Shown here: in pieces, positions 1 through 64,000 of the stretch
Numbering within the stretch: position 1 is the first letter of the stretch
How the letters are laid out: every line of letters starts with the position of its first letter
Assembly (NCBI GenBank): GCA_016125385.1
Contig: WGLV01000022.1
Span: 1 to 64,000 of the forward strand
Source: a bacterium
GTDB lineage: Bacteria; Hinthialibacterota; Hinthialibacteria; Hinthialibacterales; Hinthialibacteraceae
Length of the DNA: 64,000 nt
Direction of reading: 5' to 3'
Translations under genes and position numbers: made by a program
The notes under the pieces: generated by a model
Databases searched by the model: none
What the model was told of the DNA's origin: nothing
What the model saw: the letters and a program-made list of their open reading frames with translations, nothing else

Positions 1-129
1 ATGAACAATAAGGCCAAAGTCATCAGTCATCGTTGCTATGGATTCAGGACGGCGAAAACTTACATCCTGGCTCTATACCATGGACTCGGAAACCTTCCCG
101 AACCAAAACTCGTGCACAAATTCTTGTGA
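1..129 (+). CDS. Transposase C-terminal end, ISL3-like (5' part outside window)
   Basis: An open frame enters from the left edge and stops at 127-129, leaving 42 residues. The stretch RCYGFRTAKTYILALYHGLG resembles the conserved C-terminal tail of ISL3-family (IS204/IS1001/IS1165) DDE transposases, where a YGFR motif is followed by a hydrophobic helix. The DDE catalytic residues would lie upstream, outside the window. The first codon seen is ATG, but it is probably an internal methionine because the family is several hundred residues long. The gene may be intact or a remnant; this window cannot tell. The family call rests on remembered similarity of a short tail, so confidence is moderate. 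Confidence 0.55.
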   Translation: MNNKAKVISHRCYGFRTAKTYILALYHGLGNLPEPKLVHKFL

Positions 130-135
130 GGAGCC
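1..135 (+). mobile_element. Right end of a probable ISL3-family insertion sequence
   Basis: The transposase tail stops only a few bases before GAGGAGCC (128-135). ISL3 elements often end in an inverted repeat whose outer bases read ...AGAGCC on the right side, so the element may end near 135. The left end and any 8-bp target duplication lie outside the window, so the boundary is inferred. Confidence 0.35.
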
Positions 136-199
136 CTTTATAAATAAACTTTTTTTGATTTCTTGAAAATTAGACATTCACAAGTTGAACGAATTTTGT

Positions 200-225
200 A
201 ACAATCGGTCAGTTTAGCGATTGTT
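200..225. repeat. Inverted repeat upstream of the barrel gene
   Basis: AACAATCG (200-207) and CGATTGTT (218-225) are perfect 8-base inverted arms separated by 10 bases. They lie about 95 bases before the barrel-protein start, in an AT-rich region that should contain its promoter. This could be an operator or a transcript hairpin. Nothing identifies a regulator. Confidence 0.35.
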
Positions 226-319
226 ATTGTATTTGGCGTCTGATGAGAATGGGATTGATTCACTGTAGTTTGTCTGGCCAATTCAGCAACACGAATCATG
301 CATACGGAGGAATACATCA

Positions 320-1855
320 ATGAGAAAGGCAGCGAAATTCGGGTTGGCCTTCGCCCTCCTGCTGTTGGCGCCGGTCGGGGGAGCGGCGCAGGATCGAGTT
401 CAGCAACTCGAAGACAAGATCAAGTCGTTGGAAGCGCAGCTCACGGAATTGAAAGGCATGTTGATGGAACAGCGCGACGCGTCGGCCGCGAAAGAAGCGG
501 CGGCTGAGAGCGCAGCGCCAACCGAAGCGGCTCCGCCATTGACCCAGTTGATCGGGCCGGGTGGAACGTTGCAGATCGGCGGAGACATTCGTTTCCGCGG
601 CTTGTACATCGAAAACATGTGGGATTTCGATGGCGATAACGCGTCTGATTCCCGCGAAGTTTTCCGTTTCCGTCCCCGCATTTTCTTCGACTGGAACCCC
701 AATGACAGCATTGAAGCGTACGTCCGTTTTACCAAGGAATGGTTTTACGGTCAGGACAATGAAATGCCGGGGTTTGACGTGGAAGGCAAGGACGCGATGT
801 TCGACAACGCCTGGGTGATGACCAAAGACATCTTTGGCACGGGCGTCGACCTGAAAGTCGGTCGCCAGGACCTGATCTACGGCGATGGCTTCGTCTTGCT
901 GGATGGCACGCCATACGACGGGTCTCAGACGATATCGTTCGACGCGGTAAAGGCGATCGTGAATCATGAATGGGGCGCCACCGACCTGATTTACGCGAAA
1001 CTTCAGGAAAACGATTTCCAGGCGTCCGACGACGAAGACTTGTACGGAATCTATAACCGCTGGAAATTCGGAAACACCGGCGTCGAACCTTACTTGTTGT
1101 TCCGCAACAAGAATCAGGTCTCCTTCGCTGGGTTTAATCCACCCAGCACCTTCGATCCGTCTCCGGCTGAAGAAACCATCCTGCTCGGGTTCCGCGCCAC
1201 TCACGGATTTGAAGTCAGCCCCGGCGTCAATCTGGCGCTTGCGGCTGAAATCGGCAAGGAATGGGGTACGGTCGATTTCGACACCATGAGCGCCATGCCG
1301 GCTCCGTTGCAGTTCAGCCGTTTCCCGGGCGCGGATCAGGTCGATCGCGACGCGTGGGGCGGTCAGGCGAACGCGGAACTGACGTTTAACGACGTTACGT
1401 GGAAACCCAGTCTGAAAGTCGGCTTTACCTACACCACCGGCGATGATCCCACCACGCCTGATTATGAAGGCTGGGACGATTTCTACGCTCAGTGGCCGAA
1501 ATACAGCGAGCTGTACGTCTATAGTCTGTATGACGGATTCAAGGGCCGTAGCGGCTCGAATGACCCCGACATCGGCGTCTGGGGCAACATGATCATCCCC
1601 GAAGCGATGGTGACCTTCCACCCCACCTCGCAGTGGACCCAGTCTTTCCGCTATCTGATGTATCTGGCGGATGAGAATACCGGACCGGGCGGTGGAGACG
1701 AGCGCGGCCAGAACGTACAATCGCTGACGAATTACGTCTTCACCAAAAACATCAGCGGACACATTTTGCTTGAATGGTTCGATCCGGGCGATTACTATCT
1801 CAATGGCGCGGATGATGCGTTCTTCGGACGTTTTCAGCTGATGTATACGTTCTAG
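320..1855 (+). CDS. Outer-membrane beta-barrel protein (alginate-export/porin-like) with N-terminal coiled coil
   Basis: 511 residues. A signal peptide covers about residues 1-23, with hydrophobic core AFALLLLAPVG and cleavage near GGAAQ. A short heptad segment (about 24-52, RVQQLEDKIKSLEAQLTELK) and an Ala/Pro/Glu linker follow. From about residue 75 the protein alternates aromatic and polar residues as in a transmembrane barrel, and it ends in MYTF, the C-terminal aromatic recognised by the BAM machinery. Segments such as VGRQDLIYGDGF resemble the alginate_exp/AlgE-like barrel family. The likely role is passage of a solute or exported glycan across the outer membrane; the substrate cannot be read. 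The coiled coil may anchor to peptidoglycan or trimerise. Start chosen from GGAGGA nine bases before ATG. It is a single gene, closed by a terminator at 1967. Confidence 0.75.
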   Translation: MRKAAKFGLAFALLLLAPVGGAAQDRVQQLEDKIKSLEAQLTELKGMLMEQRDASAAKEAAAESAAPTEAAPPLTQLIGPGGTLQIGGDIRFRGLYIENMWDFDGDNASDSREVFRFRPRIFFDWNPNDSIEAYVRFTKEWFYGQDNEMPGFDVEGKDAMFDNAWVMTKDIFGTGVDLKVGRQDLIYGDGFVLLDGTPYDGSQTISFDAVKAIVNHEWGATDLIYAKLQENDFQASDDEDLYGIYNRWKFGNTGVEPYLLFRNKNQVSFAGFNPPSTFDPSPAEETILLGFRATHGFEVSPGVNLALAAEIGKEWGTVDFDTMSAMPAPLQFSRFPGADQVDRDAWGGQANAELTFNDVTWKPSLKVGFTYTTGDDPTTPDYEGWDDFYAQWPKYSELYVYSLYDGFKGRSGSNDPDIGVWGNMIIPEAMVTFHPTSQWTQSFRYLMYLADENTGPGGGDERGQNVQSLTNYVFTKNISGHILLEWFDPGDYYLNGADDAFFGRFQLMYTF

Positions 1856-1966
1856 ATTTGATGTGACTGCGTGCTTCGTTTCGCGATGTGCGTGGTTGCT
1901 TTTTAGTGCTCTGGAGTCGCCGTAAACCGCAGGATGAGTAATTCGTACTGAGTTGAAATGCAAATG

Positions 1967-1996
1967 AAAGGGACGGTGAAATCACCGTCCCTTTTG
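1967..1996 (+). terminator. Intrinsic terminator of the barrel gene
   Basis: AAAGGGACGGTGA (1967-1979) is perfectly complementary to TCACCGTCCCTTT (1982-1994), followed by a short T-run and TTTGTTTG. It lies between the barrel gene and the convergent pyrophosphatase gene, so it may serve both. Confidence 0.8.
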
Positions 1997-2048
1997 TTTG
2001 TTTATGATTCCATCTGGAGCCGGCCGTGAGATTACTTGCTTACGCCAA

Positions 2049-2726
2049 TCAGTGTTTCCCGTCCATATACGCTTGATGGGTATCGCTTAATAACTGGAAC
2101 GCCTCCTGTTCATCGCCGACTCCCTCAATGACTTTATCAGACGGGGCTTTGTAATTCAGGAAAAAGGTTTTAACGATATCCACCGCTCCAGGGTATTTTT
2201 CTTCCAGTTCGCCGATCGTCCTGACTTCTCCCAGAGGGGATTCATCCAGAACCGCGATGATCTTGTCGTCCTGCTCGCCGTCATCCTGCATTTTTAATAC
2301 GCCGACCATCCATGCCTTGACCACGGCGCCACGATCCTGCGAGGGGCCCAGCGCCATGACGTCGAGCGGTTCACCGTCGCCGCCGTATTCATGCGGGTTA
2401 ATGGTTTGGGGAACCATTCCATAGTTGCCCACATAACCGATGTATTTCACCACGCGGGGCGATCCATCCTTCTTGGTCCACTTCATCACGCCGCTGTCGG
2501 GTTTCACTTCCCATTTGTCGTTCGTCCCGGCGGGAATCTCAACCACCAGATTGATCGAACCATCGGGGTTTTGCGGTGGAAAGTCTCTCATGTAGTTGTT
2601 GGGGCTTGCGAGAATATAATCACGGTTACCCCGCTTTCCCATGGTATTTTGAACAGCGAACACCACGAGTATGGAGGCCATACACATGCCGAGCAAAGCA
2701 AACATCAGCAATGGGGCGTTTTTCAT
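2049..2726 (-). CDS. Membrane-anchored family I inorganic pyrophosphatase
   Basis: 225 residues. The core matches soluble family I inorganic diphosphatase, which hydrolyses PPi to phosphate with Mg2+: GYVGNYGMVPQT, then the Asp cluster GGDGEPLDVMALG (about residues 114-126), then EEKYPG and the helical C-terminus. Family I enzymes are normally cytoplasmic with about 175 residues. This one has an extra N-terminal hydrophobic segment (about residues 5-26, LLMFALLGMCMASILVVFAV), so it is probably exported or anchored in the inner membrane facing the periplasm. The family signature is D-x-D-P-x-D, but here the second Asp is Glu (DGEPLD), a conservative change at a metal ligand. An intact fold suggests activity. 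It is monocistronic and convergent with the barrel gene. Confidence 0.85.
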   Translation of the reverse strand: MKNAPLLMFALLGMCMASILVVFAVQNTMGKRGNRDYILASPNNYMRDFPPQNPDGSINLVVEIPAGTNDKWEVKPDSGVMKWTKKDGSPRVVKYIGYVGNYGMVPQTINPHEYGGDGEPLDVMALGPSQDRGAVVKAWMVGVLKMQDDGEQDDKIIAVLDESPLGEVRTIGELEEKYPGAVDIVKTFFLNYKAPSDKVIEGVGDEQEAFQLLSDTHQAYMDGKH

Positions 2727-2910
2727 GATCGTTCTCCCATGGCGATGGAAAAAGGATTTTCTATCAAGGTTGCCGCCGAACAGAATCAGGTGTGAACATG
2801 AATCCTATATCAGAAATATTAAGGTTTCGTTAGGCGAATGAGAAGTATTATTTTACATATTTGGCTCAAATGGTTCAGGAGGGCTACGATTCGGTCAGAA
2901 CATGAATGAC

Positions 2911-2956
2911 GCAACTCGTCTGGTTTTCATAACTTGAACTACACCAGACGAGTTGC
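2911..2956. repeat. Perfect 14-base inverted repeat
   Basis: GCAACTCGTCTGGT (2911-2924) and ACCAGACGAGTTGC (2943-2956) are exact inverted copies with an 18-base spacer, 22 bases beyond the 3' end of the FAD oxidoreductase gene. No T-run follows on either strand, so a classical intrinsic terminator is unlikely. A 3'-end stabilising hairpin or protein-binding site is possible. Confidence 0.6.
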
Positions 2957-2977
2957 GGATGAATCGCGGGAATCCGG

Positions 2978-4681
2978 TTAAAGGGGTCTGACTGAGGGCC
3001 ATTTCAGTTCAACGCCGGCGGAGGTCAGTTTGCGTTGGAACGAACGCAATTTCTCTGGCATGTTGCGCACCCCGCGCGGCGACTCGCCGCCGTTAAGGCA
3101 GAAGGCGATCAGCTCGCCCGCCGACTCGCCTATATTCCATTCTACCGGATGCAGGCGGTAAGTACCGTTAGAGAGATGAGTCGTGCCGATGTTCTTGCAG
3201 GCGGGAACCAGGTTTTCAAGCCGTTTGGGGATCATCGCGCCCAGCGGAATCTGAAAGGGGCAGGTCGGAAGGTCGATGTAGTTATCGCCTCCGATGCTGG
3301 GGTGCAGGTCCATGCGATACGCGCCGACGCCGATCGAGTCGTCAAAATCCGCCGCCGTGGCCTGATTAACGGAAACGCCCATCGCTTTGGCGCGCGCCTC
3401 CGCGCCGACGTGCTCGGCGGTGACGGTGAACTCGGCCTGGATGCGCCGCGCTTCGCGAATATACGGATACTGTGCGAGGCCGTCATCCGTTCCCGTCATA
3501 TCGGGACGCGGACGCAATCCCGGCCAGCCGGTTCCACCATCGGGGCGGGGCGCTTCGGTCTGCATCCAGTAGAGCAGTGAAAGCGAAACCTGTCGTGCTC
3601 CACGCAGATGTTTCGCTTTTTCGTCCGGCGAGACGTCGACGATTGATCCCAGCAGGTAATCGTTTTGCGGCCAGTTGACGATGGTGGCGTCGGCTGGCAC
3701 AGCCCCTGGTTTAAAATTCGCGTCGTCGAGAATACGCCGGTAGGTAAACCACCCCATCACGCCTTCATCGCATTCACGCGGCGGATCAAAGGGCAGCGTG
3801 CGTGCGTTGTCTGGGCCGTTGGGGGCTGAATACGTCCAGCTGAAGAGTTTACCCGGCCAGGGCGGCGTTAACTCCGGGACGTAGTCTCTCCAGAAGGTGT
3901 AATCTTCGGGCTTGTCGATAGTGTGGTCTTCGCCTTCGAGGTAATCCATCGCGAAACACCAGGTGATGGGTTGCATGTTTTGCGGTTGAGCCTCGGCGGG
4001 CGCCATCGCTTCGCCGGTCTGCGCCTGCGATTCAAATCCGGTGACGTACTCCGCGCCGGTCATCGGCAGCAGGTCGCCCAACTCGGTGGCGTCGACGATA
4101 TACGGCGCGGTGAGTACGCACTCATCGCCGCTGAGTATGTTCCTTACCCGAACGGCTTCCACCCGGTCGCCGCTAACCTCTGCGGAGACGGGAACAGTCT
4201 GAAGCAGGATGCGGATGCGCCCACCGCTGACGTGGGGTGAGAGCATTTCTATCAGCGCGTTCAACGCAACGCGCGGTTCGCAGGCGATGCGGCTGACCCA
4301 CCCCCCGCCGGGATTCAGAAAATCGCGCGCGCGGGCTTCGGCGGTGAGCGGGTAGTTGCGGCGATAATACTCGCGGATCCGCGAACGGTATTCGCGGTAG
4401 GTTCGTGTGGCGCCGAACTGTTCGATCCAGGGATGCTCGTCAAACGGCACCGCTTGCTGGGTGGGCTGTCCGCCGATCCAGAGCGTTTCTTCGGTCATGA
4501 CGACGCGTTTGCCGTTGCGCGCCAGAGCCAGCGCACAGGCGCAGCCTCCCAGTCCGCCGCCGATGATGACGGCGTCGGCGCTCAGTTCGCCAGAAGCGAA
4601 GGCGGAAACGGGATTCAAGCCAGGGAACAGGGAGGCGACGGCGAAAACGCTGGTTTGATGAAGAAAGGTCCGGCGGCGCAT
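2978..4681 (-). CDS. Tat-exported FAD-dependent oxidoreductase (FAD_oxidored family)
   Basis: 567 residues. The N-terminus MRRRTFLHQT plus a hydrophobic stretch ending near VSAFASG is a Tat signal, consistent with export of a folded cofactor protein. A Rossmann FAD motif follows: AVIIGGGLGGCACALALA (about residues 37-54), then ETLWIGGQPTQQ, typical of FAD_oxidored (PF12831-like) proteins abundant in Planctomycetes, Verrucomicrobia and Bacteroidetes. IVDATELGDLLPMTGAEY and the C-terminal NLVPACKNIGTTHLSNGTYRLHP also match that family. These proteins are often labelled xanthan lyase or putative dehydrogenase without biochemical proof. The substrate is unknown, possibly a sugar or glycan-derived compound. 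Not overlapping its neighbours. The GC-rich body has no frameshift. Confidence 0.8.
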   Translation of the reverse strand: MRRRTFLHQTSVFAVASLFPGLNPVSAFASGELSADAVIIGGGLGGCACALALARNGKRVVMTEETLWIGGQPTQQAVPFDEHPWIEQFGATRTYREYRSRIREYYRRNYPLTAEARARDFLNPGGGWVSRIACEPRVALNALIEMLSPHVSGGRIRILLQTVPVSAEVSGDRVEAVRVRNILSGDECVLTAPYIVDATELGDLLPMTGAEYVTGFESQAQTGEAMAPAEAQPQNMQPITWCFAMDYLEGEDHTIDKPEDYTFWRDYVPELTPPWPGKLFSWTYSAPNGPDNARTLPFDPPRECDEGVMGWFTYRRILDDANFKPGAVPADATIVNWPQNDYLLGSIVDVSPDEKAKHLRGARQVSLSLLYWMQTEAPRPDGGTGWPGLRPRPDMTGTDDGLAQYPYIREARRIQAEFTVTAEHVGAEARAKAMGVSVNQATAADFDDSIGVGAYRMDLHPSIGGDNYIDLPTCPFQIPLGAMIPKRLENLVPACKNIGTTHLSNGTYRLHPVEWNIGESAGELIAFCLNGGESPRGVRNMPEKLRSFQRKLTSAGVELKWPSVRPL

Positions 4682-4842
4682 GATGTGCTCCTGTGTTGTC
4701 GCGCCTCCGGTGATCCGTCTATCGGCGAGCGCGTTGGTTTGTGATTTGAGGTAGTTCGATATACTTGTGAATCATAAAAAAATCGGCGGTAAAATCAAGC
4801 GAGGCAGGGTTAATGATAATCCCGTTTCTTTAAATGTGATCC

Positions 4843-4959
4843 TCATAGGGAGTCGTTTACAAATTGATGAAAAGACTGTCCATTGATGAACTCAAGAATC
4901 TGGCGCGCCGATTCAAGCATATCCCATAATAGTGTAGGGTCTTCTTTAGGTTTCGGCAT
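4843..4959 (-). pseudogene. HepT-like (HEPN/DUF86) fragment, truncated after 38 codons
   Basis: A 38-codon frame begins with ATG inside the last codons of the MNT gene (overlap 14 bases, different frame). It reads MPKPKEDPTLLWDMLESARQ and then ILEFINGQSFHQFVNDSL before TGA. This matches the first helix of DUF86/HepT proteins (DxxxLxDMLxAARxIxxFxxGxSFxxFxxD), which are normally about 110-115 residues and carry the RX4-6H catalytic motif further on. That part is absent here, and the next 100 bases show no continuation in any frame. The overlap is typical of translationally coupled mntA-hepT operons. I read it as a decayed partner. A very small functional remnant is less likely. Confidence 0.6.
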
Positions 4960-5251
4960 GAATCAGCTTCCTGTTGTTCTGAATTTCATACCTGCGATAT
5001 GGGTTTTGAATCGCGTCTGCTTCCAGTATGTCGACTGGCCGGTCGAAGTAATCTTCCAACTCATATTTCATCCGCACCATATCCCATAGACTCCAGGGAG
5101 CGGCGTCTTGAAATTGGAGGCACACATCCACATCGCTGTCCGGGCCGAAATCGTCGCGCAGGACCGAGCCGAACAAATAAAACTCTTTAACCTTCCATTT
5201 ATTACAGAAGGCCTCGATCTTCTCTCTGTCGATCGGAATTCGCGGTTCCAT
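4946..5251 (-). CDS. MNT-domain nucleotidyltransferase (MntA-like antitoxin)
   Basis: 101 residues from the ATG at 5251; an upstream TTG in frame at 5278 would add nine residues. The motif FGSVLRDDFGPDSDVDVCLQ is the minimal nucleotidyltransferase signature GS-x10-DxD (about residues 29-42), with the third acidic residue likely in VDILEAD. In MntA/HepT systems this enzyme adds AMP to the HEPN RNase toxin and neutralises it. Here the HEPN gene directly downstream is cut to 38 codons, so the antitoxin-like enzyme stands alone. Length is normal for MntA. It may be a relic, or act on another substrate. Confidence 0.8.
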   Translation of the reverse strand: MEPRIPIDREKIEAFCNKWKVKEFYLFGSVLRDDFGPDSDVDVCLQFQDAAPWSLWDMVRMKYELEDYFDRPVDILEADAIQNPYRRYEIQNNRKLIHAET

Positions 5252-5306
5252 GTTCGTCTCGTGGTTCGACGGGATCAATTCAGGTACTGAAAGCCATAGT
5301 ATAACC

Positions 5307-6740
5307 TCATCCCGTCGGGTCGAAATAATTTTCCAGTATCAGCCAGGGGTCGTCGGTGCGGCGCTGAAAGGCGAGCGTCCGGCCGCGCAGCAGGCGCAAC
5401 ACGTCAGCGTAGCGCCGATCACCGGCGAGGTTATGTACTTCGTCAGGATCGTTTTCCAGATCATATAATTCCTCGGGCGCGCGGTGCATGTAGTCGCGTA
5501 ACGGGCGCGGACCATACATATCATCGCCGCTTTTCAACACCGCCTGCCACGTCTTTGACGCCCACAGATCCGACGCGAAGGGGAAGGGCAGCGGATGCGC
5601 GAGGTTGCGCAGATACTTGTATCGGCGGGTGCGGATTCCACGCGAAGGGTAGTACATGGTGATTTCATGGAAGGTGTGCGAGAAAAACACGTCGTCCCAG
5701 CCCTCCGGGTTTTCCTCTTCCAGAATGGGCATGAACGAGCGCCCGTCGAGGCCGTATTCCGGCGCCGGGGTCCCGGTGAATTGCAGAATACTGGGCGTGA
5801 TATCGGCGAATGAGACCATCGCGTTGTTCACCACGCCGCGCCGCGTCTGACCGGGCGCGCGCACCAGCATGGGCAGCCTTACGCCGGGGTCGTACAGGCA
5901 GGTCTTGGCCCCGGGGAAGGGGATTCCGTTGTCGCTGATATAGATCACCAGTGTGTTATCGGCGAGACCTGATTTTTCAAGCGCCTTCAGTATCAGTCCG
6001 ACGCCCTGATCCATACGGCTGACCGCCTGATAGTATTCGGCCAGTTCCTGGCGTACTTCGGGCCGGTCGGGCAGAAACGGCGGGACGATGACCTCATCGG
6101 GCGGGTAGGTCACCGGTTCGATATCCGATTTGTTATCTTCATTGCCGAATCCTTCACCGGCTCGGTGCGGATCGGAAAACCCAACCGATAAAAAGAAGGG
6201 GCTGTCCTGATTGTCGTCGAAGAACTTCCGCGCTGCTTTCGCCATGCCGGTGACGTTGCGCGATCCGCCATACTCGCGCCCGGGCGGCAGGTAATCGAAG
6301 GCGAACGCCTCCGCCGGATTCACGTGAAACTTGCCGATCAAGCCGGTGCTGTAGCCATTGCGCTTGAGTAGACGCGGCAACGGTTCAACAAACTCATGCA
6401 TGGCGAAATGATGGTAATCGTGCGCGTGGCCGTACTGGCCGTTGCGGTGGTTTTGCAGTCCGGTGAATATAACGGAACGGCTGGCGCTGCAACTCGGTGT
6501 GGTGCAGAAAGCATTGGTAAAGCGCACGCCGTCCGCCGCCAGTTGTTCGAGGTGGGGCGTCTGGATGACCGGATTGCCGTAGCTGGGAGTATCGAGGCCC
6601 TGATCGTCTGAGATCAGCAACAGCACGTTGGGTTTTTTCGATGCGGCGTTGGCGCCGCGCGAGATCAGGGGCGCGGTTCCGGCGGCGATCGAGGCGGCGA
6701 GCAGTTCACGGCGAGTCAACGAGGCGTGGTCATTCGTCAT
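5307..6740 (-). CDS. Tat-exported sulfatase, heparan N-sulfatase (SGSH)-like
   Basis: 477 residues from the ATG at 6740, which has GGGGGATG just before it; an in-frame ATG at 6755 lacks this. Tat-type signal LTRRELLAASIAAG. Metal-binding start PNVLLLISDDQG, then the formylglycine motif SCSASRSVIFTGLQNHRNGQ. The Cys of CSASR would be oxidised by a formylglycine-generating enzyme, not seen here. The text after the motif (LQNHRNGQYG, then DYHHF) closely follows human SGSH, which removes N-sulfate from heparan glucosamine, so an S1_8-type subfamily is likely. ISDNGIPFPGAKTCLYDPG supplies the second metal/substrate site. Probably periplasmic or surface glycan desulfation. The exact substrate is inferred. 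Confidence 0.85.
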   Translation of the reverse strand: MTNDHASLTRRELLAASIAAGTAPLISRGANAASKKPNVLLLISDDQGLDTPSYGNPVIQTPHLEQLAADGVRFTNAFCTTPSCSASRSVIFTGLQNHRNGQYGHAHDYHHFAMHEFVEPLPRLLKRNGYSTGLIGKFHVNPAEAFAFDYLPPGREYGGSRNVTGMAKAARKFFDDNQDSPFFLSVGFSDPHRAGEGFGNEDNKSDIEPVTYPPDEVIVPPFLPDRPEVRQELAEYYQAVSRMDQGVGLILKALEKSGLADNTLVIYISDNGIPFPGAKTCLYDPGVRLPMLVRAPGQTRRGVVNNAMVSFADITPSILQFTGTPAPEYGLDGRSFMPILEEENPEGWDDVFFSHTFHEITMYYPSRGIRTRRYKYLRNLAHPLPFPFASDLWASKTWQAVLKSGDDMYGPRPLRDYMHRAPEELYDLENDPDEVHNLAGDRRYADVLRLLRGRTLAFQRRTDDPWLILENYFDPTG

Positions 6741-6826
6741 CGGGTCATCCCCCATTGCAAAGGTTTAATCGCATTGTAAGGGATGGTTGCATACGCCGCT
6801 ACCGGCTCAGGTCATGGGGGGGGCGC

Positions 6827-6949
6827 CTATTCCTTTACTTTTTTCGGGTCGCAGATATTTTTCTTCTTTTTGCTGGCGGCGCCGCATTTTTTGCATATAT
6901 ACCAACCCGGCTTCGGGTCTTTTTTCGGTTTGTCTTTCGAGCAGCCCAC
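6827..6949 (-). CDS. Small lysine-rich zinc-ribbon protein (40 residues, GTG start)
   Basis: From a GTG at 6949 with AAGGGGA eight to ten bases upstream, the frame gives 40 residues. The C-terminus is PGWYICKKCGAASKKKKNIC and then DPKKVKE. CKKCG is a knuckle. The later Cys, with one near the N-terminus (GCSKD), could complete a metal site. I recall similar tiny proteins with a CKKCGxxxKKKKxxCxPKK tail in deltaproteobacteria and environmental genomes, with no known function. The reverse frames here are low-complexity and aromatic, consistent with shadows. The alternative ATG at 7018 would add 23 residues lacking family character. Confidence 0.55.
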   Translation of the reverse strand: MGCSKDKPKKDPKPGWYICKKCGAASKKKKNICDPKKVKE

Positions 6950-7232
6950 GGCTGAAAGTCCCCTTGAGAATCGTGATGTCCAGATTTGGTGTTGAAATGA
7001 GTGAATACTCTCGTTCATTGTACTCGTTCAAATCCTGAATCAATACGAGAACCTTACACCCCGTCCCGTTTTTATGCGAATGCGGGCGCGCTTCTCGTTT
7101 TGTTATCATGAGATTCGTGCTAGTATTCGAGCCGCTCCATGCTGAATCATGAGCGCCGGATCATGATGCCTGGAACCATTCGAATGCCGCCGTAAAGCGG
7201 CGTTTCTCAATAGAATCTCAGGAGTATTACGA

Positions 7233-8030
7233 ATGTCGGAATTCCTGTTTCCGCCCGAGTACGATCATCAGCATCTGTACCCTATTTCAGTAGATGATTT
7301 GCATCCCGATCCCAATCAGCCTCGCAAGCACTTCGACGAAAAAAGCCTTAAATCGCTTGCACAGTCGATCAAGACAAAAGGCGTCCTGCAGCCGGTGATT
7401 TTCAGGCTGGAGGGAGAGAAAAAAATTCTGATCGCGGGCGAGCGCCGATTGCGCGCCGCCAAAATGGCTGGATTGTCGAAGATTCCGGCGATCTATTGGG
7501 ATCAGGGCCGCGCCGCCGAGCTCTCGCTGATCGAGAATCTGGTCCGTGAAAACCTTAATCCCATCGAAGAAGCTGAAGCCCTGGCCCGGATGCAGCAGGA
7601 ATACGACTACTCGCTGGAAGAACTCTCCAAAATTCTGGGCAAGGCGAAGTCGACTCTCTCTGAAACAATCAAAATTAACGATTTAATTCCCGCCATCAAA
7701 GACGCCTGCCGCGAAGACAACCGCTGGCCTCGCCGCGTCCTGCTTGAAATCGCCAAACAGCCTACCGAAGAAGCGCAGATGCGCCTGTTTCAAAAAGCCT
7801 GTGATTCCGGCCTGACCAGCGATCAGATTCGCTTGCTGACGCGCTCTCGCGGCAAAAACCGCAAACGTGTCGCCATTTTTATGGAGCATATTGGCAAGGT
7901 CAGCAAATACGTCGACAAGGTGGATGTTAGCGGGATCGAAACGAAAGAGCGGGGTAAGCTGCGTAAACAGGTCGAGCAACTGCGCGAACGCATGGACGCA
8001 TTGCTGGAATCGCTTCAGCAAGAGGCCTGA
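7233..8030 (+). CDS. ParB/Spo0J-like partition protein
   Basis: 265 residues. The N-terminal ParB domain (about 14-105) contains DLHPDPNQPRKHFD, the CTP-binding box GERRLRAAKMAG, and LIENLVRENLNPIEEAEALA, all hallmarks of ParB CTPases. A helix-turn-helix follows (YSLEELSKILGKAKSTLSET, about 127-146), and a charged coiled coil ends the protein (about 215-262). Classical ParB binds parS and works with a ParA ATPase, but no parA is adjacent, so this may be a second, non-chromosomal-partition ParB such as a Noc-like or plasmid/phage-derived copy. AGGAG precedes the ATG. It converges with the toxin gene with a one-base gap. Confidence 0.85.
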   Translation: MSEFLFPPEYDHQHLYPISVDDLHPDPNQPRKHFDEKSLKSLAQSIKTKGVLQPVIFRLEGEKKILIAGERRLRAAKMAGLSKIPAIYWDQGRAAELSLIENLVRENLNPIEEAEALARMQQEYDYSLEELSKILGKAKSTLSETIKINDLIPAIKDACREDNRWPRRVLLEIAKQPTEEAQMRLFQKACDSGLTSDQIRLLTRSRGKNRKRVAIFMEHIGKVSKYVDKVDVSGIETKERGKLRKQVEQLRERMDALLESLQQEA

Positions 8031-8031
8031 A

Positions 8032-8436
8032 TTAACATTCACTGGTTTTCACCTTCAAATACTCGCCGGGACGCATGATATAGACGGTTTGGATCCTGCA
8101 TCCAAACAGAGCGCTGAAATGGCGGATGTCTCCCGTGAGAAGGTAAGTAGACCGGGACGCGATTGCGGCCTGAAGTATCGGCTGATCTTTTTCCGGCAGT
8201 CGAACCTGATCCGGAAGAGGATCAAACCGTGCGGGATTCACGAGATGGATAGCCTGAATCAGGGATTGGAGACGAGCCCTCTGTTCGGTGGTTTCCAGAT
8301 TGAATTTCGCTTCCTGAACCGCGTAGCTGGATGTCCTTAGTTGGAAGTTGGGTAAAGTCCATAACCGGGTTAATGCGGCGTCTTTTCTCCACGCGGCTGA
8401 AAACAGCACATTGGCGTCGAGAAACAATAGATACAT
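8032..8436 (-). CDS. PIN-domain toxin (VapC-like RNase)
   Basis: 134 residues. N-terminal FLDANVLFSAAW supplies the first PIN acidic residue (D8). SYAVQEAKFN holds a candidate second acidic residue, and the C-terminal part has LLTGDIRHF, typical of the last Asp in PIN domains. Length is in the VapC range. These proteins are Mg2+-dependent ribonucleases, usually cleaving tRNA or rRNA. The ATG starts directly after the TAG of the AbrB-type gene upstream (no gap), so the two are co-translated. This is one of the less compact PIN groups (COG2454/PIN_3-like), so target and even toxicity are inference. Confidence 0.75.
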   Translation of the reverse strand: MYLLFLDANVLFSAAWRKDAALTRLWTLPNFQLRTSSYAVQEAKFNLETTEQRARLQSLIQAIHLVNPARFDPLPDQVRLPEKDQPILQAAIASRSTYLLTGDIRHFSALFGCRIQTVYIMRPGEYLKVKTSEC

Positions 8437-8730
8437 CTACGCCGTCGGCTTTTCATGCGGGATCGATTCGGGATCAAGACCCATCGCGCGGATTTCCACC
8501 AGAATTCGGTTGTAATCATCCAGATTGATTGCGTTTGATAGCAATAACTCCGCTTTCCGTTCTTTGGAATATTTTTCGATGGGAAACACAACGGCGGGAC
8601 GGATCAGTACGCCCTCTTCTCGCTCTTCAGCGATTACTACGCTCCCTTCCTCCAGACCGAATCGATCTCTCAGTGAAGAGGGAATCACAAACGCGCCGCG
8701 TTTGCCGATTTTACTGGTTTCTTGAATCAT
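8437..8730 (-). CDS. AbrB/SpoVT-type antitoxin
   Basis: 97 residues from the ATG at 8730, which has AAGGA seven bases upstream; earlier in-frame ATGs at 8757-8736 lack a site. The swapped-hairpin AbrB fold is seen in SKIGKRGAFVIPSSLRDRFG followed by LEEGSVVIAEEREEGVLIRP (about residues 5-45). The C-terminal tail would wrap the PIN toxin. Gene order (antitoxin first, toxin abutting) is that of VapBC. An inverted repeat immediately upstream of the ribosome-binding site is a likely autoregulatory operator. Confidence 0.8.
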   Translation of the reverse strand: MIQETSKIGKRGAFVIPSSLRDRFGLEEGSVVIAEEREEGVLIRPAVVFPIEKYSKERKAELLLSNAINLDDYNRILVEIRAMGLDPESIPHEKPTA

Positions 8731-8741
8731 GAGCATATCCT

Positions 8742-8764
8742 TTCTGATTATCATCATATCAGAA
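8742..8764. promoter_or_regulatory. Candidate autoregulatory operator of the toxin-antitoxin pair
   Basis: TTCTGAT (8742-8748) and ATCAGAA (8758-8764) are perfect 7-base inverted arms with a 9-base spacer, sitting at the 5' edge of the antitoxin ribosome-binding site. A wider pair CCTTTC (8739-8744) and GAAAGG (8778-8783), and a repeated GATTATC, surround it. AbrB-type antitoxins usually repress their own promoter by binding such palindromes. Confidence 0.5.
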
Positions 8765-8876
8765 ATTCAGATTATCGGAAAGGATTTTAAGTAATCTGCG
8801 GGATGTTTAATTTGCAAATATACGGGCTCGATACATCGTATTGACAATCGAGATGGCATAGAAATATAGAGCCGAA

Positions 8877-10097
8877 TTACAGGCTGGCGACGGATGATGA
8901 GGGCAGGTGACCCATCGGATTGACGGCGTGACCGTGTTCCAGAATTTCAAAGTGAAGGTGCGGTCCCGTGGTCAGGCCCGTTTCTCCTGAAAGCCCCAGG
9001 GTGTCTTTCATGCTGATCCGATCGCCTTCATTCACGAGCCGCTCTGAAAGATGCGCGTAGCGTGAAACTTCGCCGTCGTCATGCCGAACTTCCACTACTT
9101 CGCCCAAGTCCCCTTTATTCCCTGAAAAAATCACCTGACCATCCTTGTAGGGCTGAACCGGCGTACCGATGTCGACGGCGATGTCGATACCGTTATGCAT
9201 CTTCATCTGCCCAGTGATGGGATGAATGCGATTTCCGAACTCGGAGGTCACCTGACCGATCACGGGCGCCTGGGCCGATTGGGAAGGAATCGGATCGAGA
9301 AAATTCATCGCGGTTTGTTTCGGCGGTTCGTTCTTGGCGATCAATGAACCGCTGACCGGGCTCATATCGATTTTTTGACCCGCGTATATCAGGTTCGGGT
9401 TGCCGATCTGATTGGCTTGTGCGACCTGCCCCACGATCCGATACAGATCGCCAACGGAGTAATCAATATTTTGTTTGCGCAGTGAGTCGGCGACGATCTC
9501 TGACAGCGTATCGCCTCGCTTTACCGTGTAGGTCGACAACATAACGTTGAGCGCTTCATTCGCGGCCGCATCCGCGGGAACGGCGGGTTGAACCGGGGCC
9601 GTTTCCGCTGATTTCGTGGGAATCGAATCAACAAGAGGCTTCGGTTCGACTGGTTCGGGCTTTTCTTTCTTGTTTACCGCGCTGAAAAGCGATGTCGCGG
9701 TGGCGTCGGGCTTCGGCGTATCTGGTAGAGTCGTGGTTTGAGGTTCAACAGAAGCGGGCGCCTCGGTCTCGTGTGCTTCCGGCGTAACCGCTTTAACTTG
9801 ATCCATTGCATTAACCCGTGGATCGGGCGGCAGATGGAAATTATCCAAATTGATGTTCGGCTTGGTCTCGTTCTCAGAGTGCGTAGGCCTGAAAATGGGC
9901 GTGTTGGCTGACTGGCTGCGTGGTTCCGCCTTGGGAATAGTTAACGCATCCGCTTTCAGCATGGGCGCCGGCGACTGCGGCGACGCCTGTTTGAGCACTT
10001 CATCGAACGAGACGGATTCCGGCATGTTGAACCGGGGACTGGTTCGATTCCGGTTAACCGGAGCCGTATCTAATGGATTGAGGTACAAATCAGCCAT
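8877..10097 (-). CDS. LysM and M23 metallopeptidase protein without signal peptide
   Basis: 406 residues from the ATG at 10097, preceded by GAGGAGGAG; an upstream start at 10130 is less likely. The first ~175 residues are disordered, rich in Pro, Thr, Glu and Lys. LysM (about 182-240) begins YTVKRGDTLSEIVADSLRK, with an insertion, and ends LIYAGQKIDM. The LytM/M23 domain (about 270-395) has GNRIHPITGQMKMHNGIDIA (zinc His and Asp) and GPHLHFEI (second His pair), so the catalytic set is present. It should cut peptide cross-links in peptidoglycan. No signal peptide is visible. The N-terminal SVSFDEVLKQAS recalls secreted flagellar rod or hook proteins (FlgJ/FliE style), so export by a type III-like route is a possibility, not a finding. 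Confidence 0.8.
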   Translation of the reverse strand: MADLYLNPLDTAPVNRNRTSPRFNMPESVSFDEVLKQASPQSPAPMLKADALTIPKAEPRSQSANTPIFRPTHSENETKPNINLDNFHLPPDPRVNAMDQVKAVTPEAHETEAPASVEPQTTTLPDTPKPDATATSLFSAVNKKEKPEPVEPKPLVDSIPTKSAETAPVQPAVPADAAANEALNVMLSTYTVKRGDTLSEIVADSLRKQNIDYSVGDLYRIVGQVAQANQIGNPNLIYAGQKIDMSPVSGSLIAKNEPPKQTAMNFLDPIPSQSAQAPVIGQVTSEFGNRIHPITGQMKMHNGIDIAVDIGTPVQPYKDGQVIFSGNKGDLGEVVEVRHDDGEVSRYAHLSERLVNEGDRISMKDTLGLSGETGLTTGPHLHFEILEHGHAVNPMGHLPSSSVASL

Positions 10098-10304
10098 TGT
10101 GCTCCTCCTCGCCCTCTCTGGTAAACCCAATCAAAAATGAATATGAGATACACCGAAAGAAGAGCAAGAGGTGTTCCAATCGCATGATTTTGCTGCATGG
10201 ATTTGTGTAATTTGCTGATAATAAATGAGTTGCGGTGTGAATCCGCTCGACTGGATTCTGTGTTGCTTCACGAATTCGCGCAAAGAGTGGAGTTTTTTGC
10301 CGGG

Positions 10305-11360
10305 TTAATCCATGGGGCCGTTAGGCTCAATCACGGCTTTGATCAGTGACGCGTCGTGCATCCCCTCAAAGCCGTCTCTCCACTTTTCCAGCGGAAGTCT
10401 GGAGGGAGCGAGAAGAGAAACATCGATCACGCCCGAAGCCATCAGCTTTATGACGCGTTCCCACATTTCCCACGTATGGCTGAACGCGCCCTGCAAGCGG
10501 ACTTCTTTATGAACGAGGGGATCGAGTGAAAAATTGTACGGCCCCGGTCCCCACCCAACGCGTACGATAGTCCCGCCCGGGCGGACGATATCGACGGCGT
10601 CTTTCAGCGAAGCGTTGCGGCCACTGGCGTCGATAACGTAATCAAGGCCCAGTCCGTCGCCGATTTCTCTCACTCGCTCTCTAAGTGACTCATTGTCGAC
10701 GCAGACAGTATGCGTTGCGCCAAAGGTTCTGCCCAGCGCCATCCGTTCAACGTCGCGGGAAAGCCCGGTCAGCAGCAACGATTCCGCGCCGGCGCGCTTC
10801 GCCATCTGAACGCACAACAACCCGACCGCGCCGCAGCCAAGCACCGCGACGGTTGATCCAATCTGAACGTTGGCGTGATGGGCGACGGCGTGGTACGCCA
10901 CGCATACCGGTTCGCTGAGTGCGGCGTGATGCATCGGAATGGAGTTTGGAACACGATGCAGGCAACGGGCGGGGACGGCGACCAGTTGAGTGAGACCGCC
11001 GTTTTTCCCCTGTCCAAAACCAACGCGGTGCGGGCAGAGGTGATAGCGGCCGGTTCGGCAGAAGTGACACTCGCCGCAAATAAACGCGGCGGTTTCAGAA
11101 ACGACGCGATCGCCTGGAGCGAATTCGGTGACGCGCTTGCCCACCTCTTCGATGATCCCGCTGAATTCGTGGCACATGACGACCGGCAGCTGTACCGGCC
11201 AGCTGTGTTCGTTCAGATATTGGTGAACGTCGGTTCCACAAACGCCAACCGCCGCAACCCGCATCAGTACCTGGTTGGACCGTATGGCGGGGATGTCGAT
11301 GTCTCGGAGTTCGACGGATCGTTCTTTCAATGCGAAGTGAACTACGGCGGGCTGGGACAC
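10305..11360 (-). CDS. Zinc-dependent alcohol/polyol dehydrogenase (MDR family)
   Basis: 351 residues, normal for medium-chain dehydrogenases. GTG start at 11360 with AGAGGAAAG upstream. GVCGTDVHQY holds the catalytic zinc Cys and VMCHEFSGIIEEVG the His and Glu. The structural zinc lobe is CGECHFCRTGRYHLC (four Cys). The Rossmann motif is VAVLGCGAVGLLCVQMAK. This set fits sorbitol or threonine dehydrogenase-like enzymes that oxidise a secondary alcohol with NAD(P)+. The substrate is not determinable. No operon partner: about 200 bases separate it from the M23 gene and 359 from the response regulator. Confidence 0.85.
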   Translation of the reverse strand: MSQPAVVHFALKERSVELRDIDIPAIRSNQVLMRVAAVGVCGTDVHQYLNEHSWPVQLPVVMCHEFSGIIEEVGKRVTEFAPGDRVVSETAAFICGECHFCRTGRYHLCPHRVGFGQGKNGGLTQLVAVPARCLHRVPNSIPMHHAALSEPVCVAYHAVAHHANVQIGSTVAVLGCGAVGLLCVQMAKRAGAESLLLTGLSRDVERMALGRTFGATHTVCVDNESLRERVREIGDGLGLDYVIDASGRNASLKDAVDIVRPGGTIVRVGWGPGPYNFSLDPLVHKEVRLQGAFSHTWEMWERVIKLMASGVIDVSLLAPSRLPLEKWRDGFEGMHDASLIKAVIEPNGPMD

Positions 11361-11719
11361 GGCTTCTTTCCTCTATGATTCGCAGAGAACTGGGTTCACA
11401 CAATATAACCGAAGCGTATTATCATGACAGGTTTACCTTCCTGTGGCAACTCGGAGACCGCGTCTATATCCGATTTTCATCACACCTGAGTTGTTGATGA
11501 TGCAATCAAGATTGATGATCTGTTCACTCCAGTGATCTGTTATCGAGTTCCGAATGAATGCATACGGTGTCAATTTTTTACACCATCGCTACTTTTCTAT
11601 AAGAAAAATGATATTTACACTTCAAACTGATATAAATATATGAATAATTAGAGTTGGGATTTCATGAATGTTTTCTCGGAAAGGGTCTTGTTCATGGCGA
11701 TTTACGGGGGAAAGACTGA
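11361..11719. other. Non-coding divergent region, AT-rich on the right
   Basis: Separates the minus-strand dehydrogenase from the plus-strand response regulator and should hold both promoters. Near 11607 a TTTACA hexamer is followed after 17 bases by TATATG, a possible weak sigma-70 promoter for the regulator. I see no coding frame or RNA gene. Confidence 0.4.
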
Positions 11720-12085
11720 ATGGGAACGGGAAGGATTTTATTGATTGAAGATGAAGAAATGGTAGCCAAAGTCGCGTCGAGTATGATCGAACACCTTGGT
11801 TATCAAAGCATCCTTGCGTTAACCGGACAGGATGCACTTATCCAACTTCGCGAGAATGCTGATTTCGTTCTGATTATTCTCGATTATAACCTGCCGGATA
11901 TCAGCGCCAGTGATTGTGTCCGCGAAATTCGCCGATTCACTCAAGCGCCGGTGTTAATCTCCAGTGGTTTTGGCAAGACGCTGCCCAAAGAGGGGGATCA
12001 ACCGCTTACCGTTGACGGCTTTTTACCCAAACCATTTACGCTGGCGACTGTCAAACAGGCGATTGAACAATACGTGAAATCCTAA
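11720..12085 (+). CDS. Single-domain response regulator (CheY-like receiver)
   Basis: 121 residues, one receiver domain and no output domain. The acidic pocket is LLIEDEE, the phosphoacceptor is the Asp in LIILDYNLPD (about residue 54), the Ser switch is LISSGFG and the Lys is LPKPF, so all signalling positions are present. It would be phosphorylated by a histidine kinase and act by protein contact, as CheY or Spo0F do, or feed a hybrid phosphorelay. No kinase gene lies nearby. It is monocistronic, followed by a strong terminator. Confidence 0.9.
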   Translation: MGTGRILLIEDEEMVAKVASSMIEHLGYQSILALTGQDALIQLRENADFVLIILDYNLPDISASDCVREIRRFTQAPVLISSGFGKTLPKEGDQPLTVDGFLPKPFTLATVKQAIEQYVKS

Positions 12086-12097
12086 ACGTGACGAAAT

Positions 12098-12128
12098 AAA
12101 AAACCCCGCTGATTGGCGGGGTTTTTTT
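12098..12128 (+). terminator. Bidirectional intrinsic terminator
   Basis: AAAAACCCCGC, loop TGATTG, GCGGGG and seven T. It has A-run and T-run flanks, so it can stop both the response regulator (plus) and the convergent rplS operon (minus). Confidence 0.9.
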
Positions 12129-12161
12129 GTTGCGCTTGAGTGATGATTGAATAAACGGCGT

Positions 12162-12557
12162 TTATCCCTGCTGAGCGGTGGGCTGAGCCTGCATCGCATC
12201 GGTGAGATGCTTCTTGCGCGACTTGATGCGGGCCGATTTCCCCTTGCGCTCGCGCAGATAGTACAGCTTGGCTCGGCGCACGTGGCCGCGGCGTATCACT
12301 TTAATCGATTCGATACGCGGTGAGTTCAGCGGGAAGCAACGCTCGACGCCGACGCCGTATGAAATCTTGCGGACGATGAACGACTCGCCGAGTCCGCCGC
12401 CGCTTCGGGCGATGACGACGCCTTCAAACGCCTGGATGCGCTCTTTTTCACCTTCAATAACCCGCGTGTTGACGCGGACGGTATCGCCGGGTTGAAAGAA
12501 TGGCACGCCGGTTTTGAGTTGTTGTTCTTCAAACGCTTTCAAGCCAGGGTGTTCCAT
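12162..12557 (-). CDS. rplS: 50S ribosomal protein L19
   Basis: 131 residues. Family-typical [50 protein letters not shown] and [20 protein letters not shown] are all present. L19 sits at the 30S-50S interface. The last ~18 residues after [11 protein letters not shown] are an extra Gln/Ala-rich tail beyond the common end. It is the last gene of the minus-strand trmD operon, in the order usual for bacteria (rpsP, rimM, trmD, rplS), with a methyltransferase gene inserted before it. Confidence 0.97.
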
Positions 12558-12642
12558 GATTTTCGTCCTCCAAAACGTTGGGCCTGGCCCCGGTCATCGG
12601 GTGACATGGGGGACTGAGGCGCACAAGCGGGTGATTATAACT

Positions 12643-13209
12643 TCATTTTCGAATTCCGCAAAGCCTGTCGAGCATAATCGCCGCCGCGCTGCGCACAGAG
12701 AGGTGATTGTACTCAACCGGACCGCAAATCGGCTCCAGAATGACGTCGCAACGGTCGAGAAACGAGTCGATCAGCCCCCATCCCGTACCAAACAGCAGCA
12801 GAAAGGGGCGGTCTTCGGTTTCAAGCCGGCGGCGAAACGCCTCACAGCCGATCGCCCGTTTCTGCTGCCGCGCGGTGGTGGCCACCAGCAGGGGCGGCTG
12901 ACCGCATTCGCGGGCGATCTCTTCCATCCCGTCTTCGATATGTTCGACCAGCCGCATGTTGGTGATGGCGTCGGTGCGGGTTTTATTGTATTTCGCGCCA
13001 TAATCGCTGAGCCAGAACTCGGCTACGCGGCGGGCGAGATACTGCATGGTCGGCATGTGGTTGACCACGTAATACCGCTTCACGCCGAACGTGGCGCAAC
13101 TTCGCGCGATGTCGTGCAGGTCGAGCGGCGTGATGCTGGTGGTGATGACCTCTCCGTCTTTTTTGTAGACCGGGTAGTGGAGCAGGGAAACGTACAGCGG
13201 AGCGGTCAT
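12643..13209 (-). CDS. SPOUT-fold RNA methyltransferase (RNA_Me_trans family)
   Basis: 188 residues from the ATG at 13209, which overlaps the trmD stop by four bases (ATGA); an upstream in-frame start would add 15 residues inside trmD. The sequence matches the RNA_Me_trans (TM1570-like) SPOUT family: YVSLLHYPVYKKDGEVITTS, TPLDLHDIARSCATFGVKRY, YYVVN, and the C-terminal knot LLLFGTGWGL with ICGPVEYNHLSVRSAAAI. These proteins have a deep trefoil knot binding S-adenosylmethionine. The RNA target is not established. The tight coupling between trmD and rplS suggests tRNA or rRNA modification. Confidence 0.85.
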   Translation of the reverse strand: MTAPLYVSLLHYPVYKKDGEVITTSITPLDLHDIARSCATFGVKRYYVVNHMPTMQYLARRVAEFWLSDYGAKYNKTRTDAITNMRLVEHIEDGMEEIARECGQPPLLVATTARQQKRAIGCEAFRRRLETEDRPFLLLFGTGWGLIDSFLDRCDVILEPICGPVEYNHLSVRSAAAIMLDRLCGIRK

Positions 13210-13928
13210 GCGCGTTTTCGCCCCTTCCTGGGCATTGGGTGTTCGTCCACCCACTTCTGGTAAAGATCGGGGCGCCGCTCGGCGGTGCGTTGCAGCGATT
13301 GTTCGAGCCGCCAGCGCTCGATTTCGGCGTGGTTGCCGCCCAGCAGTACTTCGGGAACCTCCATGCCTTCCAGTTCACGGGGCCGCGTATAGCGCGGGCA
13401 ATCGAGCAGCCCGCTGCTGAACGAATCTTCCTCCACGGATCGGATGGAACCGACCACGCCGGGAATCAGCCTTACCACGGCGTCGGTCACGATCATGGCG
13501 GGCAATTCGCCGCCGGTCAGGATGAAGTCGCCGATAGAGATTTCATCGGGCTGAAGGGCTTCCATCACCCGCTCATCGATTCCTTTATAGTGTCCGCAGA
13601 GAATAATCAGATGCTCCCGCGTTGAAAAATCTTCCGCGATGGTCTGGTTGAATAACCGTCCCTGCGGGCTGGTCAGTACGACGTGAGAGTGCTCGCTCTC
13701 CGCCTGAAGATCCCGCACCGCGTCGAGCAGGGGCTGGGCGAGCATCACCATCCCGTCGCCTCCGCCATATTGCTCATCATCGGTTTTATGATGGCGGTCG
13801 TGAGTCCACTCGCGAAGGTTATGAACCCGGATATCGACCAGGCCACTCTCGCGGCCGCGTTTGATGATGCTCTCATCGAACGGGCCCGAAAACATCTCGA
13901 CGAATGTGGTCAGAATATCGATTCTCAT
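13206..13928 (-). CDS. trmD: tRNA (guanine-N1)-methyltransferase TrmD
   Basis: 240 residues, full length. N-terminal IDILTTFVEMF, DDEQYGGGDGMVML, the SAM-binding knot LIILCGHYKGIDERVMEAL and IGDFILTGGELPAM are the TrmD signatures. It methylates G37 N1 of tRNAs reading CNN codons, preventing +1 frameshifting. SPRYTRPREFEG-type text is present as CPRYTRPRELEGMEVPEVLL. It overlaps rimM by four bases upstream and the SPOUT gene by four downstream, so the three are translationally coupled. Confidence 0.97.
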   Translation of the reverse strand: MRIDILTTFVEMFSGPFDESIIKRGRESGLVDIRVHNLREWTHDRHHKTDDEQYGGGDGMVMLAQPLLDAVRDLQAESEHSHVVLTSPQGRLFNQTIAEDFSTREHLIILCGHYKGIDERVMEALQPDEISIGDFILTGGELPAMIVTDAVVRLIPGVVGSIRSVEEDSFSSGLLDCPRYTRPRELEGMEVPEVLLGGNHAEIERWRLEQSLQRTAERRPDLYQKWVDEHPMPRKGRKRA

Positions 13929-14473
13929 GACTCTGCGGGATCGAGCTTGGGCGGTTGAACCACAAGGGTCTGATTCGCCCGGCGGAATTCAACGATGTGT
14001 TCGCGTGCGGCGGGGATCATCACTTCCTCCCCGTCCGGGGTTCGTATTACGAGTACGTCGGCGGCGCCGGTTTCCAGAATGGATTCAACCCGGCCGATGA
14101 CACCGCCGTCAAGGTTAATGACTTGAACCCCGATCAGGTCCGACTCGTAAATCTCTCCATCATTCAGTTCGGGAAGCAGTTCCTGTTTCGTCCAGAGAAT
14201 GGCGCCGCTGAGCGCTTCAGACTGATCGCGGCCGTCCACCCCGTCGAATTTGATGATGGGATTTTTCTCCGTACCACGCACGTATTCGACGCGCAGTTCG
14301 CTGACGTCCGTTTCAGAACCTTCGAGGTAAACGGTTTCAAGAACTTCCAGCAATACCGGGCTGCATCCAAATGGAATAAACTTGAGCTCCCCTTGAAGAG
14401 CGTGGGGTTTACTCAGTTTGCCCAGATAGACTCGTTCCTGGTCGATTTTCGGTTTTTTACGGCGTAGAGACAT
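13925..14473 (-). CDS. rimM: 16S rRNA processing protein RimM
   Basis: 182 residues. The N-terminal barrel has VYLGKLSKPHALQGELKFIP and LETVYLEG. The C-terminal PRC barrel contains YESDLIGVQVINLDGGVIGR followed by DVLVIRTPDGEEVMIPAARE. RimM assists maturation of the 30S head with S19. It shares an ATGA overlap with trmD. Start at ATG 14473; a shorter start is not needed because residues 1-20 hold a normal basic leader. Confidence 0.95.
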   Translation of the reverse strand: MSLRRKKPKIDQERVYLGKLSKPHALQGELKFIPFGCSPVLLEVLETVYLEGSETDVSELRVEYVRGTEKNPIIKFDGVDGRDQSEALSGAILWTKQELLPELNDGEIYESDLIGVQVINLDGGVIGRVESILETGAADVLVIRTPDGEEVMIPAAREHIVEFRRANQTLVVQPPKLDPAES

Positions 14474-14507
14474 GGGGTGATGGTGCGGTTAACTTCCCGC
14501 CGTTCTT

Positions 14508-14747
14508 CTATTTATCTTCGATGATCTCGACTTGTGTCTTGATGTTATCCATCGCGCCGCGTGCGGATAGCATCCGGCGAAGGGCGCGTGCCGTTTTGCC
14601 GCTGCGGCCGATGATGCGGCCCATGTCGTCATTATGCACTTTCAGCGAGAGTTCCAGAGTCCCGTCATCCAGCGTTTTTTCTGAAACGCGAACTTCATCC
14701 GGATGATCGACCATGGCTTTGGCAAGATATGTAAGTAAATCTTTCAT
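14508..14747 (-). CDS. khpA: KH-domain RNA-binding protein KhpA
   Basis: 79 residues, the usual size. A single KH domain shows the GxxG loop in MGRIIGRSGKTARALRRMLS (about residues 42-61), preceded by the LLTYLAKAMVDHPDEV helix common to YlqC/KhpA. It lies between rpsP and rimM, its standard position, and binds RNA, in some bacteria as a KhpA-KhpB dimer affecting cell division and sRNA stability. Confidence 0.93.
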   Translation of the reverse strand: MKDLLTYLAKAMVDHPDEVRVSEKTLDDGTLELSLKVHNDDMGRIIGRSGKTARALRRMLSARGAMDNIKTQVEIIEDK

Positions 14748-14908
14748 GATATTCGCCTTATGTTCTTCTTCCTGAGAATGAATTCAAGCGCCGGTCCAAG
14801 CGATCCGCTAAAATGAACGCCCCGCGCCGACGCGTGGACGGCGCGGGAACCGGAATGGCCGGATGCACAGGCGGATCGCACTCGTCCGATCGGCCTGCCG
14901 CTGAATTG

Positions 14909-15379
14909 TTACGCCTGCGCTTCTTCCGCTGGCGCTTCCGCGGGAGCCTCAGCGGCGGGCTCGGCGGGAGCTCCAGCGGGGGCTTCAGCGGCGGGAGCCG
15001 CTTCAACCGGAGCCGCCTGTTTCGGCTGGGGCGCGTTGTAACCCGGATTCTTTACTTCTTCATTCAGGGTGATCTTGGTCTTGTTATCGATCATCTGATC
15101 GTCGGTGATCTCTTTATACTGACCCGACTTGAACTTCGCCCAGATGCCCTGCTTTTTCAACAGCGACAGCGCGGTTTCGGTCGGTTTCACGCCGTTTGAG
15201 AGCCAATGGTAGATTTCTTTTTCCTTGAACGCCATTTCAGCCGGCTGTTTTACGGGGTCGTACCAACCCACGTCGGCGATGGTTTTGCCGTCGCGGCGCC
15301 AGCGTGAATCAACGACCACCAGGCGGTAAAAAGGAAGATTTTTTTTGCCCATTCTTTTGAGACGCATCTTTAACGCCAT
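14909..15379 (-). CDS. rpsP: 30S ribosomal protein S16 with long Ala/Pro/Glu tail
   Basis: 156 residues; ordinary S16 is 80-100. Residues 1-80 are canonical: MALKMRLKRMGKKNLPFYRL, VVVDSRWRRDGK, and GWYDPVKQ. After LNEEVKNPGYNAPQPKQ comes a ~45-residue tail made almost wholly of Ala, Pro and Glu. Such low-complexity tails on S16 occur in several phyla, and would project from the ribosome surface. The start has a good context (AAGGAGTTT upstream). Second structural gene of the operon after ffh. Confidence 0.96.
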   Translation of the reverse strand: MALKMRLKRMGKKNLPFYRLVVVDSRWRRDGKTIADVGWYDPVKQPAEMAFKEKEIYHWLSNGVKPTETALSLLKKQGIWAKFKSGQYKEITDDQMIDNKTKITLNEEVKNPGYNAPQPKQAAPVEAAPAAEAPAGAPAEPAAEAPAEAPAEEAQA

Positions 15380-15490
15380 TTCGAAAACTCCTTGTCTTTC
15401 TTTGCTTTATCGCTTTTTATGTCAACCAGGTTGTTGAGAGGCACGAGGCGCGGCCAACCGCCGGGTTGGAATCGTTTCGAGACTGTCCGC

Positions 15491-16882
15491 TCACATGCCC
15501 GGGAACATGTTTTTCATCCCCATCATGCGTTTCATCATTTTCTTGGACAGTTTGGGCTTTTTGCCCTTCTTCATTTTCTTGCCGCCCATACCTCCGCCCG
15601 CCATAAGGCTCATCATTTCCTTGGCTTGCGTAAACTGCTTTAACAGGCGGTTGACGTCCTGCATGGTCTTGCCGCTGCCCCGCGCGATGCGGCGTTTGCG
15701 GCTGCTGTTGATCAGTTGAGGCATGGCGCGTTCATCGGGCGTCATGGAGAGGATCATCGCTTCGATGAATTTCATGTTGTCCTCGCCCATGTTTACTTTT
15801 TTCAACTGGTCGAGCGCTCCCATGCCGGGCAGCATAGACATGAGCGACGTAATGCCGCCCATTTTATTGACTTGTCGAATCTGGCTTAAGAAGTCGTCAA
15901 ATGTGAATGTCTGATTGAGAAGCTTCTGTTGAAGTGCTTCGGCTTCTTCTTCCTTGATGGTCGCCTGGGCTTTTTCAATCAGGGTCAGTACGTCGCCCAT
16001 GCCCAGAATGCGCGATGCCATCCGATCGGGATAGAAGACGTCGAATTCGTCGAATTTCTCGCCCATACCGGCGAAGTAAATCGGCCTGCCGGTGACGTAC
16101 CGGATCGAGATCGCGGCGCCGCCGCGAGTATCACTGTCAAGTTTGGTTAACACGGCGCCGGAGATTCCAAGGCCCTGGTGGAAGTGTTCCGCCTGGTTCA
16201 CTGCGTCCTGACCGACCATGGAGTCGACCACCAGCATGATGTGCGTCGGCTTCCATTCCCGCTTGATCCGTTGGACTTCGGCCATCATGTCTTCATCGAT
16301 GTGAAGTCGCCCGGCAGTATCGAGAATGACGGTGTCGAGCCCCTCTTTGCGCGCCTTGCGGGCGCCTTCACGGGCGATATCAACCGGATCGGCTTCCGTC
16401 CCCATCTGAAAGACGGGCACTCCGACGCGCTCACCGACGACTTCCAGCTGCTGAATGGCGGCGGGGCGGTACACGTCCGCCGCGCAGAGCAGGGGCTTAC
16501 GGCCCTGTGAGGCGAGTTTTTTCGCGAGTTTGGCGGCGGTGGTGGTTTTACCTGAACCCTGCAGACCAACCAGCATGATACGCGCTTCGCCCGCGGGCAG
16601 GTCAAGCGTCGCGGCTTGACCCCCCAGCAGTTCGGTCATCTCTTCTTTGACGATGCTGATGACCTGCTGGGCGGGGGTAAGGCTTTTGAGCACCTCGGCG
16701 CCGAGCGCGCGTTCTTCGATTTTCTGGCAGAACTCCTTGGTCGCCTTGACGTTAACGTCGGCTTCCAGAAACGCGCGCCGAACTTCGCGCAGCGCCTCTT
16801 TAATGGTCGCTTCATCAAGCCGGGGCCTGCCGCTCAGCTTGCGGAAAATATCCTGAAATCGTGTCTGTAAACTATCAAACAT
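15491..16882 (-). CDS. ffh: Signal recognition particle GTPase Ffh
   Basis: 463 residues. NG domain: MLVGLQGSGKTTTAAKLAKK (G1), DTAGRLHIDEDM (G3), TKLDSDTRGG (G4) and GMGEKFDEFDVFYPDRMASR. The M domain follows (about 300-463), with many methionines, IARGSGKTMQDVNRLLKQF (RNA-binding helix-loop-helix) and a Met/Gly/Lys tail ending MKNMFPGM. Ffh with SRP RNA targets nascent membrane and secreted proteins to FtsY. No SRP RNA is seen near it. It is preceded by ylxM, 46 bases upstream. Confidence 0.97.
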   Translation of the reverse strand: MFDSLQTRFQDIFRKLSGRPRLDEATIKEALREVRRAFLEADVNVKATKEFCQKIEERALGAEVLKSLTPAQQVISIVKEEMTELLGGQAATLDLPAGEARIMLVGLQGSGKTTTAAKLAKKLASQGRKPLLCAADVYRPAAIQQLEVVGERVGVPVFQMGTEADPVDIAREGARKARKEGLDTVILDTAGRLHIDEDMMAEVQRIKREWKPTHIMLVVDSMVGQDAVNQAEHFHQGLGISGAVLTKLDSDTRGGAAISIRYVTGRPIYFAGMGEKFDEFDVFYPDRMASRILGMGDVLTLIEKAQATIKEEEAEALQQKLLNQTFTFDDFLSQIRQVNKMGGITSLMSMLPGMGALDQLKKVNMGEDNMKFIEAMILSMTPDERAMPQLINSSRKRRIARGSGKTMQDVNRLLKQFTQAKEMMSLMAGGGMGGKKMKKGKKPKLSKKMMKRMMGMKNMFPGM

Positions 16883-16927
16883 ATTTTGGCTTTTACTTTA
16901 GTTAACTTTGGTGAATCCAGTCTTCGA

Positions 16928-17335
16928 TCAGCTTTCCATTCCTGCCAGATCTTTCAATCGCCTGATCGAGCGCTGAATCGGAACGACGTCATAAATAATG
17001 TCGTCATGAATCAGGCCTGACAGCGCCTGAATTTCATCGCGCAACGCGCTGAGGTCGACGCTTTCTTCTGAGCCGGACGAGTTGACGCCATCGTGATTTT
17101 TTTCCAGTTTCGCCGCCAGCCCCAGTTCTTCTTCAAAACGAAGCAGGCTTTTCTTGCCGTGCTGAATGGCGTCATGAACCGCCTGACGGGAGATATTGCT
17201 GTTATCCGCGATCTCTCCGTAAGACAGGTCTTCGTTGAAGTGCAAGTCAAGGAACTCACGCTGACGGTCCGTCAAAAGACCGCCATACACATCCATCATC
17301 AGAGCGATCTGTTTCTTCTCATCGATCGAGGTCAT
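16928..17335 (-). CDS. ylxM: YlxM-family helix-turn-helix protein
   Basis: 135 residues. The first ~75 match UPF0122/YlxM: LMMDVYGGLLTDRQREFLDL, HFNEDLSYGEIADNSNISRQ and AVHDAIQHGKKSLLRFEEEL, a sigma-70 region-4-like HTH. YlxM is encoded immediately upstream of ffh in many bacteria and modulates SRP GTPase activity in streptococci. The C-terminal ~50 residues are an extra segment not found in the short Gram-positive forms. First gene of the operon; I do not see a clear promoter in the 116 bases upstream. Confidence 0.88.
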   Translation of the reverse strand: MTSIDEKKQIALMMDVYGGLLTDRQREFLDLHFNEDLSYGEIADNSNISRQAVHDAIQHGKKSLLRFEEELGLAAKLEKNHDGVNSSGSEESVDLSALRDEIQALSGLIHDDIIYDVVPIQRSIRRLKDLAGMES

Positions 17336-17451
17336 GGCTGAATCCTGATTGCGTGAATGCGTAAAGCGAAACGTCTTGACGTGCCTATTCTAGCCTCTCT
17401 GTTCTCCTCATCAAGGCGTTGCGTGTTATTTTTACACAACCAGATCGCCCG

Positions 17452-19032
17452 TCAGCGGAATTTGGCGGGGCGGTCGCTGTAAAACCATCGTTTCAGCCGG
17501 TGAATTCCCGAGAGAACAGGCGCGAGCGAGTGCAGGTTGGTGGGGTTGGCGATGCGCTGAAAATGAAATCTGTTTTCAGCATCGGGTGGATTGTATCCGC
17601 CATACGCTGAAAATACCGCATCATAAACAGTCTTCCCGACTTGGATCGCTTCTTCCGAGAGGTTCGCCTGATGCCCGAAGGGGAAGGATAAATACTGGAC
17701 CGGACGTTCGGTGATTTCTTCGATCTCACGGGCGCTGTCGCGCAGCGCCGCTTCCAGCGCGGAACCTTTTAACGAACCGATATCTTCGTGCGCGGTTGAG
17801 TGGCTTCCGATCGTTACGCCGCGCGCCGCCGTTTCGCGAATCTGTCCGGGCGTCATCAACCTGGCGAAGTGATATCCAAACCGCACGTCGTGTCCGAGTT
17901 GTTCACCCGCGCTCGCAGGGCGGGGACAGACAAACATCGCGGCGGGGACGCCGTTCGCTTCCAGATAGGGCAGCGCGTTATGATAAAAGTTCTCGTACCC
18001 GTCGTCGAAGGTCAGCGCGGCGGCGAGCCGATGGTTCTGGCCCGACCGCAACCTTGCAAGCGCGTCTTCGAGCGAAACCAGATCGCAACGCTCACGCATG
18101 TATTGCACCTGACGATGAAATTCGATCATGGGCAGGGCCATCCAGTTTTCGGCGGCGTCTCCCACTCCGTGATAGTACAAAATTACCACAGGTGCTCGGC
18201 CTTCGGCCTCCAGCCGGCGAAGGCGCGCGGCCGTCCATGGCGCCAGAGCCAGCCACGCCGTCAGGCGGAACCACTGATACGCAGCTAGTGCAACCTGTTT
18301 GGACCGGGGGGGGAAGGGCGGAATCAGCGCCTTCGCTTGAGCCCGCCTGACCTTGCGGGAATATGCTGCGCGTTGACTTCGAGATGGCTGTACTTCGTTT
18401 CGCGGCGCCGCCGGGTCGATCGGCGTAACAGAGGTGGATTCATTTAAATAAGCGTCAATGGTTTTCAGTATCAGGCTTGCCGCCGCCGCGCCGCATTTCA
18501 CCCCCAGGCTGGCTTCGTCGTCAAACCGTTCGATCGACAGACGGCGTTCATCCACGAGAGAGATGATCTCGCCCGCCTTATCGCGAAACACGGCGGTGAC
18601 GGCGATCTCTTTTTCGCCGATATACAACTCGGGAACGCCTGGCGGGGTAGTATCAGTGAATCGCAGGGGATCATGCGGATGAATGGTCAGCGTTCCACTC
18701 GCAGGTTTTTGTGCGAATTCGGTTGGAAACGCTCCGCCGAGATGTACGCCAAGATCGAATTGTTCCGTCTGGAAAAGAGCCTCCGCGTTATTCGCGCTCA
18801 CGCACGGGGCTTCGGAGGCGAGGACGCGCCATGATGGTTCCTCACGGGGTGGAAAAAAGAAATTGCTCCAACGCATCCAGAGCGGCCAGCGTATGGCGGC
18901 TTCATCGTGCGTTTCATCTATGACGACCGCTGCGATGCGCGCGCGATCCAGCCGCCGGACGCGTTCAATCAGCACGGCGTGTTCGGGCGCGGGCGTGCTG
19001 GAAACAAAAAAAACGATGTGGAATTCACTCAT
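17452..19032 (-). CDS. Formyltransferase-like domain fused to a polysaccharide deacetylase
   Basis: 526 residues. Residues ~1-190 resemble a degenerate methionyl-tRNA/ArnA-like formyltransferase: LIERVRRLDRARIAAVVIDE, FDLGVHLGGAFPTEF, GTLTIHPHD, then PGVPELYIGEKEIAVTAVF. The usual Asn-His-Asp catalytic text is not clearly intact. After a basic linker, residues ~275-526 form a NodB-type deacetylase: VVILYYHGVGD, TFDDGYENF (341-349, catalytic Asp and metal Asp) and SHSTAH (410-415, two metal His), then YLSFPFGHQ. It would remove N- or O-acetyl groups from a glycan, perhaps during polysaccharide or lipid-linked sugar synthesis. No signal peptide. Fusion order is formyltransferase then deacetylase, the reverse logic of separate ArnA/ArnD proteins. 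Confidence 0.75.
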   Translation of the reverse strand: MSEFHIVFFVSSTPAPEHAVLIERVRRLDRARIAAVVIDETHDEAAIRWPLWMRWSNFFFPPREEPSWRVLASEAPCVSANNAEALFQTEQFDLGVHLGGAFPTEFAQKPASGTLTIHPHDPLRFTDTTPPGVPELYIGEKEIAVTAVFRDKAGEIISLVDERRLSIERFDDEASLGVKCGAAAASLILKTIDAYLNESTSVTPIDPAAPRNEVQPSRSQRAAYSRKVRRAQAKALIPPFPPRSKQVALAAYQWFRLTAWLALAPWTAARLRRLEAEGRAPVVILYYHGVGDAAENWMALPMIEFHRQVQYMRERCDLVSLEDALARLRSGQNHRLAAALTFDDGYENFYHNALPYLEANGVPAAMFVCPRPASAGEQLGHDVRFGYHFARLMTPGQIRETAARGVTIGSHSTAHEDIGSLKGSALEAALRDSAREIEEITERPVQYLSFPFGHQANLSEEAIQVGKTVYDAVFSAYGGYNPPDAENRFHFQRIANPTNLHSLAPVLSGIHRLKRWFYSDRPAKFR

Positions 19033-19141
19033 CGGGAGCCTTGATGTCGCTGATTCGTCTCGATCCGGCTTTGAGACCTCATACTATATGTATACGAAGG
19101 AAGTTCGTCATGGCGCCGGAGCGGTTTGGCGTGGCAAAAAC

Positions 19142-19170
19142 AAAAAAGGGCGGGAGACCATCCCGCCCTT
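19142..19170 (-). terminator. Intrinsic terminator of the repeat-protein gene
   Basis: AAGGGCGGGA and TCCCGCCCTT form a 10-base stem around GACCA; read on the minus strand it is followed by TTTTTTG. It closes the minus-strand gene ending at 19197. Confidence 0.85.
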
Positions 19171-19196
19171 CTTACTCATCCAGACAATTTTACGCG

Positions 19197-21137
19197 TCAA
19201 TCACCATAGATGGGTTCGATATCCCAGAGAATCTTCCATCCGGGGAAATAGAAATCGGGGCTGAGGCCGTTCAGTACGTTCTCCGCCGGGTAGAGCGAAT
19301 TGGTGTGCCGCCCGCCGAAATAATCCGACAGCACCGTCGTCTCATCGGCGAATCGGGTGAACGCGGAATAAACTGGAGCCGTCAGCGTGCGGTTCACCGG
19401 AATCGGTAAATCGGGCCAGGGCTTGCGGCTGTAGAAGATCCAGCCGCTTTCATCAAGCATCATCCAACCGCCCGCCGGATCCGGTTCGAGGTCGGTGAAG
19501 CGGTCTTCGCCGAACCAGGGCAGGTAGCCGTATTGAAAGGTTTGATCGTTGGTGTGAATCACGCCGAAGCCGTCGAGCAGGTAAAACATCGTCCCGTTTT
19601 CCGTCTCACGGATTTCCAGGTTGCGGGCGATGTCGTATCCGGGGAAGTAGGGCAGCTCGCCGCGAGGGATGGGCAGATCGGGGTTGGAAACATGAATGCC
19701 CCCCCAACCGTCGAGCAGGTACCAGCCACGTCCCTGAGGATCGGGCTCCAGATCGCGCGCGATGTTGAATCCGAGAAAATACGGTAATTCGGGTTTCTCA
19801 ATACCGGTCGCGGTCGTGTGAACGCCGCCGAACCCGTCGAGCGCCAGCCAACCCTTAACCGGGCGCGCGGTGGGCATGGGTTCAGGTTCGCCGACCGGCG
19901 TCACTGAAATTGGCGTGATCTTGTGTACGCTGGTTAATGGGGTATGGCTGGCGTAGGCGCCATAGATCTGAAAATGCTTCGAGCCGTACAATTTGAGAAC
20001 GATGTCACCATCGGGCGTGGTTTCCAGTTCAGGATCGTTCCCCCAGAATTCGCCGACGAACTCGGCCGGGGCGCCGGGCGTCATGCGATAGAGAAACATA
20101 TAGCGGGGATACGTATCATTGACGATGGGGGCCGCGGCGAGAAAATAGAAATACCCGTCCTTCGGCGAATACTCCAGCTGAGATGCGTGCAACTCGACGA
20201 TGGAGTGATTGACTTCAACCACGTTTCCGTTTTCTTCCACTCGCAACAGTTTCACCGGGTCCGACGAGAGAAGATATAGCTTGCCTTCCGGTCCTATCGC
20301 GATGTCCGTGATGTCCAGTTTGTCGATCTGCCGGGAGAGGTCTTGCAGATAGACGCTTTCACCGCCATCCGCAGGATTGGGTATTCGAGACATTCCGTTG
20401 ATCAGCCCGGTGAGGTCCCCTTTACCAAGAACGATCAGATCGTTCGGATTCGCTCCAGGCACGTTGGCGTCTTCAGGTAAAACCACGTATCGAATCGGGT
20501 ACATGGAATTCCGCTCCGTCACGGCGGTCGAGGTCCCGTCCGGATTCACGCGGAACATTTGCGGATAGCCGCTGACATTCGCTAAAAAGTAGATCGTTCC
20601 CAGATAATCGCTGAAAGTGAAATACGCTTTCGTGCTGATGAGAGTGTCTCCATAATCGATCAATTGATCCGGTTTGGTGGTCCACTCCCCTTGGGTGAAA
20701 GGTTGCTTGATCTTTCGAATAGCGAGGAAGAGTTGATTGCCGGCGGCGATGTCTTCGAAAAAGAGGTAGTCTCCACTCACCGGGTCGATGGAAAAATCGT
20801 ATCGATTTTTCAACGCCGGAACTGGTTCCTGCACCGTGTATTCTTCATCCAGATAGACGATGGGCGGTGGAGTGGGCGTCGCGGTGGGGTATGGCGTCCA
20901 GGTCGGTTGAGGCGGCCTCGTGGGGGTGGGAGTGTTCGTTGGAGGCGGGGTATTTGTCGGTCGCGGCGTCGGTGTGGCGATGGGCGTTTCCGTCGGCGTT
21001 TCGCTGGCTGTCTGGTATGCTCCGGCTCGCGCTTCCGGCGCCGATTGCGCGCTATATGATGCGTATATCGGGGCTGAAATCAGTACGATGAGATACAACG
21101 CGAACAGGCGGATTTTGGGGGTGACGTTTGAGCGCAT
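19197..21137 (-). CDS. Exported protein with Thr/Pro stalk, propeller-like region and LDGxGGxH repeats
   Basis: 646 residues from the ATG at 21137, with GGAGAA six bases upstream; the frame extends 45 codons further without a signal. Signal peptide about 1-28 (LFALYLIVLISAPIYA). A Thr/Pro stalk (about 44-92, PTNTPPPTNTPTPTRPPQPT) suggests a surface-exposed spacer. Residues ~95-410 hold NHL/propeller-like blades (SIDPVSGDYLFF, IAIGPEGKLYLLS, LEYSPKDGYFYFL). The C-terminal ~210 residues contain four to five copies of a ~50-residue unit: LDGFGGVHTT, LPYFLGFNIARDLEPDPQG, GWYLLDGWGGIH, LPYFPGYDIARNLE and FYLLDGFGVIHTN. The same unit builds the divergent gene at 21878. Function unknown. Adhesion or glycan binding is a guess. 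Confidence 0.7.
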   Translation of the reverse strand: MRSNVTPKIRLFALYLIVLISAPIYASYSAQSAPEARAGAYQTASETPTETPIATPTPRPTNTPPPTNTPTPTRPPQPTWTPYPTATPTPPPIVYLDEEYTVQEPVPALKNRYDFSIDPVSGDYLFFEDIAAGNQLFLAIRKIKQPFTQGEWTTKPDQLIDYGDTLISTKAYFTFSDYLGTIYFLANVSGYPQMFRVNPDGTSTAVTERNSMYPIRYVVLPEDANVPGANPNDLIVLGKGDLTGLINGMSRIPNPADGGESVYLQDLSRQIDKLDITDIAIGPEGKLYLLSSDPVKLLRVEENGNVVEVNHSIVELHASQLEYSPKDGYFYFLAAAPIVNDTYPRYMFLYRMTPGAPAEFVGEFWGNDPELETTPDGDIVLKLYGSKHFQIYGAYASHTPLTSVHKITPISVTPVGEPEPMPTARPVKGWLALDGFGGVHTTATGIEKPELPYFLGFNIARDLEPDPQGRGWYLLDGWGGIHVSNPDLPIPRGELPYFPGYDIARNLEIRETENGTMFYLLDGFGVIHTNDQTFQYGYLPWFGEDRFTDLEPDPAGGWMMLDESGWIFYSRKPWPDLPIPVNRTLTAPVYSAFTRFADETTVLSDYFGGRHTNSLYPAENVLNGLSPDFYFPGWKILWDIEPIYGD

Positions 21138-21624
21138 GTCGTTCTCCGGATCAACAGCAGAGGGAATGAAATAGACGGCTATGACCTTACGATAGTAAAT
21201 ATGGAATGAAACGTCACTATTTTTTGAATCCAATTGATTTTTTTGACAAAAATCCCGAATAGGTATATACATAGCAGGCGTGGGATCGCATGAATCGATA
21301 TTCAGAACGCCCCGCGTAAGCGATGAATCATCAGGATCGGCGGCCGTCGAATTTTAGCGAATTGATTTTTCAGCGGGACGGTGGTATCTTTACCGGTCTG
21401 AGTATGATAGAGAAACGGCTCATTTGGAGTACGGATGTCAGGTTTGAATTTTTTCGGCCGAGAATTAGAGTGGACTCTCGGGAAAAATAAGAAAAATCAG
21501 GTCTTGAATTAAATTACATTTAATGCGATTCTATGGCGAAGTCCATTGGATCGCTCCGGCCCGTCAAGCCGGTTCCGAGGGCGGCGAAGATACTGATTTT
21601 TCTTGCACTTGTGGGAATTTTCTC
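21138..21624. other. Intergenic region between the two divergent repeat-protein genes
   Basis: AT-rich on the side of the minus-strand gene (21180-21260), where its promoter should lie. I see no reliable small gene; a 66-codon minus-strand frame at 21520-21720 has no family character. Confidence 0.4.
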
Positions 21625-21653
21625 TTGACATAGGGAAGCGTTCTCCTTATACT
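21625..21653 (+). promoter_or_regulatory. Strong sigma-70-type promoter of the 21878 gene
   Basis: TTGACA (21625-21630), a 17-base spacer and TATACT (21648-21653) give a near-consensus promoter. Expected transcription start is near 21660, leaving an untranslated leader of about 218 bases before the ATG at 21878. Confidence 0.75.
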
Positions 21654-21659
21654 CCGATA

Positions 21660-21877
21660 AACTTGGAAATGCCGATTTGCGCCCATGCAGGGCTTGTAAA
21701 CGGTTCGTTTTTGGTGACAAATATAGACTGATTTCTGATAAACGGCGGCGCGGCCGGTTTGATCGGGTATGGCGCTTTTCCGATTATCGATAGATGAGTA
21801 AGACTCTCTGCGAGGGGAACCGCGCAGGCCGAAGAGTTGGGTTGATTCTAAAATCAGATTGCTCGAAGGAGGTCGAA
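21660..21877 (+). other. Long 5' leader of the repeat-protein mRNA
   Basis: About 218 untranslated bases lie between the inferred start site and the ATG. They contain GC-rich segments (GGCGGCGCGGCCGG near 21744 and CGAGGGGAACCGCGCAGGCC near 21811) able to pair locally, and end in an ideal AAGGAGG site. I do not recognise a known riboswitch. Confidence 0.35.
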
Positions 21878-23602
21878 ATGGCCCTCAAGCATTGGCTCGT
21901 TGGCGTTGGCGCAATTGTTATGGTATTTGTGAGCGGCGCCTCGGCGCAGACAACCGCCAACCAGGATGGGATTCTCATCTTAGACGCGGTGGGCCGAGCT
22001 TTCAGCGCGAATGACAGTCAGGTTGGCATCTATTTATTCAAGGAATTGGAAGGCGTCGCTGACGACTTTGATTTCGGCCTCTCGATCTTTCAGGATATTG
22101 AATGGGTCGCGGACGAGACCGGTCATCCCGTTGGCGCGTATGCGCTCGACAAGTTGGGTGGTCAGTATTCGTTGACTCTCAAATCAGCGGGCGATATCAC
22201 CATGCCAACTCCGATGGGCCTGGCCCAGGCGAGTCTTGCGTTCAAAGAAAAATTGTACGACAAGAACTACCTGAGCCGCCCCGACCAACCGGAGCAGGCC
22301 GCGATTCCTTTCTGGGGTTTTGACGTGGCGCGCGACATCGAAGTGGCTCCTGACTGGCGCCTGAAACAAGGCGGCTTCAGCGGCTATTTCCTGTTGGACG
22401 CGGACGGCGCGGTTCACTCCGTGGGCCCCAACAACCTGCCTGTTTATGCTTACCCCGGGCTGAATGGCGACGGCACGATTATTTCGGATACGGCGAAAGC
22501 GAAAAAACTCGAAGCGCCGTTTCCCGCGACGATTGATATTGATGGATCGGGTTACACGCCGGAAGGTTTCCTGAAAGGCGGCGTAGCCAATTTCCCTGTC
22601 AATCGCGCGTATTATGACAAGATCGTTCCCGGCCAGTTTTACCAGACCACCAATCCCCAGACCAGCCAGTTGGTTAAAAGCGTAACTCCGGTCTACCTGT
22701 ATTTTGGACTGGGTTCTGACATCGCTCGCGATATGGAAGTATCCGCCGAGTTCGTTCAGATCACGGTTCCAACGCAGAACGGCGTTCAGGTCAAGACCAT
22801 CGCGATGACCAACGGTTACTATGTGATGGATGGATTGGGCGGCGTTCATTCCAACCGTCTGGCGCTCGACTTCGACGTTATGACGGCCCCGGATGGCGTT
22901 TATTACGCCGACATGGTCAAAGACCCGAACAAACTTTATGAAAACCTGACCAAAGACGATCTTCGCCCCGAATTCGGACGGCCCATCAACAACGCGGTTC
23001 TGGCCGAACCTTGGTTTGACGATCGTGCGAACCTGCCGTACTTCGGCGTCGACATTGCGGTGGATATGGAACTGACGCCATCGGGTAAAGGCTTCTATCT
23101 GCTCGATATGCTGGGCGGCGTTCACGCGGTGGGCGATGCGAAATTCACCTTCCCGCCCAACCCCGACGGTACGCCGACCAACTTCCGTACGCCGTACTTC
23201 AACTTCCCCATCGCTCGCGACCTCGTCGTGGTGGGCAACAAGGGAAGCGACTTCGGCATCCCAGACAATACCTATACCGCCGGTTACATCGTGCTTGACG
23301 GCTTCGGCAACGTGTACACCGCCGGTCTGGCTAAAGACTACAACATTAAGAACGTGGGTGATGGCGGCGAGCCGATCTTCACTCCGTTCGATCTGTTCCG
23401 CTCCGTCGAAACTTCCCCGGTCTGGCTGGCCGCCGCTCCGACGACGACCCCGACCGTGGCGAATTTCAAGGCGGTGAGCGGCCCGAGTTCGGTTTCCACC
23501 AAGTTGAAGGTTGGCTTCGAAGGCTATGACTTCAGCGTCGCTCCCAACTTCCGCGTGGTGACTGCGGCCTTCACCAATATCTCCGCTCCGAACCCGAACT
23601 GA
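21878..23602 (+). CDS. Exported protein built of LDGxGGxH repeats
   Basis: 574 residues from the ATG at 21878, preceded by AAGGAGGTCGAA; an in-frame ATG at 21794 lacks such a site. Signal peptide about 1-24 (WLVGVGAIVMVFVSGASA). The mature protein is almost wholly repeats: GILILDAVGRAFSAN, IPFWGFDVARDIEVAP, GYFLLDADGAVHSVG, LGSDIARDMEVS, GYYVMDGLGGVHSN, LPYFGVDIAVDMELTPSGKG, FYLLDMLGGVHAVG, FNFPIARDLVVVG and GYIVLDGFGNVYTAG. Each unit pairs an L-D-x-x-G-x-V/I-H strand with a PYFxxxDIARDxE segment, like propeller blades. Repeats of this kind occur in uncharacterised secreted proteins of Actinobacteria and others. Strong promoter, strong start and own terminator suggest an abundant structural or surface protein. 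No stalk or anchor is seen, unlike the divergent partner. Confidence 0.7.
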   Translation: MALKHWLVGVGAIVMVFVSGASAQTTANQDGILILDAVGRAFSANDSQVGIYLFKELEGVADDFDFGLSIFQDIEWVADETGHPVGAYALDKLGGQYSLTLKSAGDITMPTPMGLAQASLAFKEKLYDKNYLSRPDQPEQAAIPFWGFDVARDIEVAPDWRLKQGGFSGYFLLDADGAVHSVGPNNLPVYAYPGLNGDGTIISDTAKAKKLEAPFPATIDIDGSGYTPEGFLKGGVANFPVNRAYYDKIVPGQFYQTTNPQTSQLVKSVTPVYLYFGLGSDIARDMEVSAEFVQITVPTQNGVQVKTIAMTNGYYVMDGLGGVHSNRLALDFDVMTAPDGVYYADMVKDPNKLYENLTKDDLRPEFGRPINNAVLAEPWFDDRANLPYFGVDIAVDMELTPSGKGFYLLDMLGGVHAVGDAKFTFPPNPDGTPTNFRTPYFNFPIARDLVVVGNKGSDFGIPDNTYTAGYIVLDGFGNVYTAGLAKDYNIKNVGDGGEPIFTPFDLFRSVETSPVWLAAAPTTTPTVANFKAVSGPSSVSTKLKVGFEGYDFSVAPNFRVVTAAFTNISAPNPN

Positions 23603-23622
23603 TAGTTACCCCAAATGCAGCG

Positions 23623-23657
23623 AAAAAGCCCGAAGGATCATTCCTTCGGGCTTTTTG
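23623..23657 (+). terminator. Intrinsic terminator of the 21878 gene
   Basis: AAAAAGCCCGAAGGA and TCCTTCGGGCTTTTT form a long stem with loop TCAT and a T-run. Confidence 0.92.
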
Positions 23658-23785
23658 TTTTCATCCATCCGTCTTTACAATCGCGGTGGAGTGGATAAGG
23701 TTCGAGATCGGCGGAACCGCATTGGTTTCAATCATATCTTGACCGAATGGGTGGCATGCAATGCCGCATAACGTGTGAAGACGCC

Positions 23786-24256
23786 ATGAGCCACTATTTT
23801 CCCCAAAAAGAAAATTTGATTCGTTCCGAGCCATTGATGCACGGCGTGATCTGGCAGGGAGAGCCGTCGATGCGGCCTCATCACGTGTCGCTGGCGTGTT
23901 ATGGATTCTTTTTCTGGCTGCTGATTCCCGCCTGGATGGGGTGGCGTTTGTTCCGCCGCGTGAAAGAGACCCACTATGCGGTGACGAAGCGCTACGTTCA
24001 GATTCGCAATGATATCTTCGCGGATGAAAACCGGGTTCTTGAGACGTACCGGGTTGCGCGGGTTGAATCGTCGCCATCCGCTTGCGGCGGCGGTCTGATG
24101 GATTTGGTGTTTTACGCGACGGAAGATTACACGCCGCCGGTTCGCTTTATCGCGGTACAAATCGGCGATGAAGACATCCAGCGTATTCGCGCGGCGGTTG
24201 ACGCTACCCGTGAGAAGAACCGGGTTGCGTCAATCGCCATCCCCGTGCTGGGGTAA
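23786..24256 (+). CDS. Small membrane protein with bacterial PH-like domain
   Basis: 156 residues from the ATG at 23786; an in-frame ATG at 23747 would add 13. A tryptophan-rich start (LMHGVIWQGEPSMRPHHVSL) is followed by one or two hydrophobic passes (SLACYGFFFWLLIPAWMGWR), then HYAVTKRYVQIRNDIFADEN and a beta-rich segment. That is the layout of YdbS/bPH2 proteins, in which T-x-x-R-x...R-x-G-I/F follows the membrane helices. Role unknown; these domains are linked with membrane stress or lipid contact. The start lacks a strong ribosome site. Single gene. Confidence 0.6.
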   Translation: MSHYFPQKENLIRSEPLMHGVIWQGEPSMRPHHVSLACYGFFFWLLIPAWMGWRLFRRVKETHYAVTKRYVQIRNDIFADENRVLETYRVARVESSPSACGGGLMDLVFYATEDYTPPVRFIAVQIGDEDIQRIRAAVDATREKNRVASIAIPVLG

Positions 24257-24389
24257 AGAACACGGTTCGGGGTTGTATTCAATAGGTGATCGGCCACGCG
24301 TTTCATGCTATTCTGTGTACTCGTTTCGTTAATCATATAGAGTGATTTCCTGATTGCAGTTAGCCCGTTCGGCGGGGTGGGAGAAAATT

Positions 24390-25796
24390 ATGAAAAGAAG
24401 TCTGATTCTTTTATTGATCGGGGTGTTCGCCCTTGGCGCCGCGGCGGATCCGCCCTCCCATGAGCAGCGGGAAAGCGAGACGATCCGGCCTTGGCGGGAG
24501 AACCCGTGGTATTGGCAATACAAAGGCGAGCCGGTCATGCTGCTGGGCGGCTCTGATGAAGATAACCTGTTTAATAACCCCGCCCTGCTGCGTGATAATT
24601 TCGAAAAAATGAAAGCCTGTGGGGCCAATTACATCCGCTCGACGCTCTCCTGCCGCGATGAGGGCGACGTCTGGCCTTTTGAAAAGGTGGATGGAAAATA
24701 CGATCTCGACCGGCCCAATCCTGAATTTTACGGACGGCTGCGCGAGTCGGTCGACCGTGCTTATCAGCAGGGGGTGATCGTACAGATCGAGTTGTGGGCG
24801 ACGTTCGATTATTACCGCGATTACTGGCTGGTGAATCCATTCAATCCGGTTAATAACAGGAATATTGATCCCGCTCAAACAAATATGAAACCGGAATGGG
24901 ATCACCATCCCGCTCAGGAACGCAATCCGTTTTTCCTATCCATCCCCGAAAAGAATAACGAAACCACGCTGCTGAAATATCAGACCGGTTTCGTCAAGCG
25001 CGTGTTAGCCGAAACGCTGCCCTATCCAAACGTGTTGTACTGTATTGACAACGAAACCAAGGCGCCGCCGGAATGGTCGTATTACTGGGCGAAAGTGATT
25101 TCTGACACAGCGCGGGAAATGGGAGTGACCGCGTACACGACGGAAATGACCGACGCGTGGGATCTGCGTGACGATCAACACAAACGGACCTGGTCTCATC
25201 CAGACCTCTTCGGATTCATGGAAGTCTCCCAGAACAACTGGCAGGTGGGGCAGACCCATTACGACGCCCTCATGTGGATGCGTGATACGCTGAACAGTCA
25301 TGGCGGCCCGCGCCCCATGTCGAACGTAAAGGTTTACCATCGCTTGAGTGGCAACAAGCCGAATGACCCCGCCGTGGGCATCGAACGCTGGATTCAAAAC
25401 GTCTTCGCGGGGTGCGCGTCGACCCGATTCCACCGGCCCGATAGTGGTCTTGGAATCTCGGAAGACGCGCAGCGCGTGATTCGTGGCATGCGGACGTTTC
25501 TCAATTCGTTTGACCTGTTCCATACCGCGCCCGCTCCGGATGTGATGACCGATCGCGATGAGGATGAAGCCTACTGTCTCGCGAAGGCGGGCAAGACGTA
25601 CGCATTATATTTTCCCAAAGCCGGCGCGGTGACGCTGAACCTGCCCGCTTCGGTCAAAACCGCCGGCGTGAACTGGTTCGATCCACAACAGGAGCGTTTC
25701 ATCTCTCCCAAATCCGAAAACATTCATGATGGAAAACTCTCCATCGTCTGTCCCGAAAACGGGGAATCCTGGTACGCGCTGGTTGAATGCCGCTGA
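24390..25796 (+). CDS. Secreted glycoside-hydrolase-like TIM-barrel protein
   Basis: 468 residues from the ATG at 24390 (GGGAGAAA upstream). Signal peptide about 1-18 (LILLLIGVFALGAAA). The body begins ENPWYWQYKGEPVMLLGGSD, as in cellulase-like (DUF4038/GH-A clan) proteins, and continues with ANYIRSTLSCRDEG and VIVQIELWATFDYYRDYW. The pair of Glu expected in clan GH-A can be placed: acid/base in CIDNETKAPPEW (after Asn) and nucleophile in LFGFMEVSQNNW. The C-terminal part (from ~400) is a beta domain, as in collagen-binding-like ends of such enzymes. It probably hydrolyses a polysaccharide in the periplasm or outside. Family number and substrate are not readable. Confidence 0.65.
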   Translation: MKRSLILLLIGVFALGAAADPPSHEQRESETIRPWRENPWYWQYKGEPVMLLGGSDEDNLFNNPALLRDNFEKMKACGANYIRSTLSCRDEGDVWPFEKVDGKYDLDRPNPEFYGRLRESVDRAYQQGVIVQIELWATFDYYRDYWLVNPFNPVNNRNIDPAQTNMKPEWDHHPAQERNPFFLSIPEKNNETTLLKYQTGFVKRVLAETLPYPNVLYCIDNETKAPPEWSYYWAKVISDTAREMGVTAYTTEMTDAWDLRDDQHKRTWSHPDLFGFMEVSQNNWQVGQTHYDALMWMRDTLNSHGGPRPMSNVKVYHRLSGNKPNDPAVGIERWIQNVFAGCASTRFHRPDSGLGISEDAQRVIRGMRTFLNSFDLFHTAPAPDVMTDRDEDEAYCLAKAGKTYALYFPKAGAVTLNLPASVKTAGVNWFDPQQERFISPKSENIHDGKLSIVCPENGESWYALVECR

Positions 25797-25830
25797 GCTT
25801 ATCGATCGGAACAAGGGAATTGGATTCGTG

Positions 25831-26679
25831 ATGAATGAAACAACCAGTCCGGAGCGTCTTACCGCCGAGGCGGCGGTCGAAGACCCGATCATCGAGGTGA
25901 TTCATCTGGCGAAATCGTTCGGCCCGCGCAAGGTGCTGAAAGACATTACCTTTACCGCGCCGCGTGGAAAAACCACGGTGATCATCGGCGGCAGCGGCAG
26001 CGGCAAGTCGACGCTCCTGCGCCACATGGTCGGGTATATGAAGCCCGATTGCGGCAGCCTGCTGTACGATGGTCAGGACATCGTCCCCATGACGGATGAC
26101 GAGCTCGATCCGATACGCCGCCGTTTCGGCATCCTCTTTCAGAGCGGGGCGCTGTTTAATTCAATGACGGTGGGCGAAAACGTGGCGCTGCCGCTGGTCG
26201 AACATACCGACCTCGACCCCAAGATCATCAAAATGATCGTCAAGATGAAACTGGAACTGGTCGGGCTGCGCGGATTCGAAGATCTGAAGCCGTCGCAGAT
26301 TTCCGGCGGAATGAAAAAGCGCGTTGGTCTCGCGCGCGCCATCGCGCTCGACCCGCAGATCGTGTATTACGACGAACCATCCGCCGGGCTTGATCCCATC
26401 ACGGCGGCGGTGATCGACGACCTGATGCTTGACCTCTCGCACAAACTTGATATCACCTCGATCGTGGTGACGCATCACATGGACAGCGCGTTTAAAATCG
26501 CCGACAAGATCATCATGCTGCATGACGGCCGCATCGTGGCGAAGGGGACGCCTGACGATTTCAGGAACCCGAAAGACCCGTTGGTAGAACAGTTCGTCAA
26601 AGGGTTGGCCGATGGCCCCATCCGTTTTCAGATGTCGGCGGATGATTATGTGAAAGACCTGCTTGAGGTCGAATCGTAA
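25831..26679 (+). CDS. MCE-type lipid transporter ATPase (MlaF-like)
   Basis: 282 residues from the ATG at 25831; longer frames reach back into the preceding gene. ABC ATPase motifs: Walker A IIGGSGSGKSTLLRHMVG, Q-loop FGILFQSGALFNSMTV, signature ISGGMKKRVGLARAIALDPQ, Walker B IVYYDEPSAGLDP and switch His VTHHMDS. The FQSGALFNSMTVGENVALPL and SGGMKKRV text is typical of MlaF/Ttg2A/Mkl, which power phospholipid movement between membranes. The N-terminal ~25 residues are extra. The MCE protein follows 53 bases later. The permease gene normally placed between them is missing here. Confidence 0.88.
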   Translation: MNETTSPERLTAEAAVEDPIIEVIHLAKSFGPRKVLKDITFTAPRGKTTVIIGGSGSGKSTLLRHMVGYMKPDCGSLLYDGQDIVPMTDDELDPIRRRFGILFQSGALFNSMTVGENVALPLVEHTDLDPKIIKMIVKMKLELVGLRGFEDLKPSQISGGMKKRVGLARAIALDPQIVYYDEPSAGLDPITAAVIDDLMLDLSHKLDITSIVVTHHMDSAFKIADKIIMLHDGRIVAKGTPDDFRNPKDPLVEQFVKGLADGPIRFQMSADDYVKDLLEVES

Positions 26680-26732
26680 CCGGTTTTGAACCGGAACGAA
26701 TTTGTGTGAAACGAGATCGATGAGGAACCATT

Positions 26733-27827
26733 ATGGCTTCAGTGACGGCGCAGGAAGTCAAAGTTGGAGTACTGGTCATACTCGCCATCGTGCTGGTGGT
26801 GGTTCTATCCGCTTCGCTGGGTAACTTTGAATCACTGTATGAAGACCTGATCACCATCAAAATCCGCGTCCCGCGCGTGGTGGTCGAAAAATATTCCAAG
26901 GTGACCTACGCGGGCGTGCGGATCGGTACGGTCACCGATCTGCTCTACGACAACGCGGCCAATGAGGCGCTGATCGTCGCGCGAATCAAGCGCGATTCAC
27001 CGGTCTCGCTTGATTCGGAGGTCACGTTTACATCCGATACCATGTTGTCGCCGCTCTACGTCGAGATCAATGGCGGCCAGGATGATAAGCGAATTACGAC
27101 ACTGTTGGCCAAAGGCGAAATCAATGAAGAGGATGTCGTCCTTGAAGCGAAGCCCTACGCTTCACTGGGAGATTTTTTCGCGCTGGCGAGCGACGTGAAA
27201 AACGTCTTGGGAAAAGTCGAAGTCGTGCTGGATGACGTGCGCGAGCCATTGGGTAAAGTATCTGGAATTATTGACGACGTCAGCGGTCAGTTGCTCGCGA
27301 TTTCCGGTGAAGTGAAAACGATGATCGCAGACGCCCACCCCCGCGTGAATGGCCTTCTCGATCAATCCAGCGGGCTGATTGACGGCGCTTCAAAGCAGGT
27401 CATCCCCGCGTTGACTAATGTGCGCCGGGGTTCTGAAGACCTGCCCGCATTGATTTCGCAGAGTAATGAAAAACTGCAATCCGCGTTGAAAAAAGCCGAT
27501 GAGCTGATCGAGACGATGGGGCCGGATCTTCAGGCCACGGTCAAGGAAGTTCGCGGGCTGATGGAATCGATGAACGGCCGCATTGATGATATTCAGTCGA
27601 AGGTCAAAACGCTGCTTACCACGCTCGACGGAGCCGTGAAGGAAAACCGGCCTGACATCGATGGATTGATCGCCAACCTCAAACAGGTGTCGTCCAACTT
27701 AAATGACCTGAGCGCCCAGTTGAAGCGCGACCCGTGGCGCGTGGTCTGGAAGTCGGAAGGCAAAATGGAACCTCAAAAAGTGTCTCCCGACTGGCGGCCT
27801 CTCCCCGCTGGAGCCGAATCAAAATGA
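26733..27827 (+). CDS. MCE-domain lipid-transport protein (MlaD-like)
   Basis: 364 residues, GAGGAA before the ATG. One N-terminal transmembrane helix (about 10-32, VKVGVLVILAIVLVVVLSAS) and one MCE domain (about 38-118: IKIRVPRVVVEKYSKVTYAG, VRIGTVTDL, DTMLSPLYVEINGG). A long helical C-terminal region (about 140-345) follows, with repeated polar heptads (LISQSNEKLQSALKKADELI), probably forming the periplasmic tube that hexameric MCE proteins build. It holds lipid substrate for the ATPase upstream. C-terminal Pro-rich tail. Typical MlaD is ~180 residues, so this is the long (PqiB/Mce1-style helix) form. Confidence 0.85.
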   Translation: MASVTAQEVKVGVLVILAIVLVVVLSASLGNFESLYEDLITIKIRVPRVVVEKYSKVTYAGVRIGTVTDLLYDNAANEALIVARIKRDSPVSLDSEVTFTSDTMLSPLYVEINGGQDDKRITTLLAKGEINEEDVVLEAKPYASLGDFFALASDVKNVLGKVEVVLDDVREPLGKVSGIIDDVSGQLLAISGEVKTMIADAHPRVNGLLDQSSGLIDGASKQVIPALTNVRRGSEDLPALISQSNEKLQSALKKADELIETMGPDLQATVKEVRGLMESMNGRIDDIQSKVKTLLTTLDGAVKENRPDIDGLIANLKQVSSNLNDLSAQLKRDPWRVVWKSEGKMEPQKVSPDWRPLPAGAESK

Positions 27828-27949
27828 GTGAATCTCGTGAGAAATCCGCTTGAAGTCAAACGGGAGAACATAACTTTCATTAAAAGATATTCTATTGATT
27901 GCTTTGCCGGTGAAGAAATGCTCCGCTTCATTGAACGGATGTCCCTTTC

Positions 27950-29077
27950 ATGAAAATCGTCCTCGCGCCTAATTCATTCAAAGAGAGTCTCTCCGCGCCC
28001 GATGCGGCGGCGGCGATGGAGCGGGGCGCGCTCCGGGCGCGGCCCGATGCACGAACGGTATGCGTTCCGGTCGCCGACGGCGGCGACGGCACGGCGGAAG
28101 CAATCGTCGCCGCGCGCGATGGCGAGTGGGTCGAGTTACGCGTTCAGGATGCTCTCCATCGTCCAGTTACGGCGAAATATGGCCTGATCGACGGCGGCGA
28201 TACGGCTGTGATCGAGATGGCGCGGGCTTCCGGGTTATGGCGGCTGCGGACTGATGAACGCGATCCGATGCGCACGAGCACGATTGGAACGGGCGAGATG
28301 ATGCGAGACGCACTCGATCGCGGTGCGAAAACGCTGATCCTCGGCATCGGCGGCAGCGCGACGGTTGACGGGGGCCTCGGTATGGCTGCGGCGTTGGGAT
28401 ACCGCCTGCTGGATGAACGCGAGGGTGAAATCGAGCCGAATGGCGCTGGCTTGGCGCGGTTGCGCCGCATTGATTCCGGCGGGGTGCATCCCCGCTTGCG
28501 TCAGGTTCGCGTGATGGTCGCCTGTGATGTGGAGAATCCTCTGGTGGGGCCACAGGGCGCGGCGGCGGTATTCGGCCCGCAAAAAGGCGCGACGCCCGCG
28601 ATGGTGAATGAACTTGACGCGGGCCTGCGCAATGCGGCCGCGTGTTGGAGGGAAGCCTTCGGCGCCGATCTGTTGAATACGCCGGGCGGCGGCGCGGCGG
28701 GCGGCCTGGGCGCCGGGTTGATCGCCTTTTGCGGAGCGGAAATCCACGGCGGTTTCGATCTGGTGGCCGACGTCGCGGGGCTGGATGAAGCCCTGCGCGG
28801 CGCCGATCTGGTTCTCACCGGTGAAGGCCGCCTTGACGAACAGACTCAATACGGAAAAGCGCCCGCTGGCGTCGCGAAGCGCGCGAAGAGGCTGGGCGTC
28901 GCCGCCGTTGGGTTGGGAGGATCGGTGTCTGGCGAGATGAGCGCTCTGTATGAGCTCGGCATGACGGCGATGTTTTCAATCGCGCCCGGGCCGATCGATT
29001 TGAATGACGCCATGACGCGCGCGGCGGAACTGTTGGAACATACGTCGGAACAGGTGGTTCGATTGTGGCGAAGTTAG
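27950..29077 (+). CDS. Glycerate 2-kinase, GlxK family
   Basis: 375 residues, normal length. MKIVLAPNSFKESLSAPDAA, VPVADGGDGTAEAIVA, LGIGGSATVDGGLGMAAALG and DLVLTGEGRLDEQTQYGKAP are the hallmarks of the GK-2 (garK/glxK) fold. It phosphorylates D-glycerate with ATP to 2-phosphoglycerate (or 3-phosphoglycerate in some members), feeding glyoxylate or serine carbon into glycolysis. The ribosome site is weak. Its last 13 bases overlap the GTG start of trkA, a probably accidental pairing of functions. Confidence 0.92.
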   Translation: MKIVLAPNSFKESLSAPDAAAAMERGALRARPDARTVCVPVADGGDGTAEAIVAARDGEWVELRVQDALHRPVTAKYGLIDGGDTAVIEMARASGLWRLRTDERDPMRTSTIGTGEMMRDALDRGAKTLILGIGGSATVDGGLGMAAALGYRLLDEREGEIEPNGAGLARLRRIDSGGVHPRLRQVRVMVACDVENPLVGPQGAAAVFGPQKGATPAMVNELDAGLRNAAACWREAFGADLLNTPGGGAAGGLGAGLIAFCGAEIHGGFDLVADVAGLDEALRGADLVLTGEGRLDEQTQYGKAPAGVAKRAKRLGVAAVGLGGSVSGEMSALYELGMTAMFSIAPGPIDLNDAMTRAAELLEHTSEQVVRLWRS

Positions 29078-30477
29078 AACTGAATGTCCTGATTATGGGC
29101 GCCGGCCAGGTTGGCCAGGGGCTGGCGCGCCGTCTTACCAAAGAAGGGCATCAGGTTAAAATCATAGACCCGAACGGAACCCTGCTGTCTGAAATTGAAA
29201 ATCAGCTCGATGCGTTATGTATAGAAGGCAACGGCGCCAGCGCGTCGCTGCTGCTGCAGGCGGGAGTGAAAACGACGGATCTGTTCATCGCCGTCAGCGA
29301 TGACGATGAAAGCAACATGATCGCCGGTTCGCTGGCGAAAAAATTCGGCGTCGCAACGGCCATAGCCCGCGTACGGAATGAAGATTACCTCGTGCCTGAC
29401 CGTTCCATTTACGTTGAGGCGCTAAATCTCGATCTCATCATCAATCCCGATGAAGTCGCTTCTCAGGAACTGCTCGATCTGCTCACCATCCCCGTCGCCA
29501 ATCACGCCGCCGAGTTCGCGGAGGGCCGACTCAAACTGATCGGATTCCGGGTAAAGCCTGACGCGCCCATACAGGGCCGCCGGTTGAAAGACCTGCCCAC
29601 GCTGGGCGTCGGCGAGCCGCTTCTGATCGCCTGTCTGATTCATGAAAATCAGGTCATCATTCCTCGCGGCGATTCTCTGATATCCGCGGGCGATCAGGTC
29701 TACGTCATCACCTCGCCGAATGGTTTCGAATTCGTCAATCAGTTGGGTGGTCAAACTAACGGGGGATTGCGCAAGGTGGTGGCTGTAGGGGCCAGCCGGG
29801 TGGCGTTTTTTCTGGCGGAACGCCTGGCGGAGCACGGCGTCCACATGATCCTGATCGAACAGGACGAAAAACGCTGTGAGCGTTTCGCCGATCTGCTCAA
29901 AGACGCCACCATTCTGCACGGCGATGGTACCGACATGGGCATGCTCAAAGAGGCTGGCGTTCGCGACGCGGACGGCTTCGTCGCCTGTTCTCAGGATGAT
30001 GAGACCAACATCCTCTCGGCGTTGCTGGCCAAACAACAGGGCGCCACCCGGGTCATCAGCGTGACTCGCAAGCCGCAGTACATCCCGCTCATGCAGTACA
30101 TTCAGCCCATCGATGTGGCGATCAATCCGCGCGTGGCGACCATTAACGCCATCATGCGTTACGTGCGCAAGGGCAAGACGCTATCCATGACGACGCTGGC
30201 CGACGACCGCGCCGAGGCGATCGAGATGGAGGTCGGTGCGGGTTCGCCGCTGGCGGGCCGCGCCCTGAAAGAAAACTTCATGCCGCGAAACGCACTTCTG
30301 GGCGCGATCGTTCGCGGTGAGCAAATCCTGATCCCCAAAGGGCATGACGCGCTGAAGCCGGGCGATCATGCGGTGTTGATCGCGCTCAGTGACTCCGTCG
30401 AAAAGGTCGACGAATTGTTCTCCAGCGGAGGCGGCAAAGGCTGGCTCAACCTCTTTCAGACCCGCAATCGCGTTTAG
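29065..30477 (+). CDS. trkA: Trk potassium-uptake regulatory subunit TrkA
   Basis: 470 residues with the double RCK layout: first Rossmann NVLIMGAGQVGQGLARRLTK (about 7-26) and TrkA_C to ~220, second Rossmann VVAVGASRVAFFLAERLAEH (about 235-254), in which the glycine motif is weaker, and a second TrkA_C. DGTDMGMLKEAGVRDADGFV and INPRVATINAIMRYVRKG are family segments. It binds NAD(H) or ATP and gates the TrkH/TrkG channel. No TrkH gene is in the window. GTG start inside the glycerate kinase gene, with CAGGTGG seven bases before it. Confidence 0.92.
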   Translation: MAKLELNVLIMGAGQVGQGLARRLTKEGHQVKIIDPNGTLLSEIENQLDALCIEGNGASASLLLQAGVKTTDLFIAVSDDDESNMIAGSLAKKFGVATAIARVRNEDYLVPDRSIYVEALNLDLIINPDEVASQELLDLLTIPVANHAAEFAEGRLKLIGFRVKPDAPIQGRRLKDLPTLGVGEPLLIACLIHENQVIIPRGDSLISAGDQVYVITSPNGFEFVNQLGGQTNGGLRKVVAVGASRVAFFLAERLAEHGVHMILIEQDEKRCERFADLLKDATILHGDGTDMGMLKEAGVRDADGFVACSQDDETNILSALLAKQQGATRVISVTRKPQYIPLMQYIQPIDVAINPRVATINAIMRYVRKGKTLSMTTLADDRAEAIEMEVGAGSPLAGRALKENFMPRNALLGAIVRGEQILIPKGHDALKPGDHAVLIALSDSVEKVDELFSSGGGKGWLNLFQTRNRV

Positions 30478-30493
30478 TGGTTCTTTTTTCTGG

Positions 30494-30814
30494 TCAAACT
30501 CCTTCACCCACCGCGATGACGAGCGCGTCCGACTCGTTTCCTGCCTCGCCGGGCTCCCTTTTTTCGCTTCGCCCGATCAATCGGCCCGCCTTGTTGTATT
30601 GAAAATATACATGCTCTCCATCCGAATAATGAATCGCGGAAAGGCGGTCCGATGCGTCGTATTCATACCGCGCGGTAGGAGCGTCGAGTTGTTGGGCGTC
30701 GAACATGTCCGCATTACTCTGACGCAGGGCGTTGGTGACCAGAAAGGCGATCCCGATCAGGACGAGCAGAGTCAGAATCGATGAAAAAGCGTGAAGTTGT
30801 TCTCGAATCTCCAT
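30494..30814 (-). CDS. Small membrane-anchored protein with a single YD (RHS-like) repeat
   Basis: 106 residues. A transmembrane or signal-anchor helix covers about 8-30 (SSILTLLVLIGIAFLVTNAL). The outside part carries YEYDASDRLSAIHYSDGEHV and then YFQYNKAGRLIGR, a tandem of the YD/RHS strand motif (Y-D-x-x-G/D-R-L). RHS proteins normally have dozens of such repeats forming a shell, so a protein of this size with one pair is unusual. It could be a decayed fragment, but the frame has its own start context (GGAG eight bases upstream). Convergent with trkA. Function unknown. Confidence 0.55.
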   Translation of the reverse strand: MEIREQLHAFSSILTLLVLIGIAFLVTNALRQSNADMFDAQQLDAPTARYEYDASDRLSAIHYSDGEHVYFQYNKAGRLIGRSEKREPGEAGNESDALVIAVGEGV

Positions 30815-30939
30815 CCCACTAACTCCAATATAATTTTACAAAATGGAACGATATATATCAAATTATACCATAATAATACCAAAGTAAAGTGGTATTTTCA
30901 ATTTAACAAAAAAATGTTCGAAATACGGGATGTTTCGTG

Positions 30940-32226
30940 TCAGCGCAGACGGCCGAGGGTGTTCTTGTAGAGTTTGAAGAGAGGATTGGAACGGATCGAA
31001 TTCAGATCGTGGCTTAATCGCTCGTTCTGGTGACGTAACAGGTCGATCTCATCCCGCATGGCGCGCAGGCGGGCTTCGGCGTCGGCGGATCGCTGATCCA
31101 GAGCGGGAGGGCGCTTTTCGCGCAGGGTGGGGGCTTTCAGAATCGCGAGCAATTCGCCGATCCGGTCTTCGCTCGAAATCAGTTTGGATATCTCGGCGGC
31201 GCCGCGACGCCGTGCGACGATGTCGCCGCGTTCCATCGCGACCTCGGTCATGATGGCGGATAACGCTCTGGTATCCTGATAGGGAACCACCCATCCGGCG
31301 TTATGCGTCTGGATCGATTCGGCCCAGGGCGATTCCGGCGCGGCTACGCAGGGCGCGCCCGCCCATAGCGCGGTTCCAGTACGCAGGTCCGACGACAGGC
31401 GGCGTTCTTCGGTGGGGGCGGCGAGGTCCACCGCTACGGCGGCCCGCTTCAGTTCGGCGGCGTATTCGGTAAAGGCATACCGCCCCAGCCAGGTGACGTG
31501 GTGATGCCCGCTATAGGCCCGGTATTCCGGCGGCAGGGCGGGATCGTTCGCTTCAGCGCCCAGAACCACCAGTTGACCTCTTCCGCACGATTCCAGCGTC
31601 TCCACGATCGTCCTGAACGCGTCAAAGCGATCCTGCCAGGGCCAGAAGACGCCTCCCCAGAAGATCAGCGGCTCATCTTCGACGTGGCCGCCGCGCGAGC
31701 GGGGCATCTCGTGCATGCAGAAGGGCGTTACCGCGAGCCGGTCGTCGCCGGGCTCAAAACCCGCCCAGCTCAGCCAAGCGGCGTAATAGCCTCGCTGGCG
31801 GGGCAGGGCGCAGAGCGCATAATCGGCCCGCGACAGGCAATAGAGTTTATCGGTGAGGTGTTGCAGCCAGTTGTCCGGATCGCGATAGCGGTATTCCAGC
31901 ATCAGCGGACCGGGCAGGTCGACAATGACGGGAACATCCAGCGGTTTGCGCAGAAACGTCATCGGCTGCCATTGCTCAAAGAGCACGGCGCGGCAATCGG
32001 TTTCGCGCAGGCGCTGGTGTAAATCCTCGGGTTTGTACCATACGACGGGGAGTTCCGCGCGTGGATCCATCGTTTCCCGCCAGGCTTCCAGCAGAAAATA
32101 CACGCACTCGGCGCCCGACCGGCGCAATGCCTCTCCCAGGCCGAAGGCGCGCACGCCTCCTCCCGCGCAGGGCTGGGTGGATACCGGCAGGTTTTCAGTT
32201 GTGACGATCGCGATGGGATTTGACAT
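30940..32226 (-). CDS. Glycosyltransferase, GT4-like with C-terminal coiled coil
   Basis: 428 residues. The N-terminal IAIVTTENLPVSTQPCAGGG and RAFGLGEALRRSGAECVYFL form a GT-B type first domain with a glycine-rich donor loop. A second domain holds EPLIFWGGVFWPWQDRFDAF, HVTWLGRYAFTEYAAEL and TEERRLSSDLRTGTALWAGA, resembling group 1 (GT4) transferases or the O-antigen-linked family with long C-terminal helices. The end (about 370-420) is a coiled coil (SADAEARLRAMRDEIDLLRH) as in surface-glycan transferases. Substrate unknown. A tRNA gene and a second glycosyltransferase lie upstream. Confidence 0.7.
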   Translation of the reverse strand: MSNPIAIVTTENLPVSTQPCAGGGVRAFGLGEALRRSGAECVYFLLEAWRETMDPRAELPVVWYKPEDLHQRLRETDCRAVLFEQWQPMTFLRKPLDVPVIVDLPGPLMLEYRYRDPDNWLQHLTDKLYCLSRADYALCALPRQRGYYAAWLSWAGFEPGDDRLAVTPFCMHEMPRSRGGHVEDEPLIFWGGVFWPWQDRFDAFRTIVETLESCGRGQLVVLGAEANDPALPPEYRAYSGHHHVTWLGRYAFTEYAAELKRAAVAVDLAAPTEERRLSSDLRTGTALWAGAPCVAAPESPWAESIQTHNAGWVVPYQDTRALSAIMTEVAMERGDIVARRRGAAEISKLISSEDRIGELLAILKAPTLREKRPPALDQRSADAEARLRAMRDEIDLLRHQNERLSHDLNSIRSNPLFKLYKNTLGRLR

Positions 32227-32304
32227 TTGAGCGCTATCTTAGTGTCAAATCATAGATTCCGTTAGGAAAACAGGAGGGATTCGAATGGAAAAAAAAGGAG
32301 AGAA

Positions 32305-32377
<73 letters not shown>

Positions 32378-32473
32378 GATTTTTTCGCGTAAGCCGGTCA
32401 AACACGAATGAAAAGTATTGCCATTCAAAGCGCGCCGGTCAAGACGTTGAGCGCGCTTTCCCGGTGGATGCGC

Positions 32474-33802
32474 TTAAAATTTCAACCATCGTTTGATTCG
32501 ATGTTTCAAGCCGGATTTCGGCGCTGACTCATCCGCTTGAATCTGCTCGTCCCGCCGGTAATCGAGCAAGACCGGCTGCTTGCCGAAATCGCCGCTGTGC
32601 CGTGGATTCGAACACCAGTCAAGCAAAGGCCCCACCGTGTGAGGAAACGTGTATAACTCTTCAAAAATGTCTCTCGCCTGCCGGGCCAGCGTTTCCAGTT
32701 TTTCAGGATGATTCGCGGCGAGAATCAACTCGCTGGCCAGTAGTTCGGGCGAGCGCGGCGGCGCGGTGAGAACCGCCCCTTTGTAAAACAGAATCTGGCT
32801 GATTTCCGTAGCGAGGGTTGTCAGAATGGGCACGCCGCGAGCCATGAATTCAGTGATTCGGTTGCGCGCGCCGATCAGGCTTTCCGCGCAAACCAGATCG
32901 GCGTTGATGCCGAGGTGCGCTTCGGTAAAACAGGTCTCCAGTTCATCGCGCGAAACCCAGCCGCGCAGGTCGTAGCGGTCGCGGTAGGGCGAGGCGTTGA
33001 CCATCGCCTCGAAGCGGGGAAACGTCTTTTCGTCATGGCCCGGAATCGCGCCGCCGGTGCTGAGAAATCGAATGCGCGGGTCGCGCTTCATCGCGAGATC
33101 CAGGCCGAGAAACAGCGTGTCGACGTCGCACCAGAGGTTGTATCCGCCGCAGAAAAATACGGTGAATGGATCCTCTTTTTTTCGCTGAATTTCGCGAAAC
33201 GGCGTATTCGGGTCCCACGCGATGGGAATGGTCGAAACCAGGTCTTCGCCGAATGTGTGTTGATTGAGTCGTCCCGCCGCCCCCAGTTCGCCCAGCGTCG
33301 CCATGCGCTGGCGTTCGGAGGTCACCGAAAAGCGGTCGGCGCGAAAAAGCACCGGGCGGTGAATATTCCAGAAATGGTGCAGGTAGCCCGCTTCATCGTA
33401 ATGATAGGCCTTCGCCTGCGCCTCGCCCATCGGGTAGCCGTGTATGTCGGCCCAGAAAGGCAGATCGCCCGCCACGCGCGCCGCCCGGCTGGCCGGGTAG
33501 TCGCAGGCGCCGATGACGGCGTGGGGCTGGTGTTTTTCGATGATGGCGCGCAGATAGGCGTCGTCGGCGAAACAGCGCGTTTCATGACAGCGGTAGTAGG
33601 TAAGCCGCTCGCGCGTCTGAATCTCTTCGTCCGGCTCGTGTTCATCACCGTGGCCGGTGATGCGCATGCAGACCAGAATGACCTCGTGCCCGTGGTCGAG
33701 CAGCGGCTTGGCGAGATGCCAGGCGCGGTTGCCGCCCGCGTGAAACTTCTGCGAGTCTTCGATGGAAATTGGACCAATGCCGAGAATGAGGATACGCTTC
33801 AT
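32474..33802 (-). CDS. Glycosyltransferase, GT4-like
   Basis: 442 residues. It begins RILILGIGPISIEDSQKFHA and GGNRAWHLAKPLLDHGHEVI, a GT-B N-terminal Rossmann with a glycine loop. The second half contains FTVFFCGGYNLWCDVDTLFL, RIRFLSTGGAIPGHD, LRGWVSRDELETCFTEAHLG and EFMARGVPILTT, the usual nucleotide-sugar-binding region of family 1/4 transferases. It would add sugars to surface polysaccharide or glycolipid. It overlaps recO by four bases (ATGA) and is co-transcribed with it; with the other transferase beyond the tRNA it makes a small glycan locus. Confidence 0.75.
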   Translation of the reverse strand: MKRILILGIGPISIEDSQKFHAGGNRAWHLAKPLLDHGHEVILVCMRITGHGDEHEPDEEIQTRERLTYYRCHETRCFADDAYLRAIIEKHQPHAVIGACDYPASRAARVAGDLPFWADIHGYPMGEAQAKAYHYDEAGYLHHFWNIHRPVLFRADRFSVTSERQRMATLGELGAAGRLNQHTFGEDLVSTIPIAWDPNTPFREIQRKKEDPFTVFFCGGYNLWCDVDTLFLGLDLAMKRDPRIRFLSTGGAIPGHDEKTFPRFEAMVNASPYRDRYDLRGWVSRDELETCFTEAHLGINADLVCAESLIGARNRITEFMARGVPILTTLATEISQILFYKGAVLTAPPRSPELLASELILAANHPEKLETLARQARDIFEELYTFPHTVGPLLDWCSNPRHSGDFGKQPVLLDYRRDEQIQADESAPKSGLKHRIKRWLKF

Positions 33803-34593
33803 GGTCCGGGGAGCTCCTCCGGGGGCGATGCGGCGCCGGTTTCGAGCGACGCCTGATGATGGCTTATCTTATCAAAGAAAAGCGATGCCCGCGACTGCCG
33901 CCCCGCGTGATATTCGAGGTGCAGTTGTATCAGCCGTTGAATCTCGCGGCGCTGCTGAGTTGAGAGCCGTACATTGGGCGGATCGGCCGCGCGCGCGATC
34001 TGGCGTAGCGACATCACCGACCCGGCGTGCAGTGTTTCGCCGCCTTCACAGGCGTCGGCGCGGATCACCCCGCCTTCCGCCGCGAGGTAACGCCACGCGG
34101 GCGACTCGGTGGCGCCGGTGCGCGGACACCGGAAAATTTCCGGCTCCAGCCCGCCCATCCTCAGCAGCCGCCACTGGTAATAGATGAGGTCTTCGGCGCG
34201 CGGCTCACGCTCGTTCCAGCGTGACAGCGCCCCGGTCAACAGATGCCACACCGCCTGATCCGAACTGAAATCCTCGCTGAGAAAGTCGATCCACTCCGCC
34301 AGGCAGGAGGCGAACGCAAGACGGTTGAGATCGGTCTGGATGGTGCGGTACGACTCGATCAGTGATCCCTGGGTCAGCGTCCAGATATCCTGATCGCGGG
34401 TTTTGGCGTAGAGCACGGCGTGCAGTCGGTTGAACGGCTGGGTGACGCCCGCCATGCGGCTGGAGGTTTTTAACACGCCGCGCGTGGAGGCGGCGATCTT
34501 GCCGTTCTCGCGGGTAAACAGCGTAAGGATGGCGTCGGCGTCGCGCGACCGGCGCCGTCTCAGTACGACGGCTTCAACGTGATGTAAAGGCAT
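33799..34593 (-). CDS. recO: DNA repair protein RecO
   Basis: 264 residues. The OB-fold N-terminus has EAVVLRRRRSRDADAILTLF and TRENGKIAASTRGVLKTSSR, the standard RecO start. The helical part has LIESYRTIQTDLNRLAFASC. The C-terminal zinc site is damaged: CPRTG has lost one Cys of CxxC and a later Cys pair is a lone DACEGG. RecO loads RecA with RecR on SSB-coated DNA; many RecO proteins lack a full zinc finger, so function can persist. It precedes a glycosyltransferase with an ATGA overlap. The 870-base non-coding region with the tandem array lies upstream. Confidence 0.85.
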   Translation of the reverse strand: MPLHHVEAVVLRRRRSRDADAILTLFTRENGKIAASTRGVLKTSSRMAGVTQPFNRLHAVLYAKTRDQDIWTLTQGSLIESYRTIQTDLNRLAFASCLAEWIDFLSEDFSSDQAVWHLLTGALSRWNEREPRAEDLIYYQWRLLRMGGLEPEIFRCPRTGATESPAWRYLAAEGGVIRADACEGGETLHAGSVMSLRQIARAADPPNVRLSTQQRREIQRLIQLHLEYHAGRQSRASLFFDKISHHQASLETGAASPPEELPGP

Positions 34594-34693
34594 GGCTTGT
34601 TTTTATTGATTCATCTTGGTTCGGGATGAATCCATTGTATCGCATCGTCATGGTATGTGCGATTGACCTGCCCCATTACCAGAAAATCATAAA

Positions 34694-34809
34694 GTACTAA
34701 AAAAGCGAAAACGCGGCACAATGAAAAGTACAGTTCGAACCGTGGCGTAGGCGGTGAAAATCATAAGGCAACATGATTTTAACCACGTCTGCTGAAAAAA
34801 AGAAATCTG
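34694..34809 (+). repeat. Array unit 1 (diverged copy)
   Basis: The central palindrome carries one mismatch (ACAGTTCGAACCGT at 34730-34743). The hairpin arms 34753-34764 and 34773-34784 have one G-A mismatch. The tail (about 34786-34809) is A-rich and unlike that of copies 2 and 3. Confidence 0.85.
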
Positions 34810-34924
34810 GTACTAAAAAAGCGAAAACGCGGCGTAATGAAAAGTACGGTTCGAACCGTGGTGCAGGCGGTGAAAATCATAAGGAAACATGATTTTCACC
34901 CCGTCTTCTAACAGCAGAACTCTG
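34810..34924 (+). repeat. Array unit 2
   Basis: Perfect 14-base palindrome at 34846-34859. Perfect 12-base hairpin with arms 34869-34880 and 34889-34900, loop AAGGAAAC. GTACT at the head and AGTAC at about 34843-34847 could pair and enclose the GCGAAAACGC mini-hairpin. Confidence 0.88.
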
Positions 34925-35040
34925 GTACTAAAAAAAGCGAAGACGCGGCGTAATGAAAAGTACGGTTCGAACCGTGGTGCAGGCGGTGAAAATCATAAGG
35001 AAACATGATTTTCACCCCGTATTCTAACAGCAGAACTCTG
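34925..35040 (+). repeat. Array unit 3
   Basis: Nearly identical to unit 2: one extra A in the A-run, GAAGACGC for GAAAACGC, and CCGTATTCT for CCGTCTTCT. Perfect palindrome at 34962-34975. Perfect hairpin with arms 34985-34996 and 35005-35016, same 8-base loop. Confidence 0.88.
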
Positions 35041-35056
35041 GTACTAAAAAAGCGAA

Positions 35057-35099
35057 AACGCCGCAGACTCGGAATCATCGAGACTGGCGGCGTTTTTTT
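35057..35099 (+). terminator. Intrinsic terminator made from the partial fourth repeat
   Basis: AACGCCGC (35057-35064) pairs with GCGGCGTT (35087-35094). Inside, AG/CT and CTCG/CGAG extend the stem around loop GAATCAT. T-run 35093-35099 follows. The 5' arm is the head of the truncated repeat, so the array transcript would end here. Confidence 0.8.
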
Positions 35100-35165
35100 C
35101 GGCGATCAGCGGGCGCGGTACAAACTTGCTGAGTGAGGACGTCCCCCGTCTTCTCGAAGCAATAC

Positions 35166-35196
35166 AACCTGTCAGGCTTCGCGCCGCTGACAGGTT
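35166..35196 (+). repeat. Inverted repeat in the UbiA upstream region
   Basis: AACCTGTCA (35166-35174) and TGACAGGTT (35188-35196) are perfect 9-base arms around a 13-base loop. No T-run follows. Possibly a leader hairpin or operator; unassigned. The rest of 35100-35467 shows no gene. Confidence 0.5.
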
Positions 35197-35467
35197 CCAT
35201 TGTAGGGATGCGAGGCCCCGGGTCAAGAGAAAACCGTGGCGAGAATACCAAACGATGTGGTGTTTATGCCTCACCTTCGCTGTAACATCCCGTGAAATTA
35301 GAGTTTGTGATATTTTTTCTTATTTAAGTCATTTATTTTGTGTTTATTATGTTGATTTCTCTCATCCGGCTCAGCGCACCCTCTCCCGTAGTGAAAACGC
35401 CTTATTGAGATTACACTATCCCATACAGGCATACGCCCTTCCAATCGAACGAAAATGGCTTCTCATC

Positions 35468-36394
35468 ATGCAAAATTCCGCCTCGAACGCGGCCTCGCAT
35501 CCATCCTGGCTCGACTACTGGGAACTCTGCCGCCCTTTCACTCTGCTGGCTCCGTTTATCGGTTTCGTCGCCTTCGCGCTGGCGGGCTGGAGCGGTCTTG
35601 AAGCCGCAGGTGCGGCTCAGGCGCTGCCGCCCATTCTGATGGGCGCCCTGGCGGCGGCTTGTCTCAACGCGGCGTCCAACATCATCAATCAGGTTTATGA
35701 CCTTGAGATCGATCGCGTCAACAAACCGGCGCGCCCTATCCCGTCAGGCCGTGTCAATCCTGAGGCGGCGCTCAAGGCGAGCGTCATCCTGTACGCCGCT
35801 TCCATCGCGTTGGCCTGGGCGGTTGGGGTGCAGTTTTTTGTCATCCTGCTCTTTACCGTGTTTCTGACTTACGCCTATTCGGGACCGCCGTTTCGCACCA
35901 AGCGCTCGTGGCTCTGGGCCAATCTGACCATCGCGTTGCCGCGCGGCTGTTTGCTGGTGGTGGCGGGCTGGACCGCCCTGCGCGACGCATGGAATCCGGA
36001 GCCGTGGATTCTGGGCGCGGTGTTCGGGCTGTACATCTTTGGCGCGGCGACCACGAAAGACTTCGCCGATATCCGGGGCGACGAGCAGGGCGGGTGCATC
36101 ACGCTGCCTGTGCGTTTTGGCGTGAGGCGCGCGGCGTGGATGATCTCGCCGTTTTTCGTTCTTCCGTGGATCGTGTTATTCGCGGCGGCGGGGATGGGCT
36201 GGCTGAGCGGAAGCCGCACCGCGTTGATGGCGCTGGCGGCGATCCTGAGCGTCTGGGGGGCTTACGTGGCGTACCTGATTCTGCGCCGCCCCGATGAACT
36301 CGCCACCGAATCGAACCACGTCTCCTGGAAACATATGTACCTCATCATGCTGGTGGGGCAGTTAGGTTCCGCGGCGGCGTATCTCATCCGCTGA
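35468..36394 (+). CDS. UbiA-superfamily prenyltransferase
   Basis: 308 residues from the ATG at 35468; the frame is open further upstream, but that part has no membrane or family character. Eight or so hydrophobic helices. First Asp motif NQVYDLEIDRVNKPARPIPS (about 77-96; NxxxDxxxD), second DFADIRGDEQGG (about 198-209). This is the chlorophyll synthase/DGGGP synthase-like branch of UbiA, which joins an isoprenoid diphosphate to an aromatic, chlorin or glycerol acceptor in the membrane. The N- and C-terminal parts do not let me choose between menaquinone-type and lipid substrates. The start lacks a clear ribosome site. No operon partner. Confidence 0.8.
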   Translation: MQNSASNAASHPSWLDYWELCRPFTLLAPFIGFVAFALAGWSGLEAAGAAQALPPILMGALAAACLNAASNIINQVYDLEIDRVNKPARPIPSGRVNPEAALKASVILYAASIALAWAVGVQFFVILLFTVFLTYAYSGPPFRTKRSWLWANLTIALPRGCLLVVAGWTALRDAWNPEPWILGAVFGLYIFGAATTKDFADIRGDEQGGCITLPVRFGVRRAAWMISPFFVLPWIVLFAAAGMGWLSGSRTALMALAAILSVWGAYVAYLILRRPDELATESNHVSWKHMYLIMLVGQLGSAAAYLIR

Positions 36395-36742
36395 GGGGTT
36401 GGGGTAGAGCAATGGTTTCGTAAACCGCGCTTCCATCTAAGAATGATGGCCGAGGTATAGAAATGGAACCGATGCTTCTCGATGGCGGGCGCCCGCCGGG
36501 TGAAACTTTTACAAGCGAATGAGACTTTGGGCGGAGCGTCTCTTGAGCGGGAAAAGTGTTACCCAAGGGCGCTTTGTGTTAATGCAGAAAAAGGTGAATC
36601 GAGACCATCATCATGCCGGCGATAACGCATATTCCTCATCACTTGCCTTATCGCCGATTCGGTCAACAATAAAATCTCCCCGCGCCGCCTTGGGGAGTAA
36701 GCAGTATTTCACCAACGAAAGAGAAGGGAACTTTCACGCGGC
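36395..36742. other. Non-coding region with a GC hairpin
   Basis: 348 bases between UbiA and the permease gene. CTCCCC (36676-36681) and GGGGAG (36692-36697) form a short stem, perhaps a weak terminator. GAAGGGAA at 36723-36730 may be the ribosome site of the permease but is spaced widely. No gene recognised. Confidence 0.4.
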
Positions 36743-37576
36743 ATGAGTGCGCCCTGGGCGATCGCTTGGAAACGGTTTTTGCGCAAACCGTCCGGTTGGG
36801 TGGGCGGAATCATCTGTTCGTTCATCCTGTTCGTTGCGCTCTTCGCCCCCCTGCTGGCGACCCACAATCCCGATGAACAGAACCTTCCGCAAAAGCTGCG
36901 CCCTCCTTCTTCTGAACACTGGTTTGGTTCTGATGACACGGGCCGCGATCTATACAGCCGGGTGGTTTACGGTTCGCGCCTGACGTTGAGCGTGGGCGTC
37001 GTGGCGGTGGGCATTGCGACGGCGCTGGGTGTTCCGCTTGCGCTGCTGTCCGTCTGGGGCGGCCGCCGCGCCGATCTGGTGGTGAGCGGTGTAATCGACG
37101 TGTTTCTGGCGTTTCCCAGCCTGGTGCTGGCGCTGGCTATCGTCGCCATTCTGGGGCAGGACCTCACCAACGCCATGATCGCGATTGGAATCGTGTACGC
37201 GCCTCGTCTCGCGCGGGTGGTGCGCGCGGCGGCGCTGAGTGAATCGGTGCGTGATTACGTTTCGGCGGCGCGGGCATTGTCCTGTTCGGCGCCGCGCGTC
37301 CTGTTCCGTCATATCCTGCCGAATTGCATGGCGCCCCTGCTCGCCTCGGCCACGCTGTATCTCGCTTCGGCGATTCTCGAAGCGGCGGCGTTGAGCTTTC
37401 TGGGGCTGGGCGCGCAACCGCCTCAATCGGAGTGGGGCGCTTTGTTATACGCGGGGCGAGACTTCCGGTTGACCGCTCCCTACCTGCTTTACTTCCCCGG
37501 GTTCGCCATTTTCATCACCGTGATGGGCATCAACCTGCTGGGTGACGCGGTGAATGACACGCTGGGCGGCCGCTGA
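36743..37576 (+). CDS. Peptide/nickel-type ABC transporter permease (DppC/OppC family)
   Basis: 277 residues. An N-terminal helix (WVGGIICSFILFVALFAPLL) precedes the OppC_N text HWFGSDDTGRDLYSRVVYGS. Five further helices follow and the EAA loop YVSAARALSCSAPRVLFRHI contacts the ATPase. LSFLGLGAQPPQSEWGALL is the usual C-terminal family signature. It forms the membrane channel with an OppB-type partner. Neither OppB, a solute-binding protein nor the ATPases lie nearby, so the transporter set is split or this gene is an orphan. Confidence 0.88.
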   Translation: MSAPWAIAWKRFLRKPSGWVGGIICSFILFVALFAPLLATHNPDEQNLPQKLRPPSSEHWFGSDDTGRDLYSRVVYGSRLTLSVGVVAVGIATALGVPLALLSVWGGRRADLVVSGVIDVFLAFPSLVLALAIVAILGQDLTNAMIAIGIVYAPRLARVVRAAALSESVRDYVSAARALSCSAPRVLFRHILPNCMAPLLASATLYLASAILEAAALSFLGLGAQPPQSEWGALLYAGRDFRLTAPYLLYFPGFAIFITVMGINLLGDAVNDTLGGR

Positions 37577-37682
37577 CCCTGATACGCCTTTGCACTATCG
37601 ATGTCTTCCCGGCGCTTCTACAATGAACAGGTGAGATAAAGTTGAGATAAACTTGGCTTGTTCGCGAAACGGGGGTTGATCG

Positions 37683-38441
37683 ATGTTGGATATCACTCCA
37701 ATTCTCGATGGCTGGGATTACGATCCCGAAGAGATCACCGTGCGCCTGGTTGAAGGGCGCGATGGCCGCCCCAAAGTGCAGATGCGGCTTGATCTGGGCC
37801 TGCTGCAGATGAACTACGACGGCCGCCCCGATGGCAAGCGTCCCAACGGCTACGAAAGCCTGTATCAGTATTATCAGCACCAGCTGGAAGTCCATCGTCA
37901 GGAAGCGGGCGGCGATCAGGGCTTCTTTCTCGACCCCGACGATTGTGAAGAACTCTCGCAGGAAGCCCTGCAGTATTACTACCGGTATCTGAGCCTCTTT
38001 CATCTGGAAGAATACGCCGCCGTCGAACGCGATACCGCGCGCAATCTGCACGTATTCGACTTCGTCAAGAAATACGCGGAAACCGAAGAAGACCGCGAGT
38101 CGCTCGAACACTACCGCCCTTACGTCATTATGATGAACGCCCGCGCCGGCGCCTTGCTCGCGTTGAAGGAAAAACGCCAGCCCGAGGCGGTCCGGCGGGT
38201 CGAGCGCGCCATCCGCCGGGTGAAAGATCACTTCGCCGGGCTCGGCAAGCCCAAGGCGGCGAATCGTTGCCGCGAGTTGATTTTTCTCAAGGGTTTTTTG
38301 CGCGAAATATCCCGCATGCCGCTCGACCCGGTCGATGAACTGCGCAAGAAAATGCAGGAAGCGGTCGAACGCGAAGATTACGAAACCGCCGCCGTGTTCC
38401 GCGATCAGATCCAGAAACTCACCGGCGGCCGCAAGGGCTGA
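37683..38441 (+). CDS. UVR-motif protein of unknown function
   Basis: 252 residues, start with GGGGG six bases upstream. Residues ~1-60 form a beta-rich start (LDITPILDGWDYDPEEITVR, QMRLDLGLLQMNYDGR). The middle is helical, with Tyr-rich LQYYYRYLSLFHLEEYAAVE, RDTARNLHVFDFVKKYAE and a TPR-like EHYRPYVIMMNARAGALLAL. The last ~35 residues are a UVR motif (VDELRKKMQEAVEREDYETA, AVFRDQIQ) as in UvrB, UvrC and McsA, usually a protein-protein contact helix. Homologues of this layout occur in Planctomycetes and similar genomes with no known role. Convergent with folD, ten bases apart. Confidence 0.65.
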   Translation: MLDITPILDGWDYDPEEITVRLVEGRDGRPKVQMRLDLGLLQMNYDGRPDGKRPNGYESLYQYYQHQLEVHRQEAGGDQGFFLDPDDCEELSQEALQYYYRYLSLFHLEEYAAVERDTARNLHVFDFVKKYAETEEDRESLEHYRPYVIMMNARAGALLALKEKRQPEAVRRVERAIRRVKDHFAGLGKPKAANRCRELIFLKGFLREISRMPLDPVDELRKKMQEAVEREDYETAAVFRDQIQKLTGGRKG

Positions 38442-38450
38442 ACGGTTCGA

Positions 38451-39314
38451 TTAGCGGACCAGCCGCCGCGCCGCCTTCAGCGTATTGCTCAACAGCATGG
38501 CGATGGTCATCGGGCCGGGGCCGCCGGGCGATGGGCTGAGCGCGCCCGCCGCTTCCATCGCTTCCTCTTTGTGTACGTCGCCCACCTGCACGAATTTTCC
38601 GTCCTTCTCGATAAAACTGATGCCCACGTCGATCACCGTCGCGCCCGGTTTGATCCAGTCGCCGCGAACCATCTGCGACTGGCCGGTGGCGGCGATCAGG
38701 ATGTCGGCGCGCCGGCATTCGCCGGGCAGATCGCGGGTGCGCGAGTGGCACACGGTGACGGTGGCGTGTTCGCGGATGAGCAGGTTGGCCATCGGTTTGC
38801 CGACGATGTTGCTGCGGCCAACGATGACCGCGTTGGCGCCTTTTATTTCGATTCCGCCTCGCTTGAGAATCTCGATAACGCCCAGCGGCGTGCAGGAAAT
38901 CAGTGCGTCTTCGCCGATCCACAGGCGCCCCACGTTGACGGGATGAAAACCGTCGACGTCCTTTTCCGGCGTGACGGCGTGAATGACGGCGCGTTCCTCG
39001 ATCTGATCGGGCACGGGCAACTGGACGAGAATGCCGTGAACGGCGGGATCGTTGTTAAGCCGATCGACAATGCTCAACAGTTCGTCCTGCGTGGTCTCCT
39101 TCGGCAGGTCGATCCGTTCCGAATTCATCCCCGCTTCCTGGCAGGCCTTGACCTTATTGCGCACGTACACCTGCGAAGCCGGGTTATCTCCCACCAGAAC
39201 CACGGTCAGGCCGGGCTGCACCCCGCTTTCGGCGATGAACTGTTCAACTTCGGTCTTGATCTCGTCGCGGATGGTTTTCGCCAGCGCCTTGCCGTCCAGA
39301 ATTCTCGCGGTCAT
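38451..39314 (-). CDS. folD: Bifunctional methylenetetrahydrofolate dehydrogenase/cyclohydrolase FolD
   Basis: 287 residues, normal length. PGLTVVLVGDNPASQVYVRN and KVKACQEAGM (with the catalytic Lys), ILVQLPVPDQIEERAVIHAV, PEKDVDGFHPVNVGRLWIG, the NADP site VIVGRSNIVGKPMANLL and AGALSPSPGGPGPMTIAMLL are all diagnostic. It interconverts methylene-, methenyl- and formyl-tetrahydrofolate for purine and methionyl-tRNA synthesis. GAGGGGCGAAT precedes the ATG. Confidence 0.97.
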   Translation of the reverse strand: MTARILDGKALAKTIRDEIKTEVEQFIAESGVQPGLTVVLVGDNPASQVYVRNKVKACQEAGMNSERIDLPKETTQDELLSIVDRLNNDPAVHGILVQLPVPDQIEERAVIHAVTPEKDVDGFHPVNVGRLWIGEDALISCTPLGVIEILKRGGIEIKGANAVIVGRSNIVGKPMANLLIREHATVTVCHSRTRDLPGECRRADILIAATGQSQMVRGDWIKPGATVIDVGISFIEKDGKFVQVGDVHKEEAMEAAGALSPSPGGPGPMTIAMLLSNTLKAARRLVR

Positions 39315-39387
39315 ATTCGCCCCTCGTTTGGTTGGTATACTTTGAATGGTATATAGTGTTTAGATAAAACGTAAGGAGAAATCCCTC

Positions 39388-39999
39388 ATGAAATTATCTC
39401 ATATTGCTTTCGCCGGGCTGGCGGTTCTGTCGCTTACGCTGACTGGCTGCGGACAAAAACCAACCCCGCAAAACCAGTCGCCCGTCGCGCTGCTGCCCAC
39501 CGCGCTGCCTTCGCCCGCGCCCATGATGAGCGAGCCGCTCGAATCGTCCGGCGTGGAAACCACCAGCGTCGTGGCGGCGGCGGACGACATGAACGTGCGC
39601 GATTATCACGCCTACGTCAAACAACGCCGTGGAAAACCACTGCTGGTCAATTTCTGGGCGACAAACTGCGGCCCGTGCGTGCAGGAGATGCCCCAGCTTG
39701 TCCAGGTGTATGAAGAATATAAAGGTAAAGTTGATTTTCTGGCGATGTCGTGCGACTCGTTCTTTGGTTCGGAACGTAACGTACCTGGAATGATGAAGAA
39801 ACTGGGCATGACGTTGCCCACCCGCATTCTGACCGCCAACGACGCGGGCGACGCCATTACTTCCATCGATCCCCACTGGATGGGCGCCCTGCCTCGTACC
39901 ATCGTCTATGACATTGACGGAAATATCGTAGACCGCCTTCAGGGTGAACAGACCCGGGATTCCTTCACCGCCACATTGAAAAAAGTTCTGGGTTCATGA
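39388..39999 (+). CDS. TlpA/ResA-like thioredoxin lipoprotein
   Basis: 203 residues, AAGGAG before the ATG. Lipobox LTGC with Cys at about residue 21 (LAVLSLTLTGCGQKP) marks a lipoprotein. A Pro/Ser-rich linker leads to the thioredoxin fold from ~75. The active site is FWATNCGPCVQEMPQL (CxxC of the CGPC type). The cis-Pro is in WMGALPRTIVYDIDG. It would reduce or handle periplasmic disulfides, classically for cytochrome c maturation. That fits a genome rich in CXXCH proteins nearby. Followed by a strong terminator. Confidence 0.85.
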   Translation: MKLSHIAFAGLAVLSLTLTGCGQKPTPQNQSPVALLPTALPSPAPMMSEPLESSGVETTSVVAAADDMNVRDYHAYVKQRRGKPLLVNFWATNCGPCVQEMPQLVQVYEEYKGKVDFLAMSCDSFFGSERNVPGMMKKLGMTLPTRILTANDAGDAITSIDPHWMGALPRTIVYDIDGNIVDRLQGEQTRDSFTATLKKVLGS

Positions 40000-40034
40000 T
40001 TGTGTAATCGTACGAGAATGCGAATTGAGAAATC

Positions 40035-40067
40035 ACGGCTCGTTTCGAATGGAACGGGCCGTTTTTC
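40035..40067 (+). terminator. Intrinsic terminator of the thioredoxin lipoprotein gene
   Basis: ACGGCTCGTTTC (40035-40046) pairs with GGAACGGGCCGT (40051-40062) with two G-T pairs and loop GAAT, then TTTTT. Confidence 0.88.
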
Positions 40068-40297
40068 TTTGTCTTTCCTCAGCCCCTTGCTCTTTTCTTG
40101 CTTTCTTTAATAAAATCGGTCAAAATAGTCAATTAATGGATGTCTGATCCAGGCGCGGTTGCGTCTGCTGAATTGTTTTGCGTTCTGATTCATTTGTTTC
40201 TTGCATTGCGTATACTCCCGCGCTCACGGCCTCCTCGCATATCCATCCGGCGGGATTGGAACGGTTTAAATACAGCCGTACAGGGGAGAATAAAACC

Positions 40298-41674
40298 ATG
40301 CTGCGAATCGACGCGGAAAAGACGGTTCATTTCTGTGATGGAATGAGCCGCCGCGATCTGCTGCACGCGGGCGCGCTGTCTTTGCTCGGCTTCGGGCTGC
40401 CGCAACTCGCCGCCGCCAAAGAAGCGGGCGCGGTAAAAAACGATACCGACCGCAACTGCATCTTTCTGTTTCTGGTGGGCGGGCCCAGCCAACTCGATAC
40501 CTTCGACATGAAGCCCGACGCCCCCGCTGAAATCCGCGGGCCATACAAACCCATCAAAACCAACGTCCCCGGCATTCAGATATCGGAGATTTTCCCCAAC
40601 GTGGCGAAAGTCGCCGACAAATTCGCCATCGTGCGCACCCTTCATCACTCCGCCGCCGGGGTTCACGACACCGGGCACCAGATGATGCAGACCGGCCGCC
40701 TGTTTCTGAACGGGCTCGAACAGCCGCACGCGGGTTGTGTATATGGGTATCTGAAAGGTACGCGCAACAACCTGCCGGCTCACGTGATGATCCCGAAGCC
40801 CATCGGTCCCACCGGCGGCAACATGCCCCATGGTCAGAACGCCGGGTTTCTAGGGAAACAGTACGACCCCTTCATCGTGAACGCCGATCCTTCCGATCCG
40901 AACTTCGAGGTTCCCGACCTGCTGCCGCCCGATTACATATCGGCGGTGCGGCTCGACCGGCGGCGTTCGCTGCGCGCGGCGGTCGAACAGTCGATGGCCG
41001 CGTTGGAAACCAGCGAAAACGCCCAACTGCTCGACAGCGCGTTTGAAAACGCCTACTCGCTCGCTTCGTCGCCCGAGGCGCGCGAAGCCTTCGACCTGAG
41101 CAAGGAGCCGGACGCGTTGCGAGACCGCTATGGCCGCAACAAATTTGGCCAGAGCTGTCTTCTGGCGCGCCGGCTGATTGAGAGAGGTGTGCGCTTCTCG
41201 ACGGTCAATATGTTCGAGACGGTGTTTAACGAAATCACCTGGGATATCCACGGTTCGGCGCCGTTCAGCCCCATCGAGTGTTATCAGAATCTGGTGGGGC
41301 CGATGTTTGACAAGGGATACAGCGCGCTGCTGACCGATCTGGAAGAACGCGGAATGCTCGAAAACACGATGGTGGTGGCGATGGGCGAATTCGGCCGCAC
41401 CCCCAAGATCAACCCGGCGGGCGGGCGCGACCACTGGCCGCAGTGCTGGTCGATTCTGTTTGCGGGCGGCGGCGTGCAGGGCGGCCAGATCGTCGGCGCC
41501 ACTGACGAGATCGCCTCCGAACCGGTCGATCGCCCGGTCACGCCAGCTGAAGTCGTCGCCTCGGTCTATCACAGCCTGGGCGTCGATCTTGAACACGTGT
41601 TGACCGCGCCCGGCGGACGCATCTTTCCCGTCGTCGATTTCGGCGTGAAACCCATCATGGAACTGTTTTCATAA
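40298..41674 (+). CDS. DUF1501 protein (first copy)
   Basis: 458 residues from the ATG at 40298, with GGGGAG ten bases upstream; 40 codons more are open upstream without a site. A Tat-like signal SRRDLLHAGALSLLGFGLPQ leads the protein. DUF1501 text: NCIFLFLVGGPSQLDTFDMK, HHSAAGVHDTGHQMMQTGRL, AMGEFGRTPKINPAGGRDHW and FAGGGVQGGQIVGATDEIAS. DUF1501 belongs to the alkaline-phosphatase/sulfatase fold and the His/Asp positions fit metal binding, but activity is unproven. In Planctomycetes the gene pairs with a DUF1549/DUF1553 gene, as it does here (71 bases downstream). Confidence 0.88.
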   Translation: MLRIDAEKTVHFCDGMSRRDLLHAGALSLLGFGLPQLAAAKEAGAVKNDTDRNCIFLFLVGGPSQLDTFDMKPDAPAEIRGPYKPIKTNVPGIQISEIFPNVAKVADKFAIVRTLHHSAAGVHDTGHQMMQTGRLFLNGLEQPHAGCVYGYLKGTRNNLPAHVMIPKPIGPTGGNMPHGQNAGFLGKQYDPFIVNADPSDPNFEVPDLLPPDYISAVRLDRRRSLRAAVEQSMAALETSENAQLLDSAFENAYSLASSPEAREAFDLSKEPDALRDRYGRNKFGQSCLLARRLIERGVRFSTVNMFETVFNEITWDIHGSAPFSPIECYQNLVGPMFDKGYSALLTDLEERGMLENTMVVAMGEFGRTPKINPAGGRDHWPQCWSILFAGGGVQGGQIVGATDEIASEPVDRPVTPAEVVASVYHSLGVDLEHVLTAPGGRIFPVVDFGVKPIMELFS

Positions 41675-41744
41675 CGCGCGGATGATCCGCGTTTAGCGAA
41701 TACGAACGATATTGGAGCGAAACCACACTCTGGGGAGACGATTC

Positions 41745-44192
41745 ATGCGGTTGTACAACTGCCTGCTGCTCGCGCCGCTTCTGGCGGCGGTTTCATCATT
41801 CAGCGCTGATTTTCATATCATGCCGGAGACGATTACCCTGCGTCATCAGAACGACTACCAGCAGCTGCTGACCGTCGAGATGGATGAAGGCCGCGCGGTC
41901 GACGACCTGACCCGCGACGTGACCTACATCGTTGCCGATCCCGGCGTGGCCCGTGTCGATGAACACGGCGTGGCGCATCCCGTCGCGCCCGGCGAAACGC
42001 GTATCGAAGCCCGGGTAGGTGATCGTACCGTGTCGGCGCGCGTGGTGGTCGAGTCGCTGGACCCAGATCGGTTGTGGAGTTTCGCCAACGACGTGCAACC
42101 CGCATTGACCAAAATCGGATGTAACGCGGGCGCGTGCCACGGCGCCGCCGCCGGCAAAAACGGCTTCAAATTGTCATTGCGAGGTTATGATCATCAACAC
42201 GACTACAACGTGTTGACCCGCCAGGCGAAAGGTCGCCGCGTACTGATCGCCGAGCCGGACGCGAGCCTGATGCTGCAGAAGCCCAGTGGCGGCGTTCCGC
42301 ACGGCGGCGGCCGGCTGTTGCGGCGCGATTCACTCGAATACAAGATCATTCGGGAATGGATCGCCCAACAGGCGCCCGCTCCCAGTGAAAACGATCCCGA
42401 ATTGACTGCGATTGAAGTGTTTCCCAAAGCGATTCGGCGCAACGTCGACGCACAACAGCAACTGATTGTCACCGCCAGTTTCAGCGACGGCGTCAGTAAA
42501 GACGTAACCCGCTGGTGTAAGTTTGGAACCACCAATGATGGCGTGGCGGTCATCGCTGATGATGGGCTGGCCACGATCAAGCGGCCCGGCGGCGCCGCCC
42601 TGACGGTGTGGTACGCCGGAAAGGTGACTTTCGCGTCGGTTGAAGTTCCCTTTGAGTCCGAAGTCAGTGACGCGGTTTTCGCCCAGGCGGAACGATTCAA
42701 TTATATCGATGACAAAGTGCTCGATCGCTTGAAGGCGCTCCGTATTGCGCCGTCGAAGCTCTGCACCGACGCCGAATTCGTGCGGCGGGCGTATCTCGAC
42801 TCGACCGGGGTGCTTCCCAGCGAACGTCAGGCGGTCGCGTTTTTGATGGACGGCGCGCCCGATAAGCGCGCCCGGCTGATCGACTCGCTGCTGGGCGGCG
42901 ATGAATACGTCGATTACTGGTCGTACCACTGGAGCGACCTGATGCTGGCCTCGTCTACCAACCCAAGCCTGGGCAGCCGCGAGGCGCTGCTGGCGTATTA
43001 CCGATTCATTCGTGAAAGCGTCAAAGCCAACATCGGCTGGGATGAATTCACCCGGCGGGTATTGACCGCACAGGGCAGTACGCTCGAAAACGGCGCGGCG
43101 AACTATTTCGTGTTGCACAAAGAAACCACCGATCTGGTCGAGACCACCTCGAAAGCGTTCATGGGCCTCTCCATCACCTGTGCGCGTTGTCACAACCACC
43201 CGATGGAAAAATGGACGCAGGACGATTATTACGGCATGGCGAACCTGTTGGCGCGGGTGCGGCTTAAAAATGGCGACCGATCGGGCGAAACCTTCGTTTA
43301 CTCCGGCGACTCCGGCGATATTCTTCACCCGGTTTATGGCAAGCCGATGAAGCCCAAGCCGCTCGACGCCAGGCCGATGCCGATGAACGCTCCCGACCGC
43401 CGCGCCTATCTCGCCGAATGGCTGACCTCAAAAGAAAATCCCTACTTCGCGCGGGCGATTATCAACCGGGTGTGGAAAAACTACATGGGCGTGGGCCTGG
43501 TGGAAGAAGTCGACGATCTCCGTCAGACCAATCCGCCGACCAATGAAGCCCTGTTCGCCGCGCTGGAGGAGGAATTCGTCGCCAACGGTTATGACGTGAA
43601 ACAATTGATGCGCGACATCATGAATTCAGCCGCCTACCAGCGTTCGTCCGAACCCCGGCTCGGCAATGAGTCAGACCAGCGCAACTATTCGCGATATTTC
43701 CCACGCCGTCTGCCCGCCGAAGTGATTCTCGACGGTTACTCCGAAGTGACGCGCGCGCCAACGAAATTCTCTGGTTATCCCGACGGCTGGCGTGCGTTGC
43801 AGCTGCCCGATACTAACGTGGCGTCCAGTTTTCTTACCGTGTTTGGTCGCCCTGAACGCAAGATGACCTGTTCGTGCGAGCGCAACGCGGAGCCGACTCT
43901 CTCACAGGCGCTCAATATCAGCAACGGCGACACGCTGAATGAAAAACTGCGGCGTGATGGAAACGTCATCGATCGTTTCCTCGATAGCGGCGATTCGCTC
44001 GAGCAGTACGTGTTCGATCTGTACATGGCCGCGTTAACTCGAACGCCGAGTCAGGAAGAAGAAAAAGGCGTGCTTGACGCCTGCAATGGCGAAGAAGGCT
44101 GGTCGGCGCTGGACCGGGACGAACGGCGCCGGCGTTTGGAAGACGTAACCTGGGCGGTGCTCAGCGGCAAGGAATTTCTGTTCAATCACTAA
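41745..44192 (+). CDS. Ig-like/DUF1549/DUF1553 exported protein with CX4CH motif
   Basis: 815 residues from the ATG at 41745 (GGGGAG nine bases upstream). Signal peptide about 1-20. A Big_2-like Ig segment (about 22-110) is followed by IGCNAGACHGAAAGKNGFKL, where Cys126-x4-Cys131-His132 replaces the usual CXXCH. A second Ig-like part precedes DUF1549 (about 312-505: LRIAPSKLCTDAEFVRRAYL, TCARCHNHPMEKWTQDDYYG with CXXCH at 479-483). DUF1553 then runs to the end (LAEWLTSKENPYFARAIINR, RPERKMTCSCERNAEPTLSQ). Such proteins are thought to be surface-linked cytochrome-like components of unknown role. Haem attachment here is inference from motifs. Confidence 0.85.
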   Translation: MRLYNCLLLAPLLAAVSSFSADFHIMPETITLRHQNDYQQLLTVEMDEGRAVDDLTRDVTYIVADPGVARVDEHGVAHPVAPGETRIEARVGDRTVSARVVVESLDPDRLWSFANDVQPALTKIGCNAGACHGAAAGKNGFKLSLRGYDHQHDYNVLTRQAKGRRVLIAEPDASLMLQKPSGGVPHGGGRLLRRDSLEYKIIREWIAQQAPAPSENDPELTAIEVFPKAIRRNVDAQQQLIVTASFSDGVSKDVTRWCKFGTTNDGVAVIADDGLATIKRPGGAALTVWYAGKVTFASVEVPFESEVSDAVFAQAERFNYIDDKVLDRLKALRIAPSKLCTDAEFVRRAYLDSTGVLPSERQAVAFLMDGAPDKRARLIDSLLGGDEYVDYWSYHWSDLMLASSTNPSLGSREALLAYYRFIRESVKANIGWDEFTRRVLTAQGSTLENGAANYFVLHKETTDLVETTSKAFMGLSITCARCHNHPMEKWTQDDYYGMANLLARVRLKNGDRSGETFVYSGDSGDILHPVYGKPMKPKPLDARPMPMNAPDRRAYLAEWLTSKENPYFARAIINRVWKNYMGVGLVEEVDDLRQTNPPTNEALFAALEEEFVANGYDVKQLMRDIMNSAAYQRSSEPRLGNESDQRNYSRYFPRRLPAEVILDGYSEVTRAPTKFSGYPDGWRALQLPDTNVASSFLTVFGRPERKMTCSCERNAEPTLSQALNISNGDTLNEKLRRDGNVIDRFLDSGDSLEQYVFDLYMAALTRTPSQEEEKGVLDACNGEEGWSALDRDERRRRLEDVTWAVLSGKEFLFNH

Positions 44193-44208
44193 GGGGAGAC
44201 GGGGCTCA

Positions 44209-47200
44209 ATGAACTTGCGGATGCTGATTGTCATGATTGGAATGGCGGTGCTCGCGCCCGCCGCGAACGCGGTCGATTTTGCGGCGGATATCCAGCCGAT
44301 CTTTAACGCGAACTGCGTTGGATGTCACGGCGAAATGAACCCGGCGGGTGGCTTGCGTCTCGATAGTGAAGCCGCGGCCATCAAAGGATCCGCCCGGCAT
44401 ACGGTGTTGACGCCCGGTTCGCCGGGCGAGAGCCGGTTGATTGAACTGGTGAAGAGCAAGACCAAACCCAAAATGCCGCCCGATCCATTGCTCCCGCTCG
44501 TGGATTCGGAGATAGAAGCCATTGAGAAATGGATCGCTTCGCTGGACGCTCGGGCTCCTGAAAAGCCGGGCGCACAGACCGAGTCGCAAACCAGGCCGCC
44601 TGCCGATTCCGCCCCCCCCGCCGTTGTGGATGAACGGGCGGCGGTTCAAGATGAGTTTTTCGAATCGGACGTGTCGCCGATTCTGGCGAGCAACTGCCTG
44701 GGCTGTCATTCCGGAGAACGGCCCGCTGCGCGGCTCGACCTGAGCCGCGTTGAAACCATCGCGCGCGGCGCGGGGCGTGGCGAACGCAAACATCAGGTGG
44801 TGATATGGGGCAAACCCGATGAAAGCCGTCTGATCGCGATGGTCACGGGCGATAAGCCGCACATGCCACCCAAACCGATGATGCCGCTTTCCTCTGAAAA
44901 TATCGAAACCTTGCGGCAGTGGATCGCGCGAACCAGCCCGCCTCAACTCTCCGGATCGTCATTGGAAAACGCCGCCGTCACGCCGGTGGAATCCAATTCC
45001 GCCGCGCCGGAGGCTTCGCCCGCGCAAACCGAACGGAAAGCGGCTCCGGTTGATTCCAGTGAATCGCTCGAAATCGCCTCGCTTGCGTTTCATCCACAAA
45101 AGCCCTTGCTGGCGGTGGGGCGGCTTCATCAGGTTGACCTGTACTGGATCGATCCCAAAACAAAACGTCTGGAATTCGTCCAGTCGTTGCCCGGTCATTC
45201 TCACCTGGTGCGTGCGTTGTGTTTCAGTCCGGATGGTTCGATGCTGGCCGCCGCGGGTGGCCAGCCGGGCGTAAAAGGTGAAATCGTTCTGTGGGATGCG
45301 AAAGACTGGAAAAAACTCCGCACCATCGAAGGCCACGGCGACTGCGTGTATGGCGCCGTATTCTCGCCGGACGGAAAAACGCTGGTTACCTGCAGCTACG
45401 ACCGCCTGATCAAAACGTGGAATCCCGCCAGCGGAGAAGAGACCGCCTCGCTGAAAGATCACGTTGACGCGGTGTACGGCGTTGCGATGAGCCCTGACGG
45501 CAAACGCCTGGCTTCCGTCGCGGGCGATCGTACCGTCAAAGTGTGGGACGCGGTAAGCGGCAAACGTGCCTATACGCTATCCGAACCGCTCAAGGCGCAA
45601 TACGCGGTCGCCTTCACCCCCGATGGAACCCGTCTGGCGGCGGCGGGGGACGACAAGATCATCCGCGTGTGGAAACTTGGCGAGTCAAACGGAGAACTCG
45701 AAGAATCGAAATTCTCACACGACGGCGCTGTGCTCCAGCTGTTCTATTCAAAGAACGGCGACACGCTCTTCTCCACGGCGGAAGATCGTCTGGTCAAAGC
45801 GTGGAACACCGAGGATTTCGTCGAACGGCGCGTATGGGGACCGTTTCCCGATTGGGTATTCGCGATGGCGTCCGACGTGGATGAGACCTACCTCGCTTGC
45901 GGATGCTACGATGGATCGCTGCATCTGTACGATCGCGCCTCCGGCGAACTTCTTGATTCGCGCGGCTTGAAAGAAAAAAAGATCGCCGCCGCGATAACCG
46001 AACCGGCCGAGCCTCATGAGAAATCCGCCGAGGTTGAACCCGCCAGCGCAACCAGCGATTCAACCCCAGAATCCGCGAAGGATTCCGGCGATCCGTTCCG
46101 GGTGAAAGTCGTCGAGGGCGGTGGAACCTACCTGTCCGCGTTGAGCGGCCTTGATCCCAAAACTTTTGAACGCGGCAAGACGCACACCATCAAGATTTAC
46201 GGAAAAAATCTTCAAGACGCCGTCATCATGACCGACTCCAAATCGATTGAGGCGAAAGTCGTTCATGTCGAAGAAAAAGAACCGCCCAAATTCACCCGGG
46301 CTGAGTTCACCACGGCGGCGGAAATCGTCGACACCGGCCGGCCGTATGAACTGACGGTGGAGCTGGCCATCGACGCCGGCGCGCCGCCCGGGGCGCACGC
46401 GTTATGGGCCCGCACGCCGCTGGCGACTTCGAATGGATTGACCTATGCGGTTGAAGCGGGCGAAGCAGTCGCGGAAAAAGAAGACAATGACGATTCGTCT
46501 CAAGCTCAACTCGTTAGCGTTCCGGCGTTGATCGCCGGTACGATGAACAAGGCGGGCGACGTCGATTCGTATCGCTTTGAGGCGAAAGCGGGCGATGAAC
46601 TGGTGTTCGACGTGATGGCGAGCGCGCTGGGATCGGGCCTCGATTCGGTGATCGACGTTCTGTCTGATCAAGGTGAACGCGTCGCGTCCAGTGAAGACCT
46701 GCCGCCACGCCGTGATGCGCGCATGGGCGTCCGCTTTGATCGCGATGGAACCTACGTGGCTCAGATCAGGGATGCGAATCTGCGCGGCGGTGGTTTCTAC
46801 CGCCTGCATATCGACGCTAAACCGTTGTTGACGCGAGTATTTCCGCTGGGCGCGCGGCATGGTGATGACGCCGAACTGGAAATCGAAGGCTATAACCTCG
46901 ATGGGAAAACAACGTTGACGGTGACGGCGCCGGAAGACGGCGCCCAGCGCGCGAACTGGCGGCCCTACTCATTCAGCAAGGGCTCCCCGCTCGACGCGCC
47001 TCGGCTGGCGGTGGGCGATTGGCCGGAATATCAGGAGAACGGCGATAATGATTCCATCGAAAACGCCATGCCGGTTCAGGCGCCCTGCGTTGTCAATGGG
47101 CGCATCATGCCCGCGCAAGCCGGATCGCCCGATGTGGACTGGTTCCGTTTTGCGGCGAAAAAAGGTGAAACGCTGGCTATTGCGGTCGAAGCCCAGCAAT

Positions 47201-48426
47201 TAGGCTCACCGCTCGATTCTTTCATCGATATCCGCGACGCCGGAGGAAAGCAGATCGAAATCGCTACGGTGCGTTGCGTGGCGGAGACGTTTTTAACGCT
47301 CTCCGATCGCGACTCGCGCTCGGCGGGGATTCGGCTCGACTCATGGACGGACCTTCGCATCAACGATTACGTCATGATCGGTTCGGAGATTCTCCGCGTG
47401 GAACGTTTGCCCGATTATCCCGATGAAGACGTGGCGTTTTATAACAACGCGCGATTCGGTTGGCGCTATGGCCTGTTCGGCACAACGACCTCTCATCATG
47501 CGGTGTACACGCCCGCGTATAAAGTCGAAATTCATCCGCCCGGTTCGTCGTTCCCGCCAAACGGTTTGCCGCTGACCCATCTTTACGCTGAAAACGATGA
47601 CGGCGGAGCGCCCGTCTATCGCAAAGATTCATACTTTGAATTCCACCCGCCCGCCGACGGCGACTATTACGTCTCGATTCGCGACACCATGGATCAGGGA
47701 GGCGTCGATTATGCGTACCGGCTTCACATTCGCCCGCCTCATCCCGATTTCACCGTGTTCATTGATAATTCTCGTCCCAACATCACCCGGGGCGGACGTT
47801 TCCCTCTCCGGGTTACCATCGATCGAATGGAAGGCTTTGACGGCGAAGTACGCGCCCGATTCGCGAAGTTGCCCGAGGGCGTCCACGCCACCGAAGTCGT
47901 AATCCCGCCCGCCGAGGAATCGGCGTCCTTGACCCTCTGGGCCGATCCCGGCGCGAAATCGACTGAGCTGGGCGAAACGTTTCCACTGGAGGCGCGCGCC
48001 GAAATCGGGGGCGAAACGGTGATGAAGACCACCAGCATCGATCTGGTTTCCGTGGTGCGCGAGGCTGACGTATCCATTGTGCAAACGCCGGAGGTGTTAT
48101 CCGTTCGTCCCGGCGAGGCCGTCGACTGCACCGTGAAGATCGAGCGGCGTCATGGTTTCAGCGGCCGCGTACCCATCGACGTGCGTAACCTGCCGTTAGG
48201 CGTCTACGTGATGGATACCGGATTGAATGGCATTCTGGTCCGCGAAGACGAAACCGAACGGACTTATCGGATTTACGTCGAGCCGTGGGTCAAGCCGATG
48301 GAGTTGTCGTTCTTCTCCATCGCCATCGTCGAGACGGCGTCGCCGCTGCCTCACTGGAGCGCATCGAACTCATCCGCGCTGAAAATTCTTCCGGCGGCGC
48401 AAACCACCGCGCTCAAGACGGAGTAG
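44209..48426 (+). CDS. Giant di-haem / WD40 / PPC exported protein
   Basis: 1405 residues, GGGGAG before the ATG, 16 bases after the previous stop. Signal peptide about 1-22. Two planctomycete-type cytochrome c (PSCyt1) modules: haem Cys at 36 (NANCVGCHGEMNPAGG) and 163 (ASNCLGCHSGERPAARL). A WD40 propeller (about 283-590) with units such as GDCVYGAVFSPDGKTLVTCS, DAVYGVAMSPDGKRLASVAG and YAVAFTPDGTRLAAAGDDKI. An Ig-like bridge, then two pre-peptidase C-terminal (PPC) domains (EKEDNDDSSQAQLVSVPALI, VDSYRFEAKAGDELVFDV; ENGDNDSIENAMPV) and C-terminal beta domains. It may hold or sense a large substrate next to an electron carrier. No catalytic residue is recognised. Confidence 0.85.
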   Translation: MNLRMLIVMIGMAVLAPAANAVDFAADIQPIFNANCVGCHGEMNPAGGLRLDSEAAAIKGSARHTVLTPGSPGESRLIELVKSKTKPKMPPDPLLPLVDSEIEAIEKWIASLDARAPEKPGAQTESQTRPPADSAPPAVVDERAAVQDEFFESDVSPILASNCLGCHSGERPAARLDLSRVETIARGAGRGERKHQVVIWGKPDESRLIAMVTGDKPHMPPKPMMPLSSENIETLRQWIARTSPPQLSGSSLENAAVTPVESNSAAPEASPAQTERKAAPVDSSESLEIASLAFHPQKPLLAVGRLHQVDLYWIDPKTKRLEFVQSLPGHSHLVRALCFSPDGSMLAAAGGQPGVKGEIVLWDAKDWKKLRTIEGHGDCVYGAVFSPDGKTLVTCSYDRLIKTWNPASGEETASLKDHVDAVYGVAMSPDGKRLASVAGDRTVKVWDAVSGKRAYTLSEPLKAQYAVAFTPDGTRLAAAGDDKIIRVWKLGESNGELEESKFSHDGAVLQLFYSKNGDTLFSTAEDRLVKAWNTEDFVERRVWGPFPDWVFAMASDVDETYLACGCYDGSLHLYDRASGELLDSRGLKEKKIAAAITEPAEPHEKSAEVEPASATSDSTPESAKDSGDPFRVKVVEGGGTYLSALSGLDPKTFERGKTHTIKIYGKNLQDAVIMTDSKSIEAKVVHVEEKEPPKFTRAEFTTAAEIVDTGRPYELTVELAIDAGAPPGAHALWARTPLATSNGLTYAVEAGEAVAEKEDNDDSSQAQLVSVPALIAGTMNKAGDVDSYRFEAKAGDELVFDVMASALGSGLDSVIDVLSDQGERVASSEDLPPRRDARMGVRFDRDGTYVAQIRDANLRGGGFYRLHIDAKPLLTRVFPLGARHGDDAELEIEGYNLDGKTTLTVTAPEDGAQRANWRPYSFSKGSPLDAPRLAVGDWPEYQENGDNDSIENAMPVQAPCVVNGRIMPAQAGSPDVDWFRFAAKKGETLAIAVEAQQLGSPLDSFIDIRDAGGKQIEIATVRCVAETFLTLSDRDSRSAGIRLDSWTDLRINDYVMIGSEILRVERLPDYPDEDVAFYNNARFGWRYGLFGTTTSHHAVYTPAYKVEIHPPGSSFPPNGLPLTHLYAENDDGGAPVYRKDSYFEFHPPADGDYYVSIRDTMDQGGVDYAYRLHIRPPHPDFTVFIDNSRPNITRGGRFPLRVTIDRMEGFDGEVRARFAKLPEGVHATEVVIPPAEESASLTLWADPGAKSTELGETFPLEARAEIGGETVMKTTSIDLVSVVREADVSIVQTPEVLSVRPGEAVDCTVKIERRHGFSGRVPIDVRNLPLGVYVMDTGLNGILVREDETERTYRIYVEPWVKPMELSFFSIAIVETASPLPHWSASNSSALKILPAAQTTALKTE

Positions 48427-48557
48427 CGACGCGATTTTCAGATTGCTGGGTATCTGATTTGAACCTTGAAATGTCTGGCGAAACTCACAAGAGAAACATG
48501 GGGTTCGCCGCACTCAGTCCGGATTGCATCAGGCGATAAAAATGACTGGGGGAGATT

Positions 48558-51500
48558 ATGAATTCATGGATCACGCGCACCGTTTTCGCCCTCATTCTTC
48601 TGGCCGCCGTTCCAGCGCTGGCCGATGAAAGCGTCTCTGAAAACGGCCTGCCGCCCGCGTTGAGCGAGACCGTCGACTTTGTCAAACAGATTCAGCCTCT
48701 GTTTGAAGATCGATGCGTCGTGTGCCACGGCGCCTCAAGCCAGAAAGGCGGCTTCCGGCTTGATCGTAAACAGGAAGCGCTGGATGGTGGCGGTCATGGT
48801 AAGGCGATTCTCCCTGGCGACAGCCTGCATAGCCCCCTGATCTGGATGACGGCGGGCGTGGGCGGGCGTCCTCGTATGCCGGCCATGGGCGAACCGCTGA
48901 CGAAGGATCAGGTCGCGCTGCTCCGCGCCTGGATCGATCAGGGCGCGCCGTGGCCTGATGACGGCGCCGTTCCCGATAAAGCGGCTCACTGGGCGTTTCA
49001 ACCTCGCTCCAATCCAAATCCCCCCGATGTCAAAAACACGTCATGGGTCATAAACCCCATCGATCGTTTCGTGCTGGCGAAGTTGGAAAGCGAAGGCGTA
49101 GAGCCTTCCCCTGAAGCGGATCGTTCTACTCTTATCCGCCGCTTGAGTCTCGATCTGCTGGGTCTGATTCCCTCGCCGGATGAAGTCGCTGCCTTTGAGG
49201 CTGATTCCAGCCCCGGCGCGTATGAAAAACTCGTCGATCGTCTGCTGGCTTCGCCGCATTTCGGCGAGCGCTGGGGCCGCCACTGGCTCGATCTTGCCCG
49301 GTACGCTGACAGCGACGGCTATGAAAAAGACCTCCCCAGGCCTTATGCGTGGCTCTATCGCGACTGGGTGATCAACGCGATCAACGATGACATGCCGTTC
49401 GATGAATTCACCATTGAACAACTGGCGGGCGATCTGTTGCCCAACCACACCCTGTCACAACGAATCGCCACCGGTTTTAACCGGAATACGCTGACCAATC
49501 GCGAGGGCGGCATTGATCCCGAAGAAGACCGCGTCAAACAGGTGAAAGACCGAACCAACACCACCGGGCTGGCGTGGCTGGGGCTGACGGTTGGTTGCGC
49601 GGAGTGCCACAACCACAAATACGATCCGATTTCGCAGCGTGAATACTACAGCCTGACCGCCTTCTTCAATGAGGCGGAAGAGAAAGACGTCCCAGCGCCG
49701 AAGCCTGAGGATGTGCGTGCGTATGAAAAGAAGAAAGCGCTGTTCGACGTGGTGCAGGATCGCGTTGAAGACGCGCTGAAAGCCTACGACAAAAACGAGT
49801 TCCCCGAGCGTTTTCGTGAATGGCTCGCCGCCGCCGAGCCGCCGTCCGTGCGGTGGGAGCCGCTGGAGCCGAGCGCGTTCTTAAGCGTTTCCGGCGCGAC
49901 ACACGAGGTGAAAGACGGTGTGATCGCCGTGGGGGGCGTACGCGCGGCGACGGATGATTACGATATTGAACTGAGCGTTCCATTAAAAAAAGTCGCCGCG
50001 ATTCTGTTGGAAAGCGTCCCCGCTGCGAATATGCCGAAAAACGGCGCGGGACGGGCGGATAACGGCAACTTCGTCGTTTCGGAAATCGCCGTTTTCGCTG
50101 GAAAGGACGGCTCCTGGCGTTCGCTGAAACTGGCGGAAGCGTCGGCCGATTCTGAACAGGAAAAATATCCAGCCGCCGGCGCGATTGATGGCGAACCTGA
50201 AACCGGCTGGTCGGTCGATAACGAATACGGCCGCTCTCATCGTCTGCTGGTGAAATTCACCGAACCCGCAATCCTGGCCGACGACGAAAGCCTCCGAGTT
50301 GAACTGAAACAGCGCTATGAAAAATACCACACGCTGGGCTCGTTTCACCTGTACGCCTCCGGAGTGAATGATCCCGGCAAGGCGGACGGTATGCCGGTTG
50401 AGATTGGCCGTGCGCTTCGCTTGAACGCGAATGAACGTTCTGAGGCGCAACTCGTTCAACTGATGGATTATTTCCGCGAATTGGATGAGGTCAGGCGGCC
50501 GTTGCGGCGCGCGGTGGATGAACACAAAAAAAATGCGCCCGCGTATCCTCCCGCCAAAGCGATGACCCTCGCCCAAAATCCCGATCCGCCTGAATCGCAC
50601 ATCATGATTCGCGGTGATTTTCTGCGGCCCGGCGACGCGGTTGAGCCTCAGACGCTGGCGGTCTTGCCCGCGTTGAACTCGCGAGGCGAAAAACCTGACC
50701 GGCTCGATCTTGCCCGCTGGATCGTCAGTCGGAAAAATCCTCTTACCGCGCGCGTCGCCGCCAACCGCGTCTGGCAATACCTGTTCGGCGAAGGGCTGGT
50801 ACGGACGCCGGAAGACTTCGGAACGCGCGGCGAAAAACCGACTCATCCCGAATTGCTTGACTGGCTAGCGGATCGATACATCGATCAGGGTTGGAGCCGC
50901 AAGGCGTTAATCAAAACGATCGTAATGTCGTCTACCTATCGTCAGGCCTCGCGCGAGCGGATGGACCTGGCCGAACGCGATCCACAGAATCGTCTTCTCG
51001 CGCGTCAGTTTCGTTACCGGCTCAGCGCGGAGACCATCCGCGACGTGTCGCTCAAGGCGGGCGGGCTGTTAAACGAGGCGGTCGGCGGACCCAGCATCCG
51101 CCCGCCGCTGCCCGCCGACGTAGCCGCGCTAGGGTATGCGGGGTCGGTGAAATGGAACCAGAGCCCGGGCGATGAAATCTACCGCCGCGGCTTGTACATT
51201 TTCTTTCAGCGTACCGTCCCTTACCCGATGCTGATGACGTTTGATTGCCCCGACTCCAACGTGGCCTGTATCCAGCGAAACCGCTCCAACACGCCGCTGC
51301 AGGCGCTGACCATGCTGAACGATCCCGTCTTCTTTGAATGCGCTCAATCGCTGGGCCGCGCGCTGGCGTCGCGCCGCGATATGGATACCCCCGCTCGGCT
51401 CGACCTTGCTTTCAAATTCTGCCTCAGCCGCGCGCCGTCTGAGCGCGAATGCAACCGGTTAGGCCGGTTGTTTAACGAGGCGTACATGATCGCGCGTTCC

Positions 51501-51629
51501 AATCCGGATGAAGCGAATTCAATGACCGGCGGCGTTTCACCCGAAGGAGTAAAGCCCGCTGAAACGGCGGCCTGGATCGCCTGTGCCCGAACGCTGATGA
51601 ACCTGGAAGAGTTTATGACGCGTGAATGA
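48558..51629 (+). CDS. PSCyt1-DUF1549-DUF1553 exported protein
   Basis: 1023 residues, GGGGGA before the ATG. Signal peptide about 1-22 (VFALILLAAVPALA). PSCyt1 haem site CVVCHGASSQKGGFRLDRK at residue 53. DUF1549 (about 168-380) has RFVLAKLESEGVEPSPEADR, FGERWGRHWLDLARYADSDG and VGCAECHNHKYDPISQREYY (CXXCH at 347). The middle (about 420-620) is a beta-sandwich insert. DUF1553 (about 695-990) has LDLARWIVSRKNPLTARVAA, NRVWQYLFGEGLVRTPEDFG and RFRYRLSAETIRDV. This is the full-length standard form, unlike the Ig-bearing paralogue at 41745. The DUF1501 partner begins 60 bases downstream. Confidence 0.9.
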   Translation: MNSWITRTVFALILLAAVPALADESVSENGLPPALSETVDFVKQIQPLFEDRCVVCHGASSQKGGFRLDRKQEALDGGGHGKAILPGDSLHSPLIWMTAGVGGRPRMPAMGEPLTKDQVALLRAWIDQGAPWPDDGAVPDKAAHWAFQPRSNPNPPDVKNTSWVINPIDRFVLAKLESEGVEPSPEADRSTLIRRLSLDLLGLIPSPDEVAAFEADSSPGAYEKLVDRLLASPHFGERWGRHWLDLARYADSDGYEKDLPRPYAWLYRDWVINAINDDMPFDEFTIEQLAGDLLPNHTLSQRIATGFNRNTLTNREGGIDPEEDRVKQVKDRTNTTGLAWLGLTVGCAECHNHKYDPISQREYYSLTAFFNEAEEKDVPAPKPEDVRAYEKKKALFDVVQDRVEDALKAYDKNEFPERFREWLAAAEPPSVRWEPLEPSAFLSVSGATHEVKDGVIAVGGVRAATDDYDIELSVPLKKVAAILLESVPAANMPKNGAGRADNGNFVVSEIAVFAGKDGSWRSLKLAEASADSEQEKYPAAGAIDGEPETGWSVDNEYGRSHRLLVKFTEPAILADDESLRVELKQRYEKYHTLGSFHLYASGVNDPGKADGMPVEIGRALRLNANERSEAQLVQLMDYFRELDEVRRPLRRAVDEHKKNAPAYPPAKAMTLAQNPDPPESHIMIRGDFLRPGDAVEPQTLAVLPALNSRGEKPDRLDLARWIVSRKNPLTARVAANRVWQYLFGEGLVRTPEDFGTRGEKPTHPELLDWLADRYIDQGWSRKALIKTIVMSSTYRQASRERMDLAERDPQNRLLARQFRYRLSAETIRDVSLKAGGLLNEAVGGPSIRPPLPADVAALGYAGSVKWNQSPGDEIYRRGLYIFFQRTVPYPMLMTFDCPDSNVACIQRNRSNTPLQALTMLNDPVFFECAQSLGRALASRRDMDTPARLDLAFKFCLSRAPSERECNRLGRLFNEAYMIARSNPDEANSMTGGVSPEGVKPAETAAWIACARTLMNLEEFMTRE

Positions 51630-51688
51630 GAGCCGCCTGGTGTGGATGAATGAACCCCGGCGCCGCCTGGCGCTGAAAGGATGAAGAC

Positions 51689-53188
51689 ATGGACCCGCGA
51701 CTGGAATGGATACTCCGTAATCGGCGCGACTTTCTCGCCACCACCGCCAACGGACTGGGCGCGATCGCTCTCGCCAGCCTGCTGCGTGACGAGGGCTTGC
51801 TGGCTGAAGCGGCGGAAACGCCGAACGAGTTCCATAATCCTCTGGCGCCCAAACCGCCCCACTTCGCGCCGCGCGCCAAAAACTGCATCTTCATCTTCAT
51901 GGCGGGAGCCCCCAGCCAGATCGATCTCTATGATCCCAAGCCGAAATTGCTCGATCTCGACGGTCAGCCGTTGCCCGAATCGATGACGAAAAACGTGCGG
52001 TTCGCGTTTATTCAAAAAGATTCCGCTGTGTTGAAAGGCAGCCACCGCCGGTTCCCCCGGTACGGCGAATGCGGCATGGAACTCAGCGAACTGCTGCCGG
52101 AGATCGGCTCCTGCGCCGACGACATCTGCCTGCTGCGCTCGCTGCATACCGAGGCGTTCAATCATCACCCCGGTCAGCTGATGATGAACACCGGCGTGAT
52201 GACGTTCGGCCGGCCCAGCATCGGCTCGTGGCTCAACTACGGTCTGGGCAGCGAATCGACCAACCTGCCGGGGTACGTGGTCCTGACGTCGGGGAGGGGA
52301 ACCTCGGGCGGCGCCTCGAACTGGAGCAGTGGTTTCCTCCCCTCTACCTATCAGGGGGTGCTGTTCCGAAACAAAGGCGAGGCGGTGTTGGATCTGAATA
52401 ATCCTGCCGGAGTCAATAACAAACTGCAACATTCCACCATCGCGGCGTTACGTGATCTGAATGACGAGCGGTTCGAGCGCATCGGCGATGAAGAAATCCA
52501 GAGCCGGGTTGCGTCGTATGAACTGGCGTTCCGCATGCAGGCGGCCGCGCCTGAACTGATTGACCTGAAAAGCGAACCCGAAGCGATTCGTTCCATGTAC
52601 GGCGTCGACCGCAGCGAAGACGGTTGGGAAGATAAATTCGGACGTGGCGGCGGACGCGGCGCCTTCAGCGCCTTCGCCACCAACTGCCTTCTGGCGCGGC
52701 GGCTGGTTGAGCGCGGCGTGAGGTACGTCAACCTGTATCATGCTTCGTGGGATCACCACGACAATATCGATTCCGAACTTGATTTCTGCTGCAAGATGGC
52801 CGACCAGCCCATCGCGGCCCTGCTCAAAGATCTCAAACAGCGCGGTCTGCTTGATGAGACGCTGGTCGTGTGGGGCGCCGAGTTTGGCCGCACCCCGCTG
52901 GGCGAAAACCGCGCCGGACAGCGCCAGCCCAATACGGGGCGCGATCACCATCCCTTCGCCTATTCAGTCTGGATGGCGGGCGGCGGCGTTAAAGGCGGCC
53001 AGGTCATCGGCGAGACGGATGAGATCGGCTGGAACATCGTTAAAGACCCCATTCATATCAATGATTTTCACGCCACGCTGTTGCATTTATTCGGCCTCAA
53101 TCACGAGCGCCTTACCTATCGATATCAGGGGCGTGATTTCCGGTTGACCGACGTCGCGGGCAAGGTCGTCGATTCCATTGTGGCGTAA
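51689..53188 (+). CDS. DUF1501 protein (second copy)
   Basis: 499 residues. Tat-like start NRRDFLATTANGLGAIALAS. Family text: KNCIFIFMAGAPSQIDLYDP, SLHTEAFNHHPGQLMMNTGV, YHASWDHHDNIDSELDFCCK, WGAEFGRTPLGENRAGQRQP, GRDHHPFAYSVWMAGGGVKG and GQVIGETDEIGWNIVKDPIH. This is the longer subtype common with PSCyt1-DUF1549-DUF1553 partners; the first copy is the shorter one. The two pairs sit head to tail with the WD40 giant between them, so the locus probably arose by joining two paralogous pairs. Confidence 0.9.
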   Translation: MDPRLEWILRNRRDFLATTANGLGAIALASLLRDEGLLAEAAETPNEFHNPLAPKPPHFAPRAKNCIFIFMAGAPSQIDLYDPKPKLLDLDGQPLPESMTKNVRFAFIQKDSAVLKGSHRRFPRYGECGMELSELLPEIGSCADDICLLRSLHTEAFNHHPGQLMMNTGVMTFGRPSIGSWLNYGLGSESTNLPGYVVLTSGRGTSGGASNWSSGFLPSTYQGVLFRNKGEAVLDLNNPAGVNNKLQHSTIAALRDLNDERFERIGDEEIQSRVASYELAFRMQAAAPELIDLKSEPEAIRSMYGVDRSEDGWEDKFGRGGGRGAFSAFATNCLLARRLVERGVRYVNLYHASWDHHDNIDSELDFCCKMADQPIAALLKDLKQRGLLDETLVVWGAEFGRTPLGENRAGQRQPNTGRDHHPFAYSVWMAGGGVKGGQVIGETDEIGWNIVKDPIHINDFHATLLHLFGLNHERLTYRYQGRDFRLTDVAGKVVDSIVA

Positions 53189-53227
53189 ACGATCTGTGCG
53201 GTTGCTATGCAAAAAGAAAAAATTCGA

Positions 53228-53256
53228 TTGACATTTTTCCCGATGTTTTGTATTTT
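53228..53256 (+). promoter_or_regulatory. Sigma-70-type promoter of the 53308 gene
   Basis: TTGACA (53228-53233), a 17-base spacer and TATTTT (53251-53256) in an AT-rich gap. Start site expected near 53263, about 45 bases before the ATG. It separates the propeller gene from the DUF1501 cluster. Confidence 0.6.
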
Positions 53257-53307
53257 CACCTTTACTGTATTTTCCATGTTTTTTAGCTCATATCGGGAGG
53301 ATGTCGC

Positions 53308-54327
53308 ATGAAACGGTTGTTGCTTTGCTGTGTTCTGGTCGCCGCAGTTTCCCCTTCTTTCGTTTTCGCTCAATTGTTCACTCCGGGCAACGTGATCTTC
53401 GCCGATCCGTTTTATACGCCTGACGGTCAGATCGTCGAGTTGAAAATCGATGGCAATTCCGCCTCGATCGTTAACGTGGTCCGCTGGCCGCTTGATGGCG
53501 CCGACCGCCGCCGCGCCCTCGGGTTGGATGTGGACCCCAACGGCAACGTCTGGGTCGGGTTAACCGCGACGTTTGGAGACACCAGCGAGTTCCCCCTGGG
53601 TATCGGCGAAATCCTGCGTATCACCAAAGATGGAACGCAAACCTTCTGGATGACCGATATCATCAAAGTCACATATCTCGCTGCGCTGGGCCCCGATGAA
53701 GTCATGGTGAACAGTAACGCGGCCGACGCCAACCTGGCTCAGCGGTTTAAAGTGTCGGGAGAAGACGTGATTGAAACGGTTGATTACTACAAGGGCGGGC
53801 ACGGTGAAGCGCTCCGCTTGCCCGATGGACGGATTCTGATGGGCGATAACGTCAACCCGGGCATTCACATTTATAATGACGCGGGTGGCGATCCCGTCGG
53901 CGTCTTTTCCGAGGTTCCGGGCGCGGATGGCGTCGCGAGGACGGTCCGCTCGATGACGTATAACGATGCGATCGGTGCCGTCATAGCGTCGCTTCAAAAT
54001 GAAAAAACCATCGTTCGGTTAAGTATGAATGGCGACATTGAAGAAGAAATCGACGCGAGTACGGTTGGATTCACCAAAATCTGGGGCATCGCCCAGATTC
54101 CAGACACCACTCAATTCATTATCGGCAGCCATGACGTCGCCGATCTCGCCAATACGTTTGGCGTGTTTGACGCCCTCAACCTCGCCGCCGCGCCCCGGCT
54201 GATCAAAATCGATTCCGGCTTCGAACAGGCCGGTCTTGCCGCGGGTACCTCGTTCCGCTCGTTCTTCAACCTGGCGGTCGTGCCAGGCGCGGCGCTTCCC
54301 GGCGTCGAACATTGGGATCTACACTGA
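53308..54327 (+). CDS. Secreted propeller-like protein (SMP-30/NHL-like)
   Basis: 339 residues, GGGAGGATGTCGC upstream of the ATG. Signal peptide about 1-21 (LLLCCVLVAAVSPSFVFA). The mature part shows propeller-style strands: VIFADPFYTPDGQIVELKID, RALGLDVDPNGNVWVGLTAT, EALRLPDGRILMGDNVNPGI and KIWGIAQIPDTTQFIIGSHD. It is a lone secreted domain with no anchor, ending LPGVEHWDLH. Lactonase-like activity is known for some SMP-30 relatives, but no metal-binding set is evident. Own promoter and terminator. Confidence 0.6.
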   Translation: MKRLLLCCVLVAAVSPSFVFAQLFTPGNVIFADPFYTPDGQIVELKIDGNSASIVNVVRWPLDGADRRRALGLDVDPNGNVWVGLTATFGDTSEFPLGIGEILRITKDGTQTFWMTDIIKVTYLAALGPDEVMVNSNAADANLAQRFKVSGEDVIETVDYYKGGHGEALRLPDGRILMGDNVNPGIHIYNDAGGDPVGVFSEVPGADGVARTVRSMTYNDAIGAVIASLQNEKTIVRLSMNGDIEEEIDASTVGFTKIWGIAQIPDTTQFIIGSHDVADLANTFGVFDALNLAAAPRLIKIDSGFEQAGLAAGTSFRSFFNLAVVPGAALPGVEHWDLH

Positions 54328-54355
54328 TCCATCGATTGAATCGAATCGAACGATT

Positions 54356-54388
54356 AAAAAGGGCGGATTGATGATCCGCCCTTTTTTT
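54356..54388 (+). terminator. Intrinsic terminator of the 53308 gene
   Basis: GGGCGGAT (54361-54368) and ATCCGCCC (54374-54381) with loop TGATG, A-run before and seven T after. Confidence 0.92.
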
Positions 54389-54459
54389 GTTTGGCGCCGG
54401 TCGTCGATTTGTCCAATGAGCACTACTCTATGGATATGACTGAAACTGTGGAGAGATCA

Positions 54460-55017
54460 ATGCGGCGTAATGGATTTACTTTGATTGAATTGCTCATCGT
54501 GGTCGCGATCATCGGCATTCTTGCCGCTGTAGCCGTGCCGAATTTCCTGTTAGCCCAGACCAAAGCCAAAGTCGCTCGCGTTGAGAGCGACATCAAGGCG
54601 ATGTCGACGGCGATGGAAATGTACAAACTCGATCAGAACGATTACCCCAATTCCAGTACGGCCAAGAAGCTTCAGAGCCTGACCCGCCTTGAAGAACTGA
54701 CCGAACCGGTGGAGTACATGTCGACCATCCCTATCGATCCTTTCAACAAATATGGAGTGCCCAATCACCTTTCACCGATGGAGTACATCTACCACAACGA
54801 CACCGCCAGCGCTTGGCCGAAAGAGATTTTCATGGCGTTACGCGATCATCACCACGGACCGGGCAAAAAGCATCCCAACTGGATCATCATCAGCTTCGGT
54901 CCCGATCAGAGCACGCAGGATTACGACACCGGCGGCAACATCCCGTGGGGCGCGGTCGCTTACGATGCCAGCAATGGCGTGGTCAGCCGCGGCGATATCT
55001 TCCGCTTTGGCCCGTAG
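54460..55017 (+). CDS. GspG-like type II secretion pseudopilin
   Basis: 185 residues from the ATG at 54460, with GGAGAG five bases upstream. Prepilin site RRNGFTLIELLIVVAIIGIL (cleavage after Gly, methylated Phe, Glu at +5). A long helix runs LAAVAVPNFLLAQTKAKVAR, and the globular domain has DIKAMSTAMEMYKLDQNDYP, as in the major pseudopilin GspG. PNWIIISFGPDQSTQDYDTG is the Ca2+-loop-like region. The end YDASNGVVSRGDIFRFGP is a type common in Lentisphaerae/Sumerlaeota-style pilins. Other gsp genes are absent here. Confidence 0.85.
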   Translation: MRRNGFTLIELLIVVAIIGILAAVAVPNFLLAQTKAKVARVESDIKAMSTAMEMYKLDQNDYPNSSTAKKLQSLTRLEELTEPVEYMSTIPIDPFNKYGVPNHLSPMEYIYHNDTASAWPKEIFMALRDHHHGPGKKHPNWIIISFGPDQSTQDYDTGGNIPWGAVAYDASNGVVSRGDIFRFGP

Positions 55018-55054
55018 GAGTTCCGTGAAGATTGAGTTATCTGAATGAGAACAG

Positions 55055-55082
55055 AAAAGGCGGCTTCAAGCCGCCTTTTTCG
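55055..55082 (+). terminator. Intrinsic terminator of the pseudopilin gene
   Basis: AAAAGGCGGCTT and AAGCCGCCTTTTT form a tight stem (loop around C55067) with a T-run; lies before the convergent bioB. Confidence 0.88.
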
Positions 55083-55132
55083 TGTTTTGTTTTAGTTTGA
55101 CCGTATTCGATTCCAGTAATGTCCTCGCCGCG

Positions 55133-56155
55133 TTATTCCCAGCGCAGGCCGAGGTCGCGCATCATCTGGTAATCGAGTTCGGGTTCGCGTCCGGCGGTGG
55201 TGAGGTAGTTGCCGATCATCATGCTGTCGGCGCCGGCGAAAAAGATCATGCTTTGCAGGTCGCGCAGATTGCTCTCGCGTCCGCCGCATACCTTGATCTC
55301 CTTGTCGGGCATGATGAAGCGGAACAGTGCCACCGTCATTAGACATTCGATGGGCGTCATCGGCGTCTGCTTTTCCAGCGGAGTTCCATCGATGGCGTGC
55401 AGAAAGTTCATCGGCGTGACGGAGACGCCCAGCCCGCGAAGCTCAAACGCCATGTCGACCCGGTCTTCCAGCGTTTCTCCCATGCCGAAGATGCCGCCGC
55501 CGCACACCGGCATGCCGCATGAAGCCGCAGCGCGAATCGTCTCGACGCGATCCTGATAGGTGTGAGTCGTGCAGATGTTCGCGAAGTGGCGTTCGGAGGT
55601 CTCCAGGTTGTGGTGAATCATGCTGACGCCGCAGTGGCGCAGGTATTCCACTTTTTCCCGGTCGAGCACGCCGAACGATCCGTGGACTTCAATATCGACT
55701 TCCCGCCGGATGCGTTTCACGATCTCTCCGATGCGTTTCAGCTCGCCGTCGCGTTTGATGCCCAGCCCGCTGATGACGATGCCGAACGCCTTGGCGCCGT
55801 CGTTTTTAGCGACTTTGGCGCGTTCGACCGCCTCCTCGGGCGAGATCAGCGCGTAGACGGGTGAGCCGGTCTCAAAATGAGCCGATTGCGCGCAGAAGGC
55901 GCAGTCTTCTGAACACGCGCCTGACTTGGCGTTGACGATGGCGCAAAGCCCCACCACGTCACCCCGAAAATGCTTCCGCAGCTGCTGCGCGTAATGAAAG
56001 AGCAACATCGATTCCTGTTCGGGTACATGGGCGATGCGCTCCGCCTCGATGCGGTTGATGCGATAGCCTTCGTTGATGATTCGATCGCGGAGGTCTTGCA
56101 GAAAAACGGCCAGCGGCTGAGTTTCAACCGGCGTGGCGGAGGCTTGAAGGGTCAT
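55133..56155 (-). CDS. bioB: Biotin synthase BioB
   Basis: 340 residues. The radical SAM cluster is CSEDCAFCAQSAHFETGSPV (CxxxCxxC, about 78-85), with AKNDGAKAFGIVISGLGIK, YLRHCGVSMIHHNLETSERH, CGGGIFGMGETLEDRVDMAF and NFLHAIDGTPLEKQTPMTPI. It inserts sulfur into dethiobiotin using a second Fe-S cluster. AGGAG eight bases before the ATG. The other bio genes are not in the window. A promoter and palindrome lie just upstream. Confidence 0.97.
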   Translation of the reverse strand: MTLQASATPVETQPLAVFLQDLRDRIINEGYRINRIEAERIAHVPEQESMLLFHYAQQLRKHFRGDVVGLCAIVNAKSGACSEDCAFCAQSAHFETGSPVYALISPEEAVERAKVAKNDGAKAFGIVISGLGIKRDGELKRIGEIVKRIRREVDIEVHGSFGVLDREKVEYLRHCGVSMIHHNLETSERHFANICTTHTYQDRVETIRAAASCGMPVCGGGIFGMGETLEDRVDMAFELRGLGVSVTPMNFLHAIDGTPLEKQTPMTPIECLMTVALFRFIMPDKEIKVCGGRESNLRDLQSMIFFAGADSMMIGNYLTTAGREPELDYQMMRDLGLRWE

Positions 56156-56184
56156 GAATACGGCTCCTGTGTCTTCGAAAGTCC

Positions 56185-56200
56185 GAAAATCGTGATTTTC
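56185..56200. promoter_or_regulatory. Candidate bioB operator (7-2-7 palindrome)
   Basis: GAAAATC (56185-56191), GT, GATTTTC (56194-56200) is a perfect palindrome lying just downstream of the predicted bioB start site and 30 bases before the ATG. A repressor here would block bioB. It does not match the BioR or BirA consensus that I know. Confidence 0.45.
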
Positions 56201-56222
56201 ACATGGATGATCGGTTCGGTTA

Positions 56223-56252
56223 AGTATACACGCCGATGTTCACTTTAATCAA
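56223..56252 (-). promoter_or_regulatory. bioB promoter
   Basis: On the minus strand TTGATT (56252-56247), an 18-base spacer and TATACT (56228-56223). Start site near 56216, leaving a 60-base leader to bioB. Confidence 0.6.
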
Positions 56253-56266
56253 TCATCGGCCATACA

Positions 56267-56938
56267 TCAAAAACCGGCTCTTTCAACCTGCAACAGAAAA
56301 CCGGCGCTGACGACGCCGTTGCTTGGGTCGTAACGGGTGACGGTATCGGCGGTCAACGGATCGGGGAGCATGGGGCCTGGCGTTACGCCGGCGAGGCTCA
56401 CCTGATCTCCGAACGGAAACAGCGTCCAGTCGAAGCGTGAATGATAGATCATACCCGGCGTCATCTTTCCGTCGCGGGTGAAGCAGGTTAGTTCGTTTTT
56501 GCGGTTGGTCAGCGCTCGCGCCGCTGACGTCCCTACCGCAAAAAAACGGTCGTAAGGACCAATCTCGTCTTCAGGGTGCAGAGGCAGGGGAGTGGTGGGG
56601 AGGCTTGGCAGCACGTGTACAAGATCGTCCTGCGTAAGCATGATCCACCCGGTGACGCTTGATACGCCCGCGGGCGCGGCCAGAGCGCCGGCGTGCAGAA
56701 AACCGGCGCCTTTCAGCTTGTTGTAGATGAGTATTTCCTGAATCGGTTCGTGCGGCGTGGCGGTGTTGTATGCGGCGGCGTTCAAGATCAGACCGCTGAG
56801 ATTCGCCATCGACTCCGAAACCAGCGCTTTGATCTGAGCGCGGTGAAACACCGGAGTCAGCGCGGCGGCGAACAGTCCGAACACGGCGATCGCCGCCAGA
56901 GCCTCCAGCACGTACTTACGGCCGCGAGTTGACGCCAT
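56267..56938 (-). CDS. Degenerate pseudopilin-like protein
   Basis: 223 residues. The N-terminal helix LEALAAIAVFGLFAAALTPV resembles a pilin helix but lacks the G-F-T-L-I-E peptidase site. The rest includes a globular domain and the ending YDPSNGVVSAGFLLQVERAG, which parallels the YDASNGVVSRGDIFRFGP end of the GspG-like gene at 54460. I therefore see it as a pilin-derived membrane-anchored protein without processing. It starts two bases after the stop of the DUF4870 gene and is co-transcribed with it. Confidence 0.6.
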   Translation of the reverse strand: MASTRGRKYVLEALAAIAVFGLFAAALTPVFHRAQIKALVSESMANLSGLILNAAAYNTATPHEPIQEILIYNKLKGAGFLHAGALAAPAGVSSVTGWIMLTQDDLVHVLPSLPTTPLPLHPEDEIGPYDRFFAVGTSAARALTNRKNELTCFTRDGKMTPGMIYHSRFDWTLFPFGDQVSLAGVTPGPMLPDPLTADTVTRYDPSNGVVSAGFLLQVERAGF

Positions 56939-56940
56939 CG

Positions 56941-57291
56941 TCAGGAGATGAACCGGATCGTCAACGGATAGCGGTAGTGCTCGCCGTCGTTCGCCTTGAT
57001 CGCGGCGATGACCATCAACACGATCTGGGCGACAAGCAGCATCGGAATCAGCAGAATGCCGATAAACGCAATCAGCAGAAACGCGGAGATCAAACCATAA
57101 ATGGTGAACGATATCTGAAAGTTGATCGCCTCTTTGCCCTGTTCGTCGACGAAGCCGTATTCATCTTTCTTGATCAGCCAGATGATCAGCGGCCCAACGA
57201 TCTGCCCGACGCCGGGCAGCAGATAAAACATAAATCCAGCCAGGTGACACAACATCGCCCAGGTCCGAGCGTCTTTTTCAATCTGGTTCAT
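56941..57291 (-). CDS. DUF4870-family small membrane protein
   Basis: 116 residues. Three to four hydrophobic helices: CHLAGFMFYLLPGVGQIVGP, ISFTIYGLISAFLLIAFIGI and LLIPMLLVAQIVLMVIAAIK. Between them KKDEYGFVDEQGKEAINFQI is the DUF4870 core (Q-G-K-E-A-x-N-F-Q). Tic20-like fold; function unknown. GGGAG precedes the ATG. It is the first gene of a two-gene operon with the pilin-like protein. Confidence 0.8.
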   Translation of the reverse strand: MNQIEKDARTWAMLCHLAGFMFYLLPGVGQIVGPLIIWLIKKDEYGFVDEQGKEAINFQISFTIYGLISAFLLIAFIGILLIPMLLVAQIVLMVIAAIKANDGEHYRYPLTIRFIS

Positions 57292-57420
57292 GAATCGTGC
57301 TCCCTCAATTTCCTTGATTAACTAAAATTGTGAGACCCTATGGTAGCATATACGAGCCGTGAGAAAATCTATTCCAAAGAATGTTTTGCATCGAGAAACA
57401 ATATTGAACTGTGAATTGAG

Positions 57421-57449
57421 TTGAATAGTCAATCAATTGAATTTATAAT
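57421..57449 (+). promoter_or_regulatory. Sigma-70-type promoter of the haem/TPR operon
   Basis: TTGAAT (57421-57426), 17-base spacer, TATAAT (57444-57449). Start site near 57456, about 52 bases before the cytochrome ATG. Confidence 0.7.
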
Positions 57450-57507
57450 GTCGATCTGTTTAGTCATCTAATGGGGAGGAAAGGCGCTTTGCGCTCGAAT
57501 AAGGCTC

Positions 57508-60393
57508 ATGACCCGTCTTCTTACCGCGAAGCAGCGAACGCTGCTGGGGGTTGTCGTTGTCCTGTCGTTCTGGCTGCTTGTCAATTCCGCTTACCTGTTT
57601 TTAACTTCACCGTCCGCCGCGAAAAGACTCGCGCCTGAAAAACGATATGAAGTCTCCACCTATGGCATGATCGGCCAGGAGACCATCACGGCGCCCCCGG
57701 TGGAACCGGAAAAATCTCTCCCCGTGTTTTACCAGATCATGTTGCTCAGTCATCTCGTCTGCGGAGTGACGCTGCTGGTGATCGCGCTTGGGTTCGTGGC
57801 GTGGCATATCCCCGCCGCGTGGAAGCGCGCCAACCAGCGGGCGATCGTTATGGGAATCGGCCTGACCCTCGTGGCCGTCTTCCTTGCGCTGTCGGGGCTT
57901 TTCATCCTGACCGAAGCCAACAGTCTGCATAATCGCTGGATTTTCTATTCCCATCGCGTTCTCGCGGTGGCCTTGCCCCTGCTGTACATCAGCCACCGAC
58001 TGGCGGCGTTTTCACCGGTCAACCAGCGGCGCCTGGCGTACGCGGCGGCGGGCGCGGCGGTGCTTCTGCTCGCCATGCTGGGGCTTCACAGGATGGAAAA
58101 CGGACGCATCCCCCGGCTCGATTTTTCTCTGAGTCCACCTCATCTCGCTTACGCCGCCGAGATGCAACCTGGCGCCGAGCCGAAGGCCAACGCGCTGCCC
58201 GACGATCCCTTCATCCCCTTCAAGCCGTACAATACGGGTACGCCTGACAGCCGATTCGCGCCCTCGGCGGCCACCACCAGCAGCGGCGATTACATGCCCC
58301 GCCGGCAATTAACCCTGGAAGATGTTTCCGATCCGGAAACCATCGCCAACGATCTGAAGAAATACGGATTCGTGGTGAGTGAGTCGATGGGATCGGCGAC
58401 CTGCAAACGCTGCCACGCAGGCATCGTGGAGCAATGGTCGCGTTCGGCGCATCGATTCTCTTCGTTTAACAACCTGTTTTACAAGTCGACTGTCGAAAAC
58501 CTCCGCTCGGAAGAAAACGGCAAGCAGCGTAGTCAATGGTGCGCGGGGTGTCACGATCCGGTTCTGATGTTTGGCGGAAAGATGCTGGACGAGGTCGATC
58601 CGCTTTGGCCTGAATCGCAGGCCGGTCTGACCTGCCTGTCCTGTCACACCATCGACGCGATTCATGGCAAAAAAGGCAACGGCAACTACAACATCTCCGA
58701 CAAATCGCCCTCGCCCTATCTCTTTAACGAAGCCAAAGAAGGCGTCGAAAAAACGGCGCACGACTTCCTGATCAAATCGAAGCCGACCGTTCATAAAAAC
58801 CAGATGTTAAAACCGTTTTACCGGACCTCCGAATACTGCATGACGTGTCACAAGGTCTCGCTCGACGTGCCGATCAATCATTACAAATGGCTGCGCGGTC
58901 AGGACGACTACGACGCCTGGCATGACAGCGGCGTCGCCCTCAACGCGTCGCGAACCTTTTACCTCCCCCCGAAAAAACGCATGTGCCAGGATTGCCACAT
59001 GCCGCTTGAAAAGGTCACCGAACCCGATGTCAGCGCCAAAAACGGCATGGTCAAATCTCATACCTTTTTTTCCGCGAATACCGCCTTGCCTTACGTTCGC
59101 GGCGATAAGGACGCCGTTGAAAAAGTCGAAAAATTTCTGACCTCTGAAAAAGTGGTGATCGATCTGTTCGCCTTGCGCTTCGACGGCGGCGCCGAACCCA
59201 GACCGACCGGCTATTCCGAAGTCGCGGTCAAGAGCGGTCAGACGGTTCAGGCCGACGTGGTAGTGCGCAACCTGGGCGTGGGCCACGCCTTCCCGGGCGG
59301 CACCATCGATTCGAATGAGACATGGATTCATTTCCAGGTGCTGGATGATTCCGGCGCGGTGTTATACGAATCGGGCGGATTGGACGAAAACAAGGTCGTG
59401 GATCCCGCCGCTCATTTCTATAAAGTTCTGTTCGTCAGCAAAGAGGGCAAGCCCGCGCTGGTTCGTGATCCGCAAAACTTCCACGCGCCGGTTTACGTTC
59501 GCGTCATCGGGCCGGGGACCGACGATCTGGTGCAATATCGTTTCTTCGTCCCACCTGAGTGGGATGGCAAACGCCTGACCCTGCGCGCCTCGTTGATGTG
59601 GCGCAAGTTTAATACGCCTTTCACCGAATTCGTTCAGGATCGCGAAAAGTTCCATTTTATACAGGGAAAATTCGATCTGCCCATCACCACCCTGTCCATG
59701 TCGGAAACGGTGTTCACCGTGGGGGATCGGCCCTCCCGGCTCGAACATGGTACGTCAGGCGATCCGCGCCCCGACTGGATTCGCTACAACGATTACGGCA
59801 TCGCCAACATTCTCCAGCAGAACAACCAATTGGCGAAATGGGCGTTTGAACAGGTCGACCGCCTGCAGCCTGAAAAAGTCGACGGCCCTCGCAATCTGGC
59901 CCGCATCGCCATCAATGAAGGCGACCTCATGGAGGCCTATCGTCTGCTGGGCGAGTGTGAAATCCGTAAACCGGGCGATCCGCAGACGGCGTGGTTCTGG
60001 GGGCTGGCCAAACAGGATGACGGCGATTATGAAGCGGCGGCTAAGGCCTACGAACGCGTACTCGCCTACTTTCCCGAAGACCGGGCGTCGTGGCGTCAAC
60101 TGGGCCGGACGCTGTATCTCAACGGCGATTACGCCGATTCTCTGCGCGCGTTTCTGAACGTGCTGGCCATCGATCCTGAAGACCGGGTGGCTCATTATCA
60201 CCGCATGTTGATCTATCGCGCGCTGGGCGAAAAAGAACGCGCCGACGCCGCTCAGGAGGCGTATGAAAAATACCAGGTCGATGAAAACGCCAACGAGTTC
60301 ACTCAACAGTACCGGCGCGATCATCCCCTCGACAATGCCGCCAGTCAGACGATTCGTGTGATCGAGCTGCAACCCGTGAAAGTGGAGATTTAA
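57508..60393 (+). CDS. Five-haem cytochrome membrane protein with TPR tail
   Basis: 961 residues. N-terminal hydrophobic helices at about 10-32, 70-93, 108-132, 142-160 and 172-192 anchor it. The periplasmic part has five CXXCH haem sites at residues 299 (CKRCH), 345 (CAGCH), 376 (CLSCH), 444 (CMTCH) and 493 (CQDCH), of the cytochrome c554/NapC-like multihaem class. A beta domain (about 555-740) follows, then TPR helices (about 775-930: DYEAAAKAYERVLAYFPEDR, DYADSLRAFLNVLAIDPEDR). The layout suggests transfer of electrons from the membrane pool to a periplasmic partner, with the TPR as docking site. The ASPIC/UnbV gene begins two bases later, so they act together. Confidence 0.85.
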   Translation: MTRLLTAKQRTLLGVVVVLSFWLLVNSAYLFLTSPSAAKRLAPEKRYEVSTYGMIGQETITAPPVEPEKSLPVFYQIMLLSHLVCGVTLLVIALGFVAWHIPAAWKRANQRAIVMGIGLTLVAVFLALSGLFILTEANSLHNRWIFYSHRVLAVALPLLYISHRLAAFSPVNQRRLAYAAAGAAVLLLAMLGLHRMENGRIPRLDFSLSPPHLAYAAEMQPGAEPKANALPDDPFIPFKPYNTGTPDSRFAPSAATTSSGDYMPRRQLTLEDVSDPETIANDLKKYGFVVSESMGSATCKRCHAGIVEQWSRSAHRFSSFNNLFYKSTVENLRSEENGKQRSQWCAGCHDPVLMFGGKMLDEVDPLWPESQAGLTCLSCHTIDAIHGKKGNGNYNISDKSPSPYLFNEAKEGVEKTAHDFLIKSKPTVHKNQMLKPFYRTSEYCMTCHKVSLDVPINHYKWLRGQDDYDAWHDSGVALNASRTFYLPPKKRMCQDCHMPLEKVTEPDVSAKNGMVKSHTFFSANTALPYVRGDKDAVEKVEKFLTSEKVVIDLFALRFDGGAEPRPTGYSEVAVKSGQTVQADVVVRNLGVGHAFPGGTIDSNETWIHFQVLDDSGAVLYESGGLDENKVVDPAAHFYKVLFVSKEGKPALVRDPQNFHAPVYVRVIGPGTDDLVQYRFFVPPEWDGKRLTLRASLMWRKFNTPFTEFVQDREKFHFIQGKFDLPITTLSMSETVFTVGDRPSRLEHGTSGDPRPDWIRYNDYGIANILQQNNQLAKWAFEQVDRLQPEKVDGPRNLARIAINEGDLMEAYRLLGECEIRKPGDPQTAWFWGLAKQDDGDYEAAAKAYERVLAYFPEDRASWRQLGRTLYLNGDYADSLRAFLNVLAIDPEDRVAHYHRMLIYRALGEKERADAAQEAYEKYQVDENANEFTQQYRRDHPLDNAASQTIRVIELQPVKVEI

Positions 60394-60395
60394 TC

Positions 60396-62186
60396 GTGAA
60401 CAACGTTTTCTTACTATCTGTAATCGCCCTGACCATCGCATTCGCGGGCTGTGGACAAAACAATCAGGCCGAGCCCGACGCGCCCCGGCCCGAGGCCTAC
60501 GCGAACGCCGCCACAATGCCTGAAGAAACACCGCCATCCTCCGCCGCGGTGAGCTTTGTGGATGTTACCCAACAGGCGGGCGTCGATTTCATCCATCAGA
60601 ACGGCTACTCCGGACACAAGTACATGCCGGAGACGATGGGATCGGGCGGCGGCTTTTTTGATTACGACAATGACGGCGATCTCGATCTGTTTCTGGTGAA
60701 CGCTCGCTGGTTTGACGACGATCACAAAAACGAGGCTCCCTCGTATTGCGCGCTGTACCGCAATGAAGGCGATTGGCGCTTCACCGACGTGACCGAGGCG
60801 GCGGGCCTGAAAGTCTCGCTGTATGGCATGGGCTGCGCGATGGCCGACGTCGACGCCGACGGCGATGAAGACCTGATGCTCACCGCCGCCATTGACGGTC
60901 AGCGCTTCTATCGCAACAACGGCGATGGAACCTTCACCGACGCTACGGAAGAAGCGGGCCTGACCGCTCCCCAATGGACTGACCCTGAGGGACGCGAACA
61001 CAACTACTGGTCGACCAGCGCTGCGTTTTTCGATTACGACCGCGATGGCTGGCTCGACCTGATCGTGTGCAATTACATTCAGTGGTCGGTGGAAAACGAC
61101 ATCTATACCACCCGGGTGGGCATGGGCAAATCGTTCACCGTGCCCACGCTGTATAAGGGATTGACGCCGCTGCTCTACAAGAATGAAAACGGCCGCTTTC
61201 GAGATGTGACGCATGAAGCGGGCGTCTTCAACCCCGATGGAAAATCGCTCGGCGTCGCCGTGGCTGATTACAATCAGGACGGCTGGCTCGACTTCGCCAT
61301 TGCCAATGATTCGGTCCCGAACTTTCTGTATATCAACAACGCTCGCGGCGGGTTCAGCGATTCGGCGCTCGCGGCGGGCCTCGCCTTCGATGAAAACGGC
61401 CGCGCACGCGCCGGCATGGGCATCGACGCCGCTCCCGCGCTGGACGGCCGCTGGTCGATCGCCATTGGAAACTTCAGCCATGAACCGATTTCGTTCTATA
61501 CCAAAACCGATGAACTGTTTTTCGTCGACAAGGCCGGTTCGGCGCGCATCAGCCGCCCCAGCCTGTTGCCTTTGACCTTCGGGTTGACGTTTTTTGATTA
61601 CGATCTCGACGGCTGGCTCGATATGGCCGTCGCCAACGGTCACATAGAACCGGATATCAATAAGGTCGAAACCAACGTCACCTTCAAACAGCCGCCTCAA
61701 CTCTTTCACAACCAGGGTGGAAATCACTATGAAGACGCCACTGAATCGGCGGGCCCTGACTTTTCCAGCCCGATGGTGGCGCGTGGGTTGGCTTATGGAG
61801 ACCTCGATCGTGACGGCGACCTCGACCTGTTGATCACCGCCTGCGGCGAGCGGCCCCGGCTCCTGCGTAACGATATGAGCGCCGGCGCGGCGAATTTCAT
61901 CCGGATTCGCCTGCAAGGCGGCAAGACCAACCCGATGGCGGTGGGCGCCGAGGCGACCCTTCGCGCGGGGGGGCGAGAAATCCCGCGCATGATTCGAACC
62001 GGCTCATCCTATCTGAGCCAGAGCGAGTTGACGCTGACGTTTGGCCTGGGCGATGCACAAGCCATCGAAGCGCTGTCCATCCTCTGGCCCGATGGTTCGA
62101 GCCAGGAACTGAGTCAGGAAGAACTCGCCTCACTGAAGATCAATGAAGACAACGTCGTGACGAAACGCATCGACGTGGCGATGTAA
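60396..62186 (+). CDS. FG-GAP/ASPIC-UnbV (CRTAC1-like) lipoprotein
   Basis: 596 residues from a GTG at 60396 (GGAG ten bases upstream). Lipobox IAFAGC (Cys near 19). At least six FG-GAP Ca2+ loops of the D-x-D-x-D-G-x-x-D type: FFDYDNDGDLDLFLVN, MADVDADGDEDLMLTAA, FFDYDRDGWLDLIVCNY, VADYNQDGWLDFAIAND, FFDYDLDGWLDMAVANG and YGDLDRDGDLDLLITA. The C-terminal ASPIC/UnbV domain spans ~500-590 (FIRIRLQGGKTNPMAVGAEA, TFGLGDAQAIEALSILWPDG). An integrin-like propeller at the cell surface; probably binds a polymer or the cytochrome encoded just upstream. Confidence 0.88.
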   Translation: MNNVFLLSVIALTIAFAGCGQNNQAEPDAPRPEAYANAATMPEETPPSSAAVSFVDVTQQAGVDFIHQNGYSGHKYMPETMGSGGGFFDYDNDGDLDLFLVNARWFDDDHKNEAPSYCALYRNEGDWRFTDVTEAAGLKVSLYGMGCAMADVDADGDEDLMLTAAIDGQRFYRNNGDGTFTDATEEAGLTAPQWTDPEGREHNYWSTSAAFFDYDRDGWLDLIVCNYIQWSVENDIYTTRVGMGKSFTVPTLYKGLTPLLYKNENGRFRDVTHEAGVFNPDGKSLGVAVADYNQDGWLDFAIANDSVPNFLYINNARGGFSDSALAAGLAFDENGRARAGMGIDAAPALDGRWSIAIGNFSHEPISFYTKTDELFFVDKAGSARISRPSLLPLTFGLTFFDYDLDGWLDMAVANGHIEPDINKVETNVTFKQPPQLFHNQGGNHYEDATESAGPDFSSPMVARGLAYGDLDRDGDLDLLITACGERPRLLRNDMSAGAANFIRIRLQGGKTNPMAVGAEATLRAGGREIPRMIRTGSSYLSQSELTLTFGLGDAQAIEALSILWPDGSSQELSQEELASLKINEDNVVTKRIDVAM

Positions 62187-62348
62187 GTGGTTGGATTTTT
62201 GCCTGTTCGTGATTACGAACGGTAAATCGGTCAAACTCTCCAGCATAAACGGCAATTTCCCCGCCTGAAACGATTCCCTTCGGGCGGGGAGCGGGTATAA
62301 TCCCCCTTCAATCGTTCGGCGCTACTCAAAAAATATAGATACAAAACA

Positions 62349-62392
62349 CTCCTTTCCCGTCTTCACCCGGAGACGGAGCGAGGAGCTTTTTA
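62349..62392 (+). promoter_or_regulatory. Leader hairpin/attenuator before nhaA
   Basis: CTCCT (62349-62353) can pair with AGGAG (62381-62385) and CCGTCT (62357-62362) with AGACGG (62371-62376), loop TCACCCGG, then TTTTT. This is a terminator-shaped structure ending only 25 bases before the nhaA ATG. It may be a transcription attenuator. The AGACGGAGCGAGGAGC text resembles leader RNA cores reported upstream of nhaA (nhaA-I/Li+ class), which I cannot confirm here. It could also be the terminator of the preceding operon. Confidence 0.45.
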
Positions 62393-62416
62393 TTCCGAAT
62401 TATATGGAGCAAAATC

Positions 62417-63712
62417 ATGACGACGCGAACCGGAAACGCCGCGGCGCTGTCGCCGTTTCAACAATTCGTCCGAAGCGAAAGTTTCGGCGGTTTTCTGCTG
62501 ATCGCCTCAGCCGCGCTTGCGATGATCGCGGCCAATTCCGCTTTGGGCCCGGCGTATTTTTCATGGAAAGAGACCTATTGCGGCCTTCAGTTCGGTGAAT
62601 GGGCGTTAAAAAAGCCGCTTGAACTGTGGGTGAATGACGGCCTGATGGCGTTGTTTTTTCTTCTGGTCGGCCTGGAGATCAAGCGTGAATTAATCTCGGG
62701 CGAGCTGTCGCGCCCGCGCGACGCGGCGCTGTCGGTTTTCGCGGCGCTGGGTGGAATGGTCGTGCCCGCGCTGATCTACACGGCGTTTAACTGGGGCGGC
62801 CCGGGGCTGCCGGGCTGGGGAATCCCGATGGCGACGGACATCGCGTTCGCGATCGGAGTTCTCTCGTTGGCCGGTTCACGCGCGCCGGTTTCTCTCAAGA
62901 TCTTTCTGACCGCGCTGGCCATCGTTGACGATCTGGGCGCGGTGGCGGTCATCGCGCTGTTCTATACCGAATCGCTTGCGATGGTGAAGCTGCTCCTCTC
63001 GGTCGCGATTCTGATATTCCCGTTTCTTTATGGCCGCATGGGGGGGACGCGCTTGTGGGTGTATCTGTTATTTGGCGCGGTGAGTTGGTATTTCATGCTC
63101 AAATCCGGCGTTCACGCCACCGTCGCGGGCGTATTTCTCGCGATGACGCTGCCCATCTCCCGCAAACTGGATGAACCCGCCGCCACGCGGAAACTTCGCC
63201 ATGCGCTCGATCGAAGCGATTTTGAAGAACGCGAAGCCGATTTTGAAGAGATCGAGCATGTGGTTGCTCAGGCGCAAAGTCCACTTCATCGCCTCGAACA
63301 CGCGCTGCATCCGCTATCCGCCTATTTCATCATGCCGGTGTTCGCCTTCATTAACGCCGGCGTCGCGCTCAACGCCGAAAGCCTGGGCGCCAATCCGATC
63401 ACGCTGGGCGCACTGTTCGGCCTGGTGTTCGGCAAGCCGCTGGGCGTTTTCGCGTTCGCCTGGCTTTCGGTGAAAGCGGGGCTTGCGGCATTGCCTTCCG
63501 GCGTCAACTGGAAACAGATCTTTTCCGTCGGCGTGCTGGCGGGAATCGGGTTTACCATGTCGTTCTTTATCGCGGGTTTGGGCTTTAAGGAGCCGTTAAT
63601 GCTCGATCAGGCCAAGATCGGGATTCTGGCGGCGTCGGTGATCGCGGCCGTGGCTGGGCTGGTTGGAATCTTCCTGACGGGTAAAGCGGCTCCTGAACAA
63701 CGCGAGGCGTGA
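62417..63712 (+). CDS. nhaA: Na+/H+ antiporter NhaA
   Basis: 431 residues (E. coli form 388). Eleven or twelve helices. NDGLMALFFLLVGLEIKREL, ATDIAFAIGVLSLAGSRAPV (the Asp133 region), FLTALAIVDDLGAVAVIALF (the Asp163-Asp164 pair) and GVNWKQIFSVGVLAGIGFTM are family signatures. It expels Na+ or Li+ in exchange for H+ under alkaline or salt stress. A charged insert (about 258-290, DRSDFEEREADFEEIEHVVA) lies on the cytoplasmic side, where E. coli has a shorter loop. Ribosome site GGAG eight bases before ATG. Confidence 0.95.
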   Translation: MTTRTGNAAALSPFQQFVRSESFGGFLLIASAALAMIAANSALGPAYFSWKETYCGLQFGEWALKKPLELWVNDGLMALFFLLVGLEIKRELISGELSRPRDAALSVFAALGGMVVPALIYTAFNWGGPGLPGWGIPMATDIAFAIGVLSLAGSRAPVSLKIFLTALAIVDDLGAVAVIALFYTESLAMVKLLLSVAILIFPFLYGRMGGTRLWVYLLFGAVSWYFMLKSGVHATVAGVFLAMTLPISRKLDEPAATRKLRHALDRSDFEEREADFEEIEHVVAQAQSPLHRLEHALHPLSAYFIMPVFAFINAGVALNAESLGANPITLGALFGLVFGKPLGVFAFAWLSVKAGLAALPSGVNWKQIFSVGVLAGIGFTMSFFIAGLGFKEPLMLDQAKIGILAASVIAAVAGLVGIFLTGKAAPEQREA

Positions 63713-63725
63713 CCGCCCTGGTTTT

Positions 63726-64000
63726 TCACGCTTTGAGCAACGCCTCAAACGCGACGTACATCAGCAACGCGCCGCCGGCGAACTCCATCGCTCGTCCATA
63801 CGCCTCGCGCAGCCGCCGCCCCAGATGCAGCCCGACGAGGGCCATCAGGCCGGCGGCCGCGCCGATGGTCAGGGCGGGGCGCCAGGGGCTGATTTCCGCG
63901 ACGGCCAGTACGACGCCCACCGCCAGCGCGTCGATGCTAACCGCCAGTGAGAGCGAAACCAGAAACCATCCGCGTGAAAGATCGCGCCGCGCGTCGCGCT
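63726..64000 (-). CDS. MntP-like manganese efflux protein (cut by right edge)
   Basis: The visible C-terminal 91 codons on the minus strand read LSLAVSIDALAVGVVLAVAE, then PALTIGAAAGLMALVGLHLG, RRLREAYGRAMEFAGGALLM and YVAFEALLKA. The S-x-D-A-x-A-V-G-V motif and the repeated G-x-x-LGRR are those of the MntP/DUF204 family of six-helix Mn2+ exporters. The first half, with the other D-A-F-A motif, lies outside the window. The start cannot be given. It converges with nhaA, 13 bases apart. Confidence 0.85.
   Translation of the reverse strand, partial: RDARRDLSRGWFLVSLSLAVSIDALAVGVVLAVAEISPWRPALTIGAAAGLMALVGLHLGRRLREAYGRAMEFAGGALLMYVAFEALLKA

Follow-up and report, generated by a model that had tools for sequence, protein, structure and literature searches.

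The head-to-tail repeat array at positions 34694-35061 of the window (the whole stretch of 64,000 nucleotides that was analysed) most probably consists of decayed members of a nonautonomous, MITE-type family of 114-bp elements, one diverged copy of which was duplicated in tandem. MITEs are short (less than about 600 bp), noncoding, dispersed elements with TIRs, and their termini are typically shared with an autonomous source of transposase. The family to which we assign the array units is likewise short, noncoding, intergenic, and present in multiple dispersed copies. It has inverted termini with sharp ends, for which the left arm of the array units is too diverged to be judged. The family is an ordinary kind of bacterial repeat, similar to MITE, ERIC, and RUP elements, and the array does nothing demonstrable for the host.

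Layout of the array

Tandem Repeats Finder (TRF) and the sequence itself confirmed the three copies at 34694, 34810, and 34925 and the partial copy at 35041 that had been described in a sequence-only reading of this DNA. The units match one another at 92%, with about 97-98% identity between copies 2 and 3 and about 86-87% between copy 1 and either of the two. The partial copy corresponds to GTACTAAAAAAGCGAAAACGC, after which the sequence diverges. We set the unit boundaries (34707-34821, 34823-34936, and 34939-35052) by homology to the dispersed family, which makes 'GTACTAAAAAA' the right terminus of a unit instead of its beginning. The features of the locus are as follows.

34682-34692, + strand: hairpin 5' arm GAAAATCATAA, putative remnant of a further unit to the left of the array (exact 11-mer match)
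34694-35061, + strand: tandem array, period of 116 bp, 3.2 copies (TRF)
34707-34821, + strand: unit 1, a full-length but diverged element (R1 model, 48.6 bits, E 3e-6 for the whole genome)
34753-34784, + strand: central hairpin of unit 1, with one arm mismatch and one loop change (sequence, column differences)
34823-34936, + strand: unit 2 (R1, 67.1 bits, E 4e-10)
34869-34900, + strand: central 12-bp hairpin of unit 2, loop AAGGAAAC (pattern search)
34939-35052, + strand: unit 3 (R1, 63.5 bits, E 2e-9)
34985-35016, + strand: central 12-bp hairpin of unit 3, loop AAGGAAAC (pattern search)
35041-35061, + strand: truncated fourth unit of 21 bases, comprising the right end at the junction and the first left-end bases (TRF, sequence)
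35054-35097, both strands alike: terminator-like GC-rich hairpin (RNA folding, z -4.5 on the + strand and -4.6 on the - strand)

The array is located between the divergent genes recO and ubiA, in an intergenic region of 874 bp, and we found no convincing ORF in its interior, in agreement with the noncoding character ascribed to it previously. A perfect 14-bp palindrome is present in copy 2 (34846-34859) and copy 3 (34962-34975). The earlier statement that every copy carries this palindrome and a perfect hairpin thus holds for copies 2 and 3 and fails for copy 1, in which the palindrome (34730-34743) and the hairpin arms each contain one mismatch. The hairpin and palindrome of unit 1 are decaying. 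The 11-mer GAAAATCATAA occurs in the window only at 34682-34692 and in the three units, so that the array is probably bounded by the remnant of a deleted unit on the left as well. The presence of fragments at both ends suggests that the array was once longer and has since been eroded.

A dispersed family of 114-bp elements

When the array unit was used as a query against the genome, only weak and partial matches at the hairpin region were obtained. In the sequence at these places, the similarity runs on to both sides of the hairpin. A consensus assembled by hand from the weak matches detected 42 places in the genome, the best of which was 86% identical over 113 bp, and its match to the core of the array unit had a blastn E value of 3e-13. 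A covariance model (R1) constructed from 24 dispersed copies, with those in the window left out, detected 78 places in the genome at E<=0.05, including the three array units at full length and one additional place in the window.

48427-48544, + strand: very old single copy of the family, in an intergenic gap (R1, 44.7 bits, E 2e-5 for the whole genome)

The family consensus is 114 bp long and has TA at each end; its imperfect inverted termini measure about 26 bp, and the 12-bp hairpin in its middle has the loop AAGGAAAC. The left terminus is TATAGCGGTTGTCAGAATTACGTTCG and the right terminus, read inward, is TATATTTGTTGCCAAAGTTACGTTCAG; the 26-bp termini can be written as TA(K)AGCGGTTGTCARAA. 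Copies of the young subfamily aligned end to end yielded the consensus TATAGCGGTTGTCAGAATTACGTTCGTATTGGACCTTGGTACAATCGCCGAAAATCACAAGGAAACGTGATTTTCGGCACGGTTAATCTGAACGTAACTTTGGCAACAAATATA. The consensus forms an imperfect palindrome with an end-to-end fold of -44 kcal/mol, and its ends are sharp, with information of 1.5 and 1.3 bits inside versus 0.3 and 0.2 bits outside. TA is the first dinucleotide in 22 and the last in 19 of the 30 best copies, and the flanks contain no longer direct repeat; from the TA at both ends of most copies, we infer a TA duplication at insertion. Identity of the copies to the consensus ranges from 92% down to under 60%, which argues for prolonged activity of the family and one younger burst.

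No tandem copies were found elsewhere among the fetched family places. The proposal of a satellite-like mobile element is therefore supported with regard to mobility, given the dispersed family and its inverted termini, and wrong with regard to the satellite-like character, the tandem arrangement being confined to one locus. Copies truncated to the left half were seen at L117:1594-1649 and L118:1998-2054, the former shortly upstream of an apparent tmRNA gene.

None of 76 examined copies overlapped a gene called on the basis of coding potential, in DNA that is 87% coding. The copies occupy divergent (31), codirectional (36), and convergent (8) contexts, which account for 38, 51, and 11% of intergenic length, respectively. 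The gene contexts are what intergenic length alone predicts, and the copies are tolerated passengers, not placed regulators. In a first ORF-based look, older copies seemed to lie immediately upstream of co-oriented genes; with coding-potential calls the counts came to 21 versus 15, and the idea was dropped. A candidate promoter within the element (TGGTACAAT) was also rejected, being lost in old copies and in the array units (TGGTGCAGG).

Relation of the array units to the family

The array unit is about 50% identical to the consensus in the outer arms and 85% identical in the core. Taken by itself, the left arm gives no significant alignment (P 0.08-0.11), and the right arm is a borderline case (P 0.003-0.08); the homology between array and family rests on the middle 47 columns together with the right arm. 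With arms so diverged, the unit could represent a hairpin core embedded in other sequence. The match to the family extends past the hairpin (ACCGTGGTGCAGGCGG versus ACCTTGGTACAATCGG), and nowhere else in the genome is there a copy of the outer arms of the units.

The three units group as a single clade (SH-aLRT 100) on a stem branch of 0.41, and of the 97 columns in which they all agree, 38 depart from the family consensus. This single clade with its long stem and shared departures indicates that one copy was multiplied in situ after it had diverged. We propose that a transposase acting in trans would recognize the termini and insert the elements at TA, and that the elements would multiply in bursts, persist only in the gaps between genes, and undergo neutral decay. 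At the recO-ubiA locus, one old copy would have been duplicated head to tail, possibly by replication slippage or unequal crossing-over, with the 116-bp period corresponding approximately to one element length, and the end units would have been eroded afterwards. A search for the DDE_3 (IS630-type) transposase domain, which covered that transposase type, found none in the 77 contigs of the assembly, and none of the additional terminus-like sites that we read had a right end or belonged to a complete element. This negative result weighs against the MITE-type interpretation. The helpers of MITEs are often lost or unidentified.

Relatives and known repeat families

Among 13 other genomes of the class, R1 gave seven matches in one sister genus, one marginal match in one further genome, and none in 11 genomes, with the genomes lacking matches serving as a negative control. 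Genus G001 contains about 40 matches of an element whose termini (TAGAGCGTTTGTCAAAAATATGTGCG) are related but whose interior differs, 18 of them readable as full copies; a few hairpin-type copies are present in this second genus in addition to the other-interior element. One copy with TIRs and hairpin was found in G002 and one TIR-bearing copy in G004. Shared termini with exchangeable interiors are the expected product of a transposase acting in trans. The two sister genera, with termini shared, interiors swapped, and separate bursts, offer a useful case of how elements of this type diversify without a visible helper. In many G001 copies (L187-L208), a nested 19-bp palindrome (CCTGCCTGCCGCAGGCAGG) is either present or absent at the same internal position.

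The exact core pattern was found in none of 84,980 species genomes or IMG/VR, in scans that may leave out the genome of origin itself, and the consensus had no match in phage or plasmid collections. A search of Rfam (Rfam 15) at gathering and relaxed thresholds detected nothing but one tRNA in the window, and no match for the repeat unit; the remaining hits were sub-threshold chance matches. One of the rejected candidates, MIR1520, scored 27 bits against a cut-off of 53 bits and reflects the long hairpin only.

The family is apparently undescribed, with RUP and ERIC having been compared by description. ERIC inserts at TA, and TA is also found at the insertion sites of Nezha and Correia-type MITEs. 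RUP (repeat unit of pneumococcus) resembles the window family in its size of 107 bp, its approximately 100 copies per genome, its TIRs in a tight end-to-end fold, and its AT richness relative to the host, but it has a candidate helper in IS630-Spn1, whose TIRs match (PMC3049150), whereas none was found here; RUP also belongs to another host lineage, and we claim no sequence similarity. ERIC (enterobacterial repetitive intergenic consensus), at 127 bp (PMC10969869), is likewise an intergenic imperfect palindrome of similar length, with copies that number from tens to hundreds and differ in age; it differs in its host, and the window family possesses a separate 12-bp hairpin in the middle and one tandem locus. 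Nezha and Correia-type MITEs (PMC10969869) share with the window family the form of a noncoding mini-element with TIRs, but no parent insertion sequence was identified for the latter, and its TA duplication is inferred. The layout had been thought to belong to no named class; MITE-type intergenic repeats such as ERIC, RUP, Correia, and Nezha have just such a layout. The odd array is explained as the tandem form of a lineage-wide family of mini-transposons, and the consensus and R1 can be used to annotate this family. For general biology, the result is ordinary.

The central hairpin and alternative interpretations

The central helix (helix 5) has 88% of its cells paired, a value biased upwards in old copies because R1 finds these partly by way of the hairpin, and 70-73% of cells are paired in the outer, terminal helices. 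Double changes occurred at 7 of the 11 pairs of the central helix, including G-C/C-G, C-G/U-A, and G-C/A-U. In G001, the fourth hairpin pair is changed from G-C to A-U. In one copy (L092:1501-1614; G000:C33:26350-26463), the loop is inverted, reading GTTTCCTT instead of AAGGAAAC, with the arms intact. These pair changes indicate that the palindrome itself has been maintained or restored, which could reflect a function in transposition, repair-driven copying between the arms, or selection on DNA or RNA structure. Bare TIR elements do not require a kept hairpin, and its upkeep therefore counts against the MITE-type interpretation.

REP/RAYT systems comprise a palindrome of 20-40 bp with a GTAG/CGTC-type tag and a RAYT (Y1) transposase. 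It is conceivable, though we consider it unlikely, that the central hairpin is the mobile unit of such a REP- or REPIN-like system, moved by a single-strand (Y1/RAYT) transposase with the outer arms as passengers. Such an origin would fit the hairpin being the best conserved part, with pair changes on both sides, as well as the inverted loop within intact arms and the preservation in the array of the core but not the arms. In younger copies, however, the boundaries at 1 and 114 equal the core in sharpness and conservation, and the G001 family shares the termini, not the hairpin. REP and BIME sequences (PMC3733652, PMC2817692) are also conserved intergenic hairpins that are sometimes clustered, but REPs are 20-40 bp long (PMC3733652), a length exceeded by the 114 bp of the window family with its own termini, and the array is arranged head to tail, not in alternation.

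It is very unlikely that transcription of the array yields a multi-hairpin RNA, either a regulator or a protein sponge, that ends at 35097. The strong hairpins, the terminator-like stem at the end, and the 874-bp divergent intergenic region would be compatible with such an RNA. The truncated fourth copy had been read as the 5' arm of a terminator: the stem at 35054-35097 is indeed strong (-23.3 kcal/mol on the + strand), but the repeat contributes only the base of the 5' arm (AAAACGC), and a simple terminator scan did not report the hairpin. Given that the stem folds equally well on both strands, it provides no evidence for the plus-strand transcription that had been deduced from it, and promoter-like sites were near chance (2 versus 0.9 expected). 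Single units fold only moderately better than shuffled sequences (z -1.2 to -2.6), with values of -3.1 and -4.7 for young dispersed copies. The decay of unit 1, the lack of an Rfam match, the absence of positional bias of dispersed copies relative to genes, and the nonconservation of the recO-ubiA neighbourhood in relatives also argue against such a transcript, and the regulatory RNA or sponge suggested earlier finds no specific support. Copies elsewhere and covariation, two signs whose absence, together with that of a transcript, the sequence-only reading would have taken to mean a local duplication, both exist, and they point to a mobile repeat family, not to a dedicated RNA gene.

The compensated pair changes, the G-C to A-U exchange in G001, and the one loop inversion are the basis for a further view, that the hairpin is under selection and the array, domesticated from the mobile repeat, forms an expressed multi-hairpin RNA or a platform for protein binding; we regard this as highly improbable. 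Purely local duplication of ordinary intergenic DNA, with a short hairpin shared elsewhere by chance or convergence, would agree with the weakly alignable outer arms that lack other genomic copies, but is scarcely credible and already disfavoured by the whole-genome search, given that the core match lies well beyond chance expectation (blastn E 3e-13 with the consensus; R1 E 4e-10), the similarity goes past the hairpin, and the 116-bp period is close to the element length of 114 bp.

In relatives, the genes downstream of ubiA are kept and recO was not found beside ubiA, and there is therefore no empty site at that position. The divergent recO-ubiA pair around the array (33799-34593 and 35468-36394) is not conserved in the sister genera and may mark a rearrangement breakpoint. 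For the UbiA neighbour protein, the nearest named record is from a MAG labelled Candidatus Omnitrophota SURF_12, with 71% identity.
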